Assembly (NCBI RefSeq): GCF_003675325.1
Contig: NZ_CP033073.1
Location: 3,348,001-3,412,000, forward strand
Direction of reading: 5' to 3'
DNA: 64,000 nucleotides
From: Streptomyces dangxiongensis
Lineage (GTDB): Bacteria; Actinomycetota; Actinomycetes; Streptomycetales; Streptomycetaceae
The position numbers and the translations under genes were made by a program. Below are positions 1-64,000 of the stretch, one piece after another. The notes beneath the pieces were generated by a model that saw only the letters and a program-made list of their open reading frames with translations, did not search any database and was not told where the DNA came from. Within the stretch, counting starts at the first letter, position 1. Every line of letters begins with the position of its first letter.

Positions 1-216
1 GACCGAGATCCACGTCCACAGGTGCTGGGTCAGCGTGCGGTGTTCCGCGCCCCTGCCGAGCAGGCCGGTGAAGAGGACGACGCCGACCACGAAGGAGGCG
101 GTCGACAGGAGCGTGCCGATCCAGTGGCCGGCACGGTCGAGCCGTCGGCCACCGACCAGGAGGACGGCGGCTCCGAGCAGGGGCGCCGCGATGAGCAGCG
201 CGATCAGGTTCTCCAC
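1..216 (-). CDS. nuoL: NADH-quinone oxidoreductase subunit L, N-terminal fragment
   Basis: The first 72 codons of NuoL, the large antiporter-like membrane subunit of proton-pumping complex I; the rest lies outside the window. The start is taken as GTG at 216 (reads [20 protein letters not shown]), giving a hydrophobic first helix followed by a basic loop and a second hydrophobic stretch, as expected for the NuoL amino end. It follows nuoK by 15 bases on the same strand, the standard nuoK-nuoL order. Identification rests on position and the N-terminal helices, because the conserved core is not present here. Confidence 0.9.
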
Positions 217-231
217 GATTCTTCCGACCCC

Positions 232-531
232 TTACAGCTTCATCAGGCTGGCGTCGTCGACCGAGGCCGAGTGGCGGGTGCGGAACAGCGACACGATGAT
301 CGCGAGACCCACCACGACCTCCGCGGCGGCGACGACCATCGTGAAGAAGGCGATGATCTGGCCGTCGAGGTTGCCGTGCATCCGGGAGAAGACGACGAAC
401 GCGAGGTTGCAGGCGTTCAGCATCAGTTCGACGCACATGAAGACCACGATGGCGTTGCGCCGGATCAGTACGCCGGTCGCGCCGATCGTGAACAGCAGGG
501 CGGCGAGGTAGAGGTAGTTGACCGGGTTCAC
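232..531 (-). CDS. nuoK: NADH-quinone oxidoreductase subunit K
   Basis: Small membrane subunit of complex I, 99 residues, the usual size. Three hydrophobic helices are visible. The second carries the conserved acidic residue in [18 protein letters not shown] (Glu about residue 35), and the third has the second conserved Glu in [11 protein letters not shown]; both are part of the proton path in this family. The GTG start at 531 overlaps the nuoJ stop by GTGA, so translation is probably coupled. A longer open frame upstream in another reading of this strand is a shadow of nuoJ. Confidence 0.97.
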
Positions 532-1373
532 TTGGACGCCTCCTCGGGCCGCTTGAACGTCGCCGGTTCGACCGCCCTGCGCTCCAGGCGCTCCTCGGCC
601 CGCTGTTCCAGCGCCCGCAGGTCGTTCAGCGCCTCGGCGGACACGTCGCGGACCTGGCCGCGCTCGCGCAGCGTCTTGCTGACGGTCAGCTCGGACGGGG
701 TGCCGTCGGGGAGCAGGCCCGCGACGTCCACGGCGTTGTGCCGGGCGTAGACACCGGGAGCCGGCAGCGGCGGGATGTGGACGCCCTCGCGGATGCGCCG
801 TTCGGACAGCTCGCGCTGGCTCCTGGCCGGTTCGGTGCGCTCGCGGTGGGTGAGCACCATGGCGCCGACGGCGGCCGTGATCAGCAGGGCGCCGGTGATC
901 TCGAAGGCGAAGACGTACTTGGTGAAGATGAGGGTCGCCAGGCCCTCCACGTTCCCGTTCGCGTTCGCCCGGCCGGTGCCGGCGAACTCCTTCAGGGAGG
1001 CGTTGCCGATGCCGGCGAACAGCAGGACGCCGAAGCCGGCCCCGCACACGAGGGCCAGCCAGCGCTGGCCCTTGATGGTCTCCTTCAGTGAGTCCGCGGC
1101 CGTGACGCCGACGAGCATCACCACGAACAGGAACAGCATCATGATCGCGCCGGTGTAGACGACGATCTGGACGATCCCGAGGAAGTAGGCGCCGTTGGCG
1201 AGGTAGAAGACCGCCAGGACGATCATGGTGCCGGCGAGACAGAGCGCGCTGTGCACGGCCTTCTTCATGAGGACGGTGCACAGGGCGCCGATCACCGCGA
1301 CCGTGCCGAGGGCCCAGAACTGGAACGCCTCACCGGTGGAGGTCGTGTAGGCGGCGAGGTGCTGCGCGTTCAT
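528..1373 (-). CDS. nuoJ: NADH-quinone oxidoreductase subunit J
   Basis: Membrane subunit of complex I, 281 residues. Five hydrophobic helices occupy about residues 15-170, including the [20 protein letters not shown] stretch typical of NuoJ. The C-terminal 110 residues are charged and presumably cytoplasmic, a tail commonly longer in actinobacteria than in E. coli NuoJ (about 184 residues). The start is ATG at 1373 (MNAQHLAAY), which overlaps the nuoI stop as ATGA; the open frame continues upstream but only as an artefact of GC-rich nuoI. Confidence 0.96.
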
Positions 1374-2020
1374 CCGCCGATCACCCTCTCCGAGGCCGGC
1401 TCCTCCTCGCCGAAGACGGACGTGGCCTCCTGCGGGACCTCGCCCCGGGAGACGGCGGTCTGCCGGACCGTGCCGGGCGCGGCCTGCGTCACCAGGCCGC
1501 GGTAGTAGTCCTGTTCGTCCGTGCCCGGGAAGATCGAGTGGGGCGTGTCGACCATGCCGTCCTCGAGGCCGGCGAGCAGTTGCTCCTTGGTGTAGATGAG
1601 GTTGGCGCGGCTGGAGTCGGCCAGTTCGAACTCGTTGGTCATCGTCAGCGCGCGCGTGGGGCACGCCTCGATGCACAGCCCGCACAGGATGCAGCGGGCG
1701 TAGTTGATCTGGTAGACGCGGCCGTACCGCTCGCCCGGCGAGTAGCGCTCCTCGTCGGTGTTGTCGGCGCCCTCCACATAGATGGCGTCGGCGGGGCAGG
1801 CCCAGGCGCACAGCTCGCAGCCGACGCACTTCTCCAGGCCGTCCGGATGGCGGTTGAGCTGGTGCCGTCCGTGGAACCGCGGAGCCGTGGTCTTCTTCTG
1901 CTCCGGGTACTGCTCGGTCAGCCGCTTTTTGAACATGGCCTTGAAGGTCACGCCGAAGCCGGCGACGGGGTTCTGGAAGCCGGGCTCGGTGTGCCCGGCC
2001 TCCTGAGGCTCCTCAGCCAT
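1370..2020 (-). CDS. nuoI: NADH-quinone oxidoreductase subunit I
   Basis: Peripheral-arm ferredoxin-like subunit carrying clusters N6a and N6b. Two classic 4Fe-4S motifs are present: [12 protein letters not shown] near residue 60 and [12 protein letters not shown] near residue 105. Both are required for electron transfer from NuoG toward NuoB. The start is set at ATG 2020 (MAEEPQEAG), preceded by a good GGAGGC ribosome site; an upstream in-frame ATG at 2080 has no such site and would overlap nuoH more deeply. At 216 residues it is within the normal range for actinobacteria. It overlaps the end of nuoH. Confidence 0.96.
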
Positions 2021-3377
2021 CGGACGCCTCCTTTCCATCCGTAGATCCGTCACTGACAGTGTCCGGCCCACCACTGACAATCAGCTCCCGCTCGCGGTGC
2101 GGGCGGCGCCTCGGCACCGGCGGCAGCTCCTGTCCGGGCAGCGGCGGTACGGGGAATCCGCCCGCCATCGGGTCGAACGCCGGCTGCTGCTCGGCGGGTT
2201 GTCCGGCGCTCTTCGCCTTGTCGCGGAACATGTCGGCGATGAAGGAGATCAGCAGCAGGGCCAGGAGACCGCCGCCCACGTAGAGGGCGATGTCGGCGAA
2301 GCCGTAGTTCTCGTTGTGCAGCGCCCGTACGGTCGCGACCAGCATCAGCCAGGTCACGGAGACCGGGATGAGGACCTTCCAGCCGAGCTTCATGAGCTGG
2401 TCGTAGCGGACGCGGGGCAGCGTGCCGCGCAGCCAGATGAAGAAGAACAGCAGGAGCTGCACCTTGATGACGAACCAGAGCAGTGGCCACCAGCCGTGGT
2501 TCGCGCCCGCCCAGAAGCCGCTGATCGGCCAGGGGGCGCGCCAGCCGCCGAGGAACAGGGTGGTCGACACGGCCGAGACGGTCACCATGTTGACGTACTC
2601 GGCGAGCATGAACATCGCGAACTTGATGGACGAGTACTCGGTGTTGAAGCCGCCGACCAGGTCGCCCTCGGACTCCGGCATGTCGAAGGGGGCGCGGTTG
2701 GTCTCGCCGACCATCGTGACGATGTAGAGGATGAAGGAGACCGGCAGCAGCGCGATGTACCAGCGGTCGTGCTGCTGCGCCACGATCGTGGACGTCGACA
2801 TCGAGCCCGAGTACAGGAACACGGAGGCGAACGCGGCGCCCATGGCGATCTCGTAGGAGATCATCTGGGCGCAGGAGCGCAGGCCGCCCAGCAGCGGGTA
2901 GGTGGAGCCGGAGCTCCAGCCCGCCAGGACGATGCCGTAGATGCCGACGGAGGCGATCGCGAGGATGTAGAGCATCGCGATCGGCAGGTCGGTGAGCTGC
3001 ATCGTGGTGCGGTGGCCGAAGATCGAGATCTCGTTGCCGGCGGGGCCGAAGGGGATCACCGCGATCGCCATGAAGGCCGGGATGGCCGCGACGACCGGCG
3101 CGAGGACGTAGACGACCTTGTCCGCGCGCTTGACGATGAGGTCTTCCTTGAGCATCAGCTTCACGCCGTCGGCGAGCGACTGGAGCATGCCCCAGGGGCC
3201 GTGCCGGTTGGGGCCGATGCGTAGCTGCATCCAGGCGACGACCTTGCGTTCCCAGACGATGGAGAACAGCACGGTCACCATCAGGAACGCGAAGCAGAAC
3301 ACCGCCTTGACGACGACCAGCCACCAGGGGTCGCGGCCGAACATCGAGAGGTCTTCAGCGGCGAGGTACCCGCTCAT
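2013..3377 (-). CDS. nuoH: NADH-quinone oxidoreductase subunit H
   Basis: Membrane subunit at the junction with the peripheral arm, forming part of the quinone site. The 454-residue product has about eight or nine hydrophobic helices up to residue 375. The conserved cytoplasmic loops [20 protein letters not shown] and [11 protein letters not shown] are clear NuoH signatures, the latter lining the quinone chamber. A proline-rich, charged tail of about 80 residues follows the last helix and is longer than in proteobacterial NuoH. ATG at 3377 overlaps the nuoG stop as ATGA. Confidence 0.97.
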
Positions 3378-5878
3378 GCCTCCACCTCCTTGGGGGCCGC
3401 TTCGGCGGGTGCCGCCGGGCCGATGCGGACGAGGGAGCCGGGCCGGGCCCCGGTGCCGGAGGCCACGCCGGGGCCGGCGGAGTTCAGCGGGAGCCAGACC
3501 ACCCGGTCGGGCATGTCGGTGATCTGGACGGGGAGTTCCACGGAGCCGGCGGGGCCGGTGACGGCCAGGAGGCCGCCGTTGCCGACGCCTGCCTCGGCGG
3601 CCGTCGCGGCGGACACGCGCGCGCGTGCGGCGTGCCGGGTGCCGGCCAGCGCCTCGTCGCCCTCCTGGAGGACACCTTGGTCGAGCAGCAGCCGGTGCCC
3701 GGCGAGCACGGCCTCGCCGGCGGCCGGGCGGGGCAGTACGCCCGCGGACTCCGTGGGCGCGGCGGCCCGGGGGCCGTCCCAGGGGCCGAGCCGGTCGATC
3801 TCCGCGCGCGTGGTGTGCAGGTCGGGCAGCCCCAGGTGGACGTCCATGGCGTCGGCGAGCATGTGCAGCACGCGCGTGTCGGCCGGTGCGAGCCGGCGGG
3901 TCATCTGGTCGGGCTTGAGCGCGGCGTCGAAGAAGCGCACCCTGCCCTCCCAGTTGAGGAAGGTGCCCGCCTTCTCGGCGACCGCGGCGACCGGCAGGAC
4001 CACGTCGGCGTGCTCGGTGACCTCGCTGGGCCGCAGTTCGAGCGACACCAGGAAGCCGACGTTCGCGAAGGCCTCACGCGCGCGTGCCGGGTCGGGAAGG
4101 TCGGCGACCTCCACCCCGGCGACCAGGAGCGCGGAGAGTTCACCGCTGGCGGCGGCGTCCACGATCTGGTGGGTGTCGCGGCCGTAGCGCGGCGGGAGTT
4201 CGGCGAGGCCCCAGACGGTGGCGACCTCCTCCCGGGCCCGCGGGTCGGTCGCGGGGCGGCCTCCCGGCAGCAGCGACGGCAGCGCACCGGCCTCGACGGC
4301 GCCGCGCTCGCCGGCCCGGCGCGGGATCCACACCAGGTCGGCGCCGGTCGCGGTGGCGGCGCGCAGCGCGGCGGTGAGGCCGCCCGCCACGCCGGCCAGC
4401 CGCTCGCCCACGACGATGACCGCGCCCTGCGTGCGCAGCGCCTCGGCGGCGTGGGAGCCGGGCCCCTCCAGTCCGGTGCCGCTCGCGAGGGCGTCCAGCC
4501 ACTCGGGCTCGGTGCCGGGCGCGGCCGGCAGCAGCATGCCGCCCGCCTTCTCCAGGCCCCGGGTGGCGTGTGTGGCCAGCGAGAACACCCGCTGCTTGCG
4601 CTTGCGCCAGGCCTTGCGCAGCCGCAGGAAGACGCCGGGCGCCTCCTCCTCCGACTCGAAGCCGACGAGCAGGACGGCGGGCGCGTTCTCCAGGGAGGTG
4701 TAGGTGACGCCCGTACCGTCGAGGTCACGGCCGTGGCCGGCCACCCGGGCCGCCAGGAAGTCGGCCTCCTCGCCGCTGTGCACGCGCGCGCGGAAGTCGA
4801 TGTCGTTCGTGTCGAGCGCCACGCGCGCGAACTTGCTGTACGCGTAGGCGTCCTCGACGGTGAGCCGGCCGCCGGTGAGGACGCCGGCCCGGGAGCGGGC
4901 GGCGCTCAGGCCCTGTGCGGCCGCTTCCAGCGCCTCGGGCCAGGAGGCGGGTTCCAGGACGCCGTCGGCGTTGCGGACCAGCGGGGTCTGAAGCCGGTCG
5001 CGCTGCTGCGCGTAGCGGAACGCGAAGCGTCCCTTGTCGCAGATCCACTCCTCGTTGACCTCGGGGTCGTCGGCGGCGAGCCGCCGCATGACCTTGCCGC
5101 GCCGGTGGTCGGTGCGGGTGGCGCAGCCGCCGGAGCAGTGCTCACAGACCGAGGGCGAGGAGATCAGGTCGAAGGGGCGGGAGCGGAAGCGGTAGGCCGC
5201 CGAGGTGAGGGCGCCGACCGGGCAGATCTGGATGGTGTTGCCGGAGAAGTACGACTCGAACGGGTCGCCCTCGCCGGTGCCGACCTGTTGCAGCGCGCCC
5301 CGCTCGACCAGTTCGATCATCGGGTCGCCCGCGACCTGGTTGGAGAAGCGGGTGCAGCGGGCGCACAGCACGCACCGCTCGCGGTCCAGCAGGACCTGGG
5401 TGGAGATCGCTACGGGCTTCTCGTAGGTGCGTTTCCTGCCGTCGAAGCGGGACTCGGCGTTGCCGTGCGACATGGCCTGGTTCTGGAGCGGGCACTCGCC
5501 GCCCTTGTCGCAGACCGGGCAGTCCAGCGGGTGGTTGATGAGCAGCAGCTCCATCACCCCGTGCTGGGCCTTCTCGGCGACCGGTGAGGTGAGGTGGGTC
5601 TTGACGACCATGCCGTCGGTGCACGTGATCGTGCAGGACGCCATCGGCTTGCGCTGGCCCTCGACCTCGACGATGCACTGGCGGCAGGCGCCGGCCGGGT
5701 CCAGCAGGGGGTGGTCGCAGAACCGCGGGATCTCGATGCCGAGCTGTTCGGCGGCCCGGATGACCAGGGTGCCCTTGGGCACGCTGATCTCGGCGCCGTC
5801 GATCGTCAGGGTGACGAGGTCCTCCGGTGGAACCGCCGGCCGGCCCCCTCCGGTGGGGGCGCTGGTGGTCACGGTCAT
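3374..5878 (-). CDS. nuoG: NADH-quinone oxidoreductase subunit G
   Basis: Largest peripheral subunit (834 residues), carrying several iron-sulfur clusters. In order: a 2Fe-2S domain with Cys at about 54, 65, 68 and 83; the His-Cys3 motif [14 protein letters not shown]; a 4Fe-4S motif [14 protein letters not shown]; then a molybdopterin-oxidoreductase-like Fe4S4 domain with [15 protein letters not shown] (the cluster N7-type Cys set) and a long, degenerate molybdopterin-binding region. The C-terminal part is alanine-rich and less conserved. Start at 5878 ([10 protein letters not shown]) overlaps nuoF as ATGA. A 651-codon open frame on the opposite strand is a codon-bias shadow. Confidence 0.97.
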
Positions 5879-7221
5879 GCGTTCACCTCCGGGCGGTCCG
5901 CCCAGGCCGTCGACTTGGCCGGGTCCAAGGGGCAGCCCCGGCCCGTGATGTGCTGTTCGTACTCCTCGCGGAAGTACTTGAGCGAGGAGAAGATCGGGGA
6001 CGCGGCGCCGTCACCGAGGGCGCAGAAGGACTTGCCGTTGATGTTGTCGGCGATGTCGGCGAGCTTGTCGAGGTCGGCCATGCTGCCCTTGCCGGCCTCG
6101 ATGTCCCGCAGCAACTGCACCAGCCAGTACGTCCCTTCTCGGCAGGGTGTGCACTTGCCGCAGGACTCGTGGGCGTAGAACTCGGTCCAGCGGGTCACCG
6201 CCCGCACCACGCAGGTCGTCTCGTCGAAGCACTGCAGGGCCTTCGTGCCGAGCATGGAGCCCGCGGCGCCCACCCCTTCGTAGTCGAGGGGGACGTCGAG
6301 GTGTTCGTCGGTGAACATCGGTGTCGAGGAGCCGCCCGGCGTCCAGAACTTCAGGCGGTGCCCGGGGCGCATGCCGCCGCTCATGTCGAGGAGCTGGCGG
6401 AGCGTGATGCCGAGCGGGGCCTCGTACTGGCCGGGGCTCGCGACGTGGCCGCTGAGCGAGTAGAGCGTGAAGCCCGGGGACTTCTCACTGCCCATCGACC
6501 TGAACCATTCCTTGCCGTGTCGCAGGATGGCGGGAACCGACGCGATCGACTCGACGTTGTTCACCACAGTGGGACAGGCGTAGAGGCCTTCCACCGCGGG
6601 GAAGGGGGGGCGGAGTCGCGGTTGACCACGGCGGCCTTCGAGCGAGTCGAGCAGCGCGGTCTCCTCACCGCAGATGTACGCGCCGGCGCCGGCGTGCACG
6701 GTGAGTTCGAGGTCGAGTCCGCTGCCCAGGATGTTCTCGCCGAGGTAGCCGGCCTCGCGGGCCTCGCGCACGGCCTCGTGCAACCGCCGCAGAACGGGGA
6801 CGACCTCTCCCCGCAGATAGATGAAGGCGTGCGACGACCTGATGGCGTAACACGCGATCACGATGCCCTCGATGAGGCTGTGCGGGTTCGCGAAGAGGAG
6901 CGGGATGTCCTTGCAGGTGCCCGGTTCCGACTCGTCGGCGTTGACAACCAGATAGTGCGGTTTCCCATCGCCCTGGGGGATGAACTGCCATTTCATCCCG
7001 GTCGGGAATCCTGCGCCGCCCCGGCCGCGCAGCCCGGAGTCCTTGACGTACGCGATGACGTCGTCCGGGGACATGGCGAGCGCCTTGCGGAGCCCCTCGT
7101 ACCCCTCGTGTCCGCGGTAGACCTCCAGGGTCCAGGACCGGTCCTCGTCCCAGAAGGCCGACAGCACGGGTGCGAGCAGCTTCTCCGGGCTGGTGTCCTT
7201 CACCTCGGGTACCACGGTCAT
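5875..7221 (-). CDS. nuoF: NADH-quinone oxidoreductase subunit F (NADH/FMN binding)
   Basis: Entry point of electrons: binds NADH and FMN and carries 4Fe-4S cluster N3. Visible motifs are the glycine-rich FMN/NADH loop [13 protein letters not shown] near residue 63, the [19 protein letters not shown] flavin-site segment, and [12 protein letters not shown] plus a later Cys (FCALGDGA) for the cluster. 448 residues, normal length. ATG 7221 (MTVVPEVKD) overlaps the nuoE stop; the frame is open far upstream but the extra protein is nuoE read out of frame. Confidence 0.97.
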
Positions 7222-8108
7222 CACTCCCCCTCCTCTGCGGTGGGCCCTGCCGGGTGGGCGGGGTCGGAGGCCGATGTGTCCTGCGGCGCGTCGTGGGAGC
7301 TGAGGTGCTCGGCCGGCGACGGCTCGTGCGCCGCCCGGTCGTGCGGTTCCCCCGACGCTCCCGTCCCGTGCGGGCCGCCGTCCCGCGGGTGCACCACGCG
7401 CGCGGGTGCGGTCTCTCCCTTTGCCAGGCGGAGGCCCACCAGCGACGCCGGGCCCGCGCTGCCGCCCTCCTCGACGGCCCCGGGCCGCTCGTCGGGGAAG
7501 CCGGCCAGGATCCGGGCGGTCTCCTTGAAGGTGCACAGCCGGGCGCCACGGGTGGGCTGTACGGGCCGTCCCGCGCGGAGGTCGTCCACCAGGCGCCTGG
7601 CGCTGGAGGGGGTCTGGTTGTCGAAGAACTCCCAGTTGACCATCACGACCGGCGCGAAGTCGCAGGCCGCGTTGCACTCGATGTGCTCCAGCGTGACCTT
7701 GCCGTCGTCGGTGGTCTCGCCGTTGCCGACGCCCAGGTGCTCCTGGAGGGTCTCGAAGATGGTGTCGCCGCCCATGACGGCGCAGAGCGTGTTGGTGCAC
7801 ACGCCGACCTGGTAGTCGCCGGAGGCCTTGCGCCGGTACATGGTGTAGAAGGTGGCGACCGCGGTGACCTCGGCGGTGGTCAGACCGAGGATGTCCGCGC
7901 AGAAGCGCATGCCGGTGCGCGTGACGTGGCCCTCCTCCGACTGCACGAGGTGGAGCAGCGGCAGCAGGGCGGACCGGGAGTCGGGGTAGCGGGCGATCAG
8001 CTCGCGCGCGTCCGCCTCCAGCCGGGTCCGGACGTCGTCCGGGTACGCGGGGGCGGGCAGCTCGGGCATGCCCAGGCTGACGCCCCGCTCCGAGGAAGAG
8101 GTGGTCAC
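7221..8108 (-). CDS. nuoE: NADH-quinone oxidoreductase subunit E
   Basis: 24-kDa-type thioredoxin-fold subunit with 2Fe-2S cluster N1a, partner of NuoF. Cluster ligands are visible as [11 protein letters not shown] and [14 protein letters not shown]. The catalytic-fold part ends near residue 215. An unusual Pro/His/Asp-rich, low-complexity tail of about 80 residues follows, so the protein (295 residues) is longer than most NuoE homologues (160-240). The GTG start at 8108 (reads [12 protein letters not shown]) overlaps the nuoD stop as GTGA. Confidence 0.95.
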
Positions 8109-9445
8109 CGGTCGACGCCTCCCATCACGGGGTCGATGGATGCGACGGCGACGATGACGTCGGCGACCTGGCCGCCCTCGCACATCGCCGCCATGGCCTG
8201 AAGGTTGGTGAAGGACGGGTCGCGGAAGTGGACCCGGTAGGGGCGGGTGCCGCCGTCGGAGACGGCGTGCACGCCGAGTTCGCCCTTCGGGGACTCCACG
8301 GCCGCGTACACCTGTCCCGGCGGGACGCGGAAGCCCTCGGTGACCAGCTTGAAGTGGTGGATCAGGGCCTCCATGGAGGTGCCCATGATCTTCTTGATGT
8401 GGTCGAGGGAGTTGCCGAGTCCGTCGGGTCCCAGGGCGAGCTGGGCGGGCCAGGCGATCTTCTTGTCGGCGACCATGACGGGGCCGGGCTGGAGCCGGTC
8501 CAGGCACTGCTCGATGATCCTCAGGGACTGGCGCATCTCCTCCAGGCGGATGAGGAAGCGGCCGTAGGCGTCGCAGCTTTCGGTGGTGGGGACGTCGAAG
8601 TCGTACGTCTCGTAGCCGCAGTACGGCTGTGCCTTGCGCAGGTCGTGGGGCAGGCCGGTGGAGCGCAGGATCGGGCCGGTGGCACCGAGGGCCATGCAGC
8701 CGGCCAGGTCGAGGTAGCCGATGTCCTGCATACGGGCCTTGAAGATGGGGTTTCCGGTGGCGAGCTTGTCGTACTCCGGGAGGTTCTTGTTCATCTTCTT
8801 CACGAACTCGCGGATCTGGTCCACCGCGCCGGGCGGGAGGTCCTGGGCGAGTCCGCCGGGCCGGATGTACGCGTGGTTCATGCGCAGGCCGGTGATCAGC
8901 TCGTAGAGGTCGAGAATCATTTCACGATCACGGAAGCCGTAGATCATGATCGTGGTGGCGCCCAGTTCCATGCCGCCGGTGGCGATGCACACCAGGTGGG
9001 AGGAGAGCCGGTTCAGCTCCATCAGGAGCACCCGGATGATCGTGGCGCGCGCGGTGATCCGGTCCTCGATGCCGAGGAGCTTCTCGACGGCGAGGCAGTA
9101 GGCGGTTTCATTGAAGAAGGACGTCAGGTAGTCCATGCGCGTGACGAAGGTGGTGCCCTGCGTCCACGTGCGGTACTCGAGGTTCTTCTCGATGCCGGTG
9201 TGCAGGTAGCCGATGCCGCAGCGGGCCTCGGTGACCGTCTCGCCGTCGATCTCGAGGATCAGGCGGAGCACTCCGTGGGTGGACGGGTGCTGGGGACCCA
9301 TGTTGACGACGATGCGCTCGTCGTCGGCGCGCGCCGCGGACCGGACGACCTCGTCCCAGTCGCCACCGGTGACCGTGTACACGGTGCCCTCGGTGGTCTC
9401 GCGCGCCGAGGCGGCGGAGGCCGCGGATGCTGACTGCGTGCTCAC
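8105..9445 (-). CDS. nuoD: NADH-quinone oxidoreductase subunit D
   Basis: 49-kDa-type subunit that, with NuoB, forms the quinone reduction site; it is related to the large subunit of NiFe hydrogenases. Recognisable segments are [16 protein letters not shown] near residue 38 (quinone-binding His), [15 protein letters not shown] and [13 protein letters not shown], ending in the typical DPVMGGVDR terminus. 446 residues. GTG at 9445 (reads [16 protein letters not shown]) overlaps nuoC as GTGA. The N-terminal 25 residues are an Ala/Ser-rich extension. Confidence 0.97.
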
Positions 9446-10212
9446 GAGTACGACCTCCGCTGGTCCGGAGCCGGGATCTGGGCGCCCTTGTACTCGACGG
9501 CGATCCCGCCGAGGGGGTAGTCCTTGCGCTGGGGGTGGCCCTGCCAGTCGTCCGGCATCATGATCCGGGTGAGGGCCGGGTGGCCGTCGAAGACGATCCC
9601 GAAGAAGTCGTACGTCTCGCGCTCGTGCCAGTCGTTCGTCGGGTAGACGGAGACCAGGGACGGGATGCGCGGGTCGCTGTCGGGGGCGCCGGCTTCGAGG
9701 CGGATCAGCCGGTTGTGGGTGATCGAACGCAGGTGGTAGACGGCGTGCAGTTCGCGGCCCTTGTCCTGCGGGTAGTGGACGCCGCTGACGCCGGTGCACA
9801 GTTCGAAGCGCAGCGCCGGGTCGTCGCGCAGGGTGCGTGCGACGAGGAGCAGGTGCTCGCGTTCGATGTGGAAGGTCAGCTCGCCGCGGTCGACGACCGT
9901 CCTCTCGATGGCGTTCTCCGGGAGGAGTCCCTGTTCCTCCAGGGCGCCTTCCAGCTCGTCGGCGACTTCGTCGAACCAGCCGCCGTAGGGGCGGGCCGTC
10001 GGTCCCGGGAGTCGGACCGAGCGGACCAGGCCGCCGTAGCCGGAGGTGTCGCCGCCGTTGTTCGCGCCGAACATGCCGCGCTGGACGCGGATCTCCTCGC
10101 CTCCCTGGCCGCGCCGGCCGGGGAGGTTGGAGGCGGAGAGGTCGTTCTCGGGGTTGACCCCGTTCCCGGCCCCGTTCGCTCCGGCGCCGTGGGTGCCGTT
10201 CGCGTCGCTCAC
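9442..10212 (-). CDS. nuoC: NADH-quinone oxidoreductase subunit C
   Basis: 30-kDa-type peripheral subunit of complex I with no cofactor. The conserved C-terminal signature [20 protein letters not shown], followed by [16 protein letters not shown], is present around residues 185-235. The first 45 residues are Gly/Asn-rich and likely flexible. 256 residues; GTG at 10212 overlaps the nuoB stop as GTGA. nuoC and nuoD are separate genes here, unlike the fused nuoCD of E. coli. Confidence 0.96.
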
Positions 10213-10763
10213 CGCAGCAGCCCCTTCATCTCGATCGTGGGCAGGGCCTTGAGCGCCGCCTCCTCCGCCTCGCGGGCCGCTTCCTCGGCGTTCACGCCGA
10301 GCTTGGCGGTCCGGATCTTCTGGTGGAGCTTGAGGATCGCGTCCATCAGCATCTCGGGGCGGGGCGGGCAGCCCGGCAGGTAGATGTCGACCGGGACGAT
10401 GTGGTCGACGCCCTGGACGATCGCGTAGTTGTTGAACATGCCGCCCGAGGAGGCGCAGACGCCCATGGAGATCACCCACTTGGGGTTGGGCATCTGGTCG
10501 TAGACCTGCCTCAGGACCGGCGCCATCTTCTGGCTGACCCGGCCGGCGACGATCATCAGGTCGGCCTGGCGCGGTGAGCCGCGGAAGACCTCCATGCCGA
10601 AGCGGGCCAGGTCGTAGCGGCCGGCGCCGGTGGTCATCATCTCGATGGCGCAGCAGGCGAGGCCGAAGGTGGCCGGGAAGACGGATGCCTTGCGCACCCA
10701 GCCCGCGGCCTGCTCGACGGTGGTGAGCAGGAATCCGCTCGGCAGCTTTTCTTCGAGTCCCAT
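10209..10763 (-). CDS. nuoB: NADH-quinone oxidoreductase subunit B
   Basis: PSST-type subunit carrying the last cluster, N2, beside the quinone site. The tandem-cysteine motif [11 protein letters not shown] near residue 38 and the later Cys residues (VGRVS...[10 protein letters not shown] and LPGCPPRPE) supply the N2 ligands. 184 residues, standard length. It starts 15 bases after nuoA and overlaps nuoC. Confidence 0.97.
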
Positions 10764-10778
10764 GTCTTTAAAGGCCCC

Positions 10779-11138
10779 TCAGTCCCATTCCAGGCCGCCG
10801 CGCCGCCATACGTACGCGTACGCGACGAAGACGGTGAGCACGAAGAGCAGCATCTCCACGAGCCCGAAGATCCCCAGGGCGTCGAAGGTGACGGCCCAGG
10901 GGTAGAGGAAGACGATCTCGATGTCGAAGACGATGAAGAGCATCGCCGTCAGGTAGTACTTGATGGGGAAGCGCCCGCCGCCGGCCGGCGTGGGGGTCGG
11001 CTCGATGCCGCACTCGTAGGCTTCGAGCTTGGCGCGGTTGTACCGCTTCGGACCGATCAGCGTGGCCATGACCACGGAGAAGATCGCAAAGCCTGCCCCG
11101 AGGGCTCCCAGTACGAGGATGGGCGCATACGCGTTCAC
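10779..11138 (-). CDS. nuoA: NADH-quinone oxidoreductase subunit A
   Basis: First gene of the complex I operon; small membrane subunit of 119 residues with three hydrophobic helices. The conserved loop KLEAYECGIEPTP and the acidic helix FIVFDIEIVFLYPWAV (conserved Asp/Glu) identify NuoA. The start is GTG at 11138, preceded by a purine-rich GAGGAGCGAGGAG ribosome site. All following nuo genes are overlapping or separated by 15 bases or fewer, so this is one transcription unit driven from the region around 11200-11350. Confidence 0.97.
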   Translation of the reverse strand: MNAYAPILVLGALGAGFAIFSVVMATLIGPKRYNRAKLEAYECGIEPTPTPAGGGRFPIKYYLTAMLFIVFDIEIVFLYPWAVTFDALGIFGLVEMLLFVLTVFVAYAYVWRRGGLEWD

Positions 11139-11244
11139 CGCTCCTCGCTCCTCTCAGTCGGCACTGACTGCTGGCGGTTGGCCGGGCCCGCGTCCGCTCA
11201 CCGGTCCCCCGGGCCCCGCTCGTCCCGAGCGAAGATCGAGAACA

Positions 11245-11260
11245 TGTGAAGCAGGTCACA
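11245..11260. promoter_or_regulatory. Rex/CRP-type operator before nuoA
   Basis: Palindrome TGTGAAGCAGGTCACA. It has the TGTGA-N6-TCACA form shared by Rex operators (TGTGAA-N4-TTCACA, one base off here) and also matches the GTG-N6-GNCAC pattern published for Streptomyces CRP. From memory, Rex, the NADH/NAD+ sensor, has been reported upstream of nuoA in S. coelicolor, so the position is meaningful. It lies about 17 bases downstream of a possible TAGGAT -10 element on the minus strand, where a repressor would block initiation. Confidence 0.6.
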
Positions 11261-11276
11261 AGCCCAACTGCCTCGC

Positions 11277-11309
11277 ATCCTATGCCTGCCGCTCTGTGAT
11301 CTGCGACAC
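11277..11309 (-). promoter_or_regulatory. Candidate nuoA promoter with second CRP-like site
   Basis: On the minus strand a TAGGAT hexamer (11277-11282) resembles a vegetative -10 element; no good -35 box is seen at 16-18 bases. Overlapping the expected -35 position is GTGATCTGCGACAC (11296-11309), a perfect fit to the GTG-N6-GNCAC CRP pattern. The transcript would start near 11270, giving a leader of about 130 bases before nuoA. Inference from sequence only. Confidence 0.35.
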
Positions 11310-11881
11310 GGGGTATTACACAAGCTTTGTGATCTCCACCACCTGACCAAGGATCATGAAGCCGGATGATGGGTGATCTTCACACGCGAAGCGTTCAGTT
11401 GATCACCAGAAGTGACATTTCCGCTCGTCACCGCAGGCCGGAGGGGTCGTCTCAATATCAAGAGGGTTCCGGTGCACGCAAATTGGCGTCGGACGTGCGG
11501 GGCTGGTAAAGGGCCGCATTCACACGTCAGAGGGAGGGGAGGAGCGAGGTGTGGACGGGGGCCGGGGCGCGTGCGCGTGCTCACCGGTCGCGCACGGGCG
11601 GGACGCCATGGTTCCGGTGACCGTTCCGTGACCTCCACCACACCCGTGAGAGTGCCGTGAGAACCGGGCTTGGCCAACGACCCCCACCGGTGGTAGGCGC
11701 GGAGCAATCCGGACGTAATGATCAAAGACCGTGATCAAGGGCTTGATCACGACAGTCCGCAATGTCCGTTAGGGCGTCAATAAAGAGCGACACGCCCGGG
11801 ATTACGGGGTTCGATTGAACAACTGTGGCGCACCACACGTTTCTTGAAGATATGAAGGAGCCCCTGGTACCGGTTGTTCCC
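11310..11881. other. Intergenic region between nuoA and the NlpC/P60 gene
   Basis: About 570 bases with no convincing gene. The divergent neighbours mean that it should hold promoters for both. Features seen: a small dyad CACAA-GCT-TTGTG near 11319-11331, several GATCA-containing motifs, and the perfect dyad at 11731-11750. Open frames here are short and lack ribosome sites. The conserved blocks of a c-di-AMP (ydaO) riboswitch, which precedes some actinomycete wall-hydrolase genes, were looked for and not recognised. Confidence 0.5.
11731..11750. promoter_or_regulatory. Perfect 9-bp inverted repeat upstream of NlpC/P60 gene
   Basis: GTGATCAAG-GG-CTTGATCAC, two perfect 9-base arms separated by two bases, about 130 bases before the wall-hydrolase start. 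The spacing and symmetry suit a dimeric DNA-binding protein better than an RNA terminator. The spacing does not fit the CRP pattern. The regulator is unknown. Confidence 0.4.
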
Positions 11882-12736
11882 ATGTCCCACACCGCTCACA
11901 TACGCAGCCACCGGAAGCCCCGCCGCAGCGCGTCGACCCTCGCGATGCGGGCCGGAGTTGCCGGCGGCGTCCTCGGCACCCTGGCGGTCGCCGGGGCGTC
12001 CGGCTCGGCGAACGCTGCCGAGCCGGTGACGCAGACGCTCGAACTGCCCACCCTGACGGCCGACCTGGCCACCCAGGCCGCCCAGTCCGCGGACGCCACC
12101 CAGCAGGCCGCCGCGAACTACCAGTTGCAGGCCGAGCGTGACGCGGCTGCCGCAAAGGCCGCGAAGCAGGCCAAGGCGGACCTCGCCGATGCCCGGCAGA
12201 AGGCGGCGGAGGCCAAGAAGAAGGCCGAGGAGACGGCCCGCAAGGAGGCCGCCGCACGCGCCACGCGCAACGCGGAGCGGACGACGCTGTCCGCCACGGC
12301 GAGCAGCGACACCAGCACCACGACCACCTCCACGTCCACGTCCACCGGCACCTCGACGTCCACCGGCACGTCCACGGGCACCGGTTCGGCCGCGGCCGTC
12401 ATCGACTTCGTCAGGGCCCAGGTCGGCAAGGCCTACGTCTCCGGCGCCACCGGCCCGTCCGCCTACGACTGCTCCGGCCTGGTCCAGACGGCCTTCCGGC
12501 AGGTCGGCATCAGCCTGCCGCGCGTCTCCCAGGACCAGTCGACCGCCGGCACCCAGGTCTCGCTGGACAACCTCCAGCCGGGCGACATCCTGTACTGGGG
12601 CAGCGCGGGCAGCGCGTACCACGTCGGCGTGTACGTCGGCGGCGGCATGTTCGTGGGCGCCCAGAACCCCTCCACGGGCGTCGTGGAGCGCCCGCTGTCG
12701 TACGACCCGCCCACCGGCGCCGTGCGGGTGCTCTGA
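11882..12736 (+). CDS. Secreted NlpC/P60 peptidoglycan hydrolase
   Basis: Probable D,L-endopeptidase that cuts peptide stems of the cell wall. A signal peptide is visible (basic KPRR segment, hydrophobic AGVAGGVLGTLAVAGASG, then ANA-AEP). Next come an Ala/Lys/Glu-rich coiled-coil segment (about residues 50-125), a Thr/Ser-rich linker, and a C-terminal NlpC/P60 domain (about 165-284). The domain has the catalytic Cys in AYDCSGLVQTAF, His in AYHVGVYVGGG and the polar third residue in the following strand. ATG 11882 is chosen because it gives a normal signal peptide. In-frame GTG/ATG codons at 11825 and 11852 would add up to 19 residues, and an AAGGAG run at about 11855 leaves the choice open. 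The terminator immediately downstream is strong. Confidence 0.9.
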   Translation: MSHTAHIRSHRKPRRSASTLAMRAGVAGGVLGTLAVAGASGSANAAEPVTQTLELPTLTADLATQAAQSADATQQAAANYQLQAERDAAAAKAAKQAKADLADARQKAAEAKKKAEETARKEAAARATRNAERTTLSATASSDTSTTTTSTSTSTGTSTSTGTSTGTGSAAAVIDFVRAQVGKAYVSGATGPSAYDCSGLVQTAFRQVGISLPRVSQDQSTAGTQVSLDNLQPGDILYWGSAGSAYHVGVYVGGGMFVGAQNPSTGVVERPLSYDPPTGAVRVL

Positions 12737-12762
12737 GCGCCTCCCGCACCTCTCACGCGCGT

Positions 12763-12796
12763 GAGGGCCGCAGCCCCTTCGGGGGCTGCGGCCCTC
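12763..12796. terminator. Bidirectional terminator with UUCG tetraloop
   Basis: Two perfect 15-base arms (12763-12777 and 12782-12796) close a TTCG loop. This is an exceptionally stable hairpin located between the convergent NlpC/P60 gene and the reductase gene, so it can serve both. No long U-tract follows, as is usual in Streptomyces. Confidence 0.9.
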
Positions 12797-12838
12797 ATGT
12801 CGCCCCGGGCGCCGGTCCGGTCGGCGCCCGGGGGCGGC

Positions 12839-14122
12839 TCACGCCTTCGGGGCCACCCTGCTCAGGCCGTTGATGATGCGGTCCATCGCGTCGCCGCCCG
12901 TCGGGTCGGTGAGGTTCGCGAGGAGCTTCAGGGTGAACTTCATCAGCATCGGGTGCGTCAGGCCGCGCTGGGCGGCGATCTGCATGACCTTCGGGTTGCC
13001 GATGAGCTTCACGAAGGCGCGGCCGAGGGTGTAGTAGCCGCCGTAGGTGTCCTTGAGGACGCGCGGGTAACGGCCGAGGGCGATCTCGCGCTGGGCGGGC
13101 GTGGCCCGCGCGTGGGCCTGGACGATGACGTCTGCGGCGAGCTGGCCGGATTCCATGGCGTAGGCGATGCCCTCACCGTTGAAGGGGTTCACCAGGCCGC
13201 CGGCGTCGCCCACGAGCAGCAGCCCGCGGGTGTAGTGCGGCTGACGGTTGAAGGCCATGGGCAGGGCGGCGCCGCGGATCGGGCCGGTCATGTTCTCGGG
13301 GGTGTAGCCCCAGTCCTGCGGCATGGAGGCGCACCACGCCTTGAGGATCTCGCGCCAGTCCAGCTCCTTGAAGGAGGCGGAGGTGTTGAGGACGCCGAGG
13401 CCGACGTTGGAGGTGCCGTCGCCCATGCCGAAGATCCAGCCGTAGCCGGGCAGCAGGCGGTCCTGGGCGCCGCGCCGGTCCCACAGTTCCAGCCAGGACT
13501 CCAGGTAGTCGTCGTCGTGGCGCGGCGAGGTGAAGTACGTGCGCACGGCGACGCCCATGGGGCGGTCCTCGCGGCGGTGCAGGCCCATCGCGAGGGACAG
13601 GCGGGTGGAGTTGCCGTCGGCGGCGACGACGAGCGGCGCGTGGAAGGTGACCTCGCGCTTCTCCTCGCCGAGCTTGGCGGTGACGCCGGTGATGCGGCCG
13701 GTGCGGTCGTCGAGGACCGGCCCGCTCACGTTGCAGCGCTCGTACAGGCGGGCGCCGGCCTTCTGCGCGTTGCGGGCGAGCTGCTCGTCGAAGTCGTCGC
13801 GCTTGCGTACGAGTCCGTAGTCCGGGAAGGAGGCGAGATCCGGCCAGTCGAGCTGGAGGCGGGCGCCGCCACCGATGATGCGCAGGCCCTTGTTGCGCAT
13901 CCAGCCGGCCTCCTCGGAGATGTCGATCCCCATGGTGACGAGCTGCTTGACCGCGCGCGGGGTGAGACCGTCGCCGCACACCTTCTCGCGCGGGAACGCG
14001 GTCTTCTCCAACAGCAGGACGTCGAGGCCGGCCTTGGCGAGGTGGTACGCGGTCGTGGAGCCGGCTGGCCCCGCGCCCACGACGATCACATCGGCGGTGT
14101 GGTCGGAGAGGGGCTCGGTCAC
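12839..14122 (-). CDS. Geranylgeranyl reductase family FAD oxidoreductase
   Basis: FAD-dependent protein that probably saturates isoprenoid double bonds. It sits beside menaquinone genes, so partial reduction of the menaquinone side chain is a reasonable inferred role, since Streptomyces menaquinones are partly hydrogenated. Seen: an N-terminal dinucleotide fold VIVVGAGPAGSTTAYHLAKAG, then EKTAFPREKVCGDGLTPRAV (the family PxxKxCGDG signature) and the second FAD motif LLLVGDAGGLVNPFNGEGI. The start is set at GTG 14122 with a GGGGAGA ribosome site; an ATG at 14173 lacks one. 427 residues, normal for the family. Confidence 0.85.
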   Translation of the reverse strand: MTEPLSDHTADVIVVGAGPAGSTTAYHLAKAGLDVLLLEKTAFPREKVCGDGLTPRAVKQLVTMGIDISEEAGWMRNKGLRIIGGGARLQLDWPDLASFPDYGLVRKRDDFDEQLARNAQKAGARLYERCNVSGPVLDDRTGRITGVTAKLGEEKREVTFHAPLVVAADGNSTRLSLAMGLHRREDRPMGVAVRTYFTSPRHDDDYLESWLELWDRRGAQDRLLPGYGWIFGMGDGTSNVGLGVLNTSASFKELDWREILKAWCASMPQDWGYTPENMTGPIRGAALPMAFNRQPHYTRGLLLVGDAGGLVNPFNGEGIAYAMESGQLAADVIVQAHARATPAQREIALGRYPRVLKDTYGGYYTLGRAFVKLIGNPKVMQIAAQRGLTHPMLMKFTLKLLANLTDPTGGDAMDRIINGLSRVAPKA

Positions 14123-14220
14123 GGCGGGATCTCCCCAAGGTTCGGAATGTGCGTGCCGACCGGCACTGGACATGGGCAGTCTATTCAGCAGAATTGATCA
14201 CCCGGATGAAGGGCTGCCCT

Positions 14221-14739
14221 GTGAACCGACCTCTTCCCGCGGTACGGCTGCGCGTCCCCACGCACGAGGACGCGGTCGCCTGGCACCGGGTCTTCGACGA
14301 CCCGGAGGTCATGGAGTTCTACGGCGGCAGGCCGGCGGCGCTGTCGGTCTACGAGGAACTCACCGCGCGCCAGCGGCGGCACGACGCGGAGCTGGGCTTC
14401 TGCCTGTGGACCCTGCTGGACGGGACCGGCGAGGTGATCGGGTTCACCGGCGCCCAACCGTGGCGGCCCGGCTGGGGTCCCGTGGGCGAGACGGAGATCG
14501 GCTGGCGGCTCGGCCGGGCGCACTGGGGCCGGGGGTACGTCACCGCGGCGGCGCGGGAGACGCTCAGGCGGGTGCGGGCTGCCGGGGTGCCGGGTGTGGT
14601 GGCGATGGTCCGGTCGGACAACGAGCGGTCGATAGCGGTGACTCGGCGGCTGGGCATGGAGCCGGCGGAGACCTACACGCATCCGACGCTCAACGAGCCG
14701 GCGCTCTGCTTCCGACTCAATCTCAGTGACGCACAGTAG
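14221..14739 (+). CDS. GNAT family N-acetyltransferase
   Basis: Acetyl-CoA-dependent acyltransferase of the RimJ/RimL-like type, 172 residues from GTG 14221 (reads MNRPLPAVRLRVPTHEDAV). It has the beta-strand pattern and WRLGRAHWGRGYVTAAARE acetyl-CoA loop, followed by VPGVVAMVRSDNERSIAVTRRLGM, typical of the group. The substrate cannot be predicted. An in-frame ATG at 14206 would add five residues. Divergent from the reductase gene, with 98 bases between the starts. Confidence 0.85.
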   Translation: MNRPLPAVRLRVPTHEDAVAWHRVFDDPEVMEFYGGRPAALSVYEELTARQRRHDAELGFCLWTLLDGTGEVIGFTGAQPWRPGWGPVGETEIGWRLGRAHWGRGYVTAAARETLRRVRAAGVPGVVAMVRSDNERSIAVTRRLGMEPAETYTHPTLNEPALCFRLNLSDAQ

Positions 14740-14821
14740 TCGTCTGTCACAGAAAGACACCGAAGGCTTCCGGGTGGACCGGGCCGGAGTTACCCTTCCC
14801 GTACCGCTGGGGGTGACATCT

Positions 14822-15156
14822 GTGCGTATACCACCCGAAACACCCGACGTGCGCGTCCCGCGTCTGGTCGGCCTGATGGCCGTGGACGCGCGTGACGCGG
14901 CCCGGAGGCACGGGCTGTTCCTCGACGCGCCGGACCGCCCGGACTTCCACCGCACCGTCGTCGACTACGTCGTACGCCAGTATCCGCAGCCCGGCGCCGA
15001 GGTGCCCCGGACTCGATGGTGCACGTGTGGTTCGACCTCGGTGAGGGCGAGGGCGGCGGAGGCGTTCGGGAACCGCGCGTTCCGCGACCCCCGACGGGTG
15101 GACTGCCGCGCGAACTCGGCGAGCCGGGGCACACGTTCGAGATGATCGGGCGCTGA
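14822..15156 (+). pseudogene. PASTA-domain protein, frameshifted
   Basis: The first 63 codons read as one PASTA repeat: VRVPRLVGLMAVDARDAARR through VVDYVVRQYPQPGAEVPR. After CCCCGG at 15005-15010 the frame breaks, but the next frame (from 15010) continues sensibly as DSMVHVWFDLGEGEGG and ends ...PGHTFEMIGR at TGA 15154-15156. Restoring one G at the CCCCGG run rejoins a single PASTA protein of about 111 residues. The original start is GTG 14822 with a GGGGGTGA site. PASTA domains usually bind muropeptides or beta-lactams. Either a true pseudogene or a sequencing indel. Confidence 0.75.
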
Positions 15157-15172
15157 GCCGCGCGGGAGCGGC

Positions 15173-15868
15173 TCAGGCCTCCTTGAAGCCCCGGTGCAGC
15201 GCGACGACACCGCCGGTGAGGTTGCGCCACGCCACCTTCGACCAGCCGGCGCCGCGCAGTCGTCCGGCGAGGGCGGGCTGGTCGGGCCAGGCCCGGATCG
15301 ACTCGGCGAGGTAGACGTAGGCGTCGGGGTTGGAGGAGACCGCGCGCGCGGCCGGCGGCAGCGCCCGCATCAGGTACTCGGTGTAGACGGTCCGGAAGGG
15401 CGCCCAGGTCGGGTGCGAGAACTCGCAGATCACGACGCGTCCGCCGGGCCGGGTGACCCGGTACATCTCCCGCAGGGCGGCGTCCGTGTCCTGGACGTTG
15501 CGCAGGCCGAAGGAGATCGTCACGGCGTCGAAGGTGTCGTCCTTGAAGGGCAGTCTCGTCGCGTCGCCCGCGGTGAACGGCAGCCAGGCGTGCCTGCGCT
15601 TGCCGACCTGGAGCATGCCGGTCGAGAAGTCGCAGGGGACGACGTACGCGCCCGTCCGCGCGAAGGGCAGCGAGGAGGTGGCCGTGCCGGCGGCGAGGTC
15701 CAGGACCTTCTGCGCGGGGCGCGCGTCGACCGCCTTCGCCACCTCCCGGCGCCAGCGCCGGTCCTGGCCGAGCGACAGCACGTCGTTCGTCAGGTCGTAC
15801 CGTTCCGCCACGTCGTCGAACATCGAGGCGACTTCGTGCGGCTGCTTGTTCAGGGAGGCGCGGGTCAC
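15173..15868 (-). CDS. menG: Demethylmenaquinone methyltransferase
   Basis: Last step of menaquinone synthesis: methylates demethylmenaquinone using S-adenosylmethionine (UbiE/MenG family). 231 residues from GTG 15868. Family motifs include [21 protein letters not shown], the SAM-binding loop [12 protein letters not shown] and [19 protein letters not shown], plus the late MenG signature [12 protein letters not shown]. It is divergent in function but adjacent in place to mqnC, consistent with a menaquinone locus. The C-terminal helix covers [11 protein letters not shown], typical of the family. Confidence 0.93.
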
Positions 15869-15953
15869 CCGCCCATTCTTGCAGCCCGGTCCCACGGCGG
15901 GGGCCCCGGCTCGCGCCCGCGGACCGGGGCCGGCGGCAGGGGTCCGGCGCGGG

Positions 15954-16607
15954 TCAGCGGCGGCGGTACAGCAACCGGCCCTCGATGACGGTCGCCACGC
16001 AGGCGGCGGCCCCGCGGCCGGCGAGGGCGGTCTCGTCGGGCACGTCGAACACGGCGAAGGTGGCGGCCCTGCCCTCGTACGGCAGGAGGGGCGCGAGGAC
16101 CGCCTCGGCGAGGGGGCGCCGCCCGGCCAGCGGGTCGAGGGACGGCGGGCCCGGCGGCTCGGCGGCCCGCTCCCGGCTCGTCATCCCCGCCCGGCGTACG
16201 GCGTCCGCCACGGCCGGGCGCCGCAGCGGCCCCGCCACGGCCACGGTGCCGTGGGCGAGCATCCGCTGCACCCCGCGCCGGGCGCTCGCACCCCACCGCG
16301 CGTCGGTCATGCCGAGGGCGGCCAGGGCCGTTTCGCCGGTGAGCGGCTCACCGCCGAGCGCGTCGGCCTCGCGCGGGTCGGGATGGTAGGTCCGCTCCAG
16401 CAGTTCGGGCCCGTACGGGTTGAGCAGGCCGGGCGTGAGGAGGCCCGGCCAGCGGCGTACGCGCGCGGCCGGGTGTGCGGCGGCCAGCTCGTCGTACGGG
16501 CCGACGGCCGCGATCGTCCGGCCGTCGGCGAGGAGCGCGCCCCGGGGCAGCGGGGCGCGTCGCGGGTCGCCGGTGACGAGGAGGTCCGCGGTGTGAAGGG
16601 TCAGCAC
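15954..16607 (-). CDS. Degenerate amidohydrolase-like protein beside mqnC
   Basis: 217 residues resembling the N-terminal composite domain and first strands of imidazolonepropionase/aminofutalosine-deaminase-type amidohydrolases ([31 protein letters not shown], then [13 protein letters not shown]). The place where active enzymes have the metal-binding PGxxxxHxH motif reads [13 protein letters not shown], with no His pair, and the central barrel is mostly missing. The C-terminus [11 protein letters not shown] matches the composite-domain end. It ends seven bases before mqnC and is probably co-transcribed with it. A catalytic amidohydrolase role is unlikely; a structural or binding role in futalosine metabolism is conjecture. 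Confidence 0.7.
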
Positions 16608-16614
16608 GGCGGGC

Positions 16615-17814
16615 TCAGTTGGAGGCCAGCAGCTTCAGCTCGGGGTGGGCGGTGCCGCCCTCGATGGCCGTGGAGGAGATGTGGGAGGCCACGCGGTCGT
16701 CGGCGGGGTCGTTCGCCGGGTCGTCGTGGACGACGAGGTGCTCGTAGGTGGTGGCGCGCTGGGCCGGCACCCGCCCGGCCTTCCGGATCAGGTCGATGAT
16801 CTCCAGGCGGTTGGAGCGGTGCCTGGCGCCGGCCGAGGAGACCACGTTCTCCTCCAGCATGATCGAGCCGAGGTCGTCCGCGCCGTAGTGCAGGGAAAGC
16901 TGGCCGACCTCCTTGCCGGTGGTGAGCCAGGAGCCCTGGATGTGCCGGACGTTGTCCAGGAAGAGGCGGGCGATCGCGATCATCCGCAGGTACTCGAAGA
17001 GCGTCGCCTGCGTGCGGCCCTTCAGGTGGTTGTTCTCGGGCTGGTAGGTGTACGGGATGAACGCGCGGAAGCCGCCGGTGCGGTCCTGCACGTCACGGAT
17101 CATCCGCAGGTGCTCGATGCGCTCGGCGTTGGTCTCGCCGGTGCCCATGAGCATCGTCGACGTCGACTCCACGCCCAGCCGGTGCGCGGTCTCCATGATC
17201 TCCAGCCAGCGCTCGCCGCTCTCCTTGAGCGGGGCGATGGCCTTGCGCGGCCGTGCGGGCAGGAGTTCCGCGCCGGCGCCCGCGAAGGAGTCGAGACCGG
17301 CCTCGTGGATCCGGGTGATGGCCTCCTCGACCAAGACGCCGGAGATCCGGGCCATGTGCTCGACCTCGGACGCGCCCAGCGAGTGGATCACGAGCTGCGG
17401 GAAGGCGTCCTTGATGGCCTTGAAGTGCTTCTCGTAGTACTCCACGCCGTAGTCCGGGTGGTGGCCGCCCTGGAACATGATCTGGGTGCCGCCGAGTTCG
17501 ATGGTCTCCGCGCAGCGGCGCAGGATGTCGTCGAGGTCGCGGGTCCAGCCCTTGGCGGTGTCCTTGGGGGCCGCGTAGAAGGCGCAGAACTTGCACGCCG
17601 TGACGCACACGTTCGTGTAGTTGATGTTCCGCTCGATGATGTACGTGGCGATGTGCTCGGTGCCGGCGTACATACGGCGGCGCACCGCGTCGGCGGCGGC
17701 GCCGAGGGCGTGCAGGGGCGCGTCGCGGTACAGCTCCAGCGCCTCTTCGGGGGTGATCCGCCCACCGGCGGCGGCACGGTCGAGGACGGACTGGAGGTCG
17801 GCCTTCTCGGTCAC
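16615..17814 (-). CDS. mqnC: Cyclic dehypoxanthinyl futalosine synthase
   Basis: Radical SAM enzyme of the futalosine pathway that cyclises dehypoxanthine futalosine. 399 residues. The radical SAM cysteines are visible in NVCVTACKFCAFY (Cys-x3-Cys-x2-Cys, about residues 70-77), followed by IMFQGGHHPDYGVEYYE and the barrel motifs RIHEAGLDSFAGAGAELLP. Its sequence clearly parallels MqnE elsewhere in this window, as expected. Start ATG 17814; the 15954 gene follows closely downstream. Confidence 0.95.
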   Translation of the reverse strand: MTEKADLQSVLDRAAAGGRITPEEALELYRDAPLHALGAAADAVRRRMYAGTEHIATYIIERNINYTNVCVTACKFCAFYAAPKDTAKGWTRDLDDILRRCAETIELGGTQIMFQGGHHPDYGVEYYEKHFKAIKDAFPQLVIHSLGASEVEHMARISGVLVEEAITRIHEAGLDSFAGAGAELLPARPRKAIAPLKESGERWLEIMETAHRLGVESTSTMLMGTGETNAERIEHLRMIRDVQDRTGGFRAFIPYTYQPENNHLKGRTQATLFEYLRMIAIARLFLDNVRHIQGSWLTTGKEVGQLSLHYGADDLGSIMLEENVVSSAGARHRSNRLEIIDLIRKAGRVPAQRATTYEHLVVHDDPANDPADDRVASHISSTAIEGGTAHPELKLLASN

Positions 17815-17894
17815 CGGCGTCCCTTTCGCAAGGTTTTGGTCAGGGTTGTGGACGGACCGAACCAGCCTACGCCAGCGGGTTTCCGGCGCTGACC

Positions 17895-18743
17895 TCAGGC
17901 CGCGTACGCGCCGATCAGCACTCCGGTGAGGACGCCGGCCAGGAGGAACGGGCCGAACGGTACGGCGGTCCTGCGGTCGGCGCGCCGGGCCAGGACGAGC
18001 GCGCCGCCGTAGAGGGCGCCGAGGAGGAATCCGGCGAAGGCGCCGAGCAGCACGGTGGGCCAGCCGTACCAGCCGAGTACGGCGCCCGCCCCCACGGCCA
18101 GTTTCACGTCGCCGAAGCCCATGCCGGCGGGGTTGATCAGGTACAGCACGAAGTAGCCGGCGCCGAGCGCGAGGGCGCCGTAGAGGGCGGTGGGCCAGCG
18201 GCCGGCGTGCTCGGGGAGCAGGGCGGCGAGGCCGAGCAGGGCGAGAGCGGTGGCGGCGAGCGGCAGGGTCAGCGGGTCGGGCAGCCGTCGCACCCGCAGG
18301 TCGACGGCGGCCAGCAGGACGCCGACGGGCGCGAGCAGCAGCCAGACCGCCAGTTCGGGCCGGGTGCCGGTGGCGGCGGCGAGGGCGGCACAGACGAGGG
18401 CGGTGACGGCGGCGAGGAGGGGGGCGGAGGGGGCGCGGCGGGAGGCGCCCGCCGCGTTCCCCGAGAGCCCGGCATCGGCGTACGGCCCACCGCCCGCGCC
18501 ACTCGCCGCGTCACCGCGCCCGTCCGCACCGGCGTACGCCCCACCGTCCGGCCCGCATGCGGCGCACCGCGCGGGGCCCAGCCAGCCTCGGACGGGGTGG
18601 CCGGTGGGGCAGTGGGTGCGCCAGGGGGCGCCGGGCGGGACGGCGAAGCGGTAGGCGGCGCGGGGCAGCAGCGTGCCCGCCAGCGCGCCCCACACCCCGG
18701 CGACGAGCGCCAGCGCCCCCGTGGTCAGCTCCACATCCCCCAC
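17895..18743 (-). CDS. Prepilin peptidase (A24 family)
   Basis: Integral membrane aspartic peptidase that processes type IV pilin-like or Flp/Tad pilin leader peptides. About 282 residues with seven or more hydrophobic helices. Both catalytic aspartate motifs are present: VDLRVRRLPDPLTLPL (about residue 150) and the GxGD motif NPAGMGFGDVKLAVGAGAVLG (about residue 210). The N-terminal CPTGHPVRGW...CAACGP segment may be a zinc-ribbon remnant of bifunctional PilD-type enzymes, but the methyltransferase domain is reduced. Start GTG 18743 is tentative; an internal GTG at 18734 is possible. Confidence 0.85.
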   Translation of the reverse strand: MGDVELTTGALALVAGVWGALAGTLLPRAAYRFAVPPGAPWRTHCPTGHPVRGWLGPARCAACGPDGGAYAGADGRGDAASGAGGGPYADAGLSGNAAGASRRAPSAPLLAAVTALVCAALAAATGTRPELAVWLLLAPVGVLLAAVDLRVRRLPDPLTLPLAATALALLGLAALLPEHAGRWPTALYGALALGAGYFVLYLINPAGMGFGDVKLAVGAGAVLGWYGWPTVLLGAFAGFLLGALYGGALVLARRADRRTAVPFGPFLLAGVLTGVLIGAYAA

Positions 18744-18823
18744 CCCCCTCGCCCTGCCCGCCCCCGGTCCCTACCCGGTTCGGGCCGCCGCCACCGCTCG
18801 CGCGGCCGGGGCCCCGGCGGACC

Positions 18824-19681
<858 letters not shown>

Positions 19682-19774
19682 CTAGACCCCGTCCGTCACG
19701 GTGCCGGGACCGCCCCCACCGTCGAGGGGCGGACCGAACGTTCAAACATCCGGGTGACGTGATCTTGACCTCTA

Positions 19775-19802
19775 TTGCTTTCGGCGGCCCGCGTGCTAGG
19801 CT
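19775..19802 (+). promoter_or_regulatory. Probable promoter of the cold-shock gene
   Basis: TTGCTT (19775-19780) and TAGGCT (19797-19802) are separated by 16 bases, close to the Streptomyces vegetative consensus. The deduced start near 19809 would leave a leader of about 150 bases before the cold-shock gene. Long structured leaders are typical of CspA-family genes. Confidence 0.5.
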
Positions 19803-19958
19803 CGCCGCAAGTTGCAGTTTGGTTTCCCTTGCAGTACAGAGCCTGCGGAGCATGTGACCGCGGGCTCTCGTCGTATTCAGACGAATGCAGTTGTGCAGCA
19901 CCGTTTCGCACGTGCAGGTTCTGGAGCAGGGCAACCCTTTTGAGCCCAGGGAGGGCTT

Positions 19959-20162
19959 ATGGCTACCGGAACCGTGAAGTGGTTCAACGCCGAAAAGGGC
20001 TTTGGCTTCATCGCCCAGGAGGGCGGCGGCCCCGACGTCTTCGTCCACTACTCCGCGATCAACGCGCAGGGTTTCCGTTCGCTGGAGGAGAACCAGGCGG
20101 TCTCCTTCGACGTGACGCAGGGCCCGAAGGGTCCGCAGGCGGAGAACGTAACCCCCGTCTGA
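19959..20162 (+). CDS. CspA-family cold-shock protein
   Basis: 67-residue single-stranded nucleic-acid-binding protein with the OB fold. Both RNP motifs are intact: KGFGFI (RNP1) and VFVHYSAI (RNP2), with the KWFNAEKG start typical of the family. A GGGAGGGC ribosome site lies seven bases before the ATG. A clear terminator follows about 40 bases after the stop, so the gene is monocistronic. Confidence 0.97.
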
Positions 20163-20198
20163 TCACTCCCTGATCGCAGAACCTGAGTGCAGTACCCA

Positions 20199-20240
20199 AG
20201 GAGCCCCGCGCCTTCCGGCAACGGGGCTCCTGCCTTTTCC
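20199..20240 (+). terminator. Terminator after the cold-shock gene
   Basis: Perfect 10-base arms AGGAGCCCCG (20199-20208) and CGGGGCTCCT (20222-20231) close a 13-base loop, followed by a T-containing stretch GCCTTTTCCC. It looks like a classical intrinsic terminator for the upstream gene. Confidence 0.85.
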
Positions 20241-20317
20241 CGTTCATTTCCGGTTCGCCTCCCCCGCGCCCCCCGCAATGCGCGGTCGGGATTCCCGGGC
20301 TTTCCGGCACGGACCCC

Positions 20318-21931
20318 TTAGGACGCCCGCCAGACCGTCAGGTCTCCCTGGACGAAGCCGGACTCCGGTATCGCGGTGGACTTCGTCTGGATCACGAACA
20401 GGGCGATGTCCCCGGAGGGGTGCTTGATACAGATCTCGCTTCCGGCCGACGCCCCGGCGAGCGGGAGACGGTGGCTCCTGGCGTTCTTCAGGACGACACG
20501 GCACTGGTCGAGGGTGGTGCCGTGCGCACCGAACATCTGGACGAGCACACTGGTGCCGCTCTCCAGTTCGCAGCCGGTCATCTCGCAGTCGAAGCGGAGG
20601 TCGCCCTTGCGGCCGTCCGGGCCGGCGTCCGGGTCGGCGAGGCTCAGCGAGTTCTTCCGGGTCAGGTTCCGCAGGGGGTAGGAGTGGGCCACCGGCGCCG
20701 AGACCGCCGCCCCGCCGTCGCCCTTCGCGCCCGACGGGCGCCCTGGGGGTGACTTCGGTGACACCGACGACGACGGCCTGGTCGACTCGATCGAGTCCGC
20801 CGTCGACCAGGGCCCGGACCCGGACTCGTCTGCGGCGACCGTCCCGGAGCCGTACCGGTCGGCCACCGCGTCCCTGACGGCCCACACCAGACCCGTCAGC
20901 GTCAGCGCCCCCGCCACCACCGCGGCGGCCGTGATCAGTGCCGTCCGCCGTCCGCGCGCCTTCCGCTGCCCGGGCGCCGGCTGCGGGCCCCCGGTGAGCG
21001 GCAGTGTGCTTACCGCGGTCGGCTCCGGCACCGGGGCCGGAATCATGACCTCTGGTCCGGTGACGTCCCGCCACACGGCGGGTCCGCCGCCCGCGTCGGC
21101 GTCCGTGCCCAGCCGCCGCCGGCACCACTGAAGGATCTCCGCCGTCGTGGCGCGTTGCGCCGGATCGGCGTCCAGGCACCGGGCGAGCAGCGGACGCAGC
21201 GGCTCCGGCAGCACGGACAGGTCGGGTCGTGAGTGCACGATCCGATACAGGATGTTGACCGCCGGGCCGTCGCCGTACAGCGGCCTGCCCAACGCAGCGA
21301 ACGCCGCGGTCTGCCCGAGCGCGAAGACATCGGTCGCCGCCGTGACCTCTCCCCCGGACGCCTGCTCCGGGGCCATGAACGACGGCGTGCCGATCGCGCC
21401 TCCCGTAGCCGTGTACGCCGTCCCGTCCGCGGCCAACGCGATACCGAAGTCGATCACCCGCGGCCCGTCGGCGGCCAGCAGCACGTTCGACGGCTTCAGG
21501 TCCCGGTGCACGATCCCCGCGCCATGGATCGCCTGGAGCGCCTCCGCCACCCCCGCCATCAGCCACAGCACCGCCGGTACGGGCAGCGGGCCGCGCCGGG
21601 CCACGGCCTCCGTCAGGGACGGCCCCGGCACATAGAGCGTGGCCAGCCAGGGGGGCGTGCCGTCCGCGTCCGCGTCGATCAGCTCGGCCGTGTACGCGCC
21701 CCGCACCCGCCGGGCCGCACTGATCTCCCTGCCGAACCGCCGCCGGAACCCCGGGTCGTCGGCCAGCTCCGGCCGTACGACCTTGATCGCCACGGGTCGG
21801 CCGCCCCGGGTGTGCGACAGGTAGACCCGGCCCATACCGCCCGCGCCGAGCCTCGCGGCGAGCCGGTAACCCCCCACCACCGGCGGGTCGTCCGCCTGAA
21901 GTGGCTGGAAATCCTCCGTCGCATGGTTCAT
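20318..21931 (-). CDS. Membrane-bound Ser/Thr protein kinase (PknB-like)
   Basis: Eukaryotic-type kinase of 537 residues. The N-terminal kinase domain (about 20-280) has the glycine loop LGAGGMGRVYLSH, the ATP-binding Lys in VAIKVV, the catalytic loop IVHRDLKPSNVLL, DFG in VIDFGIAL and APE in MAPEQ, so it should be active. One transmembrane helix follows near residue 340 (ALITAAAVVAGALTLTGLVW). The outer part of about 170 residues has no PASTA repeats and is unlike known sensor domains; it contains two pairs of Cys that could form disulfides. It is a single gene, transcribed toward the cold-shock terminator. Confidence 0.93.
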   Translation of the reverse strand: MNHATEDFQPLQADDPPVVGGYRLAARLGAGGMGRVYLSHTRGGRPVAIKVVRPELADDPGFRRRFGREISAARRVRGAYTAELIDADADGTPPWLATLYVPGPSLTEAVARRGPLPVPAVLWLMAGVAEALQAIHGAGIVHRDLKPSNVLLAADGPRVIDFGIALAADGTAYTATGGAIGTPSFMAPEQASGGEVTAATDVFALGQTAAFAALGRPLYGDGPAVNILYRIVHSRPDLSVLPEPLRPLLARCLDADPAQRATTAEILQWCRRRLGTDADAGGGPAVWRDVTGPEVMIPAPVPEPTAVSTLPLTGGPQPAPGQRKARGRRTALITAAAVVAGALTLTGLVWAVRDAVADRYGSGTVAADESGSGPWSTADSIESTRPSSSVSPKSPPGRPSGAKGDGGAAVSAPVAHSYPLRNLTRKNSLSLADPDAGPDGRKGDLRFDCEMTGCELESGTSVLVQMFGAHGTTLDQCRVVLKNARSHRLPLAGASAGSEICIKHPSGDIALFVIQTKSTAIPESGFVQGDLTVWRAS

Positions 21932-22016
21932 CGGCCCCGTACCCCCCGCTGTGACGCCTTGGCCAGAGACAGCAGCCTAAGGGGGATGTCAGCGGGGCCC
22001 GCTACGGTCCCTCCCC

Positions 22017-22664
22017 ATGACCGGTACCGACTTCCTCACCGCCACCCGCACCTTCTACGACACCATCGCCGAGGACTACGCCGGGCGCTTCGCCGACCCG
22101 CTCGCCGACAGGCCGCTGGAACGGGCGCTGCTCGGCGCGTTCGCCGAACAAGTCGGCCCCGGCGGCACGGTCGCCGACCTCGGCTGCGGACCCGGCGCGG
22201 TCACCGCCCACCTCGCCGGCCTCGGCCTGTCCGTCCACGGCCTGGACCTGTCCGCGTCCATGGTCGCCATCGCCCGCCGCGATTTCCCCGGGCTGCGGTT
22301 CGAGCAGGGCTCCATGCTGGACCTCCCCATGGCGGACGGCACGCTGGCCGGGGCCGTCTCCTGGTACTCCAGCATCCACACCCCGGACGACCGACTCCCC
22401 GCGCTCCTCGCCGAGTTCCATCGCGTCCTCGCCCCCGGCAGCCGGCTCCTCCTCGCCTTCCAGACCGGCGAGGCACCGCTCCGCCTCGACCGCCCCTGGG
22501 GCCGGCCCGTGGTCCTCGACTTCCTCCGGCGCCGACCCGACCGGATGGCCGAGCTGCTCACCGACGCGGGCCTCACCGTCCGCTCCACCACCGTCCGCGA
22601 ACGGGACGAGTCACTCGGCGAGTCAGCCCCGCAGGCGTTCCTGCTCGCCCAGAAGAAAGGCTGA
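22017..22664 (+). CDS. Class I SAM-dependent methyltransferase
   Basis: 215 residues, methyltransferase type 11 fold. The SAM-binding motif I reads VADLGCGPGAVTAHLAGLG (about residue 46), the acidic motif II GLDLSASMVAIAR, and post-motif segments include SWYSSIHTPDDRLPALLAEF. The substrate is unknown. Start ATG 22017. Its last 42 bases overlap the convergent DUF397 gene on the other strand. Confidence 0.88.
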   Translation: MTGTDFLTATRTFYDTIAEDYAGRFADPLADRPLERALLGAFAEQVGPGGTVADLGCGPGAVTAHLAGLGLSVHGLDLSASMVAIARRDFPGLRFEQGSMLDLPMADGTLAGAVSWYSSIHTPDDRLPALLAEFHRVLAPGSRLLLAFQTGEAPLRLDRPWGRPVVLDFLRRRPDRMAELLTDAGLTVRSTTVRERDESLGESAPQAFLLAQKKG

Positions 22665-22877
22665 CCACGCGGCGGGCGTGACGGTGACGTGGGGGGCGGC
22701 GGGGCGCTTGGAGTCACGGATGTGGATGGCGGTGGGGTGGGCAGCAACTTCCAGGCACTGGCCGCCTTCACCGCTGCTGTGACTCGACTTGCGCCAGTTA
22801 CAAGCGACTTCGAGGCACTGCCCGCCCTCGCCGTCGCTGTAGCTCGACTTGAACCAGCTCAACTGCTCTATGGTCAT
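22623..22877 (-). CDS. DUF397 protein with duplicated core motif
   Basis: Small 84-residue DUF397 protein, the usual partner of an adjacent XRE/DUF5753 regulator in Streptomyces (Scr2-like). The motif WxKSSxSxGEGGQCLEVA occurs twice in tandem, at residues 8-25 and 28-45, because of a 60-base internal duplication; most relatives have one copy. The end, HIRDSKRPAAPHVTVTPAAWSAFL, is typical. ATG overlaps the stop of the upstream regulator (ATGA), so the two are coupled. Confidence 0.9.
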   Translation of the reverse strand: MTIEQLSWFKSSYSDGEGGQCLEVACNWRKSSHSSGEGGQCLEVAAHPTAIHIRDSKRPAAPHVTVTPAAWSAFLLGEQERLRG

Positions 22878-23734
22878 CGCTCTTCCAGCATCTTCTCGAT
22901 CAGATCCAGGGACTCGTGCGGGTTGAGAGCCTGCGCCCGGATGATCCCATAGCGAGCGGCGAGGACGCGGACCTCTTCCCTGTCGGTGATCAAACGCGGG
23001 TAACCGTGACTTTCCATGTAGCCCACTTGCTCCTTCCCCTTCGGCGTCAGCAAGGTGAAGGAGTTGTCCAGACAGGGATGTTCGTGTCGGCCTGTCGGCA
23101 TCACCTGTAGTTGCACGTTACGCATCCGGCTGATCCTCAGTAACTGACGGAGCTGCTCGGCGTGTACGTCCGGACTACCGATCGGCCGCTCCAGCACGGC
23201 CTGCTCCATGACGAAGCTGAACTCCATGGGTGGCCACTGCTCGAAGATCTGTTGACGTGAGAGCCGGTCCGCTACCCGCCTCTCGATCGTCTCCTCGTCC
23301 AGAGGCGGGTGTCGCTGAGTGAAGACCGCTCGTGAATACTCCTCGGTCTGGAGGAGGCCCAGCACACCCATGGTGCTGTAGTCGTGCAGGGAGACCGCCT
23401 GCGCCTCCAACTCGGCATACCCCCGGTACCACTCGGGATGCCGCGTACGCGCCTTGGTCATCGCCTCCTCGACTTGCGGAATGACCTCTTTGAGCAGTCC
23501 CCCGGCACCCAGGACCTCGTCCGCCCGCTGCAAGAACTCCGGTCTCGGCGTCCGCACCCCCCTCTCCATGGCCGAGATCTGGTCGGGGCCGAAGTTCACC
23601 AGGCTGCCGAACTCCCGTTGGCTGAGCCCCGCCCGTTCCCTCATCAGCCGTAACTGCTTGCCCAGTACGACGAACACCGCAGTCGACCCGTTCTCCTCCG
23701 CGGGTGTCTCCGGCCTCCGCTCCCGTTCTTCCAA
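22874..23734 (-). CDS. XRE-family regulator with DUF5753 domain (Scr1-like)
   Basis: 286-residue regulator. An N-terminal helix-turn-helix (LGKQLRLMRERAGLSQREFG then SLVNFGPDQISAMERGVRTP) is followed by a DUF5753 sensor-like domain (YRGYAELEAQAVSLHDYSTM, VPGLLQT-type LGLLQTEEYSRAVF). The start is set at TTG 23734, which has a perfect GGAGGTGG ribosome site five bases away; a GTG 39 bases further upstream lacks one. It is paired with the DUF397 gene. Such pairs often lie beside an ATPase-type gene, as here, and affect antibiotic production or differentiation. Confidence 0.88.
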   Translation of the reverse strand: MEERERRPETPAEENGSTAVFVVLGKQLRLMRERAGLSQREFGSLVNFGPDQISAMERGVRTPRPEFLQRADEVLGAGGLLKEVIPQVEEAMTKARTRHPEWYRGYAELEAQAVSLHDYSTMGVLGLLQTEEYSRAVFTQRHPPLDEETIERRVADRLSRQQIFEQWPPMEFSFVMEQAVLERPIGSPDVHAEQLRQLLRISRMRNVQLQVMPTGRHEHPCLDNSFTLLTPKGKEQVGYMESHGYPRLITDREEVRVLAARYGIIRAQALNPHESLDLIEKMLEER

Positions 23735-23842
23735 CGCGCCACCTCCGACGAGCCGTACACCAACAAGACGCACCCGTACGACTACACACAGTCGCCGAGT
23801 CTCCCCTGGTCAGCGTAGAGAGAACCGGACACGCTCGGTGAT

Positions 23843-24358
23843 GTGAACGCAGAAATCTCCACCCCCGCAACCGAACTCGCGCAACGGCTCAGCGCGACCC
23901 CCCGAGGGGCCCGGCTCGCGCGCCGGCTGACCGGCGGTCAGCTCGCCGCCTGGGGATATCCGTACGACGGCGACCTGAACCACACCGCCCAGCTCGTCGT
24001 GGCCGAACTCGCCGCCAACGCCGTCACCCACGGCCGCGTCCCCGGACGGGACTTCGAGCTGCGGCTGAAACTGCTGCCCGGGAGGTGCACCCTGCGTATC
24101 GAGGTGAGCGACACGCGCAGCGACCGCACCCTGCGGTTCCTGGACGGAGGCCTGCTGGACGAGTCCGGGCGGGGACTGGTCGTCGTCCAGGTCCTGGCGG
24201 CACTCTGGGGCGTCGCGGAGCGGGAGGTGGGCAAGACGGTCTGGGCCGAGCTGGCGCTCAGCGCTCGTACAGCCCCTCCACCTCGTCGGCGAAGTCGGAC
24301 AGGACGCGATCCCGGCGGAGTTTCATCGACGGGGTCAGGTGGCCCGCCTCCTCGGTGA
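23843..24358 (+). CDS. Small HATPase protein (anti-sigma/RsbW-like)
   Basis: 171 residues with a GHKL ATPase fold of the HATPase_c_2 type found in anti-sigma factors. The N box reads VVAELAANAVTHG, followed by a D-box region LRIEVSDTRSDR and the glycine-rich LLDESGRGLVVVQVLA. GTG 23843 is divergent from the XRE gene by 108 bases; the arrangement is the common Streptomyces XRE-DUF397-ATPase neighbourhood. The last about 35 residues are Arg/Pro/Gly-rich and overlap the 3' end of the acyl-CoA ligase on the other strand by 101 bases, so the true functional end may be near VGKTVWAELAL. Confidence 0.85.
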   Translation: MNAEISTPATELAQRLSATPRGARLARRLTGGQLAAWGYPYDGDLNHTAQLVVAELAANAVTHGRVPGRDFELRLKLLPGRCTLRIEVSDTRSDRTLRFLDGGLLDESGRGLVVVQVLAALWGVAEREVGKTVWAELALSARTAPPPRRRSRTGRDPGGVSSTGSGGPPPR

Positions 24359-26198
24359 AGTCCACCGGCAGGACGGCGAAGCGGCGGATGGACTCGGGGC
24401 GGGAGACCATGCGGTTCGCCTCGTCGACCGCCCGCTGGAGGACCTCGGTCAGCTCCGGGTCGCCGACGAGGAGTTCCGGGGGCACCGGGTGCTTGCCGAT
24501 CATCTGGCGCCAGTGCGTGATGCCGTCCGGGTCGAGGGTGATCAGGGCGGCCACGTACGGGCGGGCGTCGCCGACCAGGATCACCTGGGAGATCAGCGGG
24601 TGCTGGCGCAGCCAGTTCTCCAGCGGGGCCGGGGCCACCGACTTGCCGCCCGCGGTGATCAGGAGTTCCTTCTTGCGGCCGGTGATGGTGAGGTAGCCCT
24701 CGTCGTCCAGTTCGCCGATGTCGCCGGTGGGCAGCCAGCCGTCGCGGGTCGCGGGGACCACTCCGCCGGCCTGCGGGTCCCAGTAGCCGCGCAGCACGTG
24801 GTCGCCGGCGAGGAGAATCTCGCCGTCGGCCGCGATCCGCACCCGCGTGCCGGGCAGGGGCCAGCCGACTGTGCCCAGGCGGGGCTTGAGGGGCGGGGTG
24901 ACCGTGGACGCGCCGGTGGTCTCCGTCAGGCCGTACCCCTCGAAGATCTCGATGCCGGCGCCCGCGTAGAACGCGGCGAGCCTCCGGCCGAGCGGGGAGC
25001 CGCCGCAGATGGCGTAGCGGACGCGGCCTCCCATCGCGGCGCGGATGCGGCGGTAGACGAGGGGATCGTAGAAGGTGCGCTGCGTCTTCAGGGCTCGGGT
25101 GGGGCCGCTGCCGGTGCCGGTCTGGCGGGCCTCCAGCGCCTCGCCGTAGCGCTGGGCGACGGTCGCCGCCCGGTCGAAGACCGCCACCCGGCCGGCGGCC
25201 TCCGACTTGGCCCGCGCGGAGTTGTACACCTTCTCCAGCATGTACGGGATGGTCAGCAGGCACGTCGGCCGGAACGCGGCCAGGTCCGGCAGGAGGTCCC
25301 GCGGGTCCAGGCTGGGGCTGTGGCCGAGGCGGACGCGGGCGCGGACGCAGGCGACGGCCACCATCCGGCCGAAGACGTGCGACATGGGGAGGAAGAGCAG
25401 GACCGAGGGCTCCTCGCCCGGGGACTTGAAGACCGGGTGGAGGAGTTCGATCGCGTTGTCGACCTCGGCGAGGAAGTTGCCGTGCGAGAGGGCGCAGCCC
25501 TTGGGGCGGCCGGTGGTGCCGGAGGTGTAGATGAGCGTGGCGAGGGTGTCGGGGCCGAGCATGCCCCGGCGCACGGCCACCTCCCCGTCCGGCACCGCCT
25601 CGCCCGACCCGGCGAGCCGGGCCACGTCGTCCCGTTCCATCACCCACACGTGGCACAGGTCGGGCAGGTGCGGGCGTTCGGGGCCGATGGCGGCGGCCTG
25701 CGCGGCGGTCTCCGTGACCAGGGCGACCGCGCCGCAGTCGTGCAGGATCCAGCGGGTCTGGAAGACGGAGGAGGTGGGGTACACCGGGACCGTGACCAGG
25801 CCGGCCGCCCAGGCGGCGAAGTCCAGCAGGGTCCAGTCGTAGGTGGTCCGGGCCATGACCGCGATCCGGTCGCCCGGCACGAGGCCCGAGGCGATCAGGC
25901 CCCTGGCGACCGCCTGCACCTCGGCGGCGAACCGGGCCGCCGTCACGTCCGCCCAGCCGCCGTCGGAGCGTCTGCGGCTGAGGACGGTCGCGTCCGGGGC
26001 CGCTTCCGCGTTGTCGTACGGCAGGTCGGCGAGGGAGCCGTGGGTGACCGGCGGCGCGAACGGGGGGACGGACGCCTCGCGTACGGCGCCGTCCAGCCGG
26101 CGTACCTCCGGTGCGACGAGGACCGGGCGGCCGTCGTAGTCGACGGCGTGGACGGGGGTGCCGGAGGAGGCTGGGGTGTGCGGGTACGGGGTGGACAC
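24258..26198 (-). CDS. Long-chain fatty-acid-CoA ligase
   Basis: AMP-forming synthetase of 646 residues that activates fatty acids for beta-oxidation or lipid synthesis. Core motifs: TLIYTSGTTGRPKGCALSHG (ATP-binding P-loop), the linker FEGYGLTETTGAS, GWLPTGDIGELDDEGYLTITGR and ITAGGKSVAPAPLENWL, ending with the lysine-containing region near residue 620. The start is GTG 26198 with a GAGGAG site six bases upstream; an ATG six codons earlier is possible. A candidate TetR operator lies about 220 bases upstream. Confidence 0.93.
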   Translation of the reverse strand: MSTPYPHTPASSGTPVHAVDYDGRPVLVAPEVRRLDGAVREASVPPFAPPVTHGSLADLPYDNAEAAPDATVLSRRRSDGGWADVTAARFAAEVQAVARGLIASGLVPGDRIAVMARTTYDWTLLDFAAWAAGLVTVPVYPTSSVFQTRWILHDCGAVALVTETAAQAAAIGPERPHLPDLCHVWVMERDDVARLAGSGEAVPDGEVAVRRGMLGPDTLATLIYTSGTTGRPKGCALSHGNFLAEVDNAIELLHPVFKSPGEEPSVLLFLPMSHVFGRMVAVACVRARVRLGHSPSLDPRDLLPDLAAFRPTCLLTIPYMLEKVYNSARAKSEAAGRVAVFDRAATVAQRYGEALEARQTGTGSGPTRALKTQRTFYDPLVYRRIRAAMGGRVRYAICGGSPLGRRLAAFYAGAGIEIFEGYGLTETTGASTVTPPLKPRLGTVGWPLPGTRVRIAADGEILLAGDHVLRGYWDPQAGGVVPATRDGWLPTGDIGELDDEGYLTITGRKKELLITAGGKSVAPAPLENWLRQHPLISQVILVGDARPYVAALITLDPDGITHWRQMIGKHPVPPELLVGDPELTEVLQRAVDEANRMVSRPESIRRFAVLPVDFTEEAGHLTPSMKLRRDRVLSDFADEVEGLYER

Positions 26199-26405
26199 GG
26201 GCGGCTCCTCTGGCATGCGTGCACCTGTGGTGGGCCCCGGCAGCAAGGCGTTACCGCTGGTTAGGCAGGTGATCGTACGGGCCTGCTGTGAGGGGGTTGT
26301 GCGGGTACGGAGAGCATCCGGAGCCGGGAATGTGCAGCGTCGGGGGTTATGTGAGAGGGATTCACCTTCGCGCGTACGGCCAGGAGTGCGAGTGACCCGC
26401 CCTGC

Positions 26406-26437
26406 CTTACCCTCGGTAAGCTTACTTCTGAGTAAGC
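26406..26437. promoter_or_regulatory. Overlapping palindromes upstream of the acyl-CoA ligase
   Basis: Three overlapping dyads share a TTAC/GTAA core: CTTACC-CTC-GGTAAG (26406-26420), GTAAGCTTAC (26416-26425) and GCTTACT-TCTG-AGTAAGC (26420-26437, perfect 7-base arms). TTACTnnnAGTAA-like palindromes are typical of TetR-family repressors of fatty-acid genes in actinobacteria. The site is 210-240 bases before the ligase start. A tetR gene now 5 kb away would have been about 900 bases away before the island inserted, so it is a natural candidate partner. Confidence 0.5.
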
Positions 26438-26597
26438 ACCTCTGGCGGCCCACGGGACGCCCGACGCGGCCGTCGCCCGGGCGCCGGTGCCACTGCCGGG
26501 CACGGTGACCTACGGCGCCGACGGCAGCGGACGGCTCGCCCTGCGGGACCCGAACGGTGAACTCCACCTGACCGGCGAGGTCCAACCCCTGCCCTGA
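26436..26597 (+). pseudogene. Orphan 3' gene fragment
   Basis: A 53-codon open stretch without a start, ending ...PLPGTVTYGADGSGR, then RLALRDPNGELHLTGEVQPLP at TGA 26595-26597. The periodic beta-type sequence and ordinary codon use suggest the end of a former secreted or structural protein. Nothing upstream in frame supports a full gene, because a stop lies at 26433. It sits between the palindromes and the island's left end. Family not recognised. Confidence 0.4.
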
Positions 26598-26642
26598 CAG
26601 TCGCGGGGGGCACACCATCATCGCCGGGAGCGGACCGTTCTA

Positions 26643-26667
26643 GTGCCGCATCAGGCAACGTTCGCCC
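26643..26667 (+). repeat. Left terminal inverted repeat, IS630-type element
   Basis: 25 bases beginning GTGCCGCATCAGGCAACG, identical to the reverse complement of 29705-29729. It includes the last codons (NVA-stop) of the transposase remnant, as is usual at this end of IS630 elements. Sequence similarity stops abruptly beyond base 25. Confidence 0.9.
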
Positions 26668-27269
26668 TGTTCACGACCGCGCGGAGGCGTTCGTCGGCGG
26701 CGTGCTTGATTCACCAGATGATGTAGCGACTGATCACGCCACCCTGTTCGAATTGTCGAGCACGATCGCGATGCGGATCTCGGGCGGGTAGAGGCTGCGC
26801 AGGCAACGGCAGAACTCCAGGAACCTGGTCCGCTTCTTCCTCGGCTTGTTGTGGCCCCGTAGAGCTTGCCCTTGGCCAGGTCATAGGCGGCGAACAGGTG
26901 CCGGACCCCGTGCGGGCGGGTGTAGGTCGCCCGCCGGCGGGGCCTCGGCTCCCGGGCGGGGTCCTTGTGGCGGCCACCGCGTTCGGTCCACTGCCGCCCG
27001 GGGTGGGGCTGGAGGTTGAGCGGCCCGAACTCGTGCCTGCAGAAGACGACTTCGGGCTCGCCTCCCTCGGGTATGACCTCACCGTCGGCGATCGCGTAGA
27101 GGTGTTCGACCTGGGCCTTCTTGGCCGCGTCGTGTGAGGTCTTCCAGGTCTTTATGCATTGAAATCAGACGCCTTCCTCGCGGGGCAGGGCCCGAAGGCC
27201 CTCGTGGCTGATGTCGTCGAACGCCCCCTCGGCTGCCAAGAAGTCGGCCAGCTTGGCTGGGAATGACAT
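26651..27269 (-). pseudogene. IS630-family transposase remnant
   Basis: The minus strand encodes recognisable IS630 transposase pieces in broken frames: KLADFLAAEGAFDDISHEGL, KTWKTSHDAAKKAQVEHLYA, EFGPLNLQPHPGRQWTERGG, GVRHLFAAYDLAKGKLYG, then after a frameshift KPRKKRTRFLEFC, RSLYPPEIRIAIVLDN, and the terminus SRYIIW, KHAADERLRAVVNRANVA. Damage: a TGA after REEGV, a one-base shift near 26857, a deletion after VLDN that removes the segment with the third catalytic acid, another TGA after IIW, and CRHEFGP where active copies have an Asp. It cannot be functional. Confidence 0.85.
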
Positions 27270-27393
27270 TCCGCTCGGCCCGGACCAGGTCGCGGTGAGC
27301 ATCCGCCAACGCCGCGCGGGTGCGTCGAGGAGATCGCCGTCGCGCCCGCCGGCCGGGCGTGGAGGTGCCGCCGGTGATCACCCAGGGCTGGCG

Positions 27394-27417
27394 GATATAT
27401 TTCGTAGCTCGATATAT
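27394..27417 (+). promoter_or_regulatory. GATATAT repeats before padR
   Basis: Two GATATAT copies (27394-27400, 27411-27417) form an AT-rich dyad in otherwise very GC-rich DNA. The second is 10 bases from the padR start and also resembles a -10 element, so the mRNA may be leaderless. The symmetric ATATAT...ATATAT layout fits PadR autoregulation, an inference from position. Confidence 0.45.
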
Positions 27418-27426
27418 GCTCGATGC

Positions 27427-27768
27427 ATGACCAGACCGAATCCGCCCTTGACGGAACCGCAGTACTTCATCCTTGCTGCACTCATGGATGGTCCGTTGCA
27501 CGGTTACGGCATCATCAAGGCTGCCGAGCAGGCCACCGACGGGAGGCTCCGGATCGCTGTCGGCACTCTCTACGGCGCGTTGGAGCGGATGGAGCGGGCT
27601 GGGCTGGTGGCCGCCGGCCATGAGGAGATCGTGGACGGGCGGGCGCGGCGCTACTACCGGCTCACCGAGGACGGCACCCAGGCGCTCGGCCGGGAGGCGC
27701 TGCGGATGCAGCAGGCGGCGGCCGTCGTCATCGGACACTCGCGGGACGCCGGAGCGGCCCCGGCATGA
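27427..27768 (+). CDS. PadR-family transcriptional regulator
   Basis: 113 residues. The winged helix-turn-helix of PadR is clear: EPQYFILAALMDGPLHGYGI, ATDGRLRIAVGTLYGALERM and the wing ARRYYRLTEDGTQALGREAL. Members usually repress a neighbouring membrane protein or exporter gene. Here the stop overlaps the ATG of a membrane-protein gene (ATGA), an arrangement common for PadR-s families. It is a passenger of the IS630-type element. The start lacks a ribosome site, consistent with leaderless translation. Confidence 0.9.
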   Translation: MTRPNPPLTEPQYFILAALMDGPLHGYGIIKAAEQATDGRLRIAVGTLYGALERMERAGLVAAGHEEIVDGRARRYYRLTEDGTQALGREALRMQQAAAVVIGHSRDAGAAPA

Positions 27769-28721
27769 ATCGTCTGCTGCTTGCGGCCTATCCCGAGCCC
27801 TACCGTTCCCGGCAGGGAGAGGAGGTGCTGGCCTGCCTGTCCGAGGCGTATCCCGGCCGCTCCTGGCCCCCGCCGCGGGAAGTTGCCGCCCTGGTGCGCG
27901 CCGGGGTGCAGGCCCGCGCCCGTGCCGTCGTCGACGACACGGCCCGGCCGTGGTGGCTGGACGGCATCCATCTGGCCGCCCTGGCCCTCGCCGCGCTGGC
28001 GCTGGTTCCGTACATGCAGGATGTGTGGCACTGGGCACTGCACATCGACCCCGGACAGCACGCCATCGCCTTCCGCTTCTCCGGCTGGTACCCGTGGTCC
28101 GAAGGTCCTACGCGGATACGGCTGCTGCCCTACGGGCTGCTCCCGCTGGGCTGCCTGATCGCCCTGCTGCGCGGCAGACCGTGGATCGCGCTGCCGGCCG
28201 CGGCAGCCATGATCTGGGCCGGCGCCACGTCCCACGGCCGCACCCTCTTCGGCGACGAGGGCAAGGCGGGCCTGGGCTACTACGGTCTCGGCTCCCCGAT
28301 AACGGCCCGTGACCTGGTGCTGTCGGGGGCACTGTGCGCCGCGTGCGCCGTGCTGGCGCTCTGCCGTCCCAGCCGTCTGCGACGCCGCTCGTACCGCTGG
28401 CTGGCCCCCGTCGTGCTCGCCATGTACGTGGCCGGGGGCCTGCACATCATCTCCGTCAGTCCGGCTTTCCAGCGCGGTTTGTTCGTCCTCGAAGTCGCCG
28501 CGCTGATCGCCGCGTGGGTGGCGACGGCCGCCACCGGCGACCACCGGTGGCTGATCCCCGTCGCGGCGGTCGCGATCGTCCGCACGCAGGCGATCGTCGT
28601 CCGGCCGGACGCGTTCATGCAGTCCTTTCCGGACCTGGTCGTCCTCATCCTGCTGATCGCACCCCTCCCCGCCCTGGCGATCGCCGCCCAGCGCCGACAG
28701 GGGCAGGCACTCGCCGAATAG
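27765..28721 (+). CDS. Integral membrane protein, padR partner
   Basis: 318 residues. The cytoplasmic N-terminus begins RLLLAAYPEPYRSRQGEEVL, a segment common in PadR-linked actinobacterial membrane proteins. About seven or eight hydrophobic helices follow from residue 66. Several charged residues lie between helices, but no transporter or enzyme motif was recognised. Translation is coupled to padR by a four-base overlap. Function unknown; it is probably the target that the PadR protein controls. Confidence 0.8.
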   Translation: MNRLLLAAYPEPYRSRQGEEVLACLSEAYPGRSWPPPREVAALVRAGVQARARAVVDDTARPWWLDGIHLAALALAALALVPYMQDVWHWALHIDPGQHAIAFRFSGWYPWSEGPTRIRLLPYGLLPLGCLIALLRGRPWIALPAAAAMIWAGATSHGRTLFGDEGKAGLGYYGLGSPITARDLVLSGALCAACAVLALCRPSRLRRRSYRWLAPVVLAMYVAGGLHIISVSPAFQRGLFVLEVAALIAAWVATAATGDHRWLIPVAAVAIVRTQAIVVRPDAFMQSFPDLVVLILLIAPLPALAIAAQRRQGQALAE

Positions 28722-28814
28722 GAGCGGATCCCCGGTGGGCCGGCCGAGCCCGGCGGCCCACGTCGTGCCGGAAGACGTGCGTGACCGAACTCCCCCAACG
28801 GAAGAAACAGAGCG

Positions 28815-29732
28815 ATGACTCAGCACGATTCCCAGTCCCTGCCCGCGCACCGCCCGGCGGCATCGAGGCAGGCCCCCGAGGCCCCCGCCGACCCCAGCCC
28901 GTCGCGTACGACCCGGCCGTGGATGCCGGCTCTGCTGTACACCCTGGGGTTCCTGGCGGTCTACCTGCTCGCCATCTGCACCCCGTGGGGGCAACGAGCT
29001 GAGAACGCCCTGTTTCATCTCGGTAAACAGGGCGGCGAAGAAGCATGGATCTACCCCCTGTCAGGATCGGCCTACGGCTCGACGCCCCTGCCGCCGTTGG
29101 AATTGAGCGCCAAGCCCACCGTGATGGTGGGCCTGGCCGTCATCGTGATCCTCACCCTGGTGCGGCGGTGCTGGCGGCAGGGGTGCGCGGCGCTCGGGGT
29201 CGTCATTCTCACGACCGTGGGCAAGGAGGTGCTCAAATCGACCATCCTCCCCCGCCCCGATCTGGTGGGCGCGCCGGAGAATCTCCTTGATCAGGGTTTC
29301 CCCAGCGGCCACACGGCCATCCCCGCCGCGCTGACCCTCGCCGCCGTCCTCGTGGTTTCCCCTCACATCCGCCCCTACGTCGCCACGGTCGGTGTGCTGT
29401 GGCTCGCCTGCATCGCCGCCGCCAGCGCGACCATGGGCGGCCACCGGCCCAGCGAAGTGCTGGGAGCCACACTGTTGGCCTGTGCCTGTTACGGCCTCGC
29501 AACCTGGCTGCTGCCGCCAGCCGCCGCGCCAGGCGCCACGCGGAGCCCCCGTACGCTGCCCGTCATCACCCTGACGCTGGCACTGGCCGTCGCCCTCGTT
29601 TCCGGCGCACGGAACGACACCCTCACAAGGTCACTGGTCTCCGCGGCGACGGCCTTCATATGTGCGGCCCTGGTCTGGTACGCCGCAGTCGGGCGGCCCG
29701 CACCGGGCGAACGTTGCCTGATGCGGCACTAG
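28815..29732 (+). CDS. PAP2-family membrane phosphatase
   Basis: 305 residues, six or more helices. The three phosphatase motifs are KEVLKSTILPRPD (KxxxxxxRP), FPSGHT (PSGH) and SATMGGHRPSEVLGA. In the third, the usual Arg of SRxxxxxHxxxD is replaced and Asp is Glu, a pattern seen in some actinobacterial members. It likely dephosphorylates a lipid phosphate at the outer membrane face. The last residues (GERCLMRH) are encoded by the IS630-type end, so the original C-terminus has been replaced or trimmed. It follows the membrane gene by 93 bases. Confidence 0.85.
   Translation: MTQHDSQSLPAHRPAASRQAPEAPADPSPSRTTRPWMPALLYTLGFLAVYLLAICTPWGQRAENALFHLGKQGGEEAWIYPLSGSAYGSTPLPPLELSAKPTVMVGLAVIVILTLVRRCWRQGCAALGVVILTTVGKEVLKSTILPRPDLVGAPENLLDQGFPSGHTAIPAALTLAAVLVVSPHIRPYVATVGVLWLACIAAASATMGGHRPSEVLGATLLACACYGLATWLLPPAAAPGATRSPRTLPVITLTLALAVALVSGARNDTLTRSLVSAATAFICAALVWYAAVGRPAPGERCLMRH
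29705..29729 (-). repeat. Right terminal inverted repeat, IS630-type element
   Basis: Perfect inverted copy of 26643-26667, followed by TA. It supplies the last eight codons of the PAP2 gene (GERCLMRH and stop), so that open frame now ends inside the transposon end. Confidence 0.9.
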
Positions 29733-29769
29733 ACGAGTCATTCCGATGTGATCAGTGGTCGTAGGCGAT
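29733..29769 (+). repeat. Left inverted repeat of IS982-type element
   Basis: 37 bases starting ACGAGTCATTCCGATG. It matches the reverse complement of 31357-31392 with one gap and two substitutions. It contains the last codons of the transposase (IAYDH and stop). Confidence 0.85.
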
Positions 29770-30645
29770 GAGGGAGCGTGTGACCGGCTGGCCGGTCTTG
29801 TGGTTGTGCCAAATCGCGGCGGCCATCGCGAGGACGCGCTGGGCAACGCGGACGGCGACGCCTTCGAAGGTCCAGCCGCCGTGCTGTTCCAGGTCGAGCT
29901 GGCCCTTGAGGGTGTCATTGACCGACTCGATCAGCTGTCGCACTGATTTCAGGAGGCTCTCGCCCTTGCGTTTGTTCTCGCGCTTGAACGACGGCCGCAA
30001 CAACTCGGCACCCCGCAAGGCCAGATCGGCCTCGAACTCCTTGGAGGCGAAGCCCTTGTCGGAGATCACCAGCAGCCCCGGCCGGTCCGTGACCGTCTCC
30101 GGTTCGCGGTCGAGCATCGCGGTCAGTACCTCGCGTTCGTCGATCTTCGGGTTGGCAAGAGCCCACAGGATGGGCATCCCGGTCGGGGTGCATACCAGGA
30201 ACAGGCGCAGGCCCCAGAAGAACCGGCTGTGGCTGGCGCAGTACCCGTATCCGGCCCAGCCGGCCACGTCCGACCGCTTCACGGTCGGACGCGAGCGACC
30301 GCATTCCACCGGCGTGGAGTCGACGATCCAATGGTTGTCGAACCAGAAGTCCGTGTCGGCGGCCAGGAGCCGTATGGTCTTCTTGACCAGCGGCAACGCG
30401 GCCCTCAGCCGCTTGTTCCAGCCCGGCTGCTTGGGCACGTACGGGAACATCTCACCCAGGCGGGAGTCCACGAACCTCAGCCACCGCGACTCCGAAGTGA
30501 AGCCTAGCAGCGCCTGCGCGACGGCGAGGCAGACGAGCTCGGAGTCCGTCAGCTGCGGCGGTCGGCCCAGCCATCGGGTGCTTCCGATCTCGTCGTCGAT
30601 CTTCACGTACAGTGCGGTCAGCAGGGCGTCCAGGTTGTTCGTCAC
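29752..30645 (-). CDS. IS982-family transposase
   Basis: 297 residues, full length and uninterrupted. DDE-type features of IS982 are visible: WFDNHWIVDSTPVECGR (first Asp in VDSTPV), LLVISDKGFASKEFEADL (second Asp) and a later Glu in the helix LIESVNDTLKGQLDLEQHGG. Start GTG 30645; the stop lies inside the left inverted repeat. Apparently functional, so the element may still be mobile. Confidence 0.93.
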   Translation of the reverse strand: MTNNLDALLTALYVKIDDEIGSTRWLGRPPQLTDSELVCLAVAQALLGFTSESRWLRFVDSRLGEMFPYVPKQPGWNKRLRAALPLVKKTIRLLAADTDFWFDNHWIVDSTPVECGRSRPTVKRSDVAGWAGYGYCASHSRFFWGLRLFLVCTPTGMPILWALANPKIDEREVLTAMLDREPETVTDRPGLLVISDKGFASKEFEADLALRGAELLRPSFKRENKRKGESLLKSVRQLIESVNDTLKGQLDLEQHGGWTFEGVAVRVAQRVLAMAAAIWHNHKTGQPVTRSLIAYDH

Positions 30646-30760
30646 ACAACGATCTTGGATGCCCTGTCTGCGTTCCCGGACACACCGTCAGCATTCGAAT
30701 GTCGTAACGAGATCTGCACCCCAGTTCGGTCGGCGAGAGTATTCGTGACAGGGTGAACGA

Positions 30761-31330
30761 ATGGCGACGAACCGTGGGCACTCACCCGATCTCCACCCCA
30801 CCGGATTCAAACCGTGGTCGGACACCACCCCGGCCCACAGAGATCTCCTCGCGGCGAAAGCGCTCGTCTACGACCCCTGCGGGTTCACCTGCTCGCAGCC
30901 GGCCCCAGAAACCGAGAGTGCCGCATACGCCGCCCACGCCTTCATCCTTGACGGACTCGCCATCCGATTCCGCGCAGCCAAGACGACCCCGACCAAGGTC
31001 GGCCAGTTCGTCACCGTATGGAAGAGGTCCCCGGGCAAGCCCATCCAGCCTTTCGACGCCACCGACCCCGTCGACCTCTTCGTCGTCAGCACCCGCGACC
31101 ATCATCACTTCGGCCAGTTCGTCTTTCCCATGGACGCGCTCTGCCAACACGGTGTCGCATCAGCAGACGGCTCCGGTGGGAAACGAGCCTTCCGCGTCTA
31201 CCCGCCCTGGGTGACCACCACCAACCGCCAAGCCGGCGCTGCGCAGGCGTGGCAGCTGGACTACTTCCTACACCTGCCCCAGGACCGACCCATCGATTCC
31301 GCCCGCGCCCAAAAGCTGTACCACCCATAG
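30761..31330 (+). CDS. MepB-like protein, transposon passenger
   Basis: 189 residues similar to the MepB family, named after the third gene of the Staphylococcus aureus mepRAB multidrug operon; its own biochemical role is unknown. Family blocks: AAHAFILDGLAIRFRAAKTT, PTKVGQFVTVWKRSPGKPI, DPVDLFVVSTRDHHHFGQFV and FRVYPPWVTTTNRQAGAAQA. No signal peptide or membrane helix; cytoplasmic. ATG 30761 with an AGGGTGAA site; divergent from the transposase by 115 bases. No mepA efflux or mepR gene is nearby. Confidence 0.85.
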   Translation: MATNRGHSPDLHPTGFKPWSDTTPAHRDLLAAKALVYDPCGFTCSQPAPETESAAYAAHAFILDGLAIRFRAAKTTPTKVGQFVTVWKRSPGKPIQPFDATDPVDLFVVSTRDHHHFGQFVFPMDALCQHGVASADGSGGKRAFRVYPPWVTTTNRQAGAAQAWQLDYFLHLPQDRPIDSARAQKLYHP

Positions 31331-31356
31331 GTCGGACGACCAGCCGGGGTGACACG

Positions 31357-31392
31357 ATCGCCTACGACCTCTGATCATTCGGAATGACTCGT
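31357..31392 (-). repeat. Right inverted repeat of IS982-type element
   Basis: 36-base inverted partner of 29733-29769. Read outward it still spells IAYDL-stop, and a further stretch (CAGCCGG...GACACG, about 31341-31356) resembles the adjoining transposase coding sequence. This end is therefore a copy of the transposase 3' end. Confidence 0.85.
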
Positions 31393-32043
31393 CTAGGAGT
31401 CGGCCGGCGGCGGAGCCCAGGGGTGGCCCCGCATCAGGTTGGACAGGCCCGCCCAGGCGAAGTTCATCAGGGTCGCCGCCGACTGCCGCGCGGTCACCCC
31501 GGGTGTGGCGTTCGCCCACGCGGCGAGCGACTCCGCCGCACCGACCAGCGCTTCCGCGATCCCGGCCACCTCCCGCTCGGGCAGGTCCGGATCCCGGTGC
31601 GCCTCCCGCGCCGCGACCACGACCAGCCGGGTCACGAACGCGACGATCTCCGCGCGCATCGCGGCGACCTCGGCCGCGAAGGGCTCACCGTGCGTCCGGG
31701 CCTGCAGGTGCAGCACGGACCAGCCGTCGGGATGCTCGGCGGTGTGCGCGAAGAACGCCCGCAGCCCGTCCCAGAGCTGCCGGTCGGCGGGCAGGTCCGG
31801 CCGGACCCCCGCGCGGACGGCCGCCGTGAGCGCGGCGGCCTCACGGCGGATGCAGGCGGTGAAGAGGCATTCCTTCGACGTCAGGTACAGATAGACCAAC
31901 GGCTTGGACACGCCCGCGAGTTCGGCGATCTCGTCCATCGAGGCGGCCATGTAGCCGCGTTGGCCGAAGATCCGCACGGCCGCGTCGAGCATCTGCTGCT
32001 CCCGCACCGCCCTCGGCATCCGTTTGGTCTTGACGCCACCCAT
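31393..32043 (-). CDS. TetR-family transcriptional regulator
   Basis: 216 residues. The N-terminal helix-turn-helix reads MLDAAVRIFGQRGYMAASMD, then EIAELAGVSKPLVYLYLTSK; the ligand domain is all-helical. Start ATG 32043; a TAGGCT hexamer 9 bases upstream suggests a leaderless transcript. Its stop codon coincides with the CTAG at the island's right boundary, so it was adjacent to the acyl-CoA-ligase region before insertion. It could act on the palindromes at 26406-26437, an inference. Confidence 0.9.
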   Translation of the reverse strand: MGGVKTKRMPRAVREQQMLDAAVRIFGQRGYMAASMDEIAELAGVSKPLVYLYLTSKECLFTACIRREAAALTAAVRAGVRPDLPADRQLWDGLRAFFAHTAEHPDGWSVLHLQARTHGEPFAAEVAAMRAEIVAFVTRLVVVAAREAHRDPDLPEREVAGIAEALVGAAESLAAWANATPGVTARQSAATLMNFAWAGLSNLMRGHPWAPPPADS

Positions 32044-32053
32044 GAGGGCCAGC

Positions 32054-32362
32054 CTAGTTGGGCGCGGTGGCCCCGCCCTGCGTCCGGGACGCGTCGTCGG
32101 CCAGATCCTCCTGGCTGCGGTTGGCATCCAGGTTGGCCTTCATCCGGTCGACCTTGTGCACGATCTGCACCGAGGCCCGCTCCCGCTCCTTGCGCAGCAC
32201 GACCCAGCTAACCGGTGCGGAGACGACGAGGGCGAGCAGCAGGACCCACAGGACGTTGGAGTCGCCGAAGCCGCGCGGGAAGATGCCCGAGTAGACGGCA
32301 CCCCAGACGACAAGGAGGCAGCCCGCGAAGATACCGAGGCGCATCAGCGTGTAGCGGAGCAT
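32054..32362 (-). CDS. DUF4229 membrane protein
   Basis: 102 residues. Two hydrophobic helices (RLGIFAGCLLVVWGAVYSGI and VLWVLLLALVVSAPVSWVVL) flank the short PRGFGDSN loop. A charged C-terminus (RKERERASVQIVHKVDRMKA) follows, the pattern of the actinobacterial DUF4229 family. Function unknown. Start ATG 32362; tetR follows it closely on the same strand but is separated by its own promoter-like element. Confidence 0.82.
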   Translation of the reverse strand: MLRYTLMRLGIFAGCLLVVWGAVYSGIFPRGFGDSNVLWVLLLALVVSAPVSWVVLRKERERASVQIVHKVDRMKANLDANRSQEDLADDASRTQGGATAPN

Positions 32363-32439
32363 CTCAATCCACTCGTCCGATTCCAAAAGGGTCAGCGTCC
32401 AGTGAAGCACGAGCCGCGGGTGGCGACGCAGGGGGGTCG

Positions 32440-32964
32440 TCAGCCGAGCGGCAGCAGCATGACGATGTCGTCCCGGTCGTCGCCGGGCGCGACCCGGATG
32501 GCGTCCGGGACGCGGCCGACCTCCTTGTAGCCGCAGGAGGCGTAGAACCGCTCCAGCCCCAGCCCGCCCCGGCAGGTCAGCCGTACCGCCTCGACGCCCT
32601 CGATGTCCCGGGCCGCGTCCGCGGCGGCGGCCAGCAGGTCGCGGCCGTAGCCCCGGCCCTGGTGCCGGGGGTGGACCATCACCGTGTACAACCACACCCA
32701 GTGGGTCATCAGCCGGTGCGTGTTGCGGGTGAGGAAGGCGGTCGCGGCCACCTCGCCGGCCTCGTCGTGGCCGACGAGCAGCCGGGTGTGCCCCTCGGCC
32801 ATCTGCACGAGGTGCCGTACCAGCTCGGGCCGTATCTCCTCGGGGGTCACCGGGGCGACGAAGCCGACGGCCCCGCCCGCGTTCGTGACGTCCGTCCACA
32901 GACCGAGGACGCCGTCACGGAGCGCGGGGGTGACCGGCGGGTCCAGCGTGAAGGTGAGGGGCAT
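32440..32964 (-). CDS. GNAT family N-acetyltransferase
   Basis: 174 residues. Central GNAT features: WVWLYTVMVHPRHQGRGYGR (acetyl-CoA loop QGRGYG), DLLAAAADAARDIEGVEAVR and LGLERFYASCGYKEVGRVPD. Substrate unknown. It starts eight bases downstream of the mqnE stop on the same strand and may be transcribed with it. It is distinct in sequence from the GNAT gene at 14221. Confidence 0.87.
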   Translation of the reverse strand: MPLTFTLDPPVTPALRDGVLGLWTDVTNAGGAVGFVAPVTPEEIRPELVRHLVQMAEGHTRLLVGHDEAGEVAATAFLTRNTHRLMTHWVWLYTVMVHPRHQGRGYGRDLLAAAADAARDIEGVEAVRLTCRGGLGLERFYASCGYKEVGRVPDAIRVAPGDDRDDIVMLLPLG

Positions 32965-32972
32965 CGGAGACG

Positions 32973-34136
32973 TCAGACCCGCATCGGCTGGGGGGAATCG
33001 CGGCGCGCCGGGTCCGGGCCCTCGTACTCGCGGATGATCTCGTAGCGGGTGTTGCGCTCCACCGGGCGGAAGCCCGCGTCCCGGATCAGGTCCAGGAGGT
33101 CCTCGCGGGTCAGCTTGTTCGGGGTGCCGTAGTTGTCCGCGTCGTGCGTGATCTTGTACTCGACGACCGAGCCGTCCATGTCGTCGGCGCCGTGCTGGAG
33201 GGCAAGCTGGGCGGTCTGCACACCGTGCATGACCCAGAACACCTTCACGTGCGGGACGTTGTCGAAGAGGAGCCGGGAGACCGCGAACGTCTTCAGGGCC
33301 TCCGCGCCCGTCGCCATCTGGGTGCGGGCCTGGAGGGTGTTCCTGACCTTGCCGTCCTTCACGTCCACGAAGTCGTGCTGGTAGCGCAGCGGGATGAAGA
33401 CCTGGAAGCCGCCGGTCTCGTCCTGCAGCTCACGCAGCCGCAGCACGTGGTCGACGCGGTGGCGGGGCTCCTCGATGTGGCCGTACAGCATGGTGCACGG
33501 GGTCTTCAGACCCTTCTCGTGCGCCAGGCGGTGGATGCGGGACCAGTCCTCCCAGTGGGTGCGGTGGTCCACGATGTGCTGCCGGACCTCCCAGTCGAAG
33601 ATCTCGGCGCCGCCGCCGGTGAGGGACTCCAGGCCCGCGTCGATCAGCTCGTCGAGGATCTCCGACGCCGACAGCCCGGAGATCGTCTCGAAGTGATGGA
33701 TCTCGGTGGCCGTGAACGCCTTCAGCGAGACGTGCGGAAGGGCCGCCTTCAGCTCCCGCAGCGAACGCGGGTAGTACCGCCACGGCAGGTTCGGGTGCAG
33801 ACCGTTGACGATGTGCAGCTCGGTGAGGTTCTCCGACTCCATCGACCTGGCCAGCCGGACGGCCTCCTCGATGCGCATCGTGTACGCGTCCTTCTCGCCC
33901 GGCTTGCGCTGGAACGAGCAGTAGGCGCACGAGGCCGTGCACACGTTGGTCATGTTCAGGTGCCGGTTGACGTTGAAGTGCACCACGTCACCGTTCTTGC
34001 GGGTCCGCACCTCGTGGGCGAGCCCGCCCAGCCAGGCCAGGTCGTCCGACTCGTACAGCGCGATGCCGTCCTCGCGGGTCAGCCGCTCCCCGGAACGGAC
34101 CTTCTCCTCCAGCTCGCGCTTGAGCCCGACGTCCAT
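32973..34136 (-). CDS. mqnE: Aminodeoxyfutalosine synthase
   Basis: Radical SAM enzyme that joins enolpyruvylbenzoate and SAM to give aminodeoxyfutalosine, the second step of the futalosine route. 387 residues from ATG 34136, the usual size. The cluster motif is NVCTASCAYCSFQRKPGEKD (Cys-x3-Cys-x2-Cys), followed by ELHIVNGLHPNLPWRYYP and LTGGGAEIFDWEVR. An upstream start at 34166 lacks a ribosome site. It shares the fold and several blocks with mqnC. Confidence 0.95.
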   Translation of the reverse strand: MDVGLKRELEEKVRSGERLTREDGIALYESDDLAWLGGLAHEVRTRKNGDVVHFNVNRHLNMTNVCTASCAYCSFQRKPGEKDAYTMRIEEAVRLARSMESENLTELHIVNGLHPNLPWRYYPRSLRELKAALPHVSLKAFTATEIHHFETISGLSASEILDELIDAGLESLTGGGAEIFDWEVRQHIVDHRTHWEDWSRIHRLAHEKGLKTPCTMLYGHIEEPRHRVDHVLRLRELQDETGGFQVFIPLRYQHDFVDVKDGKVRNTLQARTQMATGAEALKTFAVSRLLFDNVPHVKVFWVMHGVQTAQLALQHGADDMDGSVVEYKITHDADNYGTPNKLTREDLLDLIRDAGFRPVERNTRYEIIREYEGPDPARRDSPQPMRV

Positions 34137-34173
34137 GCCCACACCTTTCTCCGACAACCCGGCCACGGTATCC

Positions 34174-34629
34174 CTAGACCTCTTCCGGCAACTCGCCGAC
34201 CCGGTTCTCCCACTTCGTGGAGAGCACGATGGTGGTCCGGGTCCGGGACACCCCCCGGGTGCCGCTCAGCCGCCGGATCGTCTTCTCCAGGCCGTCCACG
34301 TCCGTCGAACGCACCTTGAGCATGAAGGAGTCGTCACCGGCGATGAACCAGCAGTCCTCGATCTCCGACAGGTCCCGCAGCCGCTGCGCCACGTCCTCGT
34401 GGTCGGCGGCGTCCGACAGCGAGATGCCGATCAGGGCGGTCACGCCGAGACCCAGCGAGGCCGAGTCCACCGTCGCGCGGTAACCGGTGATGACACCGGC
34501 CGCCTCCAGCCGGTTGATGCGGTCGGTGACGCTGGGGCCCGACAGGCCGACGAGGCGTCCCAGCTCCGCGTAGGAGGCCCGGCCGTTCTCCCGCAGAGCC
34601 TGGATGAGCTGCCTGTCCACCGCGTCCAT
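34174..34629 (-). CDS. Lrp/AsnC-family transcriptional regulator
   Basis: 151 residues. The N-terminal helix-turn-helix (DRQLIQALRENGRASYAELG, RLVGLSGPSVTDRINRLEAAG) is followed by an alpha-beta RAM domain (FIAGDDSFMLKVRSTDVDGL) for effector binding and oligomerisation. It lies just upstream of mqnE (38 bases), between the two menaquinone gene groups, and may respond to an amino acid or aromatic intermediate; the ligand is not evident. Confidence 0.92.
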   Translation of the reverse strand: MDAVDRQLIQALRENGRASYAELGRLVGLSGPSVTDRINRLEAAGVITGYRATVDSASLGLGVTALIGISLSDAADHEDVAQRLRDLSEIEDCWFIAGDDSFMLKVRSTDVDGLEKTIRRLSGTRGVSRTRTTIVLSTKWENRVGELPEEV

Positions 34630-34685
34630 GCGATCGAAGCCTTCCGGTGAATGTTCCTGAAGTGATGAGAGGTACGTACGTACTG

Positions 34686-35339
34686 CTACTTGTCCGCCGT
34701 GCCGCCGCCGCCCAGCTCGCCCCGCCAGCGCCGGTACAGGCCGTGGCGCACTCCCGCCGCGTCCAGCACCCGGCCGCCGACGAAGTCCACCAGGTCCTGG
34801 ATGTGGGTGGCGCCCGCGTAGAAGGCGGGCGAGGCCGGGACGACCACGGCTCCGGCGTCGTCCAGGGCCACCAGGTGCCGCAGCGTCTGCCCGTTCAGCG
34901 GGGTCTCCCGCACGGCCACGACCAGCGTCCGGCGCTCCTTCAGCGTGACGCTCGCCGCGCGCTGGAGCAGATCCTTGGACAGGCCGAGCGCCACACCCGC
35001 CACACAGGCGGTGGAGGCGGGCACGATCAGCATCCCCTTCGCCGGATACGACCCCGAGGACGGCCCGGCGGCGAGATCACCCGCGTTCCAGTACCGCACC
35101 CCGCTGGCGTCCACCTCGAAGGTCTCCGGCTTGCCGTCCGCGCCACGCGCCAGCCAGGTGCGCAGGTCGTCCCGCCAGTGGGCGTCCCGGAACGAGATCC
35201 CCGTCTCGTCCAGCAGCGTCAGCCGCGAGGCCCGGCTGACCACCAGGTCCACCGCTTCGCCCGCCGTCAGCAGCGCGCGCAGCACGGCCGCCGCGTACGG
35301 CGTCCCGGAAGCTCCGGACACCCCCACGATCCAAGGCAC
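34686..35339 (-). CDS. mqnM: UbiX-family flavin prenyltransferase
   Basis: Makes the prenylated FMN cofactor used by UbiD-type decarboxylases. 217 residues from GTG 35339, chosen because an AGGAG site lies nine bases upstream; a GTG at 35363 would add eight residues. Family motifs: WIVGVSGASGTPYAAAVLRA, PSSGSYPAKGMLIVPASTA and VALGLSKDLLQRAASVTLKE (RAA and ERR region), VVAVRETPLN. The gene neighbours a ubiD-type gene and a prenyltransferase, the mqnL-M-P set proposed for late futalosine steps. Confidence 0.88.
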   Translation of the reverse strand: MPWIVGVSGASGTPYAAAVLRALLTAGEAVDLVVSRASRLTLLDETGISFRDAHWRDDLRTWLARGADGKPETFEVDASGVRYWNAGDLAAGPSSGSYPAKGMLIVPASTACVAGVALGLSKDLLQRAASVTLKERRTLVVAVRETPLNGQTLRHLVALDDAGAVVVPASPAFYAGATHIQDLVDFVGGRVLDAAGVRHGLYRRWRGELGGGGTADK

Positions 35340-35419
35340 GCGCTGCGTTTCTCCTGCGTTCACACCTTGAGCGTACCGGCGGACGCGAAGGGGCTCAGGA
35401 CCGGTGGCCCCCAGGCCCC

Positions 35420-36322
35420 TCAGACGGTGAGTCCGCGCACCAGCAGATCCAGCAGCGCGCACACGAACAGGGCAATGCCGATGAAGCCGTTGACGGAGAA
35501 GAACGCCCGGTTCAGCCGGGACAGGTCGTGGGGGCGCACGATGCGGTGCTCGTAGACGAACGCGGCGGCGACGATCAGCAGACCCAGCCAGAAGAACGCA
35601 CCGGCGTGGGTGGCGACGCCGTACCAGGCGAACAGGGCCGTCGTCACCGTGTGGCAGGCCCGGGCGCCCCAGATCGCGGCCGGGACGCCGAAGCGGGCCG
35701 GCACCGACCGGACACCGACCTCCCGGTCGGTCTCGACGTCCTGGCAGGCGTAGATCAGGTCGAAGCCGCCGATCCACACGCCCACCGCGAGCCCGAGGAC
35801 GACCGCGTCCCAGGACCAGGACCCGGACACGGCCAGCCAGCCGCCGATGGGCCCCATGGCCTGGGCGAGGCCCAGGATGGCCTGCGGGAAGTCGGTGAAC
35901 CGCTTCCCGTAGGGGTAGACCACCATCGGGATCACCGCGACCGGCGCCAGGGCCAGGCAGAGCGGGTTCAACAGGGCCGCCGCGCCGAGGAAGACCACCA
36001 GGGCGACCAGGGCGCCCGTCCAGGCGTGCTTCACCGACATCGCGCCGGTCACCAGCTCGCGGTGGGCCGTGCGCGGGTTACGGGCGTCGATCTCGCGGTC
36101 GATGATCCGGTTGACGGCCATGGCGAAGGTGCGCAGGCCGACCATGCACACCGTGACCAGGAGCAGGCGGACCCAGTGGATGTTCCTGTCCCACGCGTAC
36201 ATCGCCGTCAGGGTGGCGATGTACGCGAAGGGCAGTGCGAAGACCGAGTGCTCGATCATCACCAGGCGCAGGAACGCCTTGGTGCGTCCCGGCCGGGGCA
36301 TGGCGGCGGACATGGACGTCAC
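35420..36322 (-). CDS. mqnP: UbiA-family prenyltransferase
   Basis: Integral membrane enzyme that attaches the isoprenoid chain to the naphthoate ring in menaquinone formation. About 300 residues and eight or nine helices. Both Asp-rich motifs are present: NRIIDREIDARNPRT (NxxxDxxxD) and DLIYACQDVETDREVG (DxxxD). The start is GTG 36322, which overlaps the ubiD-type stop as GTGA and has AAGGAG eight bases upstream; ATG 36313 is the alternative. Confidence 0.9.
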   Translation of the reverse strand: MTSMSAAMPRPGRTKAFLRLVMIEHSVFALPFAYIATLTAMYAWDRNIHWVRLLLVTVCMVGLRTFAMAVNRIIDREIDARNPRTAHRELVTGAMSVKHAWTGALVALVVFLGAAALLNPLCLALAPVAVIPMVVYPYGKRFTDFPQAILGLAQAMGPIGGWLAVSGSWSWDAVVLGLAVGVWIGGFDLIYACQDVETDREVGVRSVPARFGVPAAIWGARACHTVTTALFAWYGVATHAGAFFWLGLLIVAAAFVYEHRIVRPHDLSRLNRAFFSVNGFIGIALFVCALLDLLVRGLTV

Positions 36323-37770
36323 AGTCCGTACTCCTTCCAGCGGCGGTCCACCAGGGCCGCCGTTCCCGGGTCCGACAGGACCATCTCCGGCCACCCGCCG
36401 TCACGGGTGTAGCCCTCCTCCGGCCACTTCCGCGTGGCGTCGATGCCCGCCTTGCCGCCCCAGAACTGCTGGTAGGAGGCGTGGTCGAGATGGTCGACAG
36501 GGCCTTCGACGACCGTGAGGTCACGGCCGTAGTCCGTGTTGCCGAGCGCCCGCCAGGCCACCTCGTGCAGATCGTGGACGTCGCAGTCGGCGTCCACGAC
36601 CACGATCAGCTTGGTGAGGGACATCATGTGCGCCCCCCAGACGGCGTGCATCACCTTCTGCGCGTGCTTGGGGTACTTCTTGTCGATCGAGACGATCGCG
36701 CAGTTGTGGAAACCGCCGGCCTCCGGCAGGTGGTAGTCCACGATGTCCGGGACGATGATCTTCAGCAGGGGCAGGAAGAAGCGTTCCGTGGCCCGGCCGA
36801 GGGGACCGTCCTCCGTCGGGGGGCGGCCGACCACGATCGACTGGAGCAGGGGGCGCCTGCGCATCGTCACGCAGTCGATCGTCAGCGCCGGGAAGGGCTC
36901 CTGCGGGGTGTAGAAGCCGGTGTGATCGCCGAAGGGGCCCTCGGGGAGCACCTCGCCGGGCTCCAGCCAGCCCTCCAGGACCACCTCGGCCTGCGCGGGC
37001 ACCTGGAGCGGGACCGTCTTGCAGTCGACCATCTCGATCCGCTTGCCGGCGAGGAACCCCGCGAACAGGTACTCGTCGATGTCGCCGGGGAGCGGGGCGG
37101 TGGAGGCGTACGTGACGGCCGGCGGGCAGCCGAAGGCGATGGCCACCGGGAGGCGCTCACCCCGGCGGGCGGCCACCTGGTAGTGGTTGCGGCTGTCCTT
37201 GTGGATCTGCCAGTGCATGCCGATGGTGCGCTTGTCGTGGCGCTGGAGGCGGTAGAGGCCGAGGTTGCGGATCCCCGTCTCCGGGTCCTTGGTGTGGGTC
37301 AGTCCCAGGTTGAAGAAGGAACCGCCGTCCTCGGGCCAGGTGAACAGCGCCGGCAGCCGGTCGAGGTCGACGTCGTCGCCGTGCAGGACGACCTCCTGCA
37401 CCGGGGCGTCCTTCACCTTCTTCGGCGGTACGTGCGCCATCGCGCCGAGCTTGCCGAACGCCTCGCGCACACCGACGAAGCCGTGCGGCAGCTCCGGCCG
37501 CAGCAGGCCGCCGATCCGCTCGGAGATCTCGGCGTACGACGTGAGACCCAGCGCCTTCAGCAGGCGGCGGTCGGTGCCGTACACGTTCATGGCGAGAGGC
37601 ATGTCCGAGCCGCGCACGTTCTCGAAGAGCAGCGCCGGGCCGCCGGACTTCTGCACCCGGTCGACGATCTCCCCGACTTCCAGATGCGGATCGACCTCGG
37701 CCTTGACGCGCCTGAGGTCTCCCTCGCGCTCCAGTGCCCGCAGCAGGGAGCGAAGATCGTCGTAAGCCAT
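36319..37770 (-). CDS. mqnL: UbiD-family decarboxylase
   Basis: 483 residues. Prenyl-FMN-dependent decarboxylase proposed to remove the carboxyl group of 1,4-dihydroxy-6-naphthoate in the late futalosine pathway. Recognisable UbiD blocks: MAYDDLRSLLRALEREGDLR, GMHWQIHKDSRNHYQVAARR, EGPFGDHTGFYTPQEPFP (the conserved EGPFGDHTG motif) and KLIVVVDADCDVHDLHEVAW. ATG 37770 is first in an overlapping operon with the prenyltransferase. Confidence 0.92.
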   Translation of the reverse strand: MAYDDLRSLLRALEREGDLRRVKAEVDPHLEVGEIVDRVQKSGGPALLFENVRGSDMPLAMNVYGTDRRLLKALGLTSYAEISERIGGLLRPELPHGFVGVREAFGKLGAMAHVPPKKVKDAPVQEVVLHGDDVDLDRLPALFTWPEDGGSFFNLGLTHTKDPETGIRNLGLYRLQRHDKRTIGMHWQIHKDSRNHYQVAARRGERLPVAIAFGCPPAVTYASTAPLPGDIDEYLFAGFLAGKRIEMVDCKTVPLQVPAQAEVVLEGWLEPGEVLPEGPFGDHTGFYTPQEPFPALTIDCVTMRRRPLLQSIVVGRPPTEDGPLGRATERFFLPLLKIIVPDIVDYHLPEAGGFHNCAIVSIDKKYPKHAQKVMHAVWGAHMMSLTKLIVVVDADCDVHDLHEVAWRALGNTDYGRDLTVVEGPVDHLDHASYQQFWGGKAGIDATRKWPEEGYTRDGGWPEMVLSDPGTAALVDRRWKEYGL

Positions 37771-37846
37771 GTGTCCCAGTATCGGCCACCCGCTACTCTG
37801 ACCGGGTCACCAGGGTCGTCTCACGGCGTGGGGAGTACGCGCGGCC

Positions 37847-38176
37847 ATGCTCAGGTATCTGCCGTTCCTGCTGGTCCTCGCGCTGTGGATCTACGCCTTC
37901 GTGGACTGTCTGAACACCCCCGACGACGAGGTCCGCCACCTGCCGAAGGCGGCCTGGCTGATCGTCATCCTGCTGTTCGGCGAGGTGCTGGTCGGACCGG
38001 TCGCCTGGCTGCTCACCGGCCGGGTGCGGCAGGGGTACGCCGACGGCCCGGCCCCGTCACGACGCGGTGACGCCACCGCCGCGCGCTGGGTCGCCCCGGA
38101 CGACAACCCCGAGTTCCTGAAGTCCCTGGACGAGCGGGACACGCTGGACAAGGACGACGACCCCCGCCACGACTAG
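37847..38176 (+). CDS. PLDc_N-type small membrane protein
   Basis: 109 residues with two hydrophobic segments (RYLPFLLVLALWIYAFVDCL and AAWLIVILLFGEVLVGPVAW) and the DCLNTPDDEVRHLPK loop of the phospholipase-D-nuclease N-terminal (PLDc_N) family. The acidic C-terminus DNPEFLKSLDERDT is typical of actinobacterial versions. No catalytic phospholipase domain is present. Function unknown. Confidence 0.85.
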   Translation: MLRYLPFLLVLALWIYAFVDCLNTPDDEVRHLPKAAWLIVILLFGEVLVGPVAWLLTGRVRQGYADGPAPSRRGDATAARWVAPDDNPEFLKSLDERDTLDKDDDPRHD

Positions 38177-38433
38177 CGGAAGACGGCGACCCGGTACCGG
38201 GGCACGATCTCCCGCGCCCCGGGGTCCCAGCCGGTCACCTCACCCGGACCCGGCCCTCGGGCAGCTCCGTGACGGCTGGGACGGCCGCCCCGGTCACCGT
38301 CGGTTATTCACTTCCGCGTTCGGCCTGCCACCCGTTCCGTTGAAAAGAACCGGACGGGCATGTCCCGGCCGCGTTTCGCGGCGATGCCTTGAGGGGGGCC
38401 CGCACCCAGGGGTCCCTTTGCGATGGGAGACGC
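38177..38433. other. Intergenic region before the condensation-domain gene
   Basis: About 257 bases without a gene. It contains an AT-richer stretch (GTTATTCACTTCC, near 38304) that may include promoter elements for the next gene, and a GGGAGA ribosome site at its end. No clear terminator was seen after the PLDc_N gene. Confidence 0.4.
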
Positions 38434-39846
38434 GTGCGAATCACTGACATCCAGCGCTGCGAGGTCCGGCCGGGACGGCTCGTCGAGTGGACGCTGAGCC
38501 CGGCGACCGTCGAGGCGGCGACGGCGCTCCCGGACGACTCCCGGCCGCCCGCCTACATCCAGGAGTCGCACATCAGAACGGCCAAGTGCGTACGGGACGA
38601 CGGGCTGTTCGTGCCGACCTGGCTCGGCACCGCCTTCGACCTGCCGGGCCCAGTCGACCTGGACGTGCTCCAGGAGGCGCTGCGCGCCTGGACCGTACGG
38701 CACGAGACGCTGCGCAGCGGCTTCCGCTGGGCGGGCGGTGCGGGCGACGAGCTGCGCCGGTTCACGCTCGACGCGGCCGACGTGACCCTGCACCGGGAGG
38801 TGGTCGGCGACTTCCCCGACCCCGACCGGCTCGTACGGCACCTCCAGGACCGCTTCGACCGCGTCGCGGACGCGCTGCGCTGGCCGAACCTCATCTACAC
38901 GGCGGTCCTCCGGGACGACGGCGCCAGCGTGTACATGGCCTTCGACCACAGCAACGTCGACGCCTACTCCGTGCACCGGATCGCCGCCGAGATCCACGAG
39001 CTGTACACGGCCGGCACCGCGGGCGTCACCCCCGAGACCCGCGCCCCCGTCGCGAGCTACGTCGACTTCTGCGAGATCGAGCGGGCGGACGCCGACCGGC
39101 TCGACGGCGGACACGACATCGTCGCGCGCTGGCGCGATTTCATCCGCCGCTGCGACGGGACCCTGCCCGGCTTCCCCGTCGACCTCGGCCTGGACCCGGA
39201 CGGCCCGCTGCCGCGGCAGCAGATGCTGTGCGAGCCGCTGGCGGACGCGGACGACGCGGCGGCGTTCGAGGCGTACTGCCGCCGCTACGGCGGCAGCATG
39301 GTCGGGCTGCTGGCCGCGACCGGGCTCATCGTCCACGAGCTGGGCGGGCAGGCGGTGTACCGGACGGTGGTGCCGTTCCACACCCGGGTGAAGTCGCGGT
39401 GGAGCGACTCGGTGGGCTGGTACGTGGGCGGCGCCCCCATCGAGGTGCCCGTGAGCCGCACCCGCTTCCCGGAGACCGTGCGGGCGGTGCGTGCCGAGCT
39501 GCAGGCGAACCGGCCGCTGGCCCGGATGCCGCTGGCCCGGGTGCTGGCCCTGCTCGGCACGGACTTCCGGCCGACCTCCCCGGACCTGTACTCGATCGTC
39601 TCCTACCTCGACGCGCGCACCATCACCGGCGCCGAGCGGTGGCCCGAGCAGCGGGCGCACGCACTGCTGCGGGTGTCGTACGGGGACCAGGTGTGCGTGT
39701 GGGTGAACCGGCTGCACGAGGGGCTGTGGCTGGCGAGCCGCTACCCGGACACGGACGTCGCGGCCAAGAACATGCGCCTGTACGTCGAGCGGCTGCGGGA
39801 CCGGATCGCCTCGGTGGCCCACGGACGCCTCCCGGCGGTTTCGTGA
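38434..39846 (+). CDS. Stand-alone condensation-domain protein
   Basis: 470 residues related to the condensation/acyl-transfer domains of nonribosomal peptide synthetases and to CoA-dependent acyltransferases. It has the N-terminal TAFDLPGPVDLDVLQEALRA, WTVRHETLRSGFRW and the active-site region VYMAFDHSNVDAYSVHRI (canonical HHxxxDG is here DHSNVDA, keeping the second His and the Asp). A later block is VPFHTRVKSRWSDSVGWYVG. No adenylation or carrier domain and no synthetase genes are nearby, so the acyl donor and acceptor are unknown. GTG 38434 with GGGAGA upstream. It heads a trio with the NTPase and receptor genes. Confidence 0.8.
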   Translation: MRITDIQRCEVRPGRLVEWTLSPATVEAATALPDDSRPPAYIQESHIRTAKCVRDDGLFVPTWLGTAFDLPGPVDLDVLQEALRAWTVRHETLRSGFRWAGGAGDELRRFTLDAADVTLHREVVGDFPDPDRLVRHLQDRFDRVADALRWPNLIYTAVLRDDGASVYMAFDHSNVDAYSVHRIAAEIHELYTAGTAGVTPETRAPVASYVDFCEIERADADRLDGGHDIVARWRDFIRRCDGTLPGFPVDLGLDPDGPLPRQQMLCEPLADADDAAAFEAYCRRYGGSMVGLLAATGLIVHELGGQAVYRTVVPFHTRVKSRWSDSVGWYVGGAPIEVPVSRTRFPETVRAVRAELQANRPLARMPLARVLALLGTDFRPTSPDLYSIVSYLDARTITGAERWPEQRAHALLRVSYGDQVCVWVNRLHEGLWLASRYPDTDVAAKNMRLYVERLRDRIASVAHGRLPAVS

Positions 39847-39917
39847 CCCAACGGTCATCACGGGCCCTGGTGTGGATCAACTATCCCTTTCTACACTGGT
39901 GTTGAGGGGGAGATGCG

Positions 39918-42092
39918 GTGCACAGACGGTTGCACGGGCGCGGGGCGCTGTTCGACGTGGATCCGGCCGGCCTCGCGCCGCGGCTCGTGGGCCTGCGCCC
40001 GCACCAGCACCGCGGCCATCCGTACGAGCACCCGGACGAACCGCCGTTCGTGGTGCTCACCGGGGCGCGCGGGCTCGGCAAGAGCGCGGTCCTCGCCGAG
40101 CTGCGGGACGCCTACCGGGGGCACACGCCGGTCGCGCTGGCCGACTGCGCGGAGGCCCAGTTCGCGGCGCCGCCCGCGGACCGGCCCGCCGCCTCCTGGT
40201 CGCCGCTCGCGCAGGCGCTACTGGTGATCGCCGAGCAGCTCGCGGCGCCGGTGACGGGCGCCGGCCGGATCACGTTCCCGCGGCTGATGCCGGGCCTGGT
40301 CGCGGTGGCCGCGGGCGGCTGGGGCGACGCCGACTCGGAGCGGATCCGCCGGGAGGTCGAGCGGATCCTGCTGCTGAACGAGGGCGGCACGTGGATCAGC
40401 GGGCTGGCCGGGCGCTGGGCCGGGAAAGTGGCGGCCAAGGTGGTCGCCGCGGCCACCGGCACCGGGCCACTGGTGTCGGGCGCCATCGAGGCGACCCTGG
40501 AGTCCGTCGCCGAGGGGTTCAGCAGCCGCCGGCAGCAGCGGGCATCGGTGTGGTACCGGACGTATCCGAACGCGGGCGGCAACGCCCAGCGCGGCCTGAT
40601 GCTGCTGTCCGGGCACTTCCGGGACGGCGGCGGCTCACGGGAGCACGCCGAACGGTATCTGGTGCGGGCGCTGCTGGCCGACCTGACGGAGGCGTACGCG
40701 GGGATGCTGCCGCGGATGCAGCGGCTGGGCCGGCCGCTGGTGCTGCTGGACAACGCGCAGTCGGCGCCGGGCCCCGGGCTGGTGGCGGCCGTGCTGCGGG
40801 ACCGTACCGAGGGCATCAGGGACCGGGTGGCGTTCGTCGCCGCCCGGCGCGGCGAGGGCCGGGAGGAACTGCCGGGCGCGGCACGGCGGGAACTGGCGGA
40901 GGCGGCCCGGCGCTGCGACTGGACGCCGGACGCGGCGCCCTCCTCACGGGCGCTGCTGCTCGCGCTGCCGCCACTGAGCCAGGACGACACCCTGCACATC
41001 GTCGGCGCGGTCCGCGCGGACCTCGCGGTCCCGCCGCAGCTACCGCCCGCCGTGCACCGGCTGACCGGCGGGAACCCGCTGGGCATCGCGCTGCTCGCCG
41101 AGTCCGCCGCGCAGGCGCTGCCCGGCGTGTCCTCGCTGGGCGGACTCCTCACCGCCGGCCTGCGGCCCGCCGAGGACCGGCCCGCCGTGCCCGCCTACGA
41201 GGCGCTGCTGGACCGGCTCGTGCCGGCCGAGCACCTGGAGGAGCTGACCGTGCTGGCCGCCGCCCATGACCACGGTTCGGCCTGCGCACTGGCCGCGGCG
41301 CTGCTGCCGGACACCTTCGGACCGGCGAGCGTACGGGCGCTCCAGAGGCTGCTCGTCGAAGAGGGGCTGCCCGCCGTGCCGGGCCGCTTCGTCGGCGACC
41401 CGTTCGTCCGCACCCTGCTCCTGCTCCGGCTGCACCTGCGCGACACCGGCCACGCGTCCTGGCGTACCGCCCACGAGACGGTGGCCGCCCACTACCCCGG
41501 CCCCGAGCACGCCCGGTACCGGCTGCACCACGAACTCGCCCTCGGGGACACCGGGCCGGCGGTCGCCCACCTGTGCGACACCTTCGCCGGCGCGGACCCC
41601 CGGGCCTGGCTGCGCACCCTGCGCTTCATCGCGTCCGCGCCCTACTTCCACGCGCACGACGCCGAGGGCCGCGACTTCACCGGCCGTGACGACCGGCGGG
41701 CCGCCGTCGCGCTCGGCCGCACGGACGCCGGGCACGCCGTCCCGGAGGGCGCGGACGCCGTGCTGCACCTGCGGATACGGCGGCTGCTGCACGCCGTGTG
41801 GCTGCTGGCCGACCCGCTGGTCCTGCCCGACCCGCAGGTGTGCGACCGGCTCCGCTTCGAGCTGGAGCAGCTCTCCAACCTGCGGCCGGCGGCCAACGCG
41901 CTGCTGTGGCAGGCCTCCCGGGACTGGCCGGCGGCAGCGCTCGCCGGGCGCCCGATGGACGGCCCCGGGCCCGCGCCCGGCGGGGACGGCCCGGAGGACG
42001 CCGGCGGCACGAACGACCCGGACGACCCGGAGGACCCGGACCACCCGGCCACCGCGGACGACGGCCCGGACCACCGACGCGGGGAGACGTGA
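39918..42092 (+). CDS. Large P-loop NTPase of unknown function
   Basis: 724 residues. The Walker A motif is VVLTGARGLGKSAVL (about residue 52); a probable Walker B is RPLVLLDNAQ (about 277). The layout (N-terminal NTPase followed by a long helical region of about 400 residues) resembles STAND/NACHT-like signalling ATPases, but no named sensor or effector domain is recognised. The last about 45 residues are Asp/Pro/Gly-rich and likely disordered. GTG 39918 has GGGGGAG before it, and a TACACT hexamer at 39892 may be its own -10. The stop overlaps the next ATG (TGATG). Confidence 0.75.
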   Translation: MHRRLHGRGALFDVDPAGLAPRLVGLRPHQHRGHPYEHPDEPPFVVLTGARGLGKSAVLAELRDAYRGHTPVALADCAEAQFAAPPADRPAASWSPLAQALLVIAEQLAAPVTGAGRITFPRLMPGLVAVAAGGWGDADSERIRREVERILLLNEGGTWISGLAGRWAGKVAAKVVAAATGTGPLVSGAIEATLESVAEGFSSRRQQRASVWYRTYPNAGGNAQRGLMLLSGHFRDGGGSREHAERYLVRALLADLTEAYAGMLPRMQRLGRPLVLLDNAQSAPGPGLVAAVLRDRTEGIRDRVAFVAARRGEGREELPGAARRELAEAARRCDWTPDAAPSSRALLLALPPLSQDDTLHIVGAVRADLAVPPQLPPAVHRLTGGNPLGIALLAESAAQALPGVSSLGGLLTAGLRPAEDRPAVPAYEALLDRLVPAEHLEELTVLAAAHDHGSACALAAALLPDTFGPASVRALQRLLVEEGLPAVPGRFVGDPFVRTLLLLRLHLRDTGHASWRTAHETVAAHYPGPEHARYRLHHELALGDTGPAVAHLCDTFAGADPRAWLRTLRFIASAPYFHAHDAEGRDFTGRDDRRAAVALGRTDAGHAVPEGADAVLHLRIRRLLHAVWLLADPLVLPDPQVCDRLRFELEQLSNLRPAANALLWQASRDWPAAALAGRPMDGPGPAPGGDGPEDAGGTNDPDDPEDPDHPATADDGPDHRRGET

Positions 42093-43639
42093 TGGCGCGC
42101 AGGGGCGTGGGCACGTGGCTGCGGGAGGGCGTGTGGGAGATCCCGCTGCGCCGCTACACGGCCCTGCTGGTGACGCTGGCCCTGGTGGCCGGCCTGGGGT
42201 TCGCGGTGCGGGCCCTGCTGCACGAGGACCGCTCCTGCGCGCCCGGGGTGTCCCGGCCGGCCGGCGGCCACGAGTGCGTGGGGGTGGCGACCGGGCCGTA
42301 CGACTTCGGGCAGCCCCGGCTGCGGGACGTGGTCCGGGCGATCGGCCGGGAGAACGACCGCCTCCGCGCCGGCGGTTACGTCACGGTGGCGCTGATGCTG
42401 CCGTACACCTCGACGTCGCCGACCAGCCAGAACGACATCCGCCACCAGCTCCAGGGCGCCTACCTGGCGCAGTACCAGGCCAACCACGACGCCAACGGTG
42501 AACGCCCGCTCGTCCGGCTGGTCCTCGCCAACCCGGGCGCGACCGGCGCGCACTGGCGGCAGACGGTCGACCGGCTGGTCGCGATGACGGCGAGCCCGGA
42601 CCGGCTGCGGGTGGTCGCCGGCATCGGGCAGAGCACCGAAGCCAACAAACAGGCCGTCAGGGAGCTGACCCGGCACCACGTCCCGGTGATCGGCTCCTCC
42701 ATCACCGCCGACGACCTCGCCAACGGGCAGCGGGGCGGGGACCCCTTCCCCGGGCTGGCCCGGGTGGCGCCGACCAACACCGACGAGGCCCGCGCGCTGG
42801 CCTCCTTCGCCAAGGTCAGCGCGGGCAGGGCGCTGCTGGTGTACGACAGGCCCGGCGACCCCTACACGCGCACCCTCCAGGAGTCCTTCGCGGCGCTGAT
42901 CAAGGGCTCGCCTTTCGAGTCGCAGCCGTTCACGCCGCCCGCCGACCGCAGCAAGGAGGGCACGACCGCGAACACGTTCCGGCAGATCACCCACCTGGTG
43001 TGCGACACCCCGCGGGAGACGGACACGCTCCTGTTCGCGGGCCGGCACACCCAGCTCCGCCAGTTCATCAACGCCCTGGGCGGGCGGGGCTGCCAGGACC
43101 GGCGGTTCACGGTGCTGACCGGCGACGAGGCGTCGTACCTGACGCACGAGAAGGACCTGGACCGCGGCGCGCTGGGGCGCAACCTCGCCGTCCGCTACAC
43201 CTCCCTCGCCCACCCGGACGCCTGGACGAAGGACCCGGCGCGGACGGGCGGCTCGGCGGCTGATTCCGCGGCGCTGCGGAAGCTGCTGACGGCCGCGGGC
43301 CGCGGGCCGATGGGCCCGGTCGGCTCGGTCGCCCTGGACGACGGGCAGCTCATCATCGGCTACGACGCCCTGCGGCTCGCCGTGCACGGCATCCGCGAGG
43401 CGGTGCCGGCCGGCCTGACCGTCCCGGCGCTCACGGACGTCGGGTTGCAGTGGCCGCAGGTCAAGGGCTCGCTGCGGGTGGACGGGGCGAGCGGCTGGAT
43501 CTGCCTGGACGTGCACGGCAATCCGTACGACAAGGCGGTGCCGATCGTGGAGCTGACCCCTTCGGGCAGCTCGCGGTTCGTCCGGATCGCCTGGCCGGAG
43601 GGGAAGCCACCGGGGAAGGAGTGCCTGCCCCCGTCGTAG
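42092..43639 (+). CDS. Membrane-anchored periplasmic-binding-protein-like receptor
   Basis: 515 residues. A short cytoplasmic N-terminus and one transmembrane helix (RYTALLVTLALVAGLGFAVR, residues 21-40) precede an extracellular domain with the type I periplasmic-binding-protein fold of branched-chain amino-acid receptors (VALMLPYTSTSPTSQNDI, VRLVLANPGATGAHW, VPVIGSSITADDLANG, GRALLVYDRPGDPYTRT). No ABC permease or ATPase components accompany it. Overlap with the NTPase gene indicates co-translation, so it is likely the outside sensor of a signalling pair. Two pairs of Cys may form disulfides. Confidence 0.8.
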   Translation: MARRGVGTWLREGVWEIPLRRYTALLVTLALVAGLGFAVRALLHEDRSCAPGVSRPAGGHECVGVATGPYDFGQPRLRDVVRAIGRENDRLRAGGYVTVALMLPYTSTSPTSQNDIRHQLQGAYLAQYQANHDANGERPLVRLVLANPGATGAHWRQTVDRLVAMTASPDRLRVVAGIGQSTEANKQAVRELTRHHVPVIGSSITADDLANGQRGGDPFPGLARVAPTNTDEARALASFAKVSAGRALLVYDRPGDPYTRTLQESFAALIKGSPFESQPFTPPADRSKEGTTANTFRQITHLVCDTPRETDTLLFAGRHTQLRQFINALGGRGCQDRRFTVLTGDEASYLTHEKDLDRGALGRNLAVRYTSLAHPDAWTKDPARTGGSAADSAALRKLLTAAGRGPMGPVGSVALDDGQLIIGYDALRLAVHGIREAVPAGLTVPALTDVGLQWPQVKGSLRVDGASGWICLDVHGNPYDKAVPIVELTPSGSSRFVRIAWPEGKPPGKECLPPS

Positions 43640-43778
43640 GCGGGACCGGCCTCCCGGGACCGGGCCGGGCGGCCGAGGCCGGAAGGCCGGAGCGGGAGGC
43701 CGCAGCGGGAGGCCGGGGCCGGGACAGCCGGGGCGGGGTCGGCTGTGGCTGGGGCGGCCGGGGGCGGCGGGTCCGGGG

Positions 43779-44189
43779 TTACGAAGGGTGGGAGGGCTCC
43801 AGGTTCTCGATCAGCCGTTCGAAGTGGGCCCGCCAGCCCCGCTCCGACGCCTCCTCGCCCTGGAACTCGTGCGTGAACCGCAGGGCGGTGCCGCCCTCCC
43901 CGTCCCGCTCCAGGTGGAACCGGATCCGGCCACCGCCCCCGACGGTGTACTCCGCGACCCGGTCCACGTCCCACGCGGTGATCTCCCCGCTGCCCAGGTC
44001 GCGCAGGGTGACGGCGCCGCCGAGCCGGGGTTCGAGCACATCGGCGGGGGTGAGCCAGGCCCCGAGCCCCTCGGCCGTGGCCAGCGCGGCCCAGACGTCC
44101 TCCATGCGCCGCGGGAGGCGCACCACGAAGTGCAGGATGTGCGTGTTCCCGTGGGTCTGGCTGATGCCCTGTGCGATGGAACCGCTCAT
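43779..44189 (-). CDS. SRPBCC/AHSA1-type protein
   Basis: 136 residues with the START-like fold: HILHFVVRLPRRMEDVWAAL, GLGAWLTPADVLEPRLGGAV, RIRFHLERDGEGGTALRFTH and a long C-terminal helix (SERGWRAHFERLIENLEP). Members bind hydrophobic ligands or act as Hsp90-activator-like proteins. Function not predictable. It lies between the receptor gene and the cytochrome c operon. The 139 bases on its 3' side hold only GGCCGG-rich low-complexity DNA. Confidence 0.85.
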   Translation of the reverse strand: MSGSIAQGISQTHGNTHILHFVVRLPRRMEDVWAALATAEGLGAWLTPADVLEPRLGGAVTLRDLGSGEITAWDVDRVAEYTVGGGGRIRFHLERDGEGGTALRFTHEFQGEEASERGWRAHFERLIENLEPSHPS

Positions 44190-44251
44190 GACACCAGCCT
44201 GCCCCCGGCGCCGGGGATGCGCACGCGGTTACGGGGCCCGGAGACGAGCGG

Positions 44252-45331
44252 TCAGACGCCCGCGTACGAGTGCTTGCCGGTGACGAAGATGTTCACGCCG
44301 TAGTAGTTGAACAGCCAGCAGCCGAAGGCGATCATCGCCAGGTAGGCGGCCTTGCGGCCCTTCCACCCGGCCGTGGCGCGCGCGTGCAGGTAGCAGGCGT
44401 AGGCGATCCAGGTGATGAAGGACCAGGTCTCCTTCGGGTCCCAGTTCCAGTACCGGCCCCAGGCGTCGCCCGCCCAGATCGCGCCCGCGATGATCGTGAA
44501 CGTCCACAGCGGGAAGACGGCCGCGTTGACCCGGTAGGCGAACTTGTCCAGGGACGCGGAGGCGGGCAGCCGCTCCAGCACCGAGGTCGCGAACCGGCCG
44601 GGCCGGCCGCCGCTGAGGAGCTTGCTCTCGTACGAGTCCTTGAACAGGTACAGGATCGTGGCGACCGCGCCGACGTAGAACACCGCGCCGCAGAAGATCG
44701 CGGTGGAGACGTGGATGTACAGCCAGTACGAGTGCAGGGCCGGCACGAGCTGGTCACTGGCCGTGTACAGGACGGTGACCGCGAGGCCCAGGTCGAGCAG
44801 GACCGTCGTGATGAGGAACAGGCCGAGCCAGCGCACGTTCTTCTTCAGCGCCAGCAGCGCGAGGTACACGCCGACGGCGACCGTGGAGAAGGTGATGTTG
44901 AACTCGTACATGTTGCCCCACGGCGCCCGCTGCACGGAGGCCGCGCGGGCGACGACACCGACCAGCTCCACGAGGAAGGCCAGCGCGGTGAGCGAGACGG
45001 CGATCCGGCCGTACAGGTCGCCCTGGACGTCCCCGCCGTGCGCGCCCGGCCCGTCCGGCACGTCCCGCGCGCCGGACGCCGAGCGGACGACGACCTTCGG
45101 CCGCTCCAGCACGGCGGTCCCGCCGGCCTGCCGCACGGTGACGGCCGGGGCCTGCGCGGCCTGGGCCGGTGCCGTCAGCGCCGCGGCCGTCCGGGCCACC
45201 TTGCTGCGGCTGCCCAGGAGCCACTCCGCGATGTACGCGAAGAAGGCCAGGGTGTAGACGGCCATCGACGAGTAGATCAGCGTGTTGCTGATACTCGCGA
45301 GGTGTTCGTTGGTTGCGGCGGCGAGAGTCAC
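44252..45331 (-). CDS. ccsB: Cytochrome c biogenesis protein CcsB (CcsA/ResC type)
   Basis: Heme-handling membrane partner of ResB in system II cytochrome c maturation. 359 residues and about eight helices. The conserved WWD-type heme motif is WAGDAWGRYWNWDPKETWSF, with flanking conserved His residues (HSYWLYIHVSTA; YACYLHARATAGWKGR). GTG 45331 overlaps the resB stop as GTGA. It is the last gene of the resA-ccdA-resB-ccsB operon. Confidence 0.93.
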   Translation of the reverse strand: MTLAAATNEHLASISNTLIYSSMAVYTLAFFAYIAEWLLGSRSKVARTAAALTAPAQAAQAPAVTVRQAGGTAVLERPKVVVRSASGARDVPDGPGAHGGDVQGDLYGRIAVSLTALAFLVELVGVVARAASVQRAPWGNMYEFNITFSTVAVGVYLALLALKKNVRWLGLFLITTVLLDLGLAVTVLYTASDQLVPALHSYWLYIHVSTAIFCGAVFYVGAVATILYLFKDSYESKLLSGGRPGRFATSVLERLPASASLDKFAYRVNAAVFPLWTFTIIAGAIWAGDAWGRYWNWDPKETWSFITWIAYACYLHARATAGWKGRKAAYLAMIAFGCWLFNYYGVNIFVTGKHSYAGV

Positions 45332-47025
45332 TTCTCAGCCCCTTCGGCAGGTACGACTGGGGATTCGGAGGAGTCGTCGCCGGGGTCGGGTGCCCCCGGC
45401 GCCTGGTCGTAGAGGAGGCCGGCGAGGTCGCCCAGCTCCTCGGGCACCTTCGCGGACTCGCTGCGGCCGAGCCCGGCCATCTCCACCACCGTGACGCCGT
45501 CGGCGCCGCGCACCGCACGCACCCACACGCGGCGGCGCTGGATGAACAGGGAGGCGGCCAGACCGAAGATCGCGGCGAGGGCACCGCCGAGCGCCCAGCC
45601 GCCGCCCGGCTCCTGGACGATCTCGAAGCCGGCCCACTCCTTGACGTCCTTCTCGAAGGTGATGGACCCGGCGCCGTTCGGCAGCTTCAGCGAGTCGCCC
45701 GGCTGGAGCAGCTTCTTCAGTAGCTGCCCCTTGGCGTCCTTGAACGCCTTCATATGGGTCTTGTCGAGCTGGTACACGTTCTGCGGGCCGGCGTCCACGC
45801 CGAGGTCGCCGTGGTAGGCGTTCACCGCGAGCAGCGGGTTCAGCAGGGCCGGGTACTGCGAGAGCATCGTGCCGCTGCGGGCGCTGAACGTCGGCACGAA
45901 GAACGTCTGGAAGCCGAGCTGCTCCTTCTCGCCCTTGCCGTTGCGGTAGTCGTCCATCACCTTCACGACACCGTTGGAGGTGACGTTGCCGTCGAGCGGC
46001 AGCAGCGGCACCGCGTCGCGGTAGACGACCTTGCCCTTGCCGTCGCGGACGGTGATGACGGGCGCGTAGCCGTGGCTGACCAGGTAGACCTTGGCGTCGC
46101 CGATCTTCAGCGGCTCGTTGACCTTGACGGTGGTCGGCCGCTCCTTGCCGTACGCGCCCTCGCTGTAGCGGAGCCGCGCCTCGAAGGTGCGCGGGGTGCC
46201 GCGGTTGGGCCCGCTGGTCTCGTAGGTGGCCCGGAAGTCCTTCAGGTCGAAGCTGAACGGCACGAGGTCGTCGCTGCTGAACAGGCTGCCGGACTTGAAG
46301 TCGTCGTAGATCGGCAGCGCGTTGGAGAAGCCGTCGCCCTCCACCACCAGCTTGGTGCCGTCGGACTTGTAGAGCTGGCCCGAGGCGAAGGCGACCAGCA
46401 GCACGATCAGCGCGACGTGGAAGACCAGGTTCCCCACCTCACGCAGATAGCCCTTCTCGGCGGCGACGGCGTCGCCGGCGGCATGGGCGCGGAAGCGGCG
46501 CTTCTTCAGCAGGGCGAGCGCGGCCTCGCGGACCTGCTCGGGGTCCGCCTCGGTGCGCCAGGTGGTGTACGCGGGCAGCCGGGTCAGCCGCCGGGGCGCG
46601 CCCGGCGGACGGCCGCGGAGCTGGCCGACGAACTGCCAGGTGCGCGGGATGATGCAGCCGACGAGGGAGACGAACAGCAGGATGTAGATCGCGGAGAACC
46701 ACACCGAGCTGTAGACGTGGAACAGGCCGAGTTCGTCGTAGACCGGCGCCAGCGTCCGGTGGGCGGCACGGAAGTCCTCCACCTTGCTCGCGTCGGCGCC
46801 GGTCTGCGGGATCAGCGAACCGGGGATGGCGCCGAGCGAGAGCAGCAGGAGCAGCAGCAGCGCGACCCGCATGGAGGTGAGCTGCCGCCAGAACCAGCGC
46901 ACCCAGCCGACGACCCCGAAGCCGGCCGGGGCGGCCTGCTCCTCCCGTGGCGCGGTGGACAACTGGGAGCCGGCCGCCCCCAGGTCCTCCTGCTCCGCAC
47001 TGTTGCCGGTGTCGGTCTTGCTCAT
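45328..47025 (-). CDS. resB: Cytochrome c biogenesis protein ResB
   Basis: 565 residues. Three helices near the N-terminus (from LTSMRVALLLLLLLSLGAIPG), a large extracytoplasmic domain of about 300 residues and a final helix before the cytoplasmic end, the ResB topology. Family blocks: SLIPQTGADASKVEDF, LFHVYSSVWFSAIYILLFVS and VFHVALIVLLVAFASGQLYK. It works with CcsB to deliver and attach heme to apocytochrome c. It is separated from ccdA by three bases. Confidence 0.93.
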   Translation of the reverse strand: MSKTDTGNSAEQEDLGAAGSQLSTAPREEQAAPAGFGVVGWVRWFWRQLTSMRVALLLLLLLSLGAIPGSLIPQTGADASKVEDFRAAHRTLAPVYDELGLFHVYSSVWFSAIYILLFVSLVGCIIPRTWQFVGQLRGRPPGAPRRLTRLPAYTTWRTEADPEQVREAALALLKKRRFRAHAAGDAVAAEKGYLREVGNLVFHVALIVLLVAFASGQLYKSDGTKLVVEGDGFSNALPIYDDFKSGSLFSSDDLVPFSFDLKDFRATYETSGPNRGTPRTFEARLRYSEGAYGKERPTTVKVNEPLKIGDAKVYLVSHGYAPVITVRDGKGKVVYRDAVPLLPLDGNVTSNGVVKVMDDYRNGKGEKEQLGFQTFFVPTFSARSGTMLSQYPALLNPLLAVNAYHGDLGVDAGPQNVYQLDKTHMKAFKDAKGQLLKKLLQPGDSLKLPNGAGSITFEKDVKEWAGFEIVQEPGGGWALGGALAAIFGLAASLFIQRRRVWVRAVRGADGVTVVEMAGLGRSESAKVPEELGDLAGLLYDQAPGAPDPGDDSSESPVVPAEGAEK

Positions 47026-47028
47026 CGG

Positions 47029-47808
47029 TCAGATCCCTACATCGAAGCCGTCGGACCAGGTCTGCATCTGCTGGATCAGACCGCTCCAGGCGCCGGTCAG
47101 CAGCAGCACACCGGTCAGGATCATCATCGAGCCGCCGATGCGCATCACCCACACATAGTGGCGCTTGACCCAGGCGAAGGCGCCGAGCGCCTTGCGGAAG
47201 GCGATCGCGGTGAGGACGAAGGGGACGCCGAGGCCGAGGCAGTACACCAGCATCAGCAGCGAACCGCGCGCGGCGCTCGACTCCTGGAAGGAGAGGAGGT
47301 TGACCGAGGAGAGCGTGGGTCCCATGCAGGGCGTCCAGCCGACACCGAAGAGGGCGCCGAGGAAGGGCGCCCCCAGCAGGCCGCCGGTCGGCCGCCGGTG
47401 GAAGCGGAACTCGCGCATGGTGAACCAGGGCATGAGCCCCATGAAGAACACGCCCATGGCGATCATGAGCACGCCGAGCACCTTGGACAGGGTGCCCTGG
47501 TACTCGATCAGGTTGGCGCCGAAGTAGCCGAACAGTGCCCCGCTGGAGACGAACACCGCGCTGAAGCCCAGCACGAACAGGGCGGCGCCGGCGACCATCC
47601 GTCCCCGTCGCGCCTCGGCCAGGTCGGTGCCGGCGACGCCGGTGACGTAGGAGAGGTAGCCGGGGACCAGCGGAAGCACACAGGGCGAGAAGAAGGAGAC
47701 GAGCCCGGCGAGCAGGGCGACGGGCAGGGCGACGGGCAGGGCGCCGTGCAGGACGGTCTGGTTGCGCCCCGGGCCCGCCTCCGCGGCCAGCGTCAGCAGT
47801 GCGCTCAC
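47029..47808 (-). CDS. ccdA: Cytochrome c biogenesis protein CcdA
   Basis: 259-residue membrane protein that passes electrons across the membrane to ResA. Six helices and the two conserved Cys: PCVLPLVPGYLSYVTG (FFSPCVLPL, helix 1) and GWTPCMGPTLSSVNLL (helix 4). The start is GTG 47808, one base from the resA stop. Confidence 0.94.
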   Translation of the reverse strand: MSALLTLAAEAGPGRNQTVLHGALPVALPVALLAGLVSFFSPCVLPLVPGYLSYVTGVAGTDLAEARRGRMVAGAALFVLGFSAVFVSSGALFGYFGANLIEYQGTLSKVLGVLMIAMGVFFMGLMPWFTMREFRFHRRPTGGLLGAPFLGALFGVGWTPCMGPTLSSVNLLSFQESSAARGSLLMLVYCLGLGVPFVLTAIAFRKALGAFAWVKRHYVWVMRIGGSMMILTGVLLLTGAWSGLIQQMQTWSDGFDVGI

Positions 47809-47809
47809 G

Positions 47810-48400
47810 TCACTTCTCCGCGAGGACCGGCTTGACCATCTTCAGCAGGGTCGTGTCGTCGAGCGGCTCCAGGGCGCGCGCGGCGATCCTGCCGTGCCGG
47901 TCGATGATGAGCGTGGAGGGGACGAGCTGCGGGTTGAGGGTGCCCTTCTTGAAGCGGAGCATCAGCCGGCCGGTGGGGTCGTACAGGCTCGGGTAGGTGA
48001 TGCCGCGCGCCTTCTCGAAGGCGAGTGCGGGGATGGTGCTGGCGTCGCGGGTGTTGATCCCGACGAACTGGACACCCTTGCCCTCGTACCGCTTCGAGAC
48101 CTGGGCGAAGTACTTCGCCTCCTCCCGGCACGGCCCGCACCAGGAGCCCCACACGTTGAGGACGACGACCTTGCCCCGGTAGTCGGCGACGTCGAGGGAC
48201 CTGCCGTCGACGGTCTTGCCGGACAGGTCGGGGACGGCGGCGCGCTTTCCGGCCGGGACGGTGTCGATGCCGTTGTTGCCGGTGATGAAGTTGGTGTCGC
48301 CGCCACCACCGGAGATACCGCCCTTACCGCACGCGGACACGGTCAGGGCCGCGACGGCGGCCACAGCGCTGAGCAGGACGGCGCGGCTACGGGTACTCAT
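47810..48400 (-). CDS. resA: Thiol-disulfide oxidoreductase ResA (TlpA-like lipoprotein)
   Basis: 196 residues. A lipoprotein signal (hydrophobic AVLLSAVAAVAALTVSACGK with lipobox VSAC) anchors it outside the membrane. The thioredoxin fold contains WGSWCGPCREEAKYF, the redox-active CGPC that reduces apocytochrome c cysteines before heme attachment. First gene of the res operon. The ATG at 48400 directly abuts a Rex-like palindrome and lacks an ordinary ribosome site. Confidence 0.93.
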   Translation of the reverse strand: MSTRSRAVLLSAVAAVAALTVSACGKGGISGGGGDTNFITGNNGIDTVPAGKRAAVPDLSGKTVDGRSLDVADYRGKVVVLNVWGSWCGPCREEAKYFAQVSKRYEGKGVQFVGINTRDASTIPALAFEKARGITYPSLYDPTGRLMLRFKKGTLNPQLVPSTLIIDRHGRIAARALEPLDDTTLLKMVKPVLAEK

Positions 48401-48415
48401 GTGAAAAGTTTCGCA
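48400..48415. promoter_or_regulatory. Rex-like operator at the resA start
   Basis: TGTGAAAAGTTTCGCA matches TGTGAA-N4-TTCACA at 11 of 12 defined positions. It immediately precedes (and touches) the resA ATG. Rex regulation of respiratory genes in Streptomyces is established; binding here is inferred. Confidence 0.5.
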
Positions 48416-48517
48416 TGCCTGTTCCGCGCATCTCGCCCGCCCCCCTGTCGGGCGGAAAACCGCATTTCAGGGCGTATTTACAAGGGACATTCCAGACAAC
48501 AGCCCGCACCGGCCCCC

Positions 48518-49810
48518 TCAGGCGGCGTCGGAGGAGGCCGCCTTGCCGCCCCGCAGGAACTGCTTCCACCCACCGGCGGGCCGCTGCCCGACCTCCAGCG
48601 ACCGCAGCCGGGCGAGCACCTCGGGCTTCTGCACGTCCATCCAGTCCACGAACTGCCGGAAGGAGACCAGCCGGACGTCGGCGCCCTTCTCCTTCTCCCG
48701 CGCGATGTGCCGGAAGGCCTCCTCGACGGAGTCCATGTAGATGCCGCCGTTCCACTGCTCGAAGTGGTTGCCGACGAAGAACGGCGCCCGGTTCGTCTCG
48801 TACGCCCGCTGGAACCCCTGGATGTACGCCTGCGCGGACTGCTTGCGCCAGGCCGGGTAGTTGTAGGCGGGCGCCTTGGTCGAGTTCACGGACTGGTTGG
48901 CGAGCATGTTGTAGTCCATGGACAGGACCTCGAACGAACGACCGGGGAAAGGTATCTGCTGGAGGGGCAGGTCCCAGATCCCCAGCTTCTTCGCCGGCCA
49001 CACCTGACGGCCGCCCGGCGAGGAGGCGTCGTAGCGCCAGCCCAGCTCGCGGGCGGTGGGCAGCAGGTTGTCCTGGCCGAGCAGACAGGGCGTACGGCCG
49101 CCGGTCAGCTCCTTGTCGTAGTCGAAGGGCAGCGACGGCAGATCGGTCCAGCCGGTGTTGGTCCGCCACTCCTTCACGAACGCCTTGGCCTGCCGGATCT
49201 CGCTCCCCCACTGCTGCGGGGTCCAGTTGCCGACCGTGCCGTGACCGGCGCAGAAGTGCCCGTTGAAGTGCGTGCCGATCTCGTGGCCCTCCAGCCAGGC
49301 CCGGCGCACGTTGGCCAGCGTGGCCTTGATGTGGGCGTCGGTGAGGTAGCCGATGTCGGAGGCGCCGCGCGGGTTGTTCGGGGGCTCGTACAGCCGCTTC
49401 TTCGCCTCGGGCAGCAGATACAGCCCCGAGAGGAAGAAGGTCATGCTCGCGCCGTGCTCCTTGGCCAGGTCCAGGAAGCGGGGGAAGAGGCCGTTGCCGA
49501 CCTCGCCGGCGCCGTCCCAGGAGAAGACCACGAACTGCGGCGGGGTCTGCCCCGGCTCCAGCGGCTCCGGCCTGGCCGGCTTGTGCGGCTGCCGGCCGGT
49601 GAAGGAGGTCGAGCCGTCGCCGATGGGCCGCGCCGGACGCGCCCCGCCGTTGCTTCCCTGCTCCTTCTTCGGCCGGCCGGAACCATCCGGGTGCCCGGCG
49701 CCGTCCGAGGACGTGGAACCGCCGCACCCGGCCAGCGAGGCGGCGGCCGCCGCGCCCGCGCCGAGGCCGAGTGCTCCCCTCCGGGAGAGGGTCCGGGAGA
49801 AGGTGCGCAT
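48518..49810 (-). CDS. Secreted polysaccharide-deacetylase-like lipoprotein
   Basis: 430 residues. The signal has a twin-Arg (LSRRGALGLG) and a lipobox (ASLAGCGG). A Pro/Gly-rich linker follows, then a NodB/CE4-like domain: FVVFSWDGAGEVGNGLFPRF (metal Asp region), HGASMTFFLSGLYLLP and the His pair EIGTHFNGHF. The catalytic motifs deviate from canonical TFDDGP, so activity is unproven. A role in wall or exopolysaccharide modification is likely. Start ATG 49810, with GGGGATC before it. Confidence 0.8.
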   Translation of the reverse strand: MRTFSRTLSRRGALGLGAGAAAAASLAGCGGSTSSDGAGHPDGSGRPKKEQGSNGGARPARPIGDGSTSFTGRQPHKPARPEPLEPGQTPPQFVVFSWDGAGEVGNGLFPRFLDLAKEHGASMTFFLSGLYLLPEAKKRLYEPPNNPRGASDIGYLTDAHIKATLANVRRAWLEGHEIGTHFNGHFCAGHGTVGNWTPQQWGSEIRQAKAFVKEWRTNTGWTDLPSLPFDYDKELTGGRTPCLLGQDNLLPTARELGWRYDASSPGGRQVWPAKKLGIWDLPLQQIPFPGRSFEVLSMDYNMLANQSVNSTKAPAYNYPAWRKQSAQAYIQGFQRAYETNRAPFFVGNHFEQWNGGIYMDSVEEAFRHIAREKEKGADVRLVSFRQFVDWMDVQKPEVLARLRSLEVGQRPAGGWKQFLRGGKAASSDAA

Positions 49811-49966
49811 GGAGATCCCCGATTCGTCGCGCCTGCTGGTGGTCACCCAGTCAGAGGGCGCGAAGATCGGGGAGGTTCCTGTGATTCTTATGTTTTTCGC
49901 AATATTCCCTGCGGAATACCCTAAGTCACACCAATCGGACTCTGCGTTTCCATGAGCCCGGGGCGG

Positions 49967-50662
49967 TCAGGCCCCGAAGGCCTTGCCCTGGGCCGCGCCC
50001 GCGCCCTTCTGGGGCTTGGCACCGGCGCGCAGATGGACCGGGACGAGATCGATGGCGGGCTCGCTGTAGCCGACCGACACGATCCTGTCGCCCTGGTAGG
50101 TGAACGTCGTCAGGGACGCGAGCGTGCACTGCCGCTTGCGCGGATCGTGCCACAGCCGCCGCCGCTCGACGTACGACCGCACGATCCAGATCGGTAGCTG
50201 ATGGCTCACCAGCACCGCCTCGTGTCCACGCGCCCGGTCCTTGGCCGCGTTCAGCGCGCCCATCATCCGCACGACCTGGTCGACGTACGGCTCGCCCCAG
50301 GACGGCCGGAACGGGTTGACGAGGTGCTTCCAGTTGTCCGGCTTGCGCAGCGCGCCGTCCCCGACGCCGAACGTCTTGCCCTGGAAGATGTTCTCCGCCT
50401 CGATCAGCCGCTCGTCGGTGTCCAGGTCCAGCCCGTGCGCCTTGGCGATCGGCGTGGCCGTCTCCTGCGCCCGCTCCAGCGGGGACGCGCAGACATGGGT
50501 CACGTCGCGCGGGGCGAGGTGCTCGGCGACCCGGTCGGCCATCTGCCGCCCCAGCTCCGAGAGGTGGTACCCGGGCAGCCGCCCGTACAGGATCCCGTCC
50601 GGGTTCTCGACCTCGCCGTGCCGCATGAGGTGGACGACGGTGATGTCCTTGTGGTCGCTCAT
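49967..50662 (-). CDS. Histidine phosphatase family protein
   Basis: 231 residues of the phosphoglycerate-mutase-like branch. The phosphohistidine motif is [14 protein letters not shown] (RHG), the second His is in [12 protein letters not shown], and [15 protein letters not shown] is the usual substrate-pocket block. The substrate is unknown. GTG/ATG-type overlap with hemL (50659-50662) suggests co-transcription. Confidence 0.88.
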
Positions 50663-51987
50663 GCCGCTGTGGCCTCCGCAGCCGCCCGGGCCGCCGCCGG
50701 AAGGGCGTCGGCGATCTTCTGGATGGCCCGCTCGTCGTGGGCCGTGGACACGAACCAGGACTCGAAGGACGACGGCGGCAGGTAGACGCCGTTCGCCAGC
50801 AGCGAGTGGAAGAACGCGGTGAAGCGGAACGACTCCTGCCGCTTGGCGTCCTCGTAGTCACGCACCTGCCGGTCCGTGAAGAACACCGAGAACATGTTGG
50901 AGGCGGTCTGGAGCCGGTGCGCGACACCCTCCTTGGTGAGCGCCTCCGTGACGAGGGACCGGATCTGCGCCGAGACGGCGTCCACGGTCTCGTACGCCGC
51001 GTCGTCCAGCAGCCGCAGTTGGGCGAGCCCGGCGGCGGTGGCGACCGGGTTACCGGAGAGCGTGCCGGCCTGGTAGACGGGCCCCGCGGGGGCTAGATGG
51101 GCCATGACGTCGGCCCGGCCGCCGAAGGCGGCGGCGGGGAACCCGCCGCCCATGACCTTCCCGAAGGTCATCAGGTCCGGCCTGACCCCGTCGATCCCGT
51201 ACCAACCGGCCCGGCTGGTCCGGAAGCCGGTCATGACCTCGTCGGAGATGTACAGCGCGCCGTTCTCCCGGCAGGCGTCCCTGAGCCCCTGGTTGAACCC
51301 GGGGTCCGGCGGCACGACACCCATGTTGCCCGGCGACGCCTCCGTGATCAGGCACGCGATCTCACCCGGATGCCGGTGGAAGGCCTCCTGCACGGCCTCC
51401 AGGTCGTTGTACGGCAGCACGATCGTGTCGCCCGCCTGCGCACCGGTGACACCGGGGGTGTCGGGCAGCGCGAACGTGGCGACCCCCGACCCGGCGGCGG
51501 CGAGCAGCGAGTCGACGTGCCCGTGGTAGCACCCGGCGAACTTGATCACCTTCGACCGCCGGGTGAACCCGCGGGCCAGCCGGATGGCGGACATGGTGGC
51601 CTCGGTCCCACTGCTCACGAGCCGCACCTGCTCGACGGGCTCGACACGGGCGACGATCTCCTCGGCGAGCGCGACCTCGCCCTCGCCGGGCGTACCGAAG
51701 GACGTACCGCGGGCCACGGCCTCCTGGACGGCGGCGATGACCTCGGGGTGGGAGTGGCCGAGGATCATCGGCCCCCAGGAGCACACGAGGTCGACGTACT
51801 CGCGCCCGTCGGCGTCGGTCAGACAGGCCCCTTTGCCCGACACCATGAAGCGGGGGGTCCCGCCGACGGCACGGAAGGCGCGCACCGGGGAGTTCACCCC
51901 GCCCGGGGTGACGGCGGAGGCGCGGTCGAAGAGCGCCTGTGAGACCGGCGCGTCGTAGGGATAGGGCGTTTCGCTCAGGGCACTCAT
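50659..51987 (-). CDS. hemL: Glutamate-1-semialdehyde 2,1-aminomutase
   Basis: PLP enzyme forming 5-aminolevulinate, the heme precursor. 442 residues from ATG 51987 ([16 protein letters not shown]). Motifs: [35 protein letters not shown] (phosphate-binding) and [18 protein letters not shown] (PLP Lys in FGKVMGGG). The frame is open further upstream but carries no ribosome site. Placing hemL close to the cytochrome c operon fits heme supply for respiration. Confidence 0.94.
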
Positions 51988-52302
51988 GACGTGCGTCTTC
52001 TCCGACTTCTCGGACTCCGGTTGCGGGGTGACCTCCTCAGGGTAGGCCGCGCCCCGTCCGGACCGCGGACGGCCTCGGGATCGCAGCGCCGCCATCCGGC
52101 GGGCATCTGCGAGACTGGCACCTGATACACACAGCTCCTGCGCACGTAATCATCAGAAGCCGGGTGATCAGGGGCCGGACGGATCCCGTGGACTGTTGTT
52201 CCACCGCACGTTTCGGCGGGCGGCCGTGGGGGAGGTCACTGACACGATGATCGGGTTGCGCGGCGGGGGCCACGCGTCCTAGAAAAGCAGTCGGGTGGAG
52301 AT
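51988..52302. other. Divergent intergenic region hemL / 52303 gene
   Basis: About 315 bases between divergent genes, so promoters for both are expected. Some AT-richer stretches occur (AATCATCAGAA near 52148). No palindrome, RNA gene or terminator was identified with confidence. Confidence 0.4.
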
Positions 52303-53148
52303 ATGCATCGCGGTGGCGGACTGGGCGAGGGGACTGACGACCTGGGTCCTCGACGTGCCCGGCGGGGAAGGCACCGGCGCGACGCGGAGGAAACGACCGA
52401 AAGACGGCAGGAAACACGGCAGGCCGACGCACGACAGCCCGAGGCGCGGCCGTCCGAGGCATGGCAGGCTGAGGCACGGCAGTCCGAGGCACGGCCGGCA
52501 CAGGGTGTACCGAGCGAGCCCGAGCGGTACGACCGGCAGATCGACCGGGAGCTGGACCGCGAACTGGAGCGTGATCTGGACCGCGGTGCGGACCGTGATC
52601 TGGACCGTGGTGCGGAGCAGCGGCGGAACGGCAGGCCGGACCGGTCGGCCGACCACGGGCTCGACCACCGGGTCGACCGCCTCCGGGCGGGGAGCAGGAA
52701 TGGTGGTCGGGTGGGGGTGACGTACAAATACTTCGGCGCGCCGGACGGTGCGACCGCGGCCCGCGTTCCCATCTCGATGCGTCCCGAGGAACTCGGCGGC
52801 GACGAGCTGGGCATGAACGGCATGTTCACCAAGATCAAGCCGGAGACGATGGCCGCGATGGTCCTGACCGGCATCGAAGGTGTCCCCCTGCACAAGGTGC
52901 CACCCCTCGAACTGGTCGTCCTGCACCCCGACTACGCGGTCGTCAAACTCCCCATGACGGTCGTGGACCCCCTGCGGGGCATCGGCGAGGAAGCGGTCGG
53001 CGCGGCGGCGTTCATCTGGTCGACGGTCCCGGACCGAGGCGGCCCCCGCGACGCGTTCAACGTGTACCAGCTACTCCACGAGTGGCAGGACTTCAGCCAC
53101 CGGCTGCATGAGGCGGGGCATCAGCCTTATTGCCTTGTGTGGCCCTGA
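52303..53148 (+). CDS. Conserved hypothetical protein with repetitive N-terminus
   Basis: 281 residues, cytoplasmic. Residues 20-130 are highly charged and repetitive: pentapeptide EAR units (RQPEARPSEAWQAEARQSEA) and RELDRELERDLDRGADRDLD, which likely form a coiled or disordered region. The C-terminal about 140 residues look globular (TYKYFGAPDGATAARVPISM ... PLTVVDPLRGIGEEAVGAAA) and end FSHRLHEAGHQPYCLVWP. Function unknown. ATG 52303 has GGTGGAG close upstream. Its 3' end is duplicated at 54641-54696. Confidence 0.75.
   Translation: MHRGGGLGEGTDDLGPRRARRGRHRRDAEETTERRQETRQADARQPEARPSEAWQAEARQSEARPAQGVPSEPERYDRQIDRELDRELERDLDRGADRDLDRGAEQRRNGRPDRSADHGLDHRVDRLRAGSRNGGRVGVTYKYFGAPDGATAARVPISMRPEELGGDELGMNGMFTKIKPETMAAMVLTGIEGVPLHKVPPLELVVLHPDYAVVKLPMTVVDPLRGIGEEAVGAAAFIWSTVPDRGGPRDAFNVYQLLHEWQDFSHRLHEAGHQPYCLVWP
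53077..53132 (+). repeat. 56-bp repeat, original copy (3' end of 52303 gene)
   Basis: Starts CACGAGTGGCAGGACTTCAG and lies in the coding end of the gene. It matches 54641-54696 at 54 of 56 positions, direct orientation. Between the copies lies a 1.5-kb segment with the patatin gene. Confidence 0.9.
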
Positions 53149-53168
53149 GCTGGGGTTCCTCGGGTGGC

Positions 53169-53192
53169 GGGCGGGGTTTTCGTACCCCGCCC
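53169..53192 (+). terminator. Terminator after the 52303 gene
   Basis: Perfect 8-base arms GGGCGGGG (53169-53176) and CCCCGCCC (53185-53192) with an 8-base TTTTCGTA loop, 20 bases after the stop. Confidence 0.8.
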
Positions 53193-53632
53193 TCGTCATG
53201 TGCCGGGAGGGGCCTTCAGGCGACCAGGGCACAGTGAGGGCACATTGGTTTTGCCGGGGGCACCGATGTGCCCTGGGCTTCTGGTGCCCACGTGTGTGAC
53301 ACCCCGCCCGGCACAGCCTGGCCAGACGCCACCGAGCCCGTCACAGCCTGGGCCCGCGGGGCCGTCAGTGGGTGGGAAGACACCTGTCCCGTCCACTTCC
53401 GGCTTTCCCGTACCTCGCGCATCTCCACCGCCCATCTGGGATCCTTGCCCGCATCGCTGCCCTCATCAAGGCCCCCTGGTCGAGTCATATTGCCGCGGTC
53501 AGCGCGAGGATGCCGGACGGCGATTCCGGCGGGGCTCTTGCCGCCGTGTCGTTCAATTCAGGTTCGAGCCGGCCATTGAGGGGCTGGTTGATCGTTAGGG
53601 TCGAGATCGCCACAGCAACGGATGGGGGAACG
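53193..53632. other. Non-coding left part of the inserted segment
   Basis: About 440 bases with no supported gene. It contains an imperfect hairpin (arms GGGCACATTGG at 53238-53248 and CCGATGTGCCC at 53263-53273) and a motif GATGTGCCCT (53265-53274) that reappears inverted at 54511-54520 beyond the patatin gene. The long frame running into the patatin gene has no ribosome site at its start. Confidence 0.5.
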
Positions 53633-54487
53633 GTGCATTCGCTGGACAGTGCGCTCGTGCTCGGCCCGGGCGGGCACGTTGGTACCGCCTGGATGGTGGG
53701 ACTCGCCCACGGCCTGCGCGGCCTGGGCGTCGACCTGGGCGCGGCGGATCTGGTCGTCGGCACCTCAGCCGGCGCGATCGTGGGCGGCGCGCTGGCCACG
53801 GGCCAGGACCTCGCACACTTCGCCGACCCCGTCGGCAGCAGCGGCGACGGTCCCCGGCCGCCGCAGGCCGATCCGCAGCGCATGGGTGAGGTCTTCGCGG
53901 TCCTCGGTGCCGGCCTGCCACCGGAGGAAGCCCGTCGGCGGGTCGGGCGGATCGCCCTCGACGCGGCCGATCCGGAGGCCGAGCGGGCCCTGGTCGCGGT
54001 GCGACGTCGGCTCGTCGGCACGGACGCCTGGCCGACTGAGCCTCGCCTTCTCATCCCTGCCGTGGAGGCGGGAAGCGGCGAGCCGGTGGTCTGGGATCGC
54101 GACAGTGGCGTTCCACTGGCGGCTGCTGTCGCGGCCTCCAGCTCGTTCCCGGGCGCAGCGCCTCCCGTCTCGATCGGCGGACGCCACTACATCGACGGCG
54201 CGCTGCGGGCAGGCACCAACGTGGACCTCGCGGCCGGTGCACGTACGTTGGTCGTCGTGGAGCCGATGGCGCGTCAGGCTCCCGTGCAGGAAGCGTTGGC
54301 CGCGCTGGGCGCGGAGACGGTGGTGTCGCTGTTCCCGGACGAGGCATCGGCGGCGACGCTCGGCACGGACCCGTCGGACCCGTCGGCGTGGGTGCCTGCG
54401 TTCCGGGCGGGGCGGCTGCAGGCCGCTGCCGCGCGGAAGCAGCTAGCCGACTCCTGGGCGCCGGCGAGAGGCGAAAGCTTGGCATGA
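53633..54487 (+). CDS. Patatin-like phospholipase (RssA-type)
   Basis: 284 residues of the bacterial patatin family, a Ser-Asp dyad lipase. The oxyanion hole motif LVLGPGGHVGTAW, the nucleophile elbow VVGTSAGAIVGG (GTSAG) and the DGA-type catalytic Asp in HYIDGALRAGTNVDL are all intact. The start is GTG 53633 with GGGGAA upstream; a longer frame of 87 extra codons looks non-coding. It is the only gene in the segment between the 56-base repeats. Confidence 0.88.
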   Translation: MHSLDSALVLGPGGHVGTAWMVGLAHGLRGLGVDLGAADLVVGTSAGAIVGGALATGQDLAHFADPVGSSGDGPRPPQADPQRMGEVFAVLGAGLPPEEARRRVGRIALDAADPEAERALVAVRRRLVGTDAWPTEPRLLIPAVEAGSGEPVVWDRDSGVPLAAAVAASSSFPGAAPPVSIGGRHYIDGALRAGTNVDLAAGARTLVVVEPMARQAPVQEALAALGAETVVSLFPDEASAATLGTDPSDPSAWVPAFRAGRLQAAAARKQLADSWAPARGESLA

Positions 54488-54690
54488 ACGCCTCCCCAGG
54501 CACGTGCCCGAGGGCACATCCAGGGCACACGAGCCCGGGAAGCGGTGTTGACCCGTGAGAACTACCGAGAGGTGTTCCGCAGGTCAACACGCGTTTGACC
54601 AAGAAATCCCAGCTCAGCCCCGCACCCCTCCCATTCCCTGCACGAGTGGCAGGACTTCAGCCACCGGCTGCATGAGGCAGGACATCAGCC
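54488..54690. other. Non-coding right part of the inserted segment
   Basis: About 200 bases with several GGGCAC repeats (CACGTGCCCGAGGGCACATC, 54501-54520). A dyad near 54552-54598 pairs GTTGACC with GGTCAAC. No gene. Confidence 0.4.
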
Positions 54691-54696
54691 TTATTG
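54641..54696 (+). repeat. 56-bp repeat, second copy
   Basis: Direct copy of 53077-53132 (two substitutions in GCAGGACAT vs GCGGGGCAT). Outside it, flanking sequences differ completely. It marks the right edge of the inserted segment and touches the HAD pseudogene. Confidence 0.9.
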
Positions 54697-54960
54697 GTGA
54701 GTTCCAGCGAGCCCTGACCGAGCCCCCGCCGACCGGCCAGCCCTCAGATACGGGACGAGGGAGGGCTTACCCTCCTCGACAGCGGCCGCGTCCACGATCA
54801 CGCCCGGTGTCGGCAGACCCGTCCGCAGGAAACGGCCGCGCACCCGATGCTCGTAGTTCGAGGTCACCAGCGAGCCACCCGGTAGACCTCGTCCGCATCC
54901 AGCCCGTACCGCTCCGCCCAGGTTGCCCAGACCCTGCGCTGGTTCACCGGTCACGCGTTG
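54691..54960 (-). pseudogene. HAD-family phosphatase remnant
   Basis: A short minus-strand frame reads LVTSNYEHRVRGRFLRTGL, PTPGVIVDAAAVEEGKPSLV PYLRAG, resembling the second half of HAD phosphatases (VVTS-NYE then D-GKP). Upstream, another frame supplies QRRVWATWAERYGLDADEV, so a frameshift separates the two. The N-terminal DxDGT motif and the start are missing. It ends at TAA inside the 56-base repeat. Confidence 0.5.
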
Positions 54961-55073
54961 ATCATGTCAGGCAGCGAACAGGCACTCACGGGACAGCCCT
55001 TGGCTGGCCGTGAGTCGAGGTTCCGGCAGGTAGCGGGCCGGGGCCCCGGCGGGTGGGGACAGTACGGGGCGGA

Positions 55074-55731
55074 TCACCCGGTCGCGTGGGCGACCGTGAT
55101 GTGGCGGTTCGGGCCCGGGGCCTGAAGTTCGTCGAGCACGGCCACCGCCAGGTCCTCCGCGCTGATCCAGGAACGGCCGTCCGCGTCGGTGAGCAGGGTG
55201 TCGGTGCCGCGGCGGTAGCGGCCGGTCCGGGAGCCGGGTTCGAGGAGGGCCGGCGGGCTCAGGTAGACCCAGTCGGCGGTGGCGTGGGCCTGGCAGGTCC
55301 TGAGCTGGGCTACGCCGGCCGCGGCGGTCGTCGTCACCTCCGGGGGCACGTACGCCGGGTTGTCGGCCACGAGCAGGCCGGGGTCGCCGGGGCTGCGCAG
55401 GGCACCGGCGCCGCCGGTGACCAGGACGCGGATGCCCAGGCGCGCGGCCCTCGTCCAGCACCGTACGGGTGGCGTCCACCAGGAAGTCCCGGTCGGCGGG
55501 GAACGTCCGTACCGCCAGGACGACCGCCTCCGCCCCCGAGTCCGCCAGGGCCCGGCGTACGGCGTCCGGATCGCTCACGTCCACCGCGACCGAGGGCACG
55601 GCCGGGTCCTCGCCCGTCGGCTTGCGGGACAGGGCGAGCACCCGGTGTCCGCGCGTCCGGGCCTCGTTCACCACCCGGCTGCCGACCATTCCGGTGGCGC
55701 CGAGTACCGCGATCGTCTTGTGCGTCCTCAT
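55074..55731 (-). pseudogene. NAD(P)-binding oxidoreductase, frameshifted
   Basis: From ATG 55731: KTIAVLGATGMVGSRVVNEA (Rossmann GATGxxG), then ALSRKPTGEDPAVPSVAVDV and AVVLAVRTFPADRDFLVDAT. After TVLDEG the frame is lost; removing one base from CCC at 55448-55450 restores AARLGIRVLVTGGAGALRSP and the rest (RSWISAEDLAVAVLDELQAP) to the stop at 55074. Intact length would be about 218 residues, a NmrA/SDR-like epimerase-type protein. Divergent from the LysR gene, its probable regulator. Confidence 0.75.
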
Positions 55732-55884
55732 CGGGTCCGTCCCCCTGGTTGTCGGGTCGTGAGAAGTCGTCCTGCCGTCCCTGTCGTGTGGTCGCGGCGG
55801 GAGGCACGGGTGAAGTCTCCGTTCCGTCGCGCATGCAGGCAACGCATGGTTGTGATCGCAAGGATGAGCCTCGACCATAGGTCG

Positions 55885-56776
55885 ATGGATCTTCAACAGC
55901 TGCGGTATGCCGTCGCCCTCGCCGAGACCCGTCACTTCACCCGCGCCGCCGAGCGCTGCGGTGTGGTGCAGTCGTCTCTCAGCCATGGGATCGCTGCCCT
56001 GGAGCGGGAGTTGGAGGTGACGCTGTTCGCGCGGTCCAGCCGGCGGGTCGAACCGACCGGTGCCGGGGAGGCGTTCGTGGTCCGGGCGCGCGCGTGCCTG
56101 GCTGCCGCCGACCTCGCGGTGGCCGACGCCGTCGCGGCGACCGGGGTGCTGCGGGGGCGGCTCGCCGTCGGGGTGATCGTGACCACCGCCGCCGTCGACG
56201 TACCGGAGCTGCTCCAGCGTTACCGCGGCCGGCATCCTCAGGTGCGCGTCGCCCTTCGGTCCGGGCGCAGCGACGAGCTGGTGGCGGCGGTCCGCGACGG
56301 TGAACTGGACGTCGCCTTCCTCGGGTTGCCGGAGGGGGAGCTGCCCGCCGGTGTGGAGTACGTCGCCCTCGATCACGACGCGCATGTGCTGGTGGTGCCG
56401 TCCGCGCACCGGCTGGCCGGCGCTTCACGGGTGACGCTGCGGGAGATCGCCGGGGAGACGTTCGTGGACTTCGTGGCCGGGACGCCCCGGACGGGCCCAG
56501 TCGGACCAGGCGTTCACCGCGGCCGGGCTGGTCCGCGACGTCGCGTACGAGGTCGGTGTCGTGGAGCTGATCACCCGGCTGGTCGCGCGGGGGCTCGGGG
56601 CCGCGCTGCTGCCGTCGGCGTTCGTCCGGCCGGTGGCCGCCGCCGATCCGGGGCTGGCGCTGGTCCCGGTGGCCGACGGGCCGCGGCGCGTGGAGCACCT
56701 GGCGTGGAGCCGCTTCAATCCCAGCCCGGCCGCCCTGGCGATGCTCGATGTCCTCGGGGTACGGCGGCCGGCGTGA
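55885..56776 (+). pseudogene. LysR-family regulator, frameshifted
   Basis: The N-terminal helix-turn-helix DLQQLRYAVALAETRHFTRA, AERCGVVQSSLSHGIAALER and about 200 residues are intact. At 56484-56487 (CCCC) one extra base breaks the frame after VAGTP. The other frame resumes QSDQAFTAAGLVRDVAYEVG and ends LAMLDVLGVRRPA at TGA 56774. A perfect dyad CGACC-ATA-GGTCG lies just upstream of the ATG, a likely autoregulatory or promoter-proximal site. Intact length would be about 297 residues, normal for LysR. Confidence 0.75.
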
Positions 56777-57666
56777 CCGTGGCGGTCAGGCGGGGGTGGG
56801 TGGGGGTGGGCCTCGGGCACGTGGTCGTGCTCGCCAGCAGGCGCAGGGCCGCGTCGGACGGGGTGCCCGGTTCGGCCGTGTACGTGATGAGGCGCTGGCC
56901 CGCCGGACCGGGCAGGCACAGGTTCTCGAAGCTCAGGCGCAGCGCGCCGACCGCCGGGTGGTGCAGGGACTTGCCGCCCGAGGCGCAGGTACGGACCGGA
57001 TGCCGGGCCCACAGGGCGGTGAACTCGTCGCTTGTGGATGGAGAGCCCGCCGATCAGCTCGGCCAGGGCGCGGTCGTCGGGGTGCCGGCCCGCGACCAGG
57101 CGCAGGGAGGCGACCGCGAGGTGGGCCTCCTCCTTCCGGTCGGCGTACAGGTTCCGGTACCGCTCGTCCAGGAACAGCATCCGTACCAGGTTGGGCCGGT
57201 CCGCCGGAGCGTCCGGGGCCTCGCGGGGCAGGTGGGCGGCGAGCAGCGCGTGGCCGAGCGGGTTCCAGGCGAGGACGTCGCCGCGCCGGTCGAGGATGAG
57301 CGCGGGTACGTCCGTCATGGCGGCGAGCAACTGACGGGCCGACGGGGTCGCGTGCTCGGCGCGGGGCCCGCCGGTGCGGCGCCCGGTGGCCGGGCGGGCC
57401 AGGTCCTTCAGGTGGGCGGTCTCGTCGTCGGTGAGCCGCAGGGTGCGGGCGACCGCCTCCAGCACGGAGTCGGAGACGCCGGCCGCGCGGCCCTGTTCGA
57501 GGCGGGTGTAGTGGGTGATGCTGACGCCCGCCAGCAGGGCCAGTTCCTCGCGGCGCAGTCCGGCGACCCGGCGGCGGCCCGGCGCGGTCGCGATGCCGAC
57601 GTCCTCCGGCCGCAGCGCGCCACGGCGGGATTTGAGGAAGTCTCCCAGCTCGGACAGGGCGTCCAT
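56715..57666 (-). pseudogene. XRE (MmyB-like) regulator, frameshifted
   Basis: From ATG 57666: an XRE helix-turn-helix (RRVAGLRREELALLAGVSIT, HYTRLEQGRAAGVSDSVLEA) and the MmyB-type ligand domain (ALILDRRGDVLAWNPLGHAL). After ELIGGLSIH an extra base (TT at 57032-57033 on the plus strand) shifts the frame; the other frame resumes SDEFTALWARHPVRTCASGG and runs on to a stop at 56715. It faces the MFS gene, which it may have controlled. It overlaps the LysR 3' end. Confidence 0.72.
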
Positions 57667-57857
57667 GCGTGCCTCCGGGGGGGGTCGGGCGGTCGTGGTC
57701 CATCCTGCCCGCCGGGCCACGGGAACGGGGTGCCCGTGGGTGGTCCTGTGATGACCAGCCTCGCGGCGGGTGGTCAGGAGGCGGGGCTGGCTGGGCCGGC
57801 CGGGGCGGACGAGCGTCGTACCGCGCAACTCCGCCGCACAGAGGGGATCTCCTCGTC

Positions 57858-59270
57858 ATGTCCGTCGCAGTCACACCGTCCGCCGGTACGCCCACGGCCC
57901 TCACCCCACGGCTCCGCCTGGTGCTCGTGCTGCTGCTCGCGGCCCAGTTCATGCTGGCCGTCGACTTCTCCATCCTGAACGTGGCTCTGCCGGTGATCGG
58001 CGCCGGCCTGGGCTTCCCCCTGGCCCACCTCCAGTGGATCGGCACGTCGTTCGCCCTGTGCGCCGCCGGGTTCACCCTGTTGTTCGGCCGGGTCGCCGAC
58101 CTCTTCGGCCGCCGCAGGATCTTCCTGGGCGGTCTCGTCGTCCTCGCCGCGGCCTCGCTGGCGGGCGGGCTGGCGCAGAGCCCCGGGATGCTGATCGCGG
58201 CCCGGGTGTGCCAGGGGCTGGCCACCGCCGCGGTGACTCCGGCGGGTCTGTCGCTGCTGACGACGTCGTTCCCGCAGGGCCCGCTGCGGGAGAAGGCGCT
58301 CGGCCTCAACGGGGCGCTGATGTCGGCCGGTTTCACCACCGGGGCGATCCTCGGCGGCCTGCTGACGGACCTGCTGTCCTGGCGCTGGTCCTTCTTCGTC
58401 AACGTGCCGGTCGCGCTCGCCGTCCTCCTCGTCGCGCCCGCGGTCATCGCCGAGTCACGGCCCGAGGAGCGCCCGAAGCTGGACGTGCCGGGTGCCGTGA
58501 CGGTCACGTTCGGGCTGCTCGCCGTCGTCCTCGGTCTGACGCAGGCCGGCGAACACGGCTGGGGCGCACCGGCCACGCTGGTCCCGCTGGCGGCCGGGGC
58601 CGTCCTGCTGCCGGCATTCCTGGCCGTCGAACGCCGGGTGCCCGCGCCCCTGGTGCCGTTGGACGTGCTCGGGAAGCGGTCGGTGGCGTGGGGCAACGTC
58701 GTCGGGCTGGTCGCGTTCCTGACCGAGACGTCGCTGGTGTTCCTGCTGACCCTCTACCTCCAGGAGGTGCTGGGCTTCTCCCCGTCGGCAGCCGGGCTGT
58801 CGTTCGGCGTGCTGGGCGCGGGGACCGTCGTCGGCGGGTCCGTCGCCCCCCGGCTGATCGGCCGGTTCGGCGCCCCGCGCGCGATCCTGGCCGGCGGTCT
58901 CGTGCAGGCCCTGTTCACGGCGGCCCTGCTCGGGCTCGGCACCGGCCGCTCCTCGCTCTGGCTGCTCCTGGCGGCGACCTTCGCGGGCGGGGTGGGCAAC
59001 ATGCTGGTCATCGTGGGCTTCATGGTCACCGCCACGTCCGGACTGGCCGACCACGAACAGGGACTGGCCACGGGTCTGACGACGATGACCCAGCAGATCG
59101 GCATCACGATGGGCACCCCGGTGATGAGCGCCGTGGCCACCGCCGCGGTGTCGGGTACGGGCGCGGTGGCGGTCCTCGGCGGCCTCCGGACCGCGATCGC
59201 GGTGAACGCTGCCGTCGTCCTCCTCGGCACGCTCACCGGCGGGCTCTTCCTGCGGCGCGGGACGCGGTGA
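57858..59270 (+). CDS. MFS transporter (DHA2-type, probable drug exporter)
   Basis: 470 residues, 14 hydrophobic helices, as in the DHA2 drug:H+ antiporters. Motif A-like loop FGRVADLFGRRRIFLGG follows helix 2, and motif C-like ALMSAGFTTGAILGGLLTD lies in helix 5. The start is ATG 57858 with GAGGGGAT upstream; longer frames are artefacts. Divergent from the damaged XRE regulator (191 bases), a common repressor-exporter arrangement. Substrate not predictable. Confidence 0.9.
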   Translation: MSVAVTPSAGTPTALTPRLRLVLVLLLAAQFMLAVDFSILNVALPVIGAGLGFPLAHLQWIGTSFALCAAGFTLLFGRVADLFGRRRIFLGGLVVLAAASLAGGLAQSPGMLIAARVCQGLATAAVTPAGLSLLTTSFPQGPLREKALGLNGALMSAGFTTGAILGGLLTDLLSWRWSFFVNVPVALAVLLVAPAVIAESRPEERPKLDVPGAVTVTFGLLAVVLGLTQAGEHGWGAPATLVPLAAGAVLLPAFLAVERRVPAPLVPLDVLGKRSVAWGNVVGLVAFLTETSLVFLLTLYLQEVLGFSPSAAGLSFGVLGAGTVVGGSVAPRLIGRFGAPRAILAGGLVQALFTAALLGLGTGRSSLWLLLAATFAGGVGNMLVIVGFMVTATSGLADHEQGLATGLTTMTQQIGITMGTPVMSAVATAAVSGTGAVAVLGGLRTAIAVNAAVVLLGTLTGGLFLRRGTR

Positions 59271-59278
59271 CCTCCCGG

Positions 59279-60025
59279 TCAGGCCGGCTGGAGCACGTCC
59301 GCCAGCCCCGCCTCCTCGAACGCCCGCACCACGTCCTCCCGGCCCTCGGTGAAGTGCGCCCAGCTATCGCAGTGGGCCGCGACCACCCGGCGGGCCCGGA
59401 GGAGCTGGGCTGCGGTCGCGGTGCCCTTGCCGTCGAGGACGAGGAGGGCGTTGTCCAGGACGGGCAGGCGGGGCGCGCCGGCGAAGAGGACGGCGGTGTC
59501 GACGGGGCCGTACCGGACGGCGATCTCCTTGACCAGGTCGAGGGAGGCGTTGTCACCGCTGACGTAGACGGTGGGCAGGTCGGCGGCGGTGAGCAGGAAG
59601 CCGGTGACCTCGCCGACGATCGGCTCGGAGCCCTCGGGGCCGTGCAGGGCGGGCGCCGCGGTGACGGTGAGCGCGCCGCCGTCGGGGCGGGGCAGCTCGA
59701 CGGACTGCCAGGGGGTGAGCGGTTCGGTACGGCCGCCCAGCCGGCCGGCCGCGGCGGGGGTGGTGAACGTGCGGGGCACGGCGGCGAGCAGGGCCCGGCC
59801 GGAGTGGTCGAGGTTGTCGGCGTGCTGGTCGTGGGAGAGCAGGACGATGTCGACGGGGCCCAGTTCGGCGAGGGGGGTGCGGGGCGGGGCGGTCTTGGTG
59901 AGGACCCGGCCGCTGGGCGCCGGGTAGTCGCCGGGGTCGTCGAAGGTCGGGTCGGTGAGGAAGCGCAGACCGCCGTACCCGATGAGAACAGTGGGGCCGC
60001 CGAGGACCTGGACGGGAATCCGCAT
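59279..60025 (-). CDS. Metallo-beta-lactamase-fold hydrolase (UlaG-like)
   Basis: 248 residues. Metal ligands: VDIVLLSHDQHADNLD (His-x2-His-x-Asp), APALHGPEG (third His), and VYVSGDNASL (Asp) with a later His in VVAAHCDSWAHF. This set matches MBL-fold proteins of the UlaG/lactonase-like group. Substrate unknown. The start is ATG 60025 with GAGGTG upstream; it is convergent with the MFS gene (8 bases between the stops). Confidence 0.87.
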   Translation of the reverse strand: MRIPVQVLGGPTVLIGYGGLRFLTDPTFDDPGDYPAPSGRVLTKTAPPRTPLAELGPVDIVLLSHDQHADNLDHSGRALLAAVPRTFTTPAAAGRLGGRTEPLTPWQSVELPRPDGGALTVTAAPALHGPEGSEPIVGEVTGFLLTAADLPTVYVSGDNASLDLVKEIAVRYGPVDTAVLFAGAPRLPVLDNALLVLDGKGTATAAQLLRARRVVAAHCDSWAHFTEGREDVVRAFEEAGLADVLQPA

Positions 60026-60104
60026 GCCATTCACCTCATGGATAGAAAGGATGTCATCCGTGAGAGACGCTAGCCCTTTCTCATGGATGGACGCAAGCTC
60101 TACC
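60026..60104. promoter_or_regulatory. Divergent promoter region with repeated CTCATGGAT
   Basis: This 79-base gap separates the MBL and CGNR genes. CTCATGGAT occurs twice in direct orientation (about 60036-60044 and 60080-60088), with GGATGTCATCC, a palindrome, between them. Such repeats are plausible binding sites for the adjacent CGNR/ABATE regulator. Confidence 0.4.
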
Positions 60105-60851
60105 ATGAGGTACGTGAGTGAGCGCGACGAAGCAGCGGAGACAGCCGAAACGGTCGAGACCGCCGATACGGCCGGGGCACCAAGGGGACCAGGGGCACCC
60201 GGGACTTCGGAGGGTGAGGCCGCAGCGGGGCCGGAGGGCGACCGGGGCCGGCCGCCGCTGCCCCCCGCGCCCGGCGCCGCGCACCACCCCGCGCTCGACC
60301 TCGCCAACACCGAGGTCGCCCTGCCCGGCGGACAGTCGGTGGACTTCCTCGCCACGCCCGCCGCCGCCCGGCGCTGGCTGGTGGACCGCGACCTCGCCCC
60401 CGCCGACGCCGACCTGCGCGAGACCTGCGCGAGCCGGCTGCGTGCCCTGCGCGCACAGATCCGGGCGCTGCTCACCGCCCATGCCGCCGACGCTCCCGCC
60501 CCCCGGGCCGCCCTGGACGCCCTCAACGAAGCGCTCACCCGCGCCCCGGCCGCGTCCCTGCTGCACTGGTCCCCGGAGCGGGGCCTGTACCGGGTGGCCG
60601 CCCATCCCACCACGCAGATCGTGGAGCACGCCCTGGCCGCGCTCGCCGCCGACGCCGCCGACCTGCTCACCGGCCCCGACGCCGAGCGCCTGACCGCGTG
60701 CGGCTCCGCCCCCTGCGACCGCTACCTGCTCCGCCACGGGCGCCGCCACTGGTGCTCCACCCGCTGCGGCGACCGCGCCCGCGCGGCCCGCGCCTACGCC
60801 CGCCGCACCGCCGGCAGCAATACCCACACGGCCCGCACCACGCAGGCATGA
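60105..60851 (+). CDS. CGNR zinc-finger / ABATE-domain protein
   Basis: About 248 residues. After a disordered Ala/Gly/Pro-rich N-terminus of 55 residues, an ABATE (DUF1470) domain (HHPALDLANTEVALPGGQSV, ALRAQIRALLTAHA) is followed by a CGNR-type zinc finger (CGSAPCDRYLLRHGRRHWCS, TRCGDRARAARAYARR; the Asn of CGNR is replaced by Asp here). These are thought to be stress-linked transcription factors. Start ATG 60105; a GTG nine bases later is possible. Confidence 0.85.
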   Translation: MRYVSERDEAAETAETVETADTAGAPRGPGAPGTSEGEAAAGPEGDRGRPPLPPAPGAAHHPALDLANTEVALPGGQSVDFLATPAAARRWLVDRDLAPADADLRETCASRLRALRAQIRALLTAHAADAPAPRAALDALNEALTRAPAASLLHWSPERGLYRVAAHPTTQIVEHALAALAADAADLLTGPDAERLTACGSAPCDRYLLRHGRRHWCSTRCGDRARAARAYARRTAGSNTHTARTTQA

Positions 60852-60903
60852 CCACCGAGCCGTACGGGGACGGTCAGCAGTACGGCGGCGGCCGGAGGGA
60901 CGG

Positions 60904-61734
60904 TCAGCAGTACGGCGGCTGGTTCGTCAGCGACGCCGCGACCCGCATCCACACCCCGAACTGCCGGTACAGCGCGGGCAACCGGTCCGTCGCGCGGACC
61001 GTCCGCGCGTCGTCGGCCGTCACGCCGGGGATGCCGAGCAGGGTGGCGGCGACCGAGGCGGACTGCCAGCGGACGGTGAGCGTGACCTCGGCGGTGGACG
61101 GCTCGGGGCGGGGCGGAGCGGCGGTCAGGGCCCGCGCGACCGTCTCCTCGATGGCCTTGCGTGCCTCCGCCTCCGGCCGCAGCTCGGCCGCGAACCGGTC
61201 CCGGGCGTACTTCACGGGCACGGTGGCGACCGACGCGTCCCACTCCGTCATCTCCGCGCACGCCGCGTCGTCCCCCGTGAGGGCCACCACGGGCACCCCG
61301 AGGGCCGCCGCCGTGGCGTGGGCGAGGCCGATCTCGCCGACCGGGCGGCCGTCCAGCCACATGTCCTCGATCTCGTGCCCCATGAAGCTGTGGCTGAGCA
61401 CGCCCGGTGCGCCGGCCCGGGAGTGGTAGCCGACGCACAGCGCGGCGTCGTACTCCCCGGTCAGGCCCTCCAGCATGCCGAGCCGCTTGGGCCTGCCGCG
61501 CACCAGGCGGACCGCCGGGTGCAGGGCCTCGGGGAGCAGGTTGCGCATCGGTCCGTGGGCGTCGTTGACGAGGATGCCGGCGGCGCCGGCTGCCAGCGCG
61601 CCCCGTACGGCGGCGTTCACGTCCTCGGCCATCATGGAGCGGCCCCGCTCGTAGTCCCGGCCGCCCGGCTGGACGTCGTCGGCGTCGACGAGCCCGGTGA
61701 TGCCTTCCATGTCCGCGCTCAGGTAGATCAGCAC
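60904..61734 (-). CDS. M55 family metallopeptidase (D-aminopeptidase-like)
   Basis: 276 residues of the DppA family, zinc-dependent D-aminopeptidases. Metal and active-site motifs: YLSADMEGITG (Asp-x-Glu), GILVNDAHGPMRNLLPE (DAHG), VGYHSRAGAPGVLSHS and GRPVGEIGLAHA. It probably degrades D-amino-acid peptides from wall turnover. GTG 61734; TAGGGT elements 8-25 bases upstream suggest leaderless transcription. A 21-base direct repeat (60869-60889 and 60899-60919) straddles its stop. Confidence 0.9.
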   Translation of the reverse strand: MLIYLSADMEGITGLVDADDVQPGGRDYERGRSMMAEDVNAAVRGALAAGAAGILVNDAHGPMRNLLPEALHPAVRLVRGRPKRLGMLEGLTGEYDAALCVGYHSRAGAPGVLSHSFMGHEIEDMWLDGRPVGEIGLAHATAAALGVPVVALTGDDAACAEMTEWDASVATVPVKYARDRFAAELRPEAEARKAIEETVARALTAAPPRPEPSTAEVTLTVRWQSASVAATLLGIPGVTADDARTVRATDRLPALYRQFGVWMRVAASLTNQPPYC

Positions 61735-61823
61735 GGCGTCGACCCTAACCGACCCTACGTATTGTAGTTTCCCAACCGCCAGCGGCCACCGGGCTGTTCA
61801 CACGACTGTTCAACGGGGGATCC

Positions 61824-62102
61824 ATGCAGGACATCACGGAAGCGGAGCCCGCCGGGAAGGTCTGTGCGCGCAGTCTCGCGCCGACGCTGACCGTCCTCCT
61901 CGTCAGCCTCGCGATCGCCGCCGTCGGCGTGTACGAGCTGTGCGGCTTCGGCCTGCACAGCCTGGACCGGCGCCCGCACCTGTTCAGCGACGGCCTGGCG
62001 ACCGGCGGGGTGATCGTCGCCACGGTGGCCGCCGGGGCGGCGGTGGGCAACCTGGCCTGGCTGCTGACGGCGGCCCGGCGCGACGGCGGCGATGACGGCT
62101 GA
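61824..62102 (+). CDS. Small membrane protein
   Basis: 92 residues with two hydrophobic segments (LTVLLVSLAIAAVGVYELCG and VIVATVAAGAAVGNLAWLLT) and a short linker. ATG 61824 with GGGGGAT upstream. Family not recognised; conserved membrane proteins of this type are frequent in Streptomyces. The tail is hydrophilic and acidic. Confidence 0.7.
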   Translation: MQDITEAEPAGKVCARSLAPTLTVLLVSLAIAAVGVYELCGFGLHSLDRRPHLFSDGLATGGVIVATVAAGAAVGNLAWLLTAARRDGGDDG

Positions 62103-62137
62103 CTGCGGTCCGCGCGTCGGATCCCGTCAACCCCACG

Positions 62138-63583
62138 TCAACCCCCGCCGCCCCCGCCACCCCCGCTCCGCGTGAGCCCGCCACCGGCCGTGAAGCCGAT
62201 GACGGCGCCGCCGCCCTCCCGACGGAAGGCGAACGGCGCTCCGCCGTGTGCCGTCGCGACCTCGCGCACGATGGACAGGCCGAGGCCCGAGCCCGGCAGG
62301 GAGCGCGCGTCGGCGGCGCGGTAGAAGCGGTCGAAGATGCGGACGAGGTCGCCCTCGGCGATCCCCGGCCCCCGGTCCCGCACCTCCACCCGGACCGCGC
62401 CCGGCCGTGCCGGCCCGGTGACGGCGACCTCGATCGGCGCCCTGCCGTCCCGGTCGAACTTGGCGGCGTTCTCGACCAGGTTGGAGATGGCCCGCTGGAG
62501 CATCCCGGGCCGGCCGTCGGTCGTCGTGTCACCGCTCGTGCGCAGCACGATGTCCCGGCCGGTACGGCGCCGGGCCAGCCCGACCACGTCCTCGGCCAGG
62601 TCGGCGAGGTCCACCCGCTGGGGCGGCTCGCCGTCGGACTGCCCGGCGGCGAGGTCGACCAGCTCGTTGACGAGGTCGGTGAGTTCGCGGGCCTCCTGGC
62701 CGAGGTCGGCGACCAGCTCCTCCCGGGCGTCGGGCGGCAGCTCGTCGATCCGCCGCAGCAGTGAGATGTTCGTCCGCAGCGAGGTGAGAGGGGTGCGCAG
62801 CTCGTGCCCGGCGTCCTGCACCAGGCGCCGCTGGTCCTCCTCGGACTGGGCGAGCCGCCCCAGCATCCGGTCGAAGGCGCGGCCGAGCCGTCCCACCTCG
62901 TCCAGGCCGGCCACCGGCACCTGGATGCCGAGCTGGCGGGTGCGGGCCACGTCCTCCGCGGCCGAGGTGAGGATCACCAGGCGCCGGGTGATGCGCCGGG
63001 CCAGCCACCAGCCGAACAGCCCGGCCGCCACCACGACCGCCGCCATCAGGATCAGCGTGCGCTGCTGCAACGCCCGCAGCAGGTCCTCGGTGTCGCTGAA
63101 CTCCTGCGCGACCTGGACCGCGCCCCGCCCGTCACCGAGCGAGACGGTGGCGATGCGGAACAGGTCCTCGTCGACCCGTACGTCCTTGTGCTGGACCACC
63201 CTCCCGGCCGTCCGCGCGAGGGCCATGGCCCGGTCCCGGGAGGTGACCGGCAGCACCGGGTTGCCGTGGTCCATGATCTGCCCCCGCGCGCCGAGCACCT
63301 GGACGTCGGTGCGGGCGGGGCGGACCAGGTCGTGCCCGGGACGGGAGGAGAAGTCGCCGGGAACCATGTCGTGCTGCCGTACCTCGTCCTGGACGTCCCG
63401 GACGACCTGCGTGAACACCGACTGCTGGTCGACGCGGACGAGCCGCGCGGCGGAGTTGTACGACAGGATGCCGACGAGGATCGTGACGGCGGCGGTGACG
63501 GCCGCGAAGGAGACCGCGAACGTGGTGCGCAGGGAGACCAGCTTCGGCCGGGGCCGGGTCGGCAGCCGCCAGCGGCGTCCCAC
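62138..63583 (-). CDS. Two-component sensor histidine kinase (MprB/CutS-like)
   Basis: 481 residues. A first helix (FAVSFAAVTAAVTILVGILS), an extracellular sensor domain of about 130 residues, a second helix (LILMAAVVVAAGLFGWWLAR), a HAMP linker, the HisKA motif QDAGHELRTPLTSLRTNISL (phosphoacceptor His), the N box SNLVENAAKFD, and G boxes DRGPGIAEGD and GSGLGLSI. A poly-Gly tail ends the protein. The GTG start directly abuts the response-regulator stop (TAGGTG), so the two are co-transcribed. Confidence 0.92.
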   Translation of the reverse strand: MGRRWRLPTRPRPKLVSLRTTFAVSFAAVTAAVTILVGILSYNSAARLVRVDQQSVFTQVVRDVQDEVRQHDMVPGDFSSRPGHDLVRPARTDVQVLGARGQIMDHGNPVLPVTSRDRAMALARTAGRVVQHKDVRVDEDLFRIATVSLGDGRGAVQVAQEFSDTEDLLRALQQRTLILMAAVVVAAGLFGWWLARRITRRLVILTSAAEDVARTRQLGIQVPVAGLDEVGRLGRAFDRMLGRLAQSEEDQRRLVQDAGHELRTPLTSLRTNISLLRRIDELPPDAREELVADLGQEARELTDLVNELVDLAAGQSDGEPPQRVDLADLAEDVVGLARRRTGRDIVLRTSGDTTTDGRPGMLQRAISNLVENAAKFDRDGRAPIEVAVTGPARPGAVRVEVRDRGPGIAEGDLVRIFDRFYRAADARSLPGSGLGLSIVREVATAHGGAPFAFRREGGGAVIGFTAGGGLTRSGGGGGGGG

Positions 63584-64000
63584 CTAGTCCTCCCGGAGCA
63601 CGTAACCCACGCCGCGCACGGTGTGGATCAGCGGGGGTGCGCCGGGCTCGTCCAGTTTGCGGCGCAGGTAGCCGACGTACACGGCGAGGTTCTTGGAGCC
63701 GGGCCCGAAGTCGTACCCCCAGATCCGGTCGTAGATCGTGGAGTGGTCGAGCACGATGCCCGCGTTGCGCACCAGCAGTTCCAGCAGCTCGAACTCGGTG
63801 CGGGTCAGTTCCAGCTCGCGCCGGCCGCGCCAGGCCCGGCGGGCCTGGAGGTCCATGCGGAGACCGGCGGCCTCCAGCAGCCGGCCGGAGGAGCCGGACG
63901 CCTCCCGTCCGACACCGTCCCGTACGACGCCTTCGCGTACGGCACTTTCGCGTACGGCCCCTTCGCGTGCGATGCCTTCACGCGCGGTGCCGTCGGGGGT
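63584..64000 (-). CDS. OmpR-family response regulator, C-terminal part
   Basis: The window shows the winged-helix DNA-binding domain: LELTRTEFELLELLVRNAGI, VLDHSTIYDRIWGYDFGPG, NLAVYVGYLRRKLDEPGAPP and the wing HTVRGVGYVLRED. The receiver domain lies beyond the edge. Between them is an unusual linker of six REx-type pentapeptide units (63896-63985) instead of the usual short linker. The partner kinase follows immediately. Confidence 0.9.
   Translation of the reverse strand, partial: TPDGTAREGIAREGAVRESAVREGVVRDGVGREASGSSGRLLEAAGLRMDLQARRAWRGRRELELTRTEFELLELLVRNAGIVLDHSTIYDRIWGYDFGPGSKNLAVYVGYLRRKLDEPGAPPLIHTVRGVGYVLRED
63896..63985 (-). repeat. 15-bp repeats encoding pentapeptide linker units
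   Basis: Six imperfect 15-base units (minus strand), each encoding (A/V/G)-R-(E/D)-x-x: AREGI, AREGA, VRESA, VREGV, VRDGV, GREAS. They lie between the receiver and DNA-binding domains of the response regulator. Confidence 0.8.

Follow-up and report, generated by a model that had tools for sequence, protein, structure and literature searches.

The window analysed here is a 64,000-nucleotide stretch of the Streptomyces dangxiongensis genome (contig NZ_CP033073.1). Positions 29733-31392 hold an IS982-family element of 1660 bp whose ends match and are flanked by duplicated CTAG, and which encodes an intact transposase and a MepB-family protein; profile matches and the repeat alignment bear out the original prediction of an IS982-type element with inverted repeats and a mepB-like passenger. 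The inverted repeats form two blocks with a one-base offset: 29729-29746 pairs with 31379-31396 at 18 of 18 positions, a block that spans the CTAGs, and 29749-29769 pairs with 31357-31377 at 20 of 21. Both element ends read ACGAGTCATTCCGA and begin 5'-AC, the left terminal inverted repeat (29733-29769, plus strand) being the end on the 3' side of the transposase gene. CTAG at 29729-29732 and 31393-31396 makes up a 4-bp direct repeat, and this tetranucleotide is scarce in the window (14 observed, 167 expected from base composition). The adjacent TetR gene (31393-32127, minus strand) takes its TAG stop codon from the right-hand CTAG; this gene, together with a PAP2 gene, lies just outside the element (Pfam assignments). 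Directly to the left is an IS630-type element, whose right-edge CTAG is the same 29729-29732. Between the ends there are only the transposase gene (tnp) and mepB, and the genome contains one copy of the unit; a check of strains for multiple copies had been suggested.

The transposase ORF (29752-30645, minus strand, 297 aa) matches the NCBIfam IS982 model (NF033520) with 161.8 bits against a cut-off of 130. Ordinary insertion sequences (ISs) of the subfamily are 963-976 bp long and end upstream of tnp; four such copies (L147-L150) all have CTAG at both ends, representing three sites since L149 and L150 have their flanks in common. In the window, the ordinary right end on the tnp 5' side is still recognisable between tnp and mepB (30646-30705, plus strand). 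It aligns to the last base with small gaps, carries small deletions near the terminus and is not followed by CTAG; it is decayed without being grossly lost, and is presumably inactive. The original prediction had taken a usual right end at this place as a sign against a passenger; such an end is indeed there, in decayed form, and the passenger reading outlives it. A spacer and mepB upstream region follows (30706-30760, plus strand), the last 20 or so bases of which are similar in many mepB copies with or without the IS. Beyond mepB, the outer right end (31331-31392, minus strand) is, as had been predicted, an inverted copy of the tnp 3' end, here shortened: it covers IS positions 1-37 in the window, and relatives clearly have IS positions 1-80 inverted after mepB. 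By sequence, the window unit combines a complete ordinary IS with mepB and with a further outer end in inverted orientation.

The mepB ORF (30761-31330, plus strand, 189 aa) scores 155.4 bits with PF08877 (cut-off 27), and phmmer connects its product to the solved MepB structure 4lqe (E 2.2e-20), with 31% identity over 118 aligned residues. We take 4lqe and PF08877 to represent MepB of the Staphylococcus aureus mepRAB operon. The predicted fold resembles that of PD-(D/E)XK nucleases, with modest confidence. Among 12 diverse MepBs, the invariant residues include R71, K74, K79, K141 and R145 and none is acidic; E50 is nearly invariant. Across 226 usable pairs the median MepB dN/dS is 0.355; L007-L037, the close pair of the window, gives 0.71 at a dS of 0.08, so that the window's own sub-lineage shows no evident selection on mepB. 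Searches of PADLOC (0 families, E up to 1) and PHROGs (0, E up to 0.1) gave no match for MepB among catalogued defence and phage proteins, although it may still have either role. We found no paper on the 4LQE structure in the open-access literature, where the one article containing '4LQE' is listed as dealing with anti-rabies antibodies, and no tests of MepB's role. The window protein shares family and predicted fold with S. aureus MepB, but the element contains neither mepR (MarR) nor mepA (MATE) beside mepB, unlike a mepRAB-type operon. The proposed link to drug-response islands is not supported: the element consists of tnp and mepB only, with no efflux or MarR gene, and nothing in the analysis ties this MepB to drugs.

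Table 1 of the IS982 review PMC7335449 gives members of 845-1282 bp, with direct repeats of 2-10 bp and AC ends in 57 of the 69 listed, and according to its text the repeats enclose a single transposase gene; the words 'Passenger' and 'MepB' are absent from its main text. The window unit fits the family by its match to the transposase model, its short inverted repeats with a 5'-AC end and its 4-bp direct repeat, but its 1660 bp and unrelated passenger set it apart from a simple, passenger-free IS982. Like a composite transposon it has outer ends that are inverted copies of one IS end, but it contains one full IS copy and an end fragment rather than two copies. Close counterparts are the transporter ISs (tIS) described in PMC10132070, such as ISKpn21, ISKpn65 and ISRel10 of the IS1202 family, which carry an extra ORF inside the IS ends; the window unit is likewise a single IS with an unrelated extra gene inside its ends. 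It differs from the tIS of the IS1202 family in its transposase family, in that its own IS982 subfamily has at least 16 passengers among the matches listed, and in the inner-end remnant seen in several of its relatives. We recognised no description of IS982 elements with passenger genes in the open-access literature; ISfinder may already hold such elements.

A search for tnp-mepB pairs in other genomes, which the original prediction had proposed, shows that related units recur, mostly with a decayed transposase. Among the 105 best-scoring distinct mepB loci, window included, IS pieces adjoin mepB in 22, compared with 0 of 42 control loci, which were those taken for flank comparisons and not a random sample. 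Where an upstream match is present, the IS runs to position 964-975 of 976 before mepB in 14 of 21 loci. Downstream, IS positions 1-3 to 74-80 stand inverted after mepB in 12 of 15 loci with a match, and in all 15 the IS sequence after mepB extends to about 80 bp at most. The MepB ORF is free of stops in 22/22 IS-linked loci, a count biased by the fact that the loci were found by MepB similarity. Right ends of these elements abut 13 different flanks, with CTAG in eight, CCAG in three and CTGG in two. Five elements can be read at both ends: CTAG/CTAG in the window, L039 and L040, CTGG/CTGG in L043 and CCAG/CTAG in L050. The CTGG on both sides of L043 indicates that the target was copied and is not part of an inverted repeat. 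The left border of L040 coincides with a contig edge.

An empty site is visible for L050, in place of whose mepB element L212 has a single, uninterrupted CTAG. For the window the search yielded no exact empty site, as the stretch between its two flanking genes differs too much in relatives and the IS630-type element adjoins it on the left. For L168/L039 the left flank matched in part only, and no clean empty site was found for L043, CTAG being in place in three of the four relatives shown, in differing surroundings. Among the matches listed, three genomes have two MepB matches each, which are pieces and not two full copies. No PLSDB plasmid was found to carry the whole element, 0 of the 67 matching records covering 80% of it. 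The IS tree requires two changes and does not reject a single clade (p 0.448), while the MepB tree has eight label changes; a single capture of mepB by the IS may have occurred, but the trees alone do not show it. The earlier claim that mobility explains the scatter of mepB holds in part: the 13 different right flanks, and hosts that include Planomonospora and Planobispora, speak for it, but IS pieces are found at only the 22 loci mentioned.

The prediction of mepB as cargo was right but too narrow, since mepB is one of at least 16 cargoes among the matches listed. We surveyed 117 transposase loci, 80 of them further listed loci whose transposase is complete or almost complete; partial matches were set aside, as were at least eight with a nearly full transposase, among them loci at contig starts, G036:C55 and three of G356. 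Fifteen loci have no recognisable left end and six no right end, the six including L122, which shows a weak distant match. In 20 of the 96 loci with both ends the right end is distant, and in 19 passenger genes are enclosed, again among the matches listed; these are counts of loci and not of independent events, several coming from one genome. The scan for right ends allowed up to two mismatches in 16, or up to four if CTAG came next, so that the right CTAG is partly a scan criterion, although only L143 and L240 of the 20 distant-end elements needed that rule. The scan averaged 0-0.5 hits in shuffled regions, even when the CTAG rule was dropped. Passenger ORFs, chosen by length and third-position GC, encode MepB, SnoaL-like, NUDIX, GNAT, mycothiol-S-transferase, alpha/beta hydrolase, MerR and hexapeptide transferase proteins, among others. 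L132 was rejected as a passenger element: its right end matches the ordinary one (local score 48) and the extra DNA encodes a transposase, presumably of IS5 type, pointing to a nested insertion.

Two pairs of sister units are informative. L143 and L240, from one genome, are 99.95% identical over 1954 bp, and L118 and L119 are 99.2% identical over 1931 bp; the flanks differ within each pair, and these comparisons show that two 1.9-kb passenger units have moved whole. Movement of passenger and transposase as a unit is seen in these sister elements and, for the mepB elements, in the recurring borders.

We consider it very probable that the window feature is a passenger-carrying, transporter-type IS982 element in which IS and mepB move as a unit. 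In the mechanism we propose, the right end of an ordinary, CTAG-targeting IS982 of 963-976 bp would decay, and a piece of the opposite end of that IS, lying inverted beyond mepB, would become the new outer end. This would leave the transposase no other partner for the left end, and IS plus mepB would then move together, duplicating CTAG at insertion. At the level of sequence, what speaks for this is the matched ends, the target duplications, the presence of the unit at unrelated sites, the decayed inner end, the recurring capture junctions and the uninterrupted one-CTAG site of a relative. An alternative is that the block never moved and that a resident mepB came to lie, by chance, between a copy of IS982 and a fragment of an IS end. 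The decay of the transposase in most IS-linked loci and the recognisable inner end of the window would suit such an adjacency, but it is highly improbable and largely refuted by the same left and right junctions, bordered by CTAG or a variant of it, recurring at unrelated sites; the absence of IS pieces from the control loci and the empty site of L050 weigh against it too.

The inverted end itself may derive from a second, inverted IS copy trimmed to its end or from a one-step rearrangement. The former would make the passenger element a reduced composite transposon, with two inverted full IS982 copies around mepB, the right one later deleted down to its outer end. We give this version of our explanation slightly less than an even chance. 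The right fragment is the inverted tnp 3'-side end, just as expected of the outer end of such a copy, and second-copy end fragments do occur, the right end of L120 being similar (local score 39) to the ordinary one of a related IS. However, the IS sequence after mepB stays within about 80 bp in all 15 loci that have any, and in 9 of the 20 elements with distant right ends the end-to-end match is only 15-17 bp, too short to be traced to one. It is also possible, if a shade less so, that the unit is a relic of past movement, with mepB now an ordinary host gene and the IS decaying around it, which is compatible with our explanation. A full-length transposase is found only in the window and L040 among the 22 IS-linked loci, making present activity doubtful, and the single copy in the window's own genome, the stop-free MepB ORFs and the median dN/dS all speak for a relic. 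Set against this are the intact transposase and well-matching outer ends of the window, the second full-length transposase and the higher dN/dS of L007-L037. The window copy of the passenger element may still be mobile.

On balance, we favour the broader view that the CTAG-targeting IS982 elements of Streptomycetaceae act as a general single-gene shuttle, in which the tnp-5' end would repeatedly decay and be replaced by a new end past a neighbouring gene, turning a passenger-free IS into a one- or two-gene transposon. Small accessory genes vary widely between Streptomyces genomes, and plasmids and conjugative elements are the usual explanation of how they spread. If the shuttle reading is true, part of this scatter would be due to one-gene IS982 elements whose 4-bp target is nearly fixed, and these would represent an uncharted route for small accessory genes among Streptomyces. 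They offer a searchable signature (CTAG, 16-bp end, tnp, one gene, end, CTAG) and a natural series, from live inner end through decayed inner end to new outer end, in which to study an IS becoming a gene-carrying transposon. MepB, which takes its name from a drug-efflux operon, is located here on a mobile element remote from that operon.

The overlap of the window's right-hand CTAG with a stop codon has many parallels. In 27 of 90 distinct right flanks the CTAG provides a gene's stop codon, compared with 6/90 and 5/90 for the other two frames; the CTAG at which these IS982 elements insert is often the stop codon of a convergent gene.

The mepB-carrying element spans 1660 bp of the window sequence (29733-31392) and is enclosed by two copies of CTAG (29729-29732 and 31393-31396), a tetranucleotide that occurs 14 times in the window, where base composition would predict 167. 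With the CTAGs counted in, its terminal inverted repeats form two blocks, 18/18 and 20/21 identical, separated by a one-base offset. The transposase gene (29752-30645, minus strand; 297 aa) reaches 161.8 bits against the IS982 model of NCBIfam (cut-off 130), and a MepB-family gene of 189 aa (30761-31330; PF08877, 155.4 bits, cut-off 27) is divergent from it. The right CTAG provides the stop codon of the adjoining TetR gene. A stretch of around 20 bases 5' of mepB (30740-30760, GTGACAGGGTGNACGA) is similar in many mepB copies, IS-linked or not, and is perhaps a promoter or operator.

According to a 2020 review (PMC7335449), IS982 members are 845-1282 bp long, 57 of 69 have AC ends, and their direct repeats measure 2-10 bp. 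Transporter ISs with an additional ORF are described for other families (PMC10132070; PMC9330008). By its transposase and ends the mepB element belongs to IS982; by its content it is of transporter type.

Since two transposase loci, L118 and L119, had another gene in the position of mepB, we surveyed 117 transposase loci: 30 and 80 fetched from the matches listed, six plasmid loci and the second copy of the window's genome. Both ends were found in 96, comprising 76 ordinary copies and 20 with a distant right end, at least 575 bp beyond the transposase start, with CTAG on both sides of each; the other 21 lack a right (6) or left (15) end. One of the 20, L132, reads as a nested transposon instead. 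In the remaining 19 the cargo is of 16 kinds: MepB (window), a protein of 156 aa that matches no Pfam family (L118, L119 and L152, the last two identical in sequence), SnoaL-like proteins (L120, L123), an SgcJ/EcaC-type protein (L002), alpha/beta hydrolase (L143, L240), NUDIX (L242), mycothiol-S-transferase/DinB (L244), GNAT (L246), hexapeptide transferase (L248), MerR (L258), an ABATE/CGNR protein accompanied by another gene (L276) and proteins of no clear family (L139, L263, L274, L296). The tnp-mepB unit occurs once in the window's genome, and the only other IS982 copy found there, L002 (L002:1505-3019, G000:C2:7940636; 68% identical in DNA sequence across the IS part), is also passenger-carrying, with CTAG on both sides. 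L143 and L240, at two sites of one genome with unrelated flanks, share 99.95% identity over 1954 bp; L118 and L119, in two genomes, share 99.2% over 1931 bp. In both pairs identity ends no more than about five bases from the CTAGs. These pairs provide the strongest evidence for the movement of passenger units as wholes.

Four IS copies from Streptomyces plasmids (L147-L150), around 90% identical to the window's IS, serve to define the ordinary form. They measure 976, 976, 963 and 963 bp respectively, with CTAG on both sides of each (L149 and L150 have common flanks), and their transposase start is preceded by the right end (…GCATTCGGAATGACTCGT-CTAG) at a distance of 50-63 bp. In the window this end persists between transposase and mepB, though with small deletions and without CTAG: upstream of the transposase the window has the same sequence as the plasmid ISs as far as …GCATTCGAATGTCGT-AACG. 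Among 28 inner ends compared (those of the window, of 15 more passenger elements and of 12 additional mepB loci), none has an unchanged terminus followed by CTAG. The best kept are those of L248 (two mismatches, then CTGT), L120 and L258, and some of the others retain only the part proximal to the transposase.

The outer right end of mepB elements is a copy of the transposase 3'-side end, so that both outer ends are the same IS end, inverted. A second, inverted IS copy, trimmed to its end, would explain this outer end. Elsewhere, the two ends of L002 are alike at 25/25 bases and those of L118 and L248 to a lesser degree; the right end of L120 resembles the opposite end of a related IS. In nine of the 20 elements with distant right ends, L120 included, the ends match over just 15-17 bp.

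MepB homologues were matched in 89 of 394 Streptomycetaceae genomes and, at a stricter limit, in 23 of 392 genomes of the genus; a scan of genome contigs gave 129 relatives, of which the best 80 were kept. Among the 105 distinct mepB loci remaining of those fetched as best-scoring, ordinary-IS pieces (E up to 1e-3) adjoin mepB in 22, window counted in; the same test was negative for all 42 loci fetched for flank comparisons. Numbering from the transposase 3'-side end, the IS sequence 3' of mepB (15 loci) runs, inverted, from position 1-3 to 74-80 in 12; the window and L037 end at 37 and L015 covers 23-81. The IS sequence 5' of mepB (21 loci) extends to position 964-975 of 976 in 14. These recurring junctions argue for a single ancestral capture of mepB. 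IS-linked rows cluster in the MepB tree, with eight label changes against a shuffled mean of 22 (24 labelled rows, two with the right end only). The IS tree (nine mepB-linked rows, 35 others) requires two changes, and one clade for the mepB-linked rows is not rejected (p 0.448). Both trees allow one capture, the junctions being the stronger evidence. In the mepB locus L040 (1594-1691) and several relatives, the mepB frame appears to continue into the inverted IS fragment, giving longer MepB C-termini. In a plasmid collection, MepB-family genes lie on 90 records, foremost from Lactococcus (32), Staphylococcus (14), Vibrio (13) and Priestia (9).

Both ends are readable in five mepB elements, bordered by CTAG/CTAG (window, L039, L040), CTGG/CTGG (L043) and CCAG/CTAG (L050). 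The CTGG at both borders of L043 indicates a copied target, since an inverted repeat would give CCAG opposite. The 13 different right flanks of mepB elements (L046 and L172 being one site) begin with CTAG (8), CCAG (3) or CTGG (2). L039 and L040 are 95-97% identical over the element and differ in their right surroundings, the left border of L040 being a contig edge. An empty site corresponding to L050 is seen in a related genome (G398, locus L212), with one CTAG, which closes a 400-codon open frame. The surveyed IS982 elements give 90 distinct right flanks that start with CTAG. In 27 of these the TAG closes a convergent open frame (at least 80 codons, third-position GC at least 0.8), compared with 6 and 5 for the other two frames; stop codons are therefore a common landing place. 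At the same CTAG as the L050 mepB element, L211:2303-3130 has an element whose ends are similar and which contains an ORF for a GNAT-like acetyltransferase (assigned by eye), so two passenger-carrying IS kinds use one site.

Hosts of mepB elements include Streptomyces, Kitasatospora, Streptantibioticus, Planomonospora (L051, L054) and Planobispora (L059), the last two outside Streptomycetaceae. A class-wide sample of 296 genomes gave matches in 18, 14 of them outside that family. As the 24 loci from outside, viewed with a 1.5 kb flank only, are mostly ordinary (18 ordinary, one slightly long at 1098 bp, L303, three without a right end and two without a left end), the passenger-carrying habit may be concentrated in Streptomycetaceae, the Planomonospora and Planobispora mepB elements notwithstanding.

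The mepB element directly adjoins another element (26640-29732), with ends GTGCCGCATCAGGCAACGTTCGCCC within CTAG, and the CTAG between the two is common to both. This neighbour contains a decayed transposase, called IS630 after annotated matches on plasmids, together with a PadR regulator, a protein that matches no Pfam family and a PAP2 gene. The stop of the PAP2 gene falls inside the element's right CTAG.
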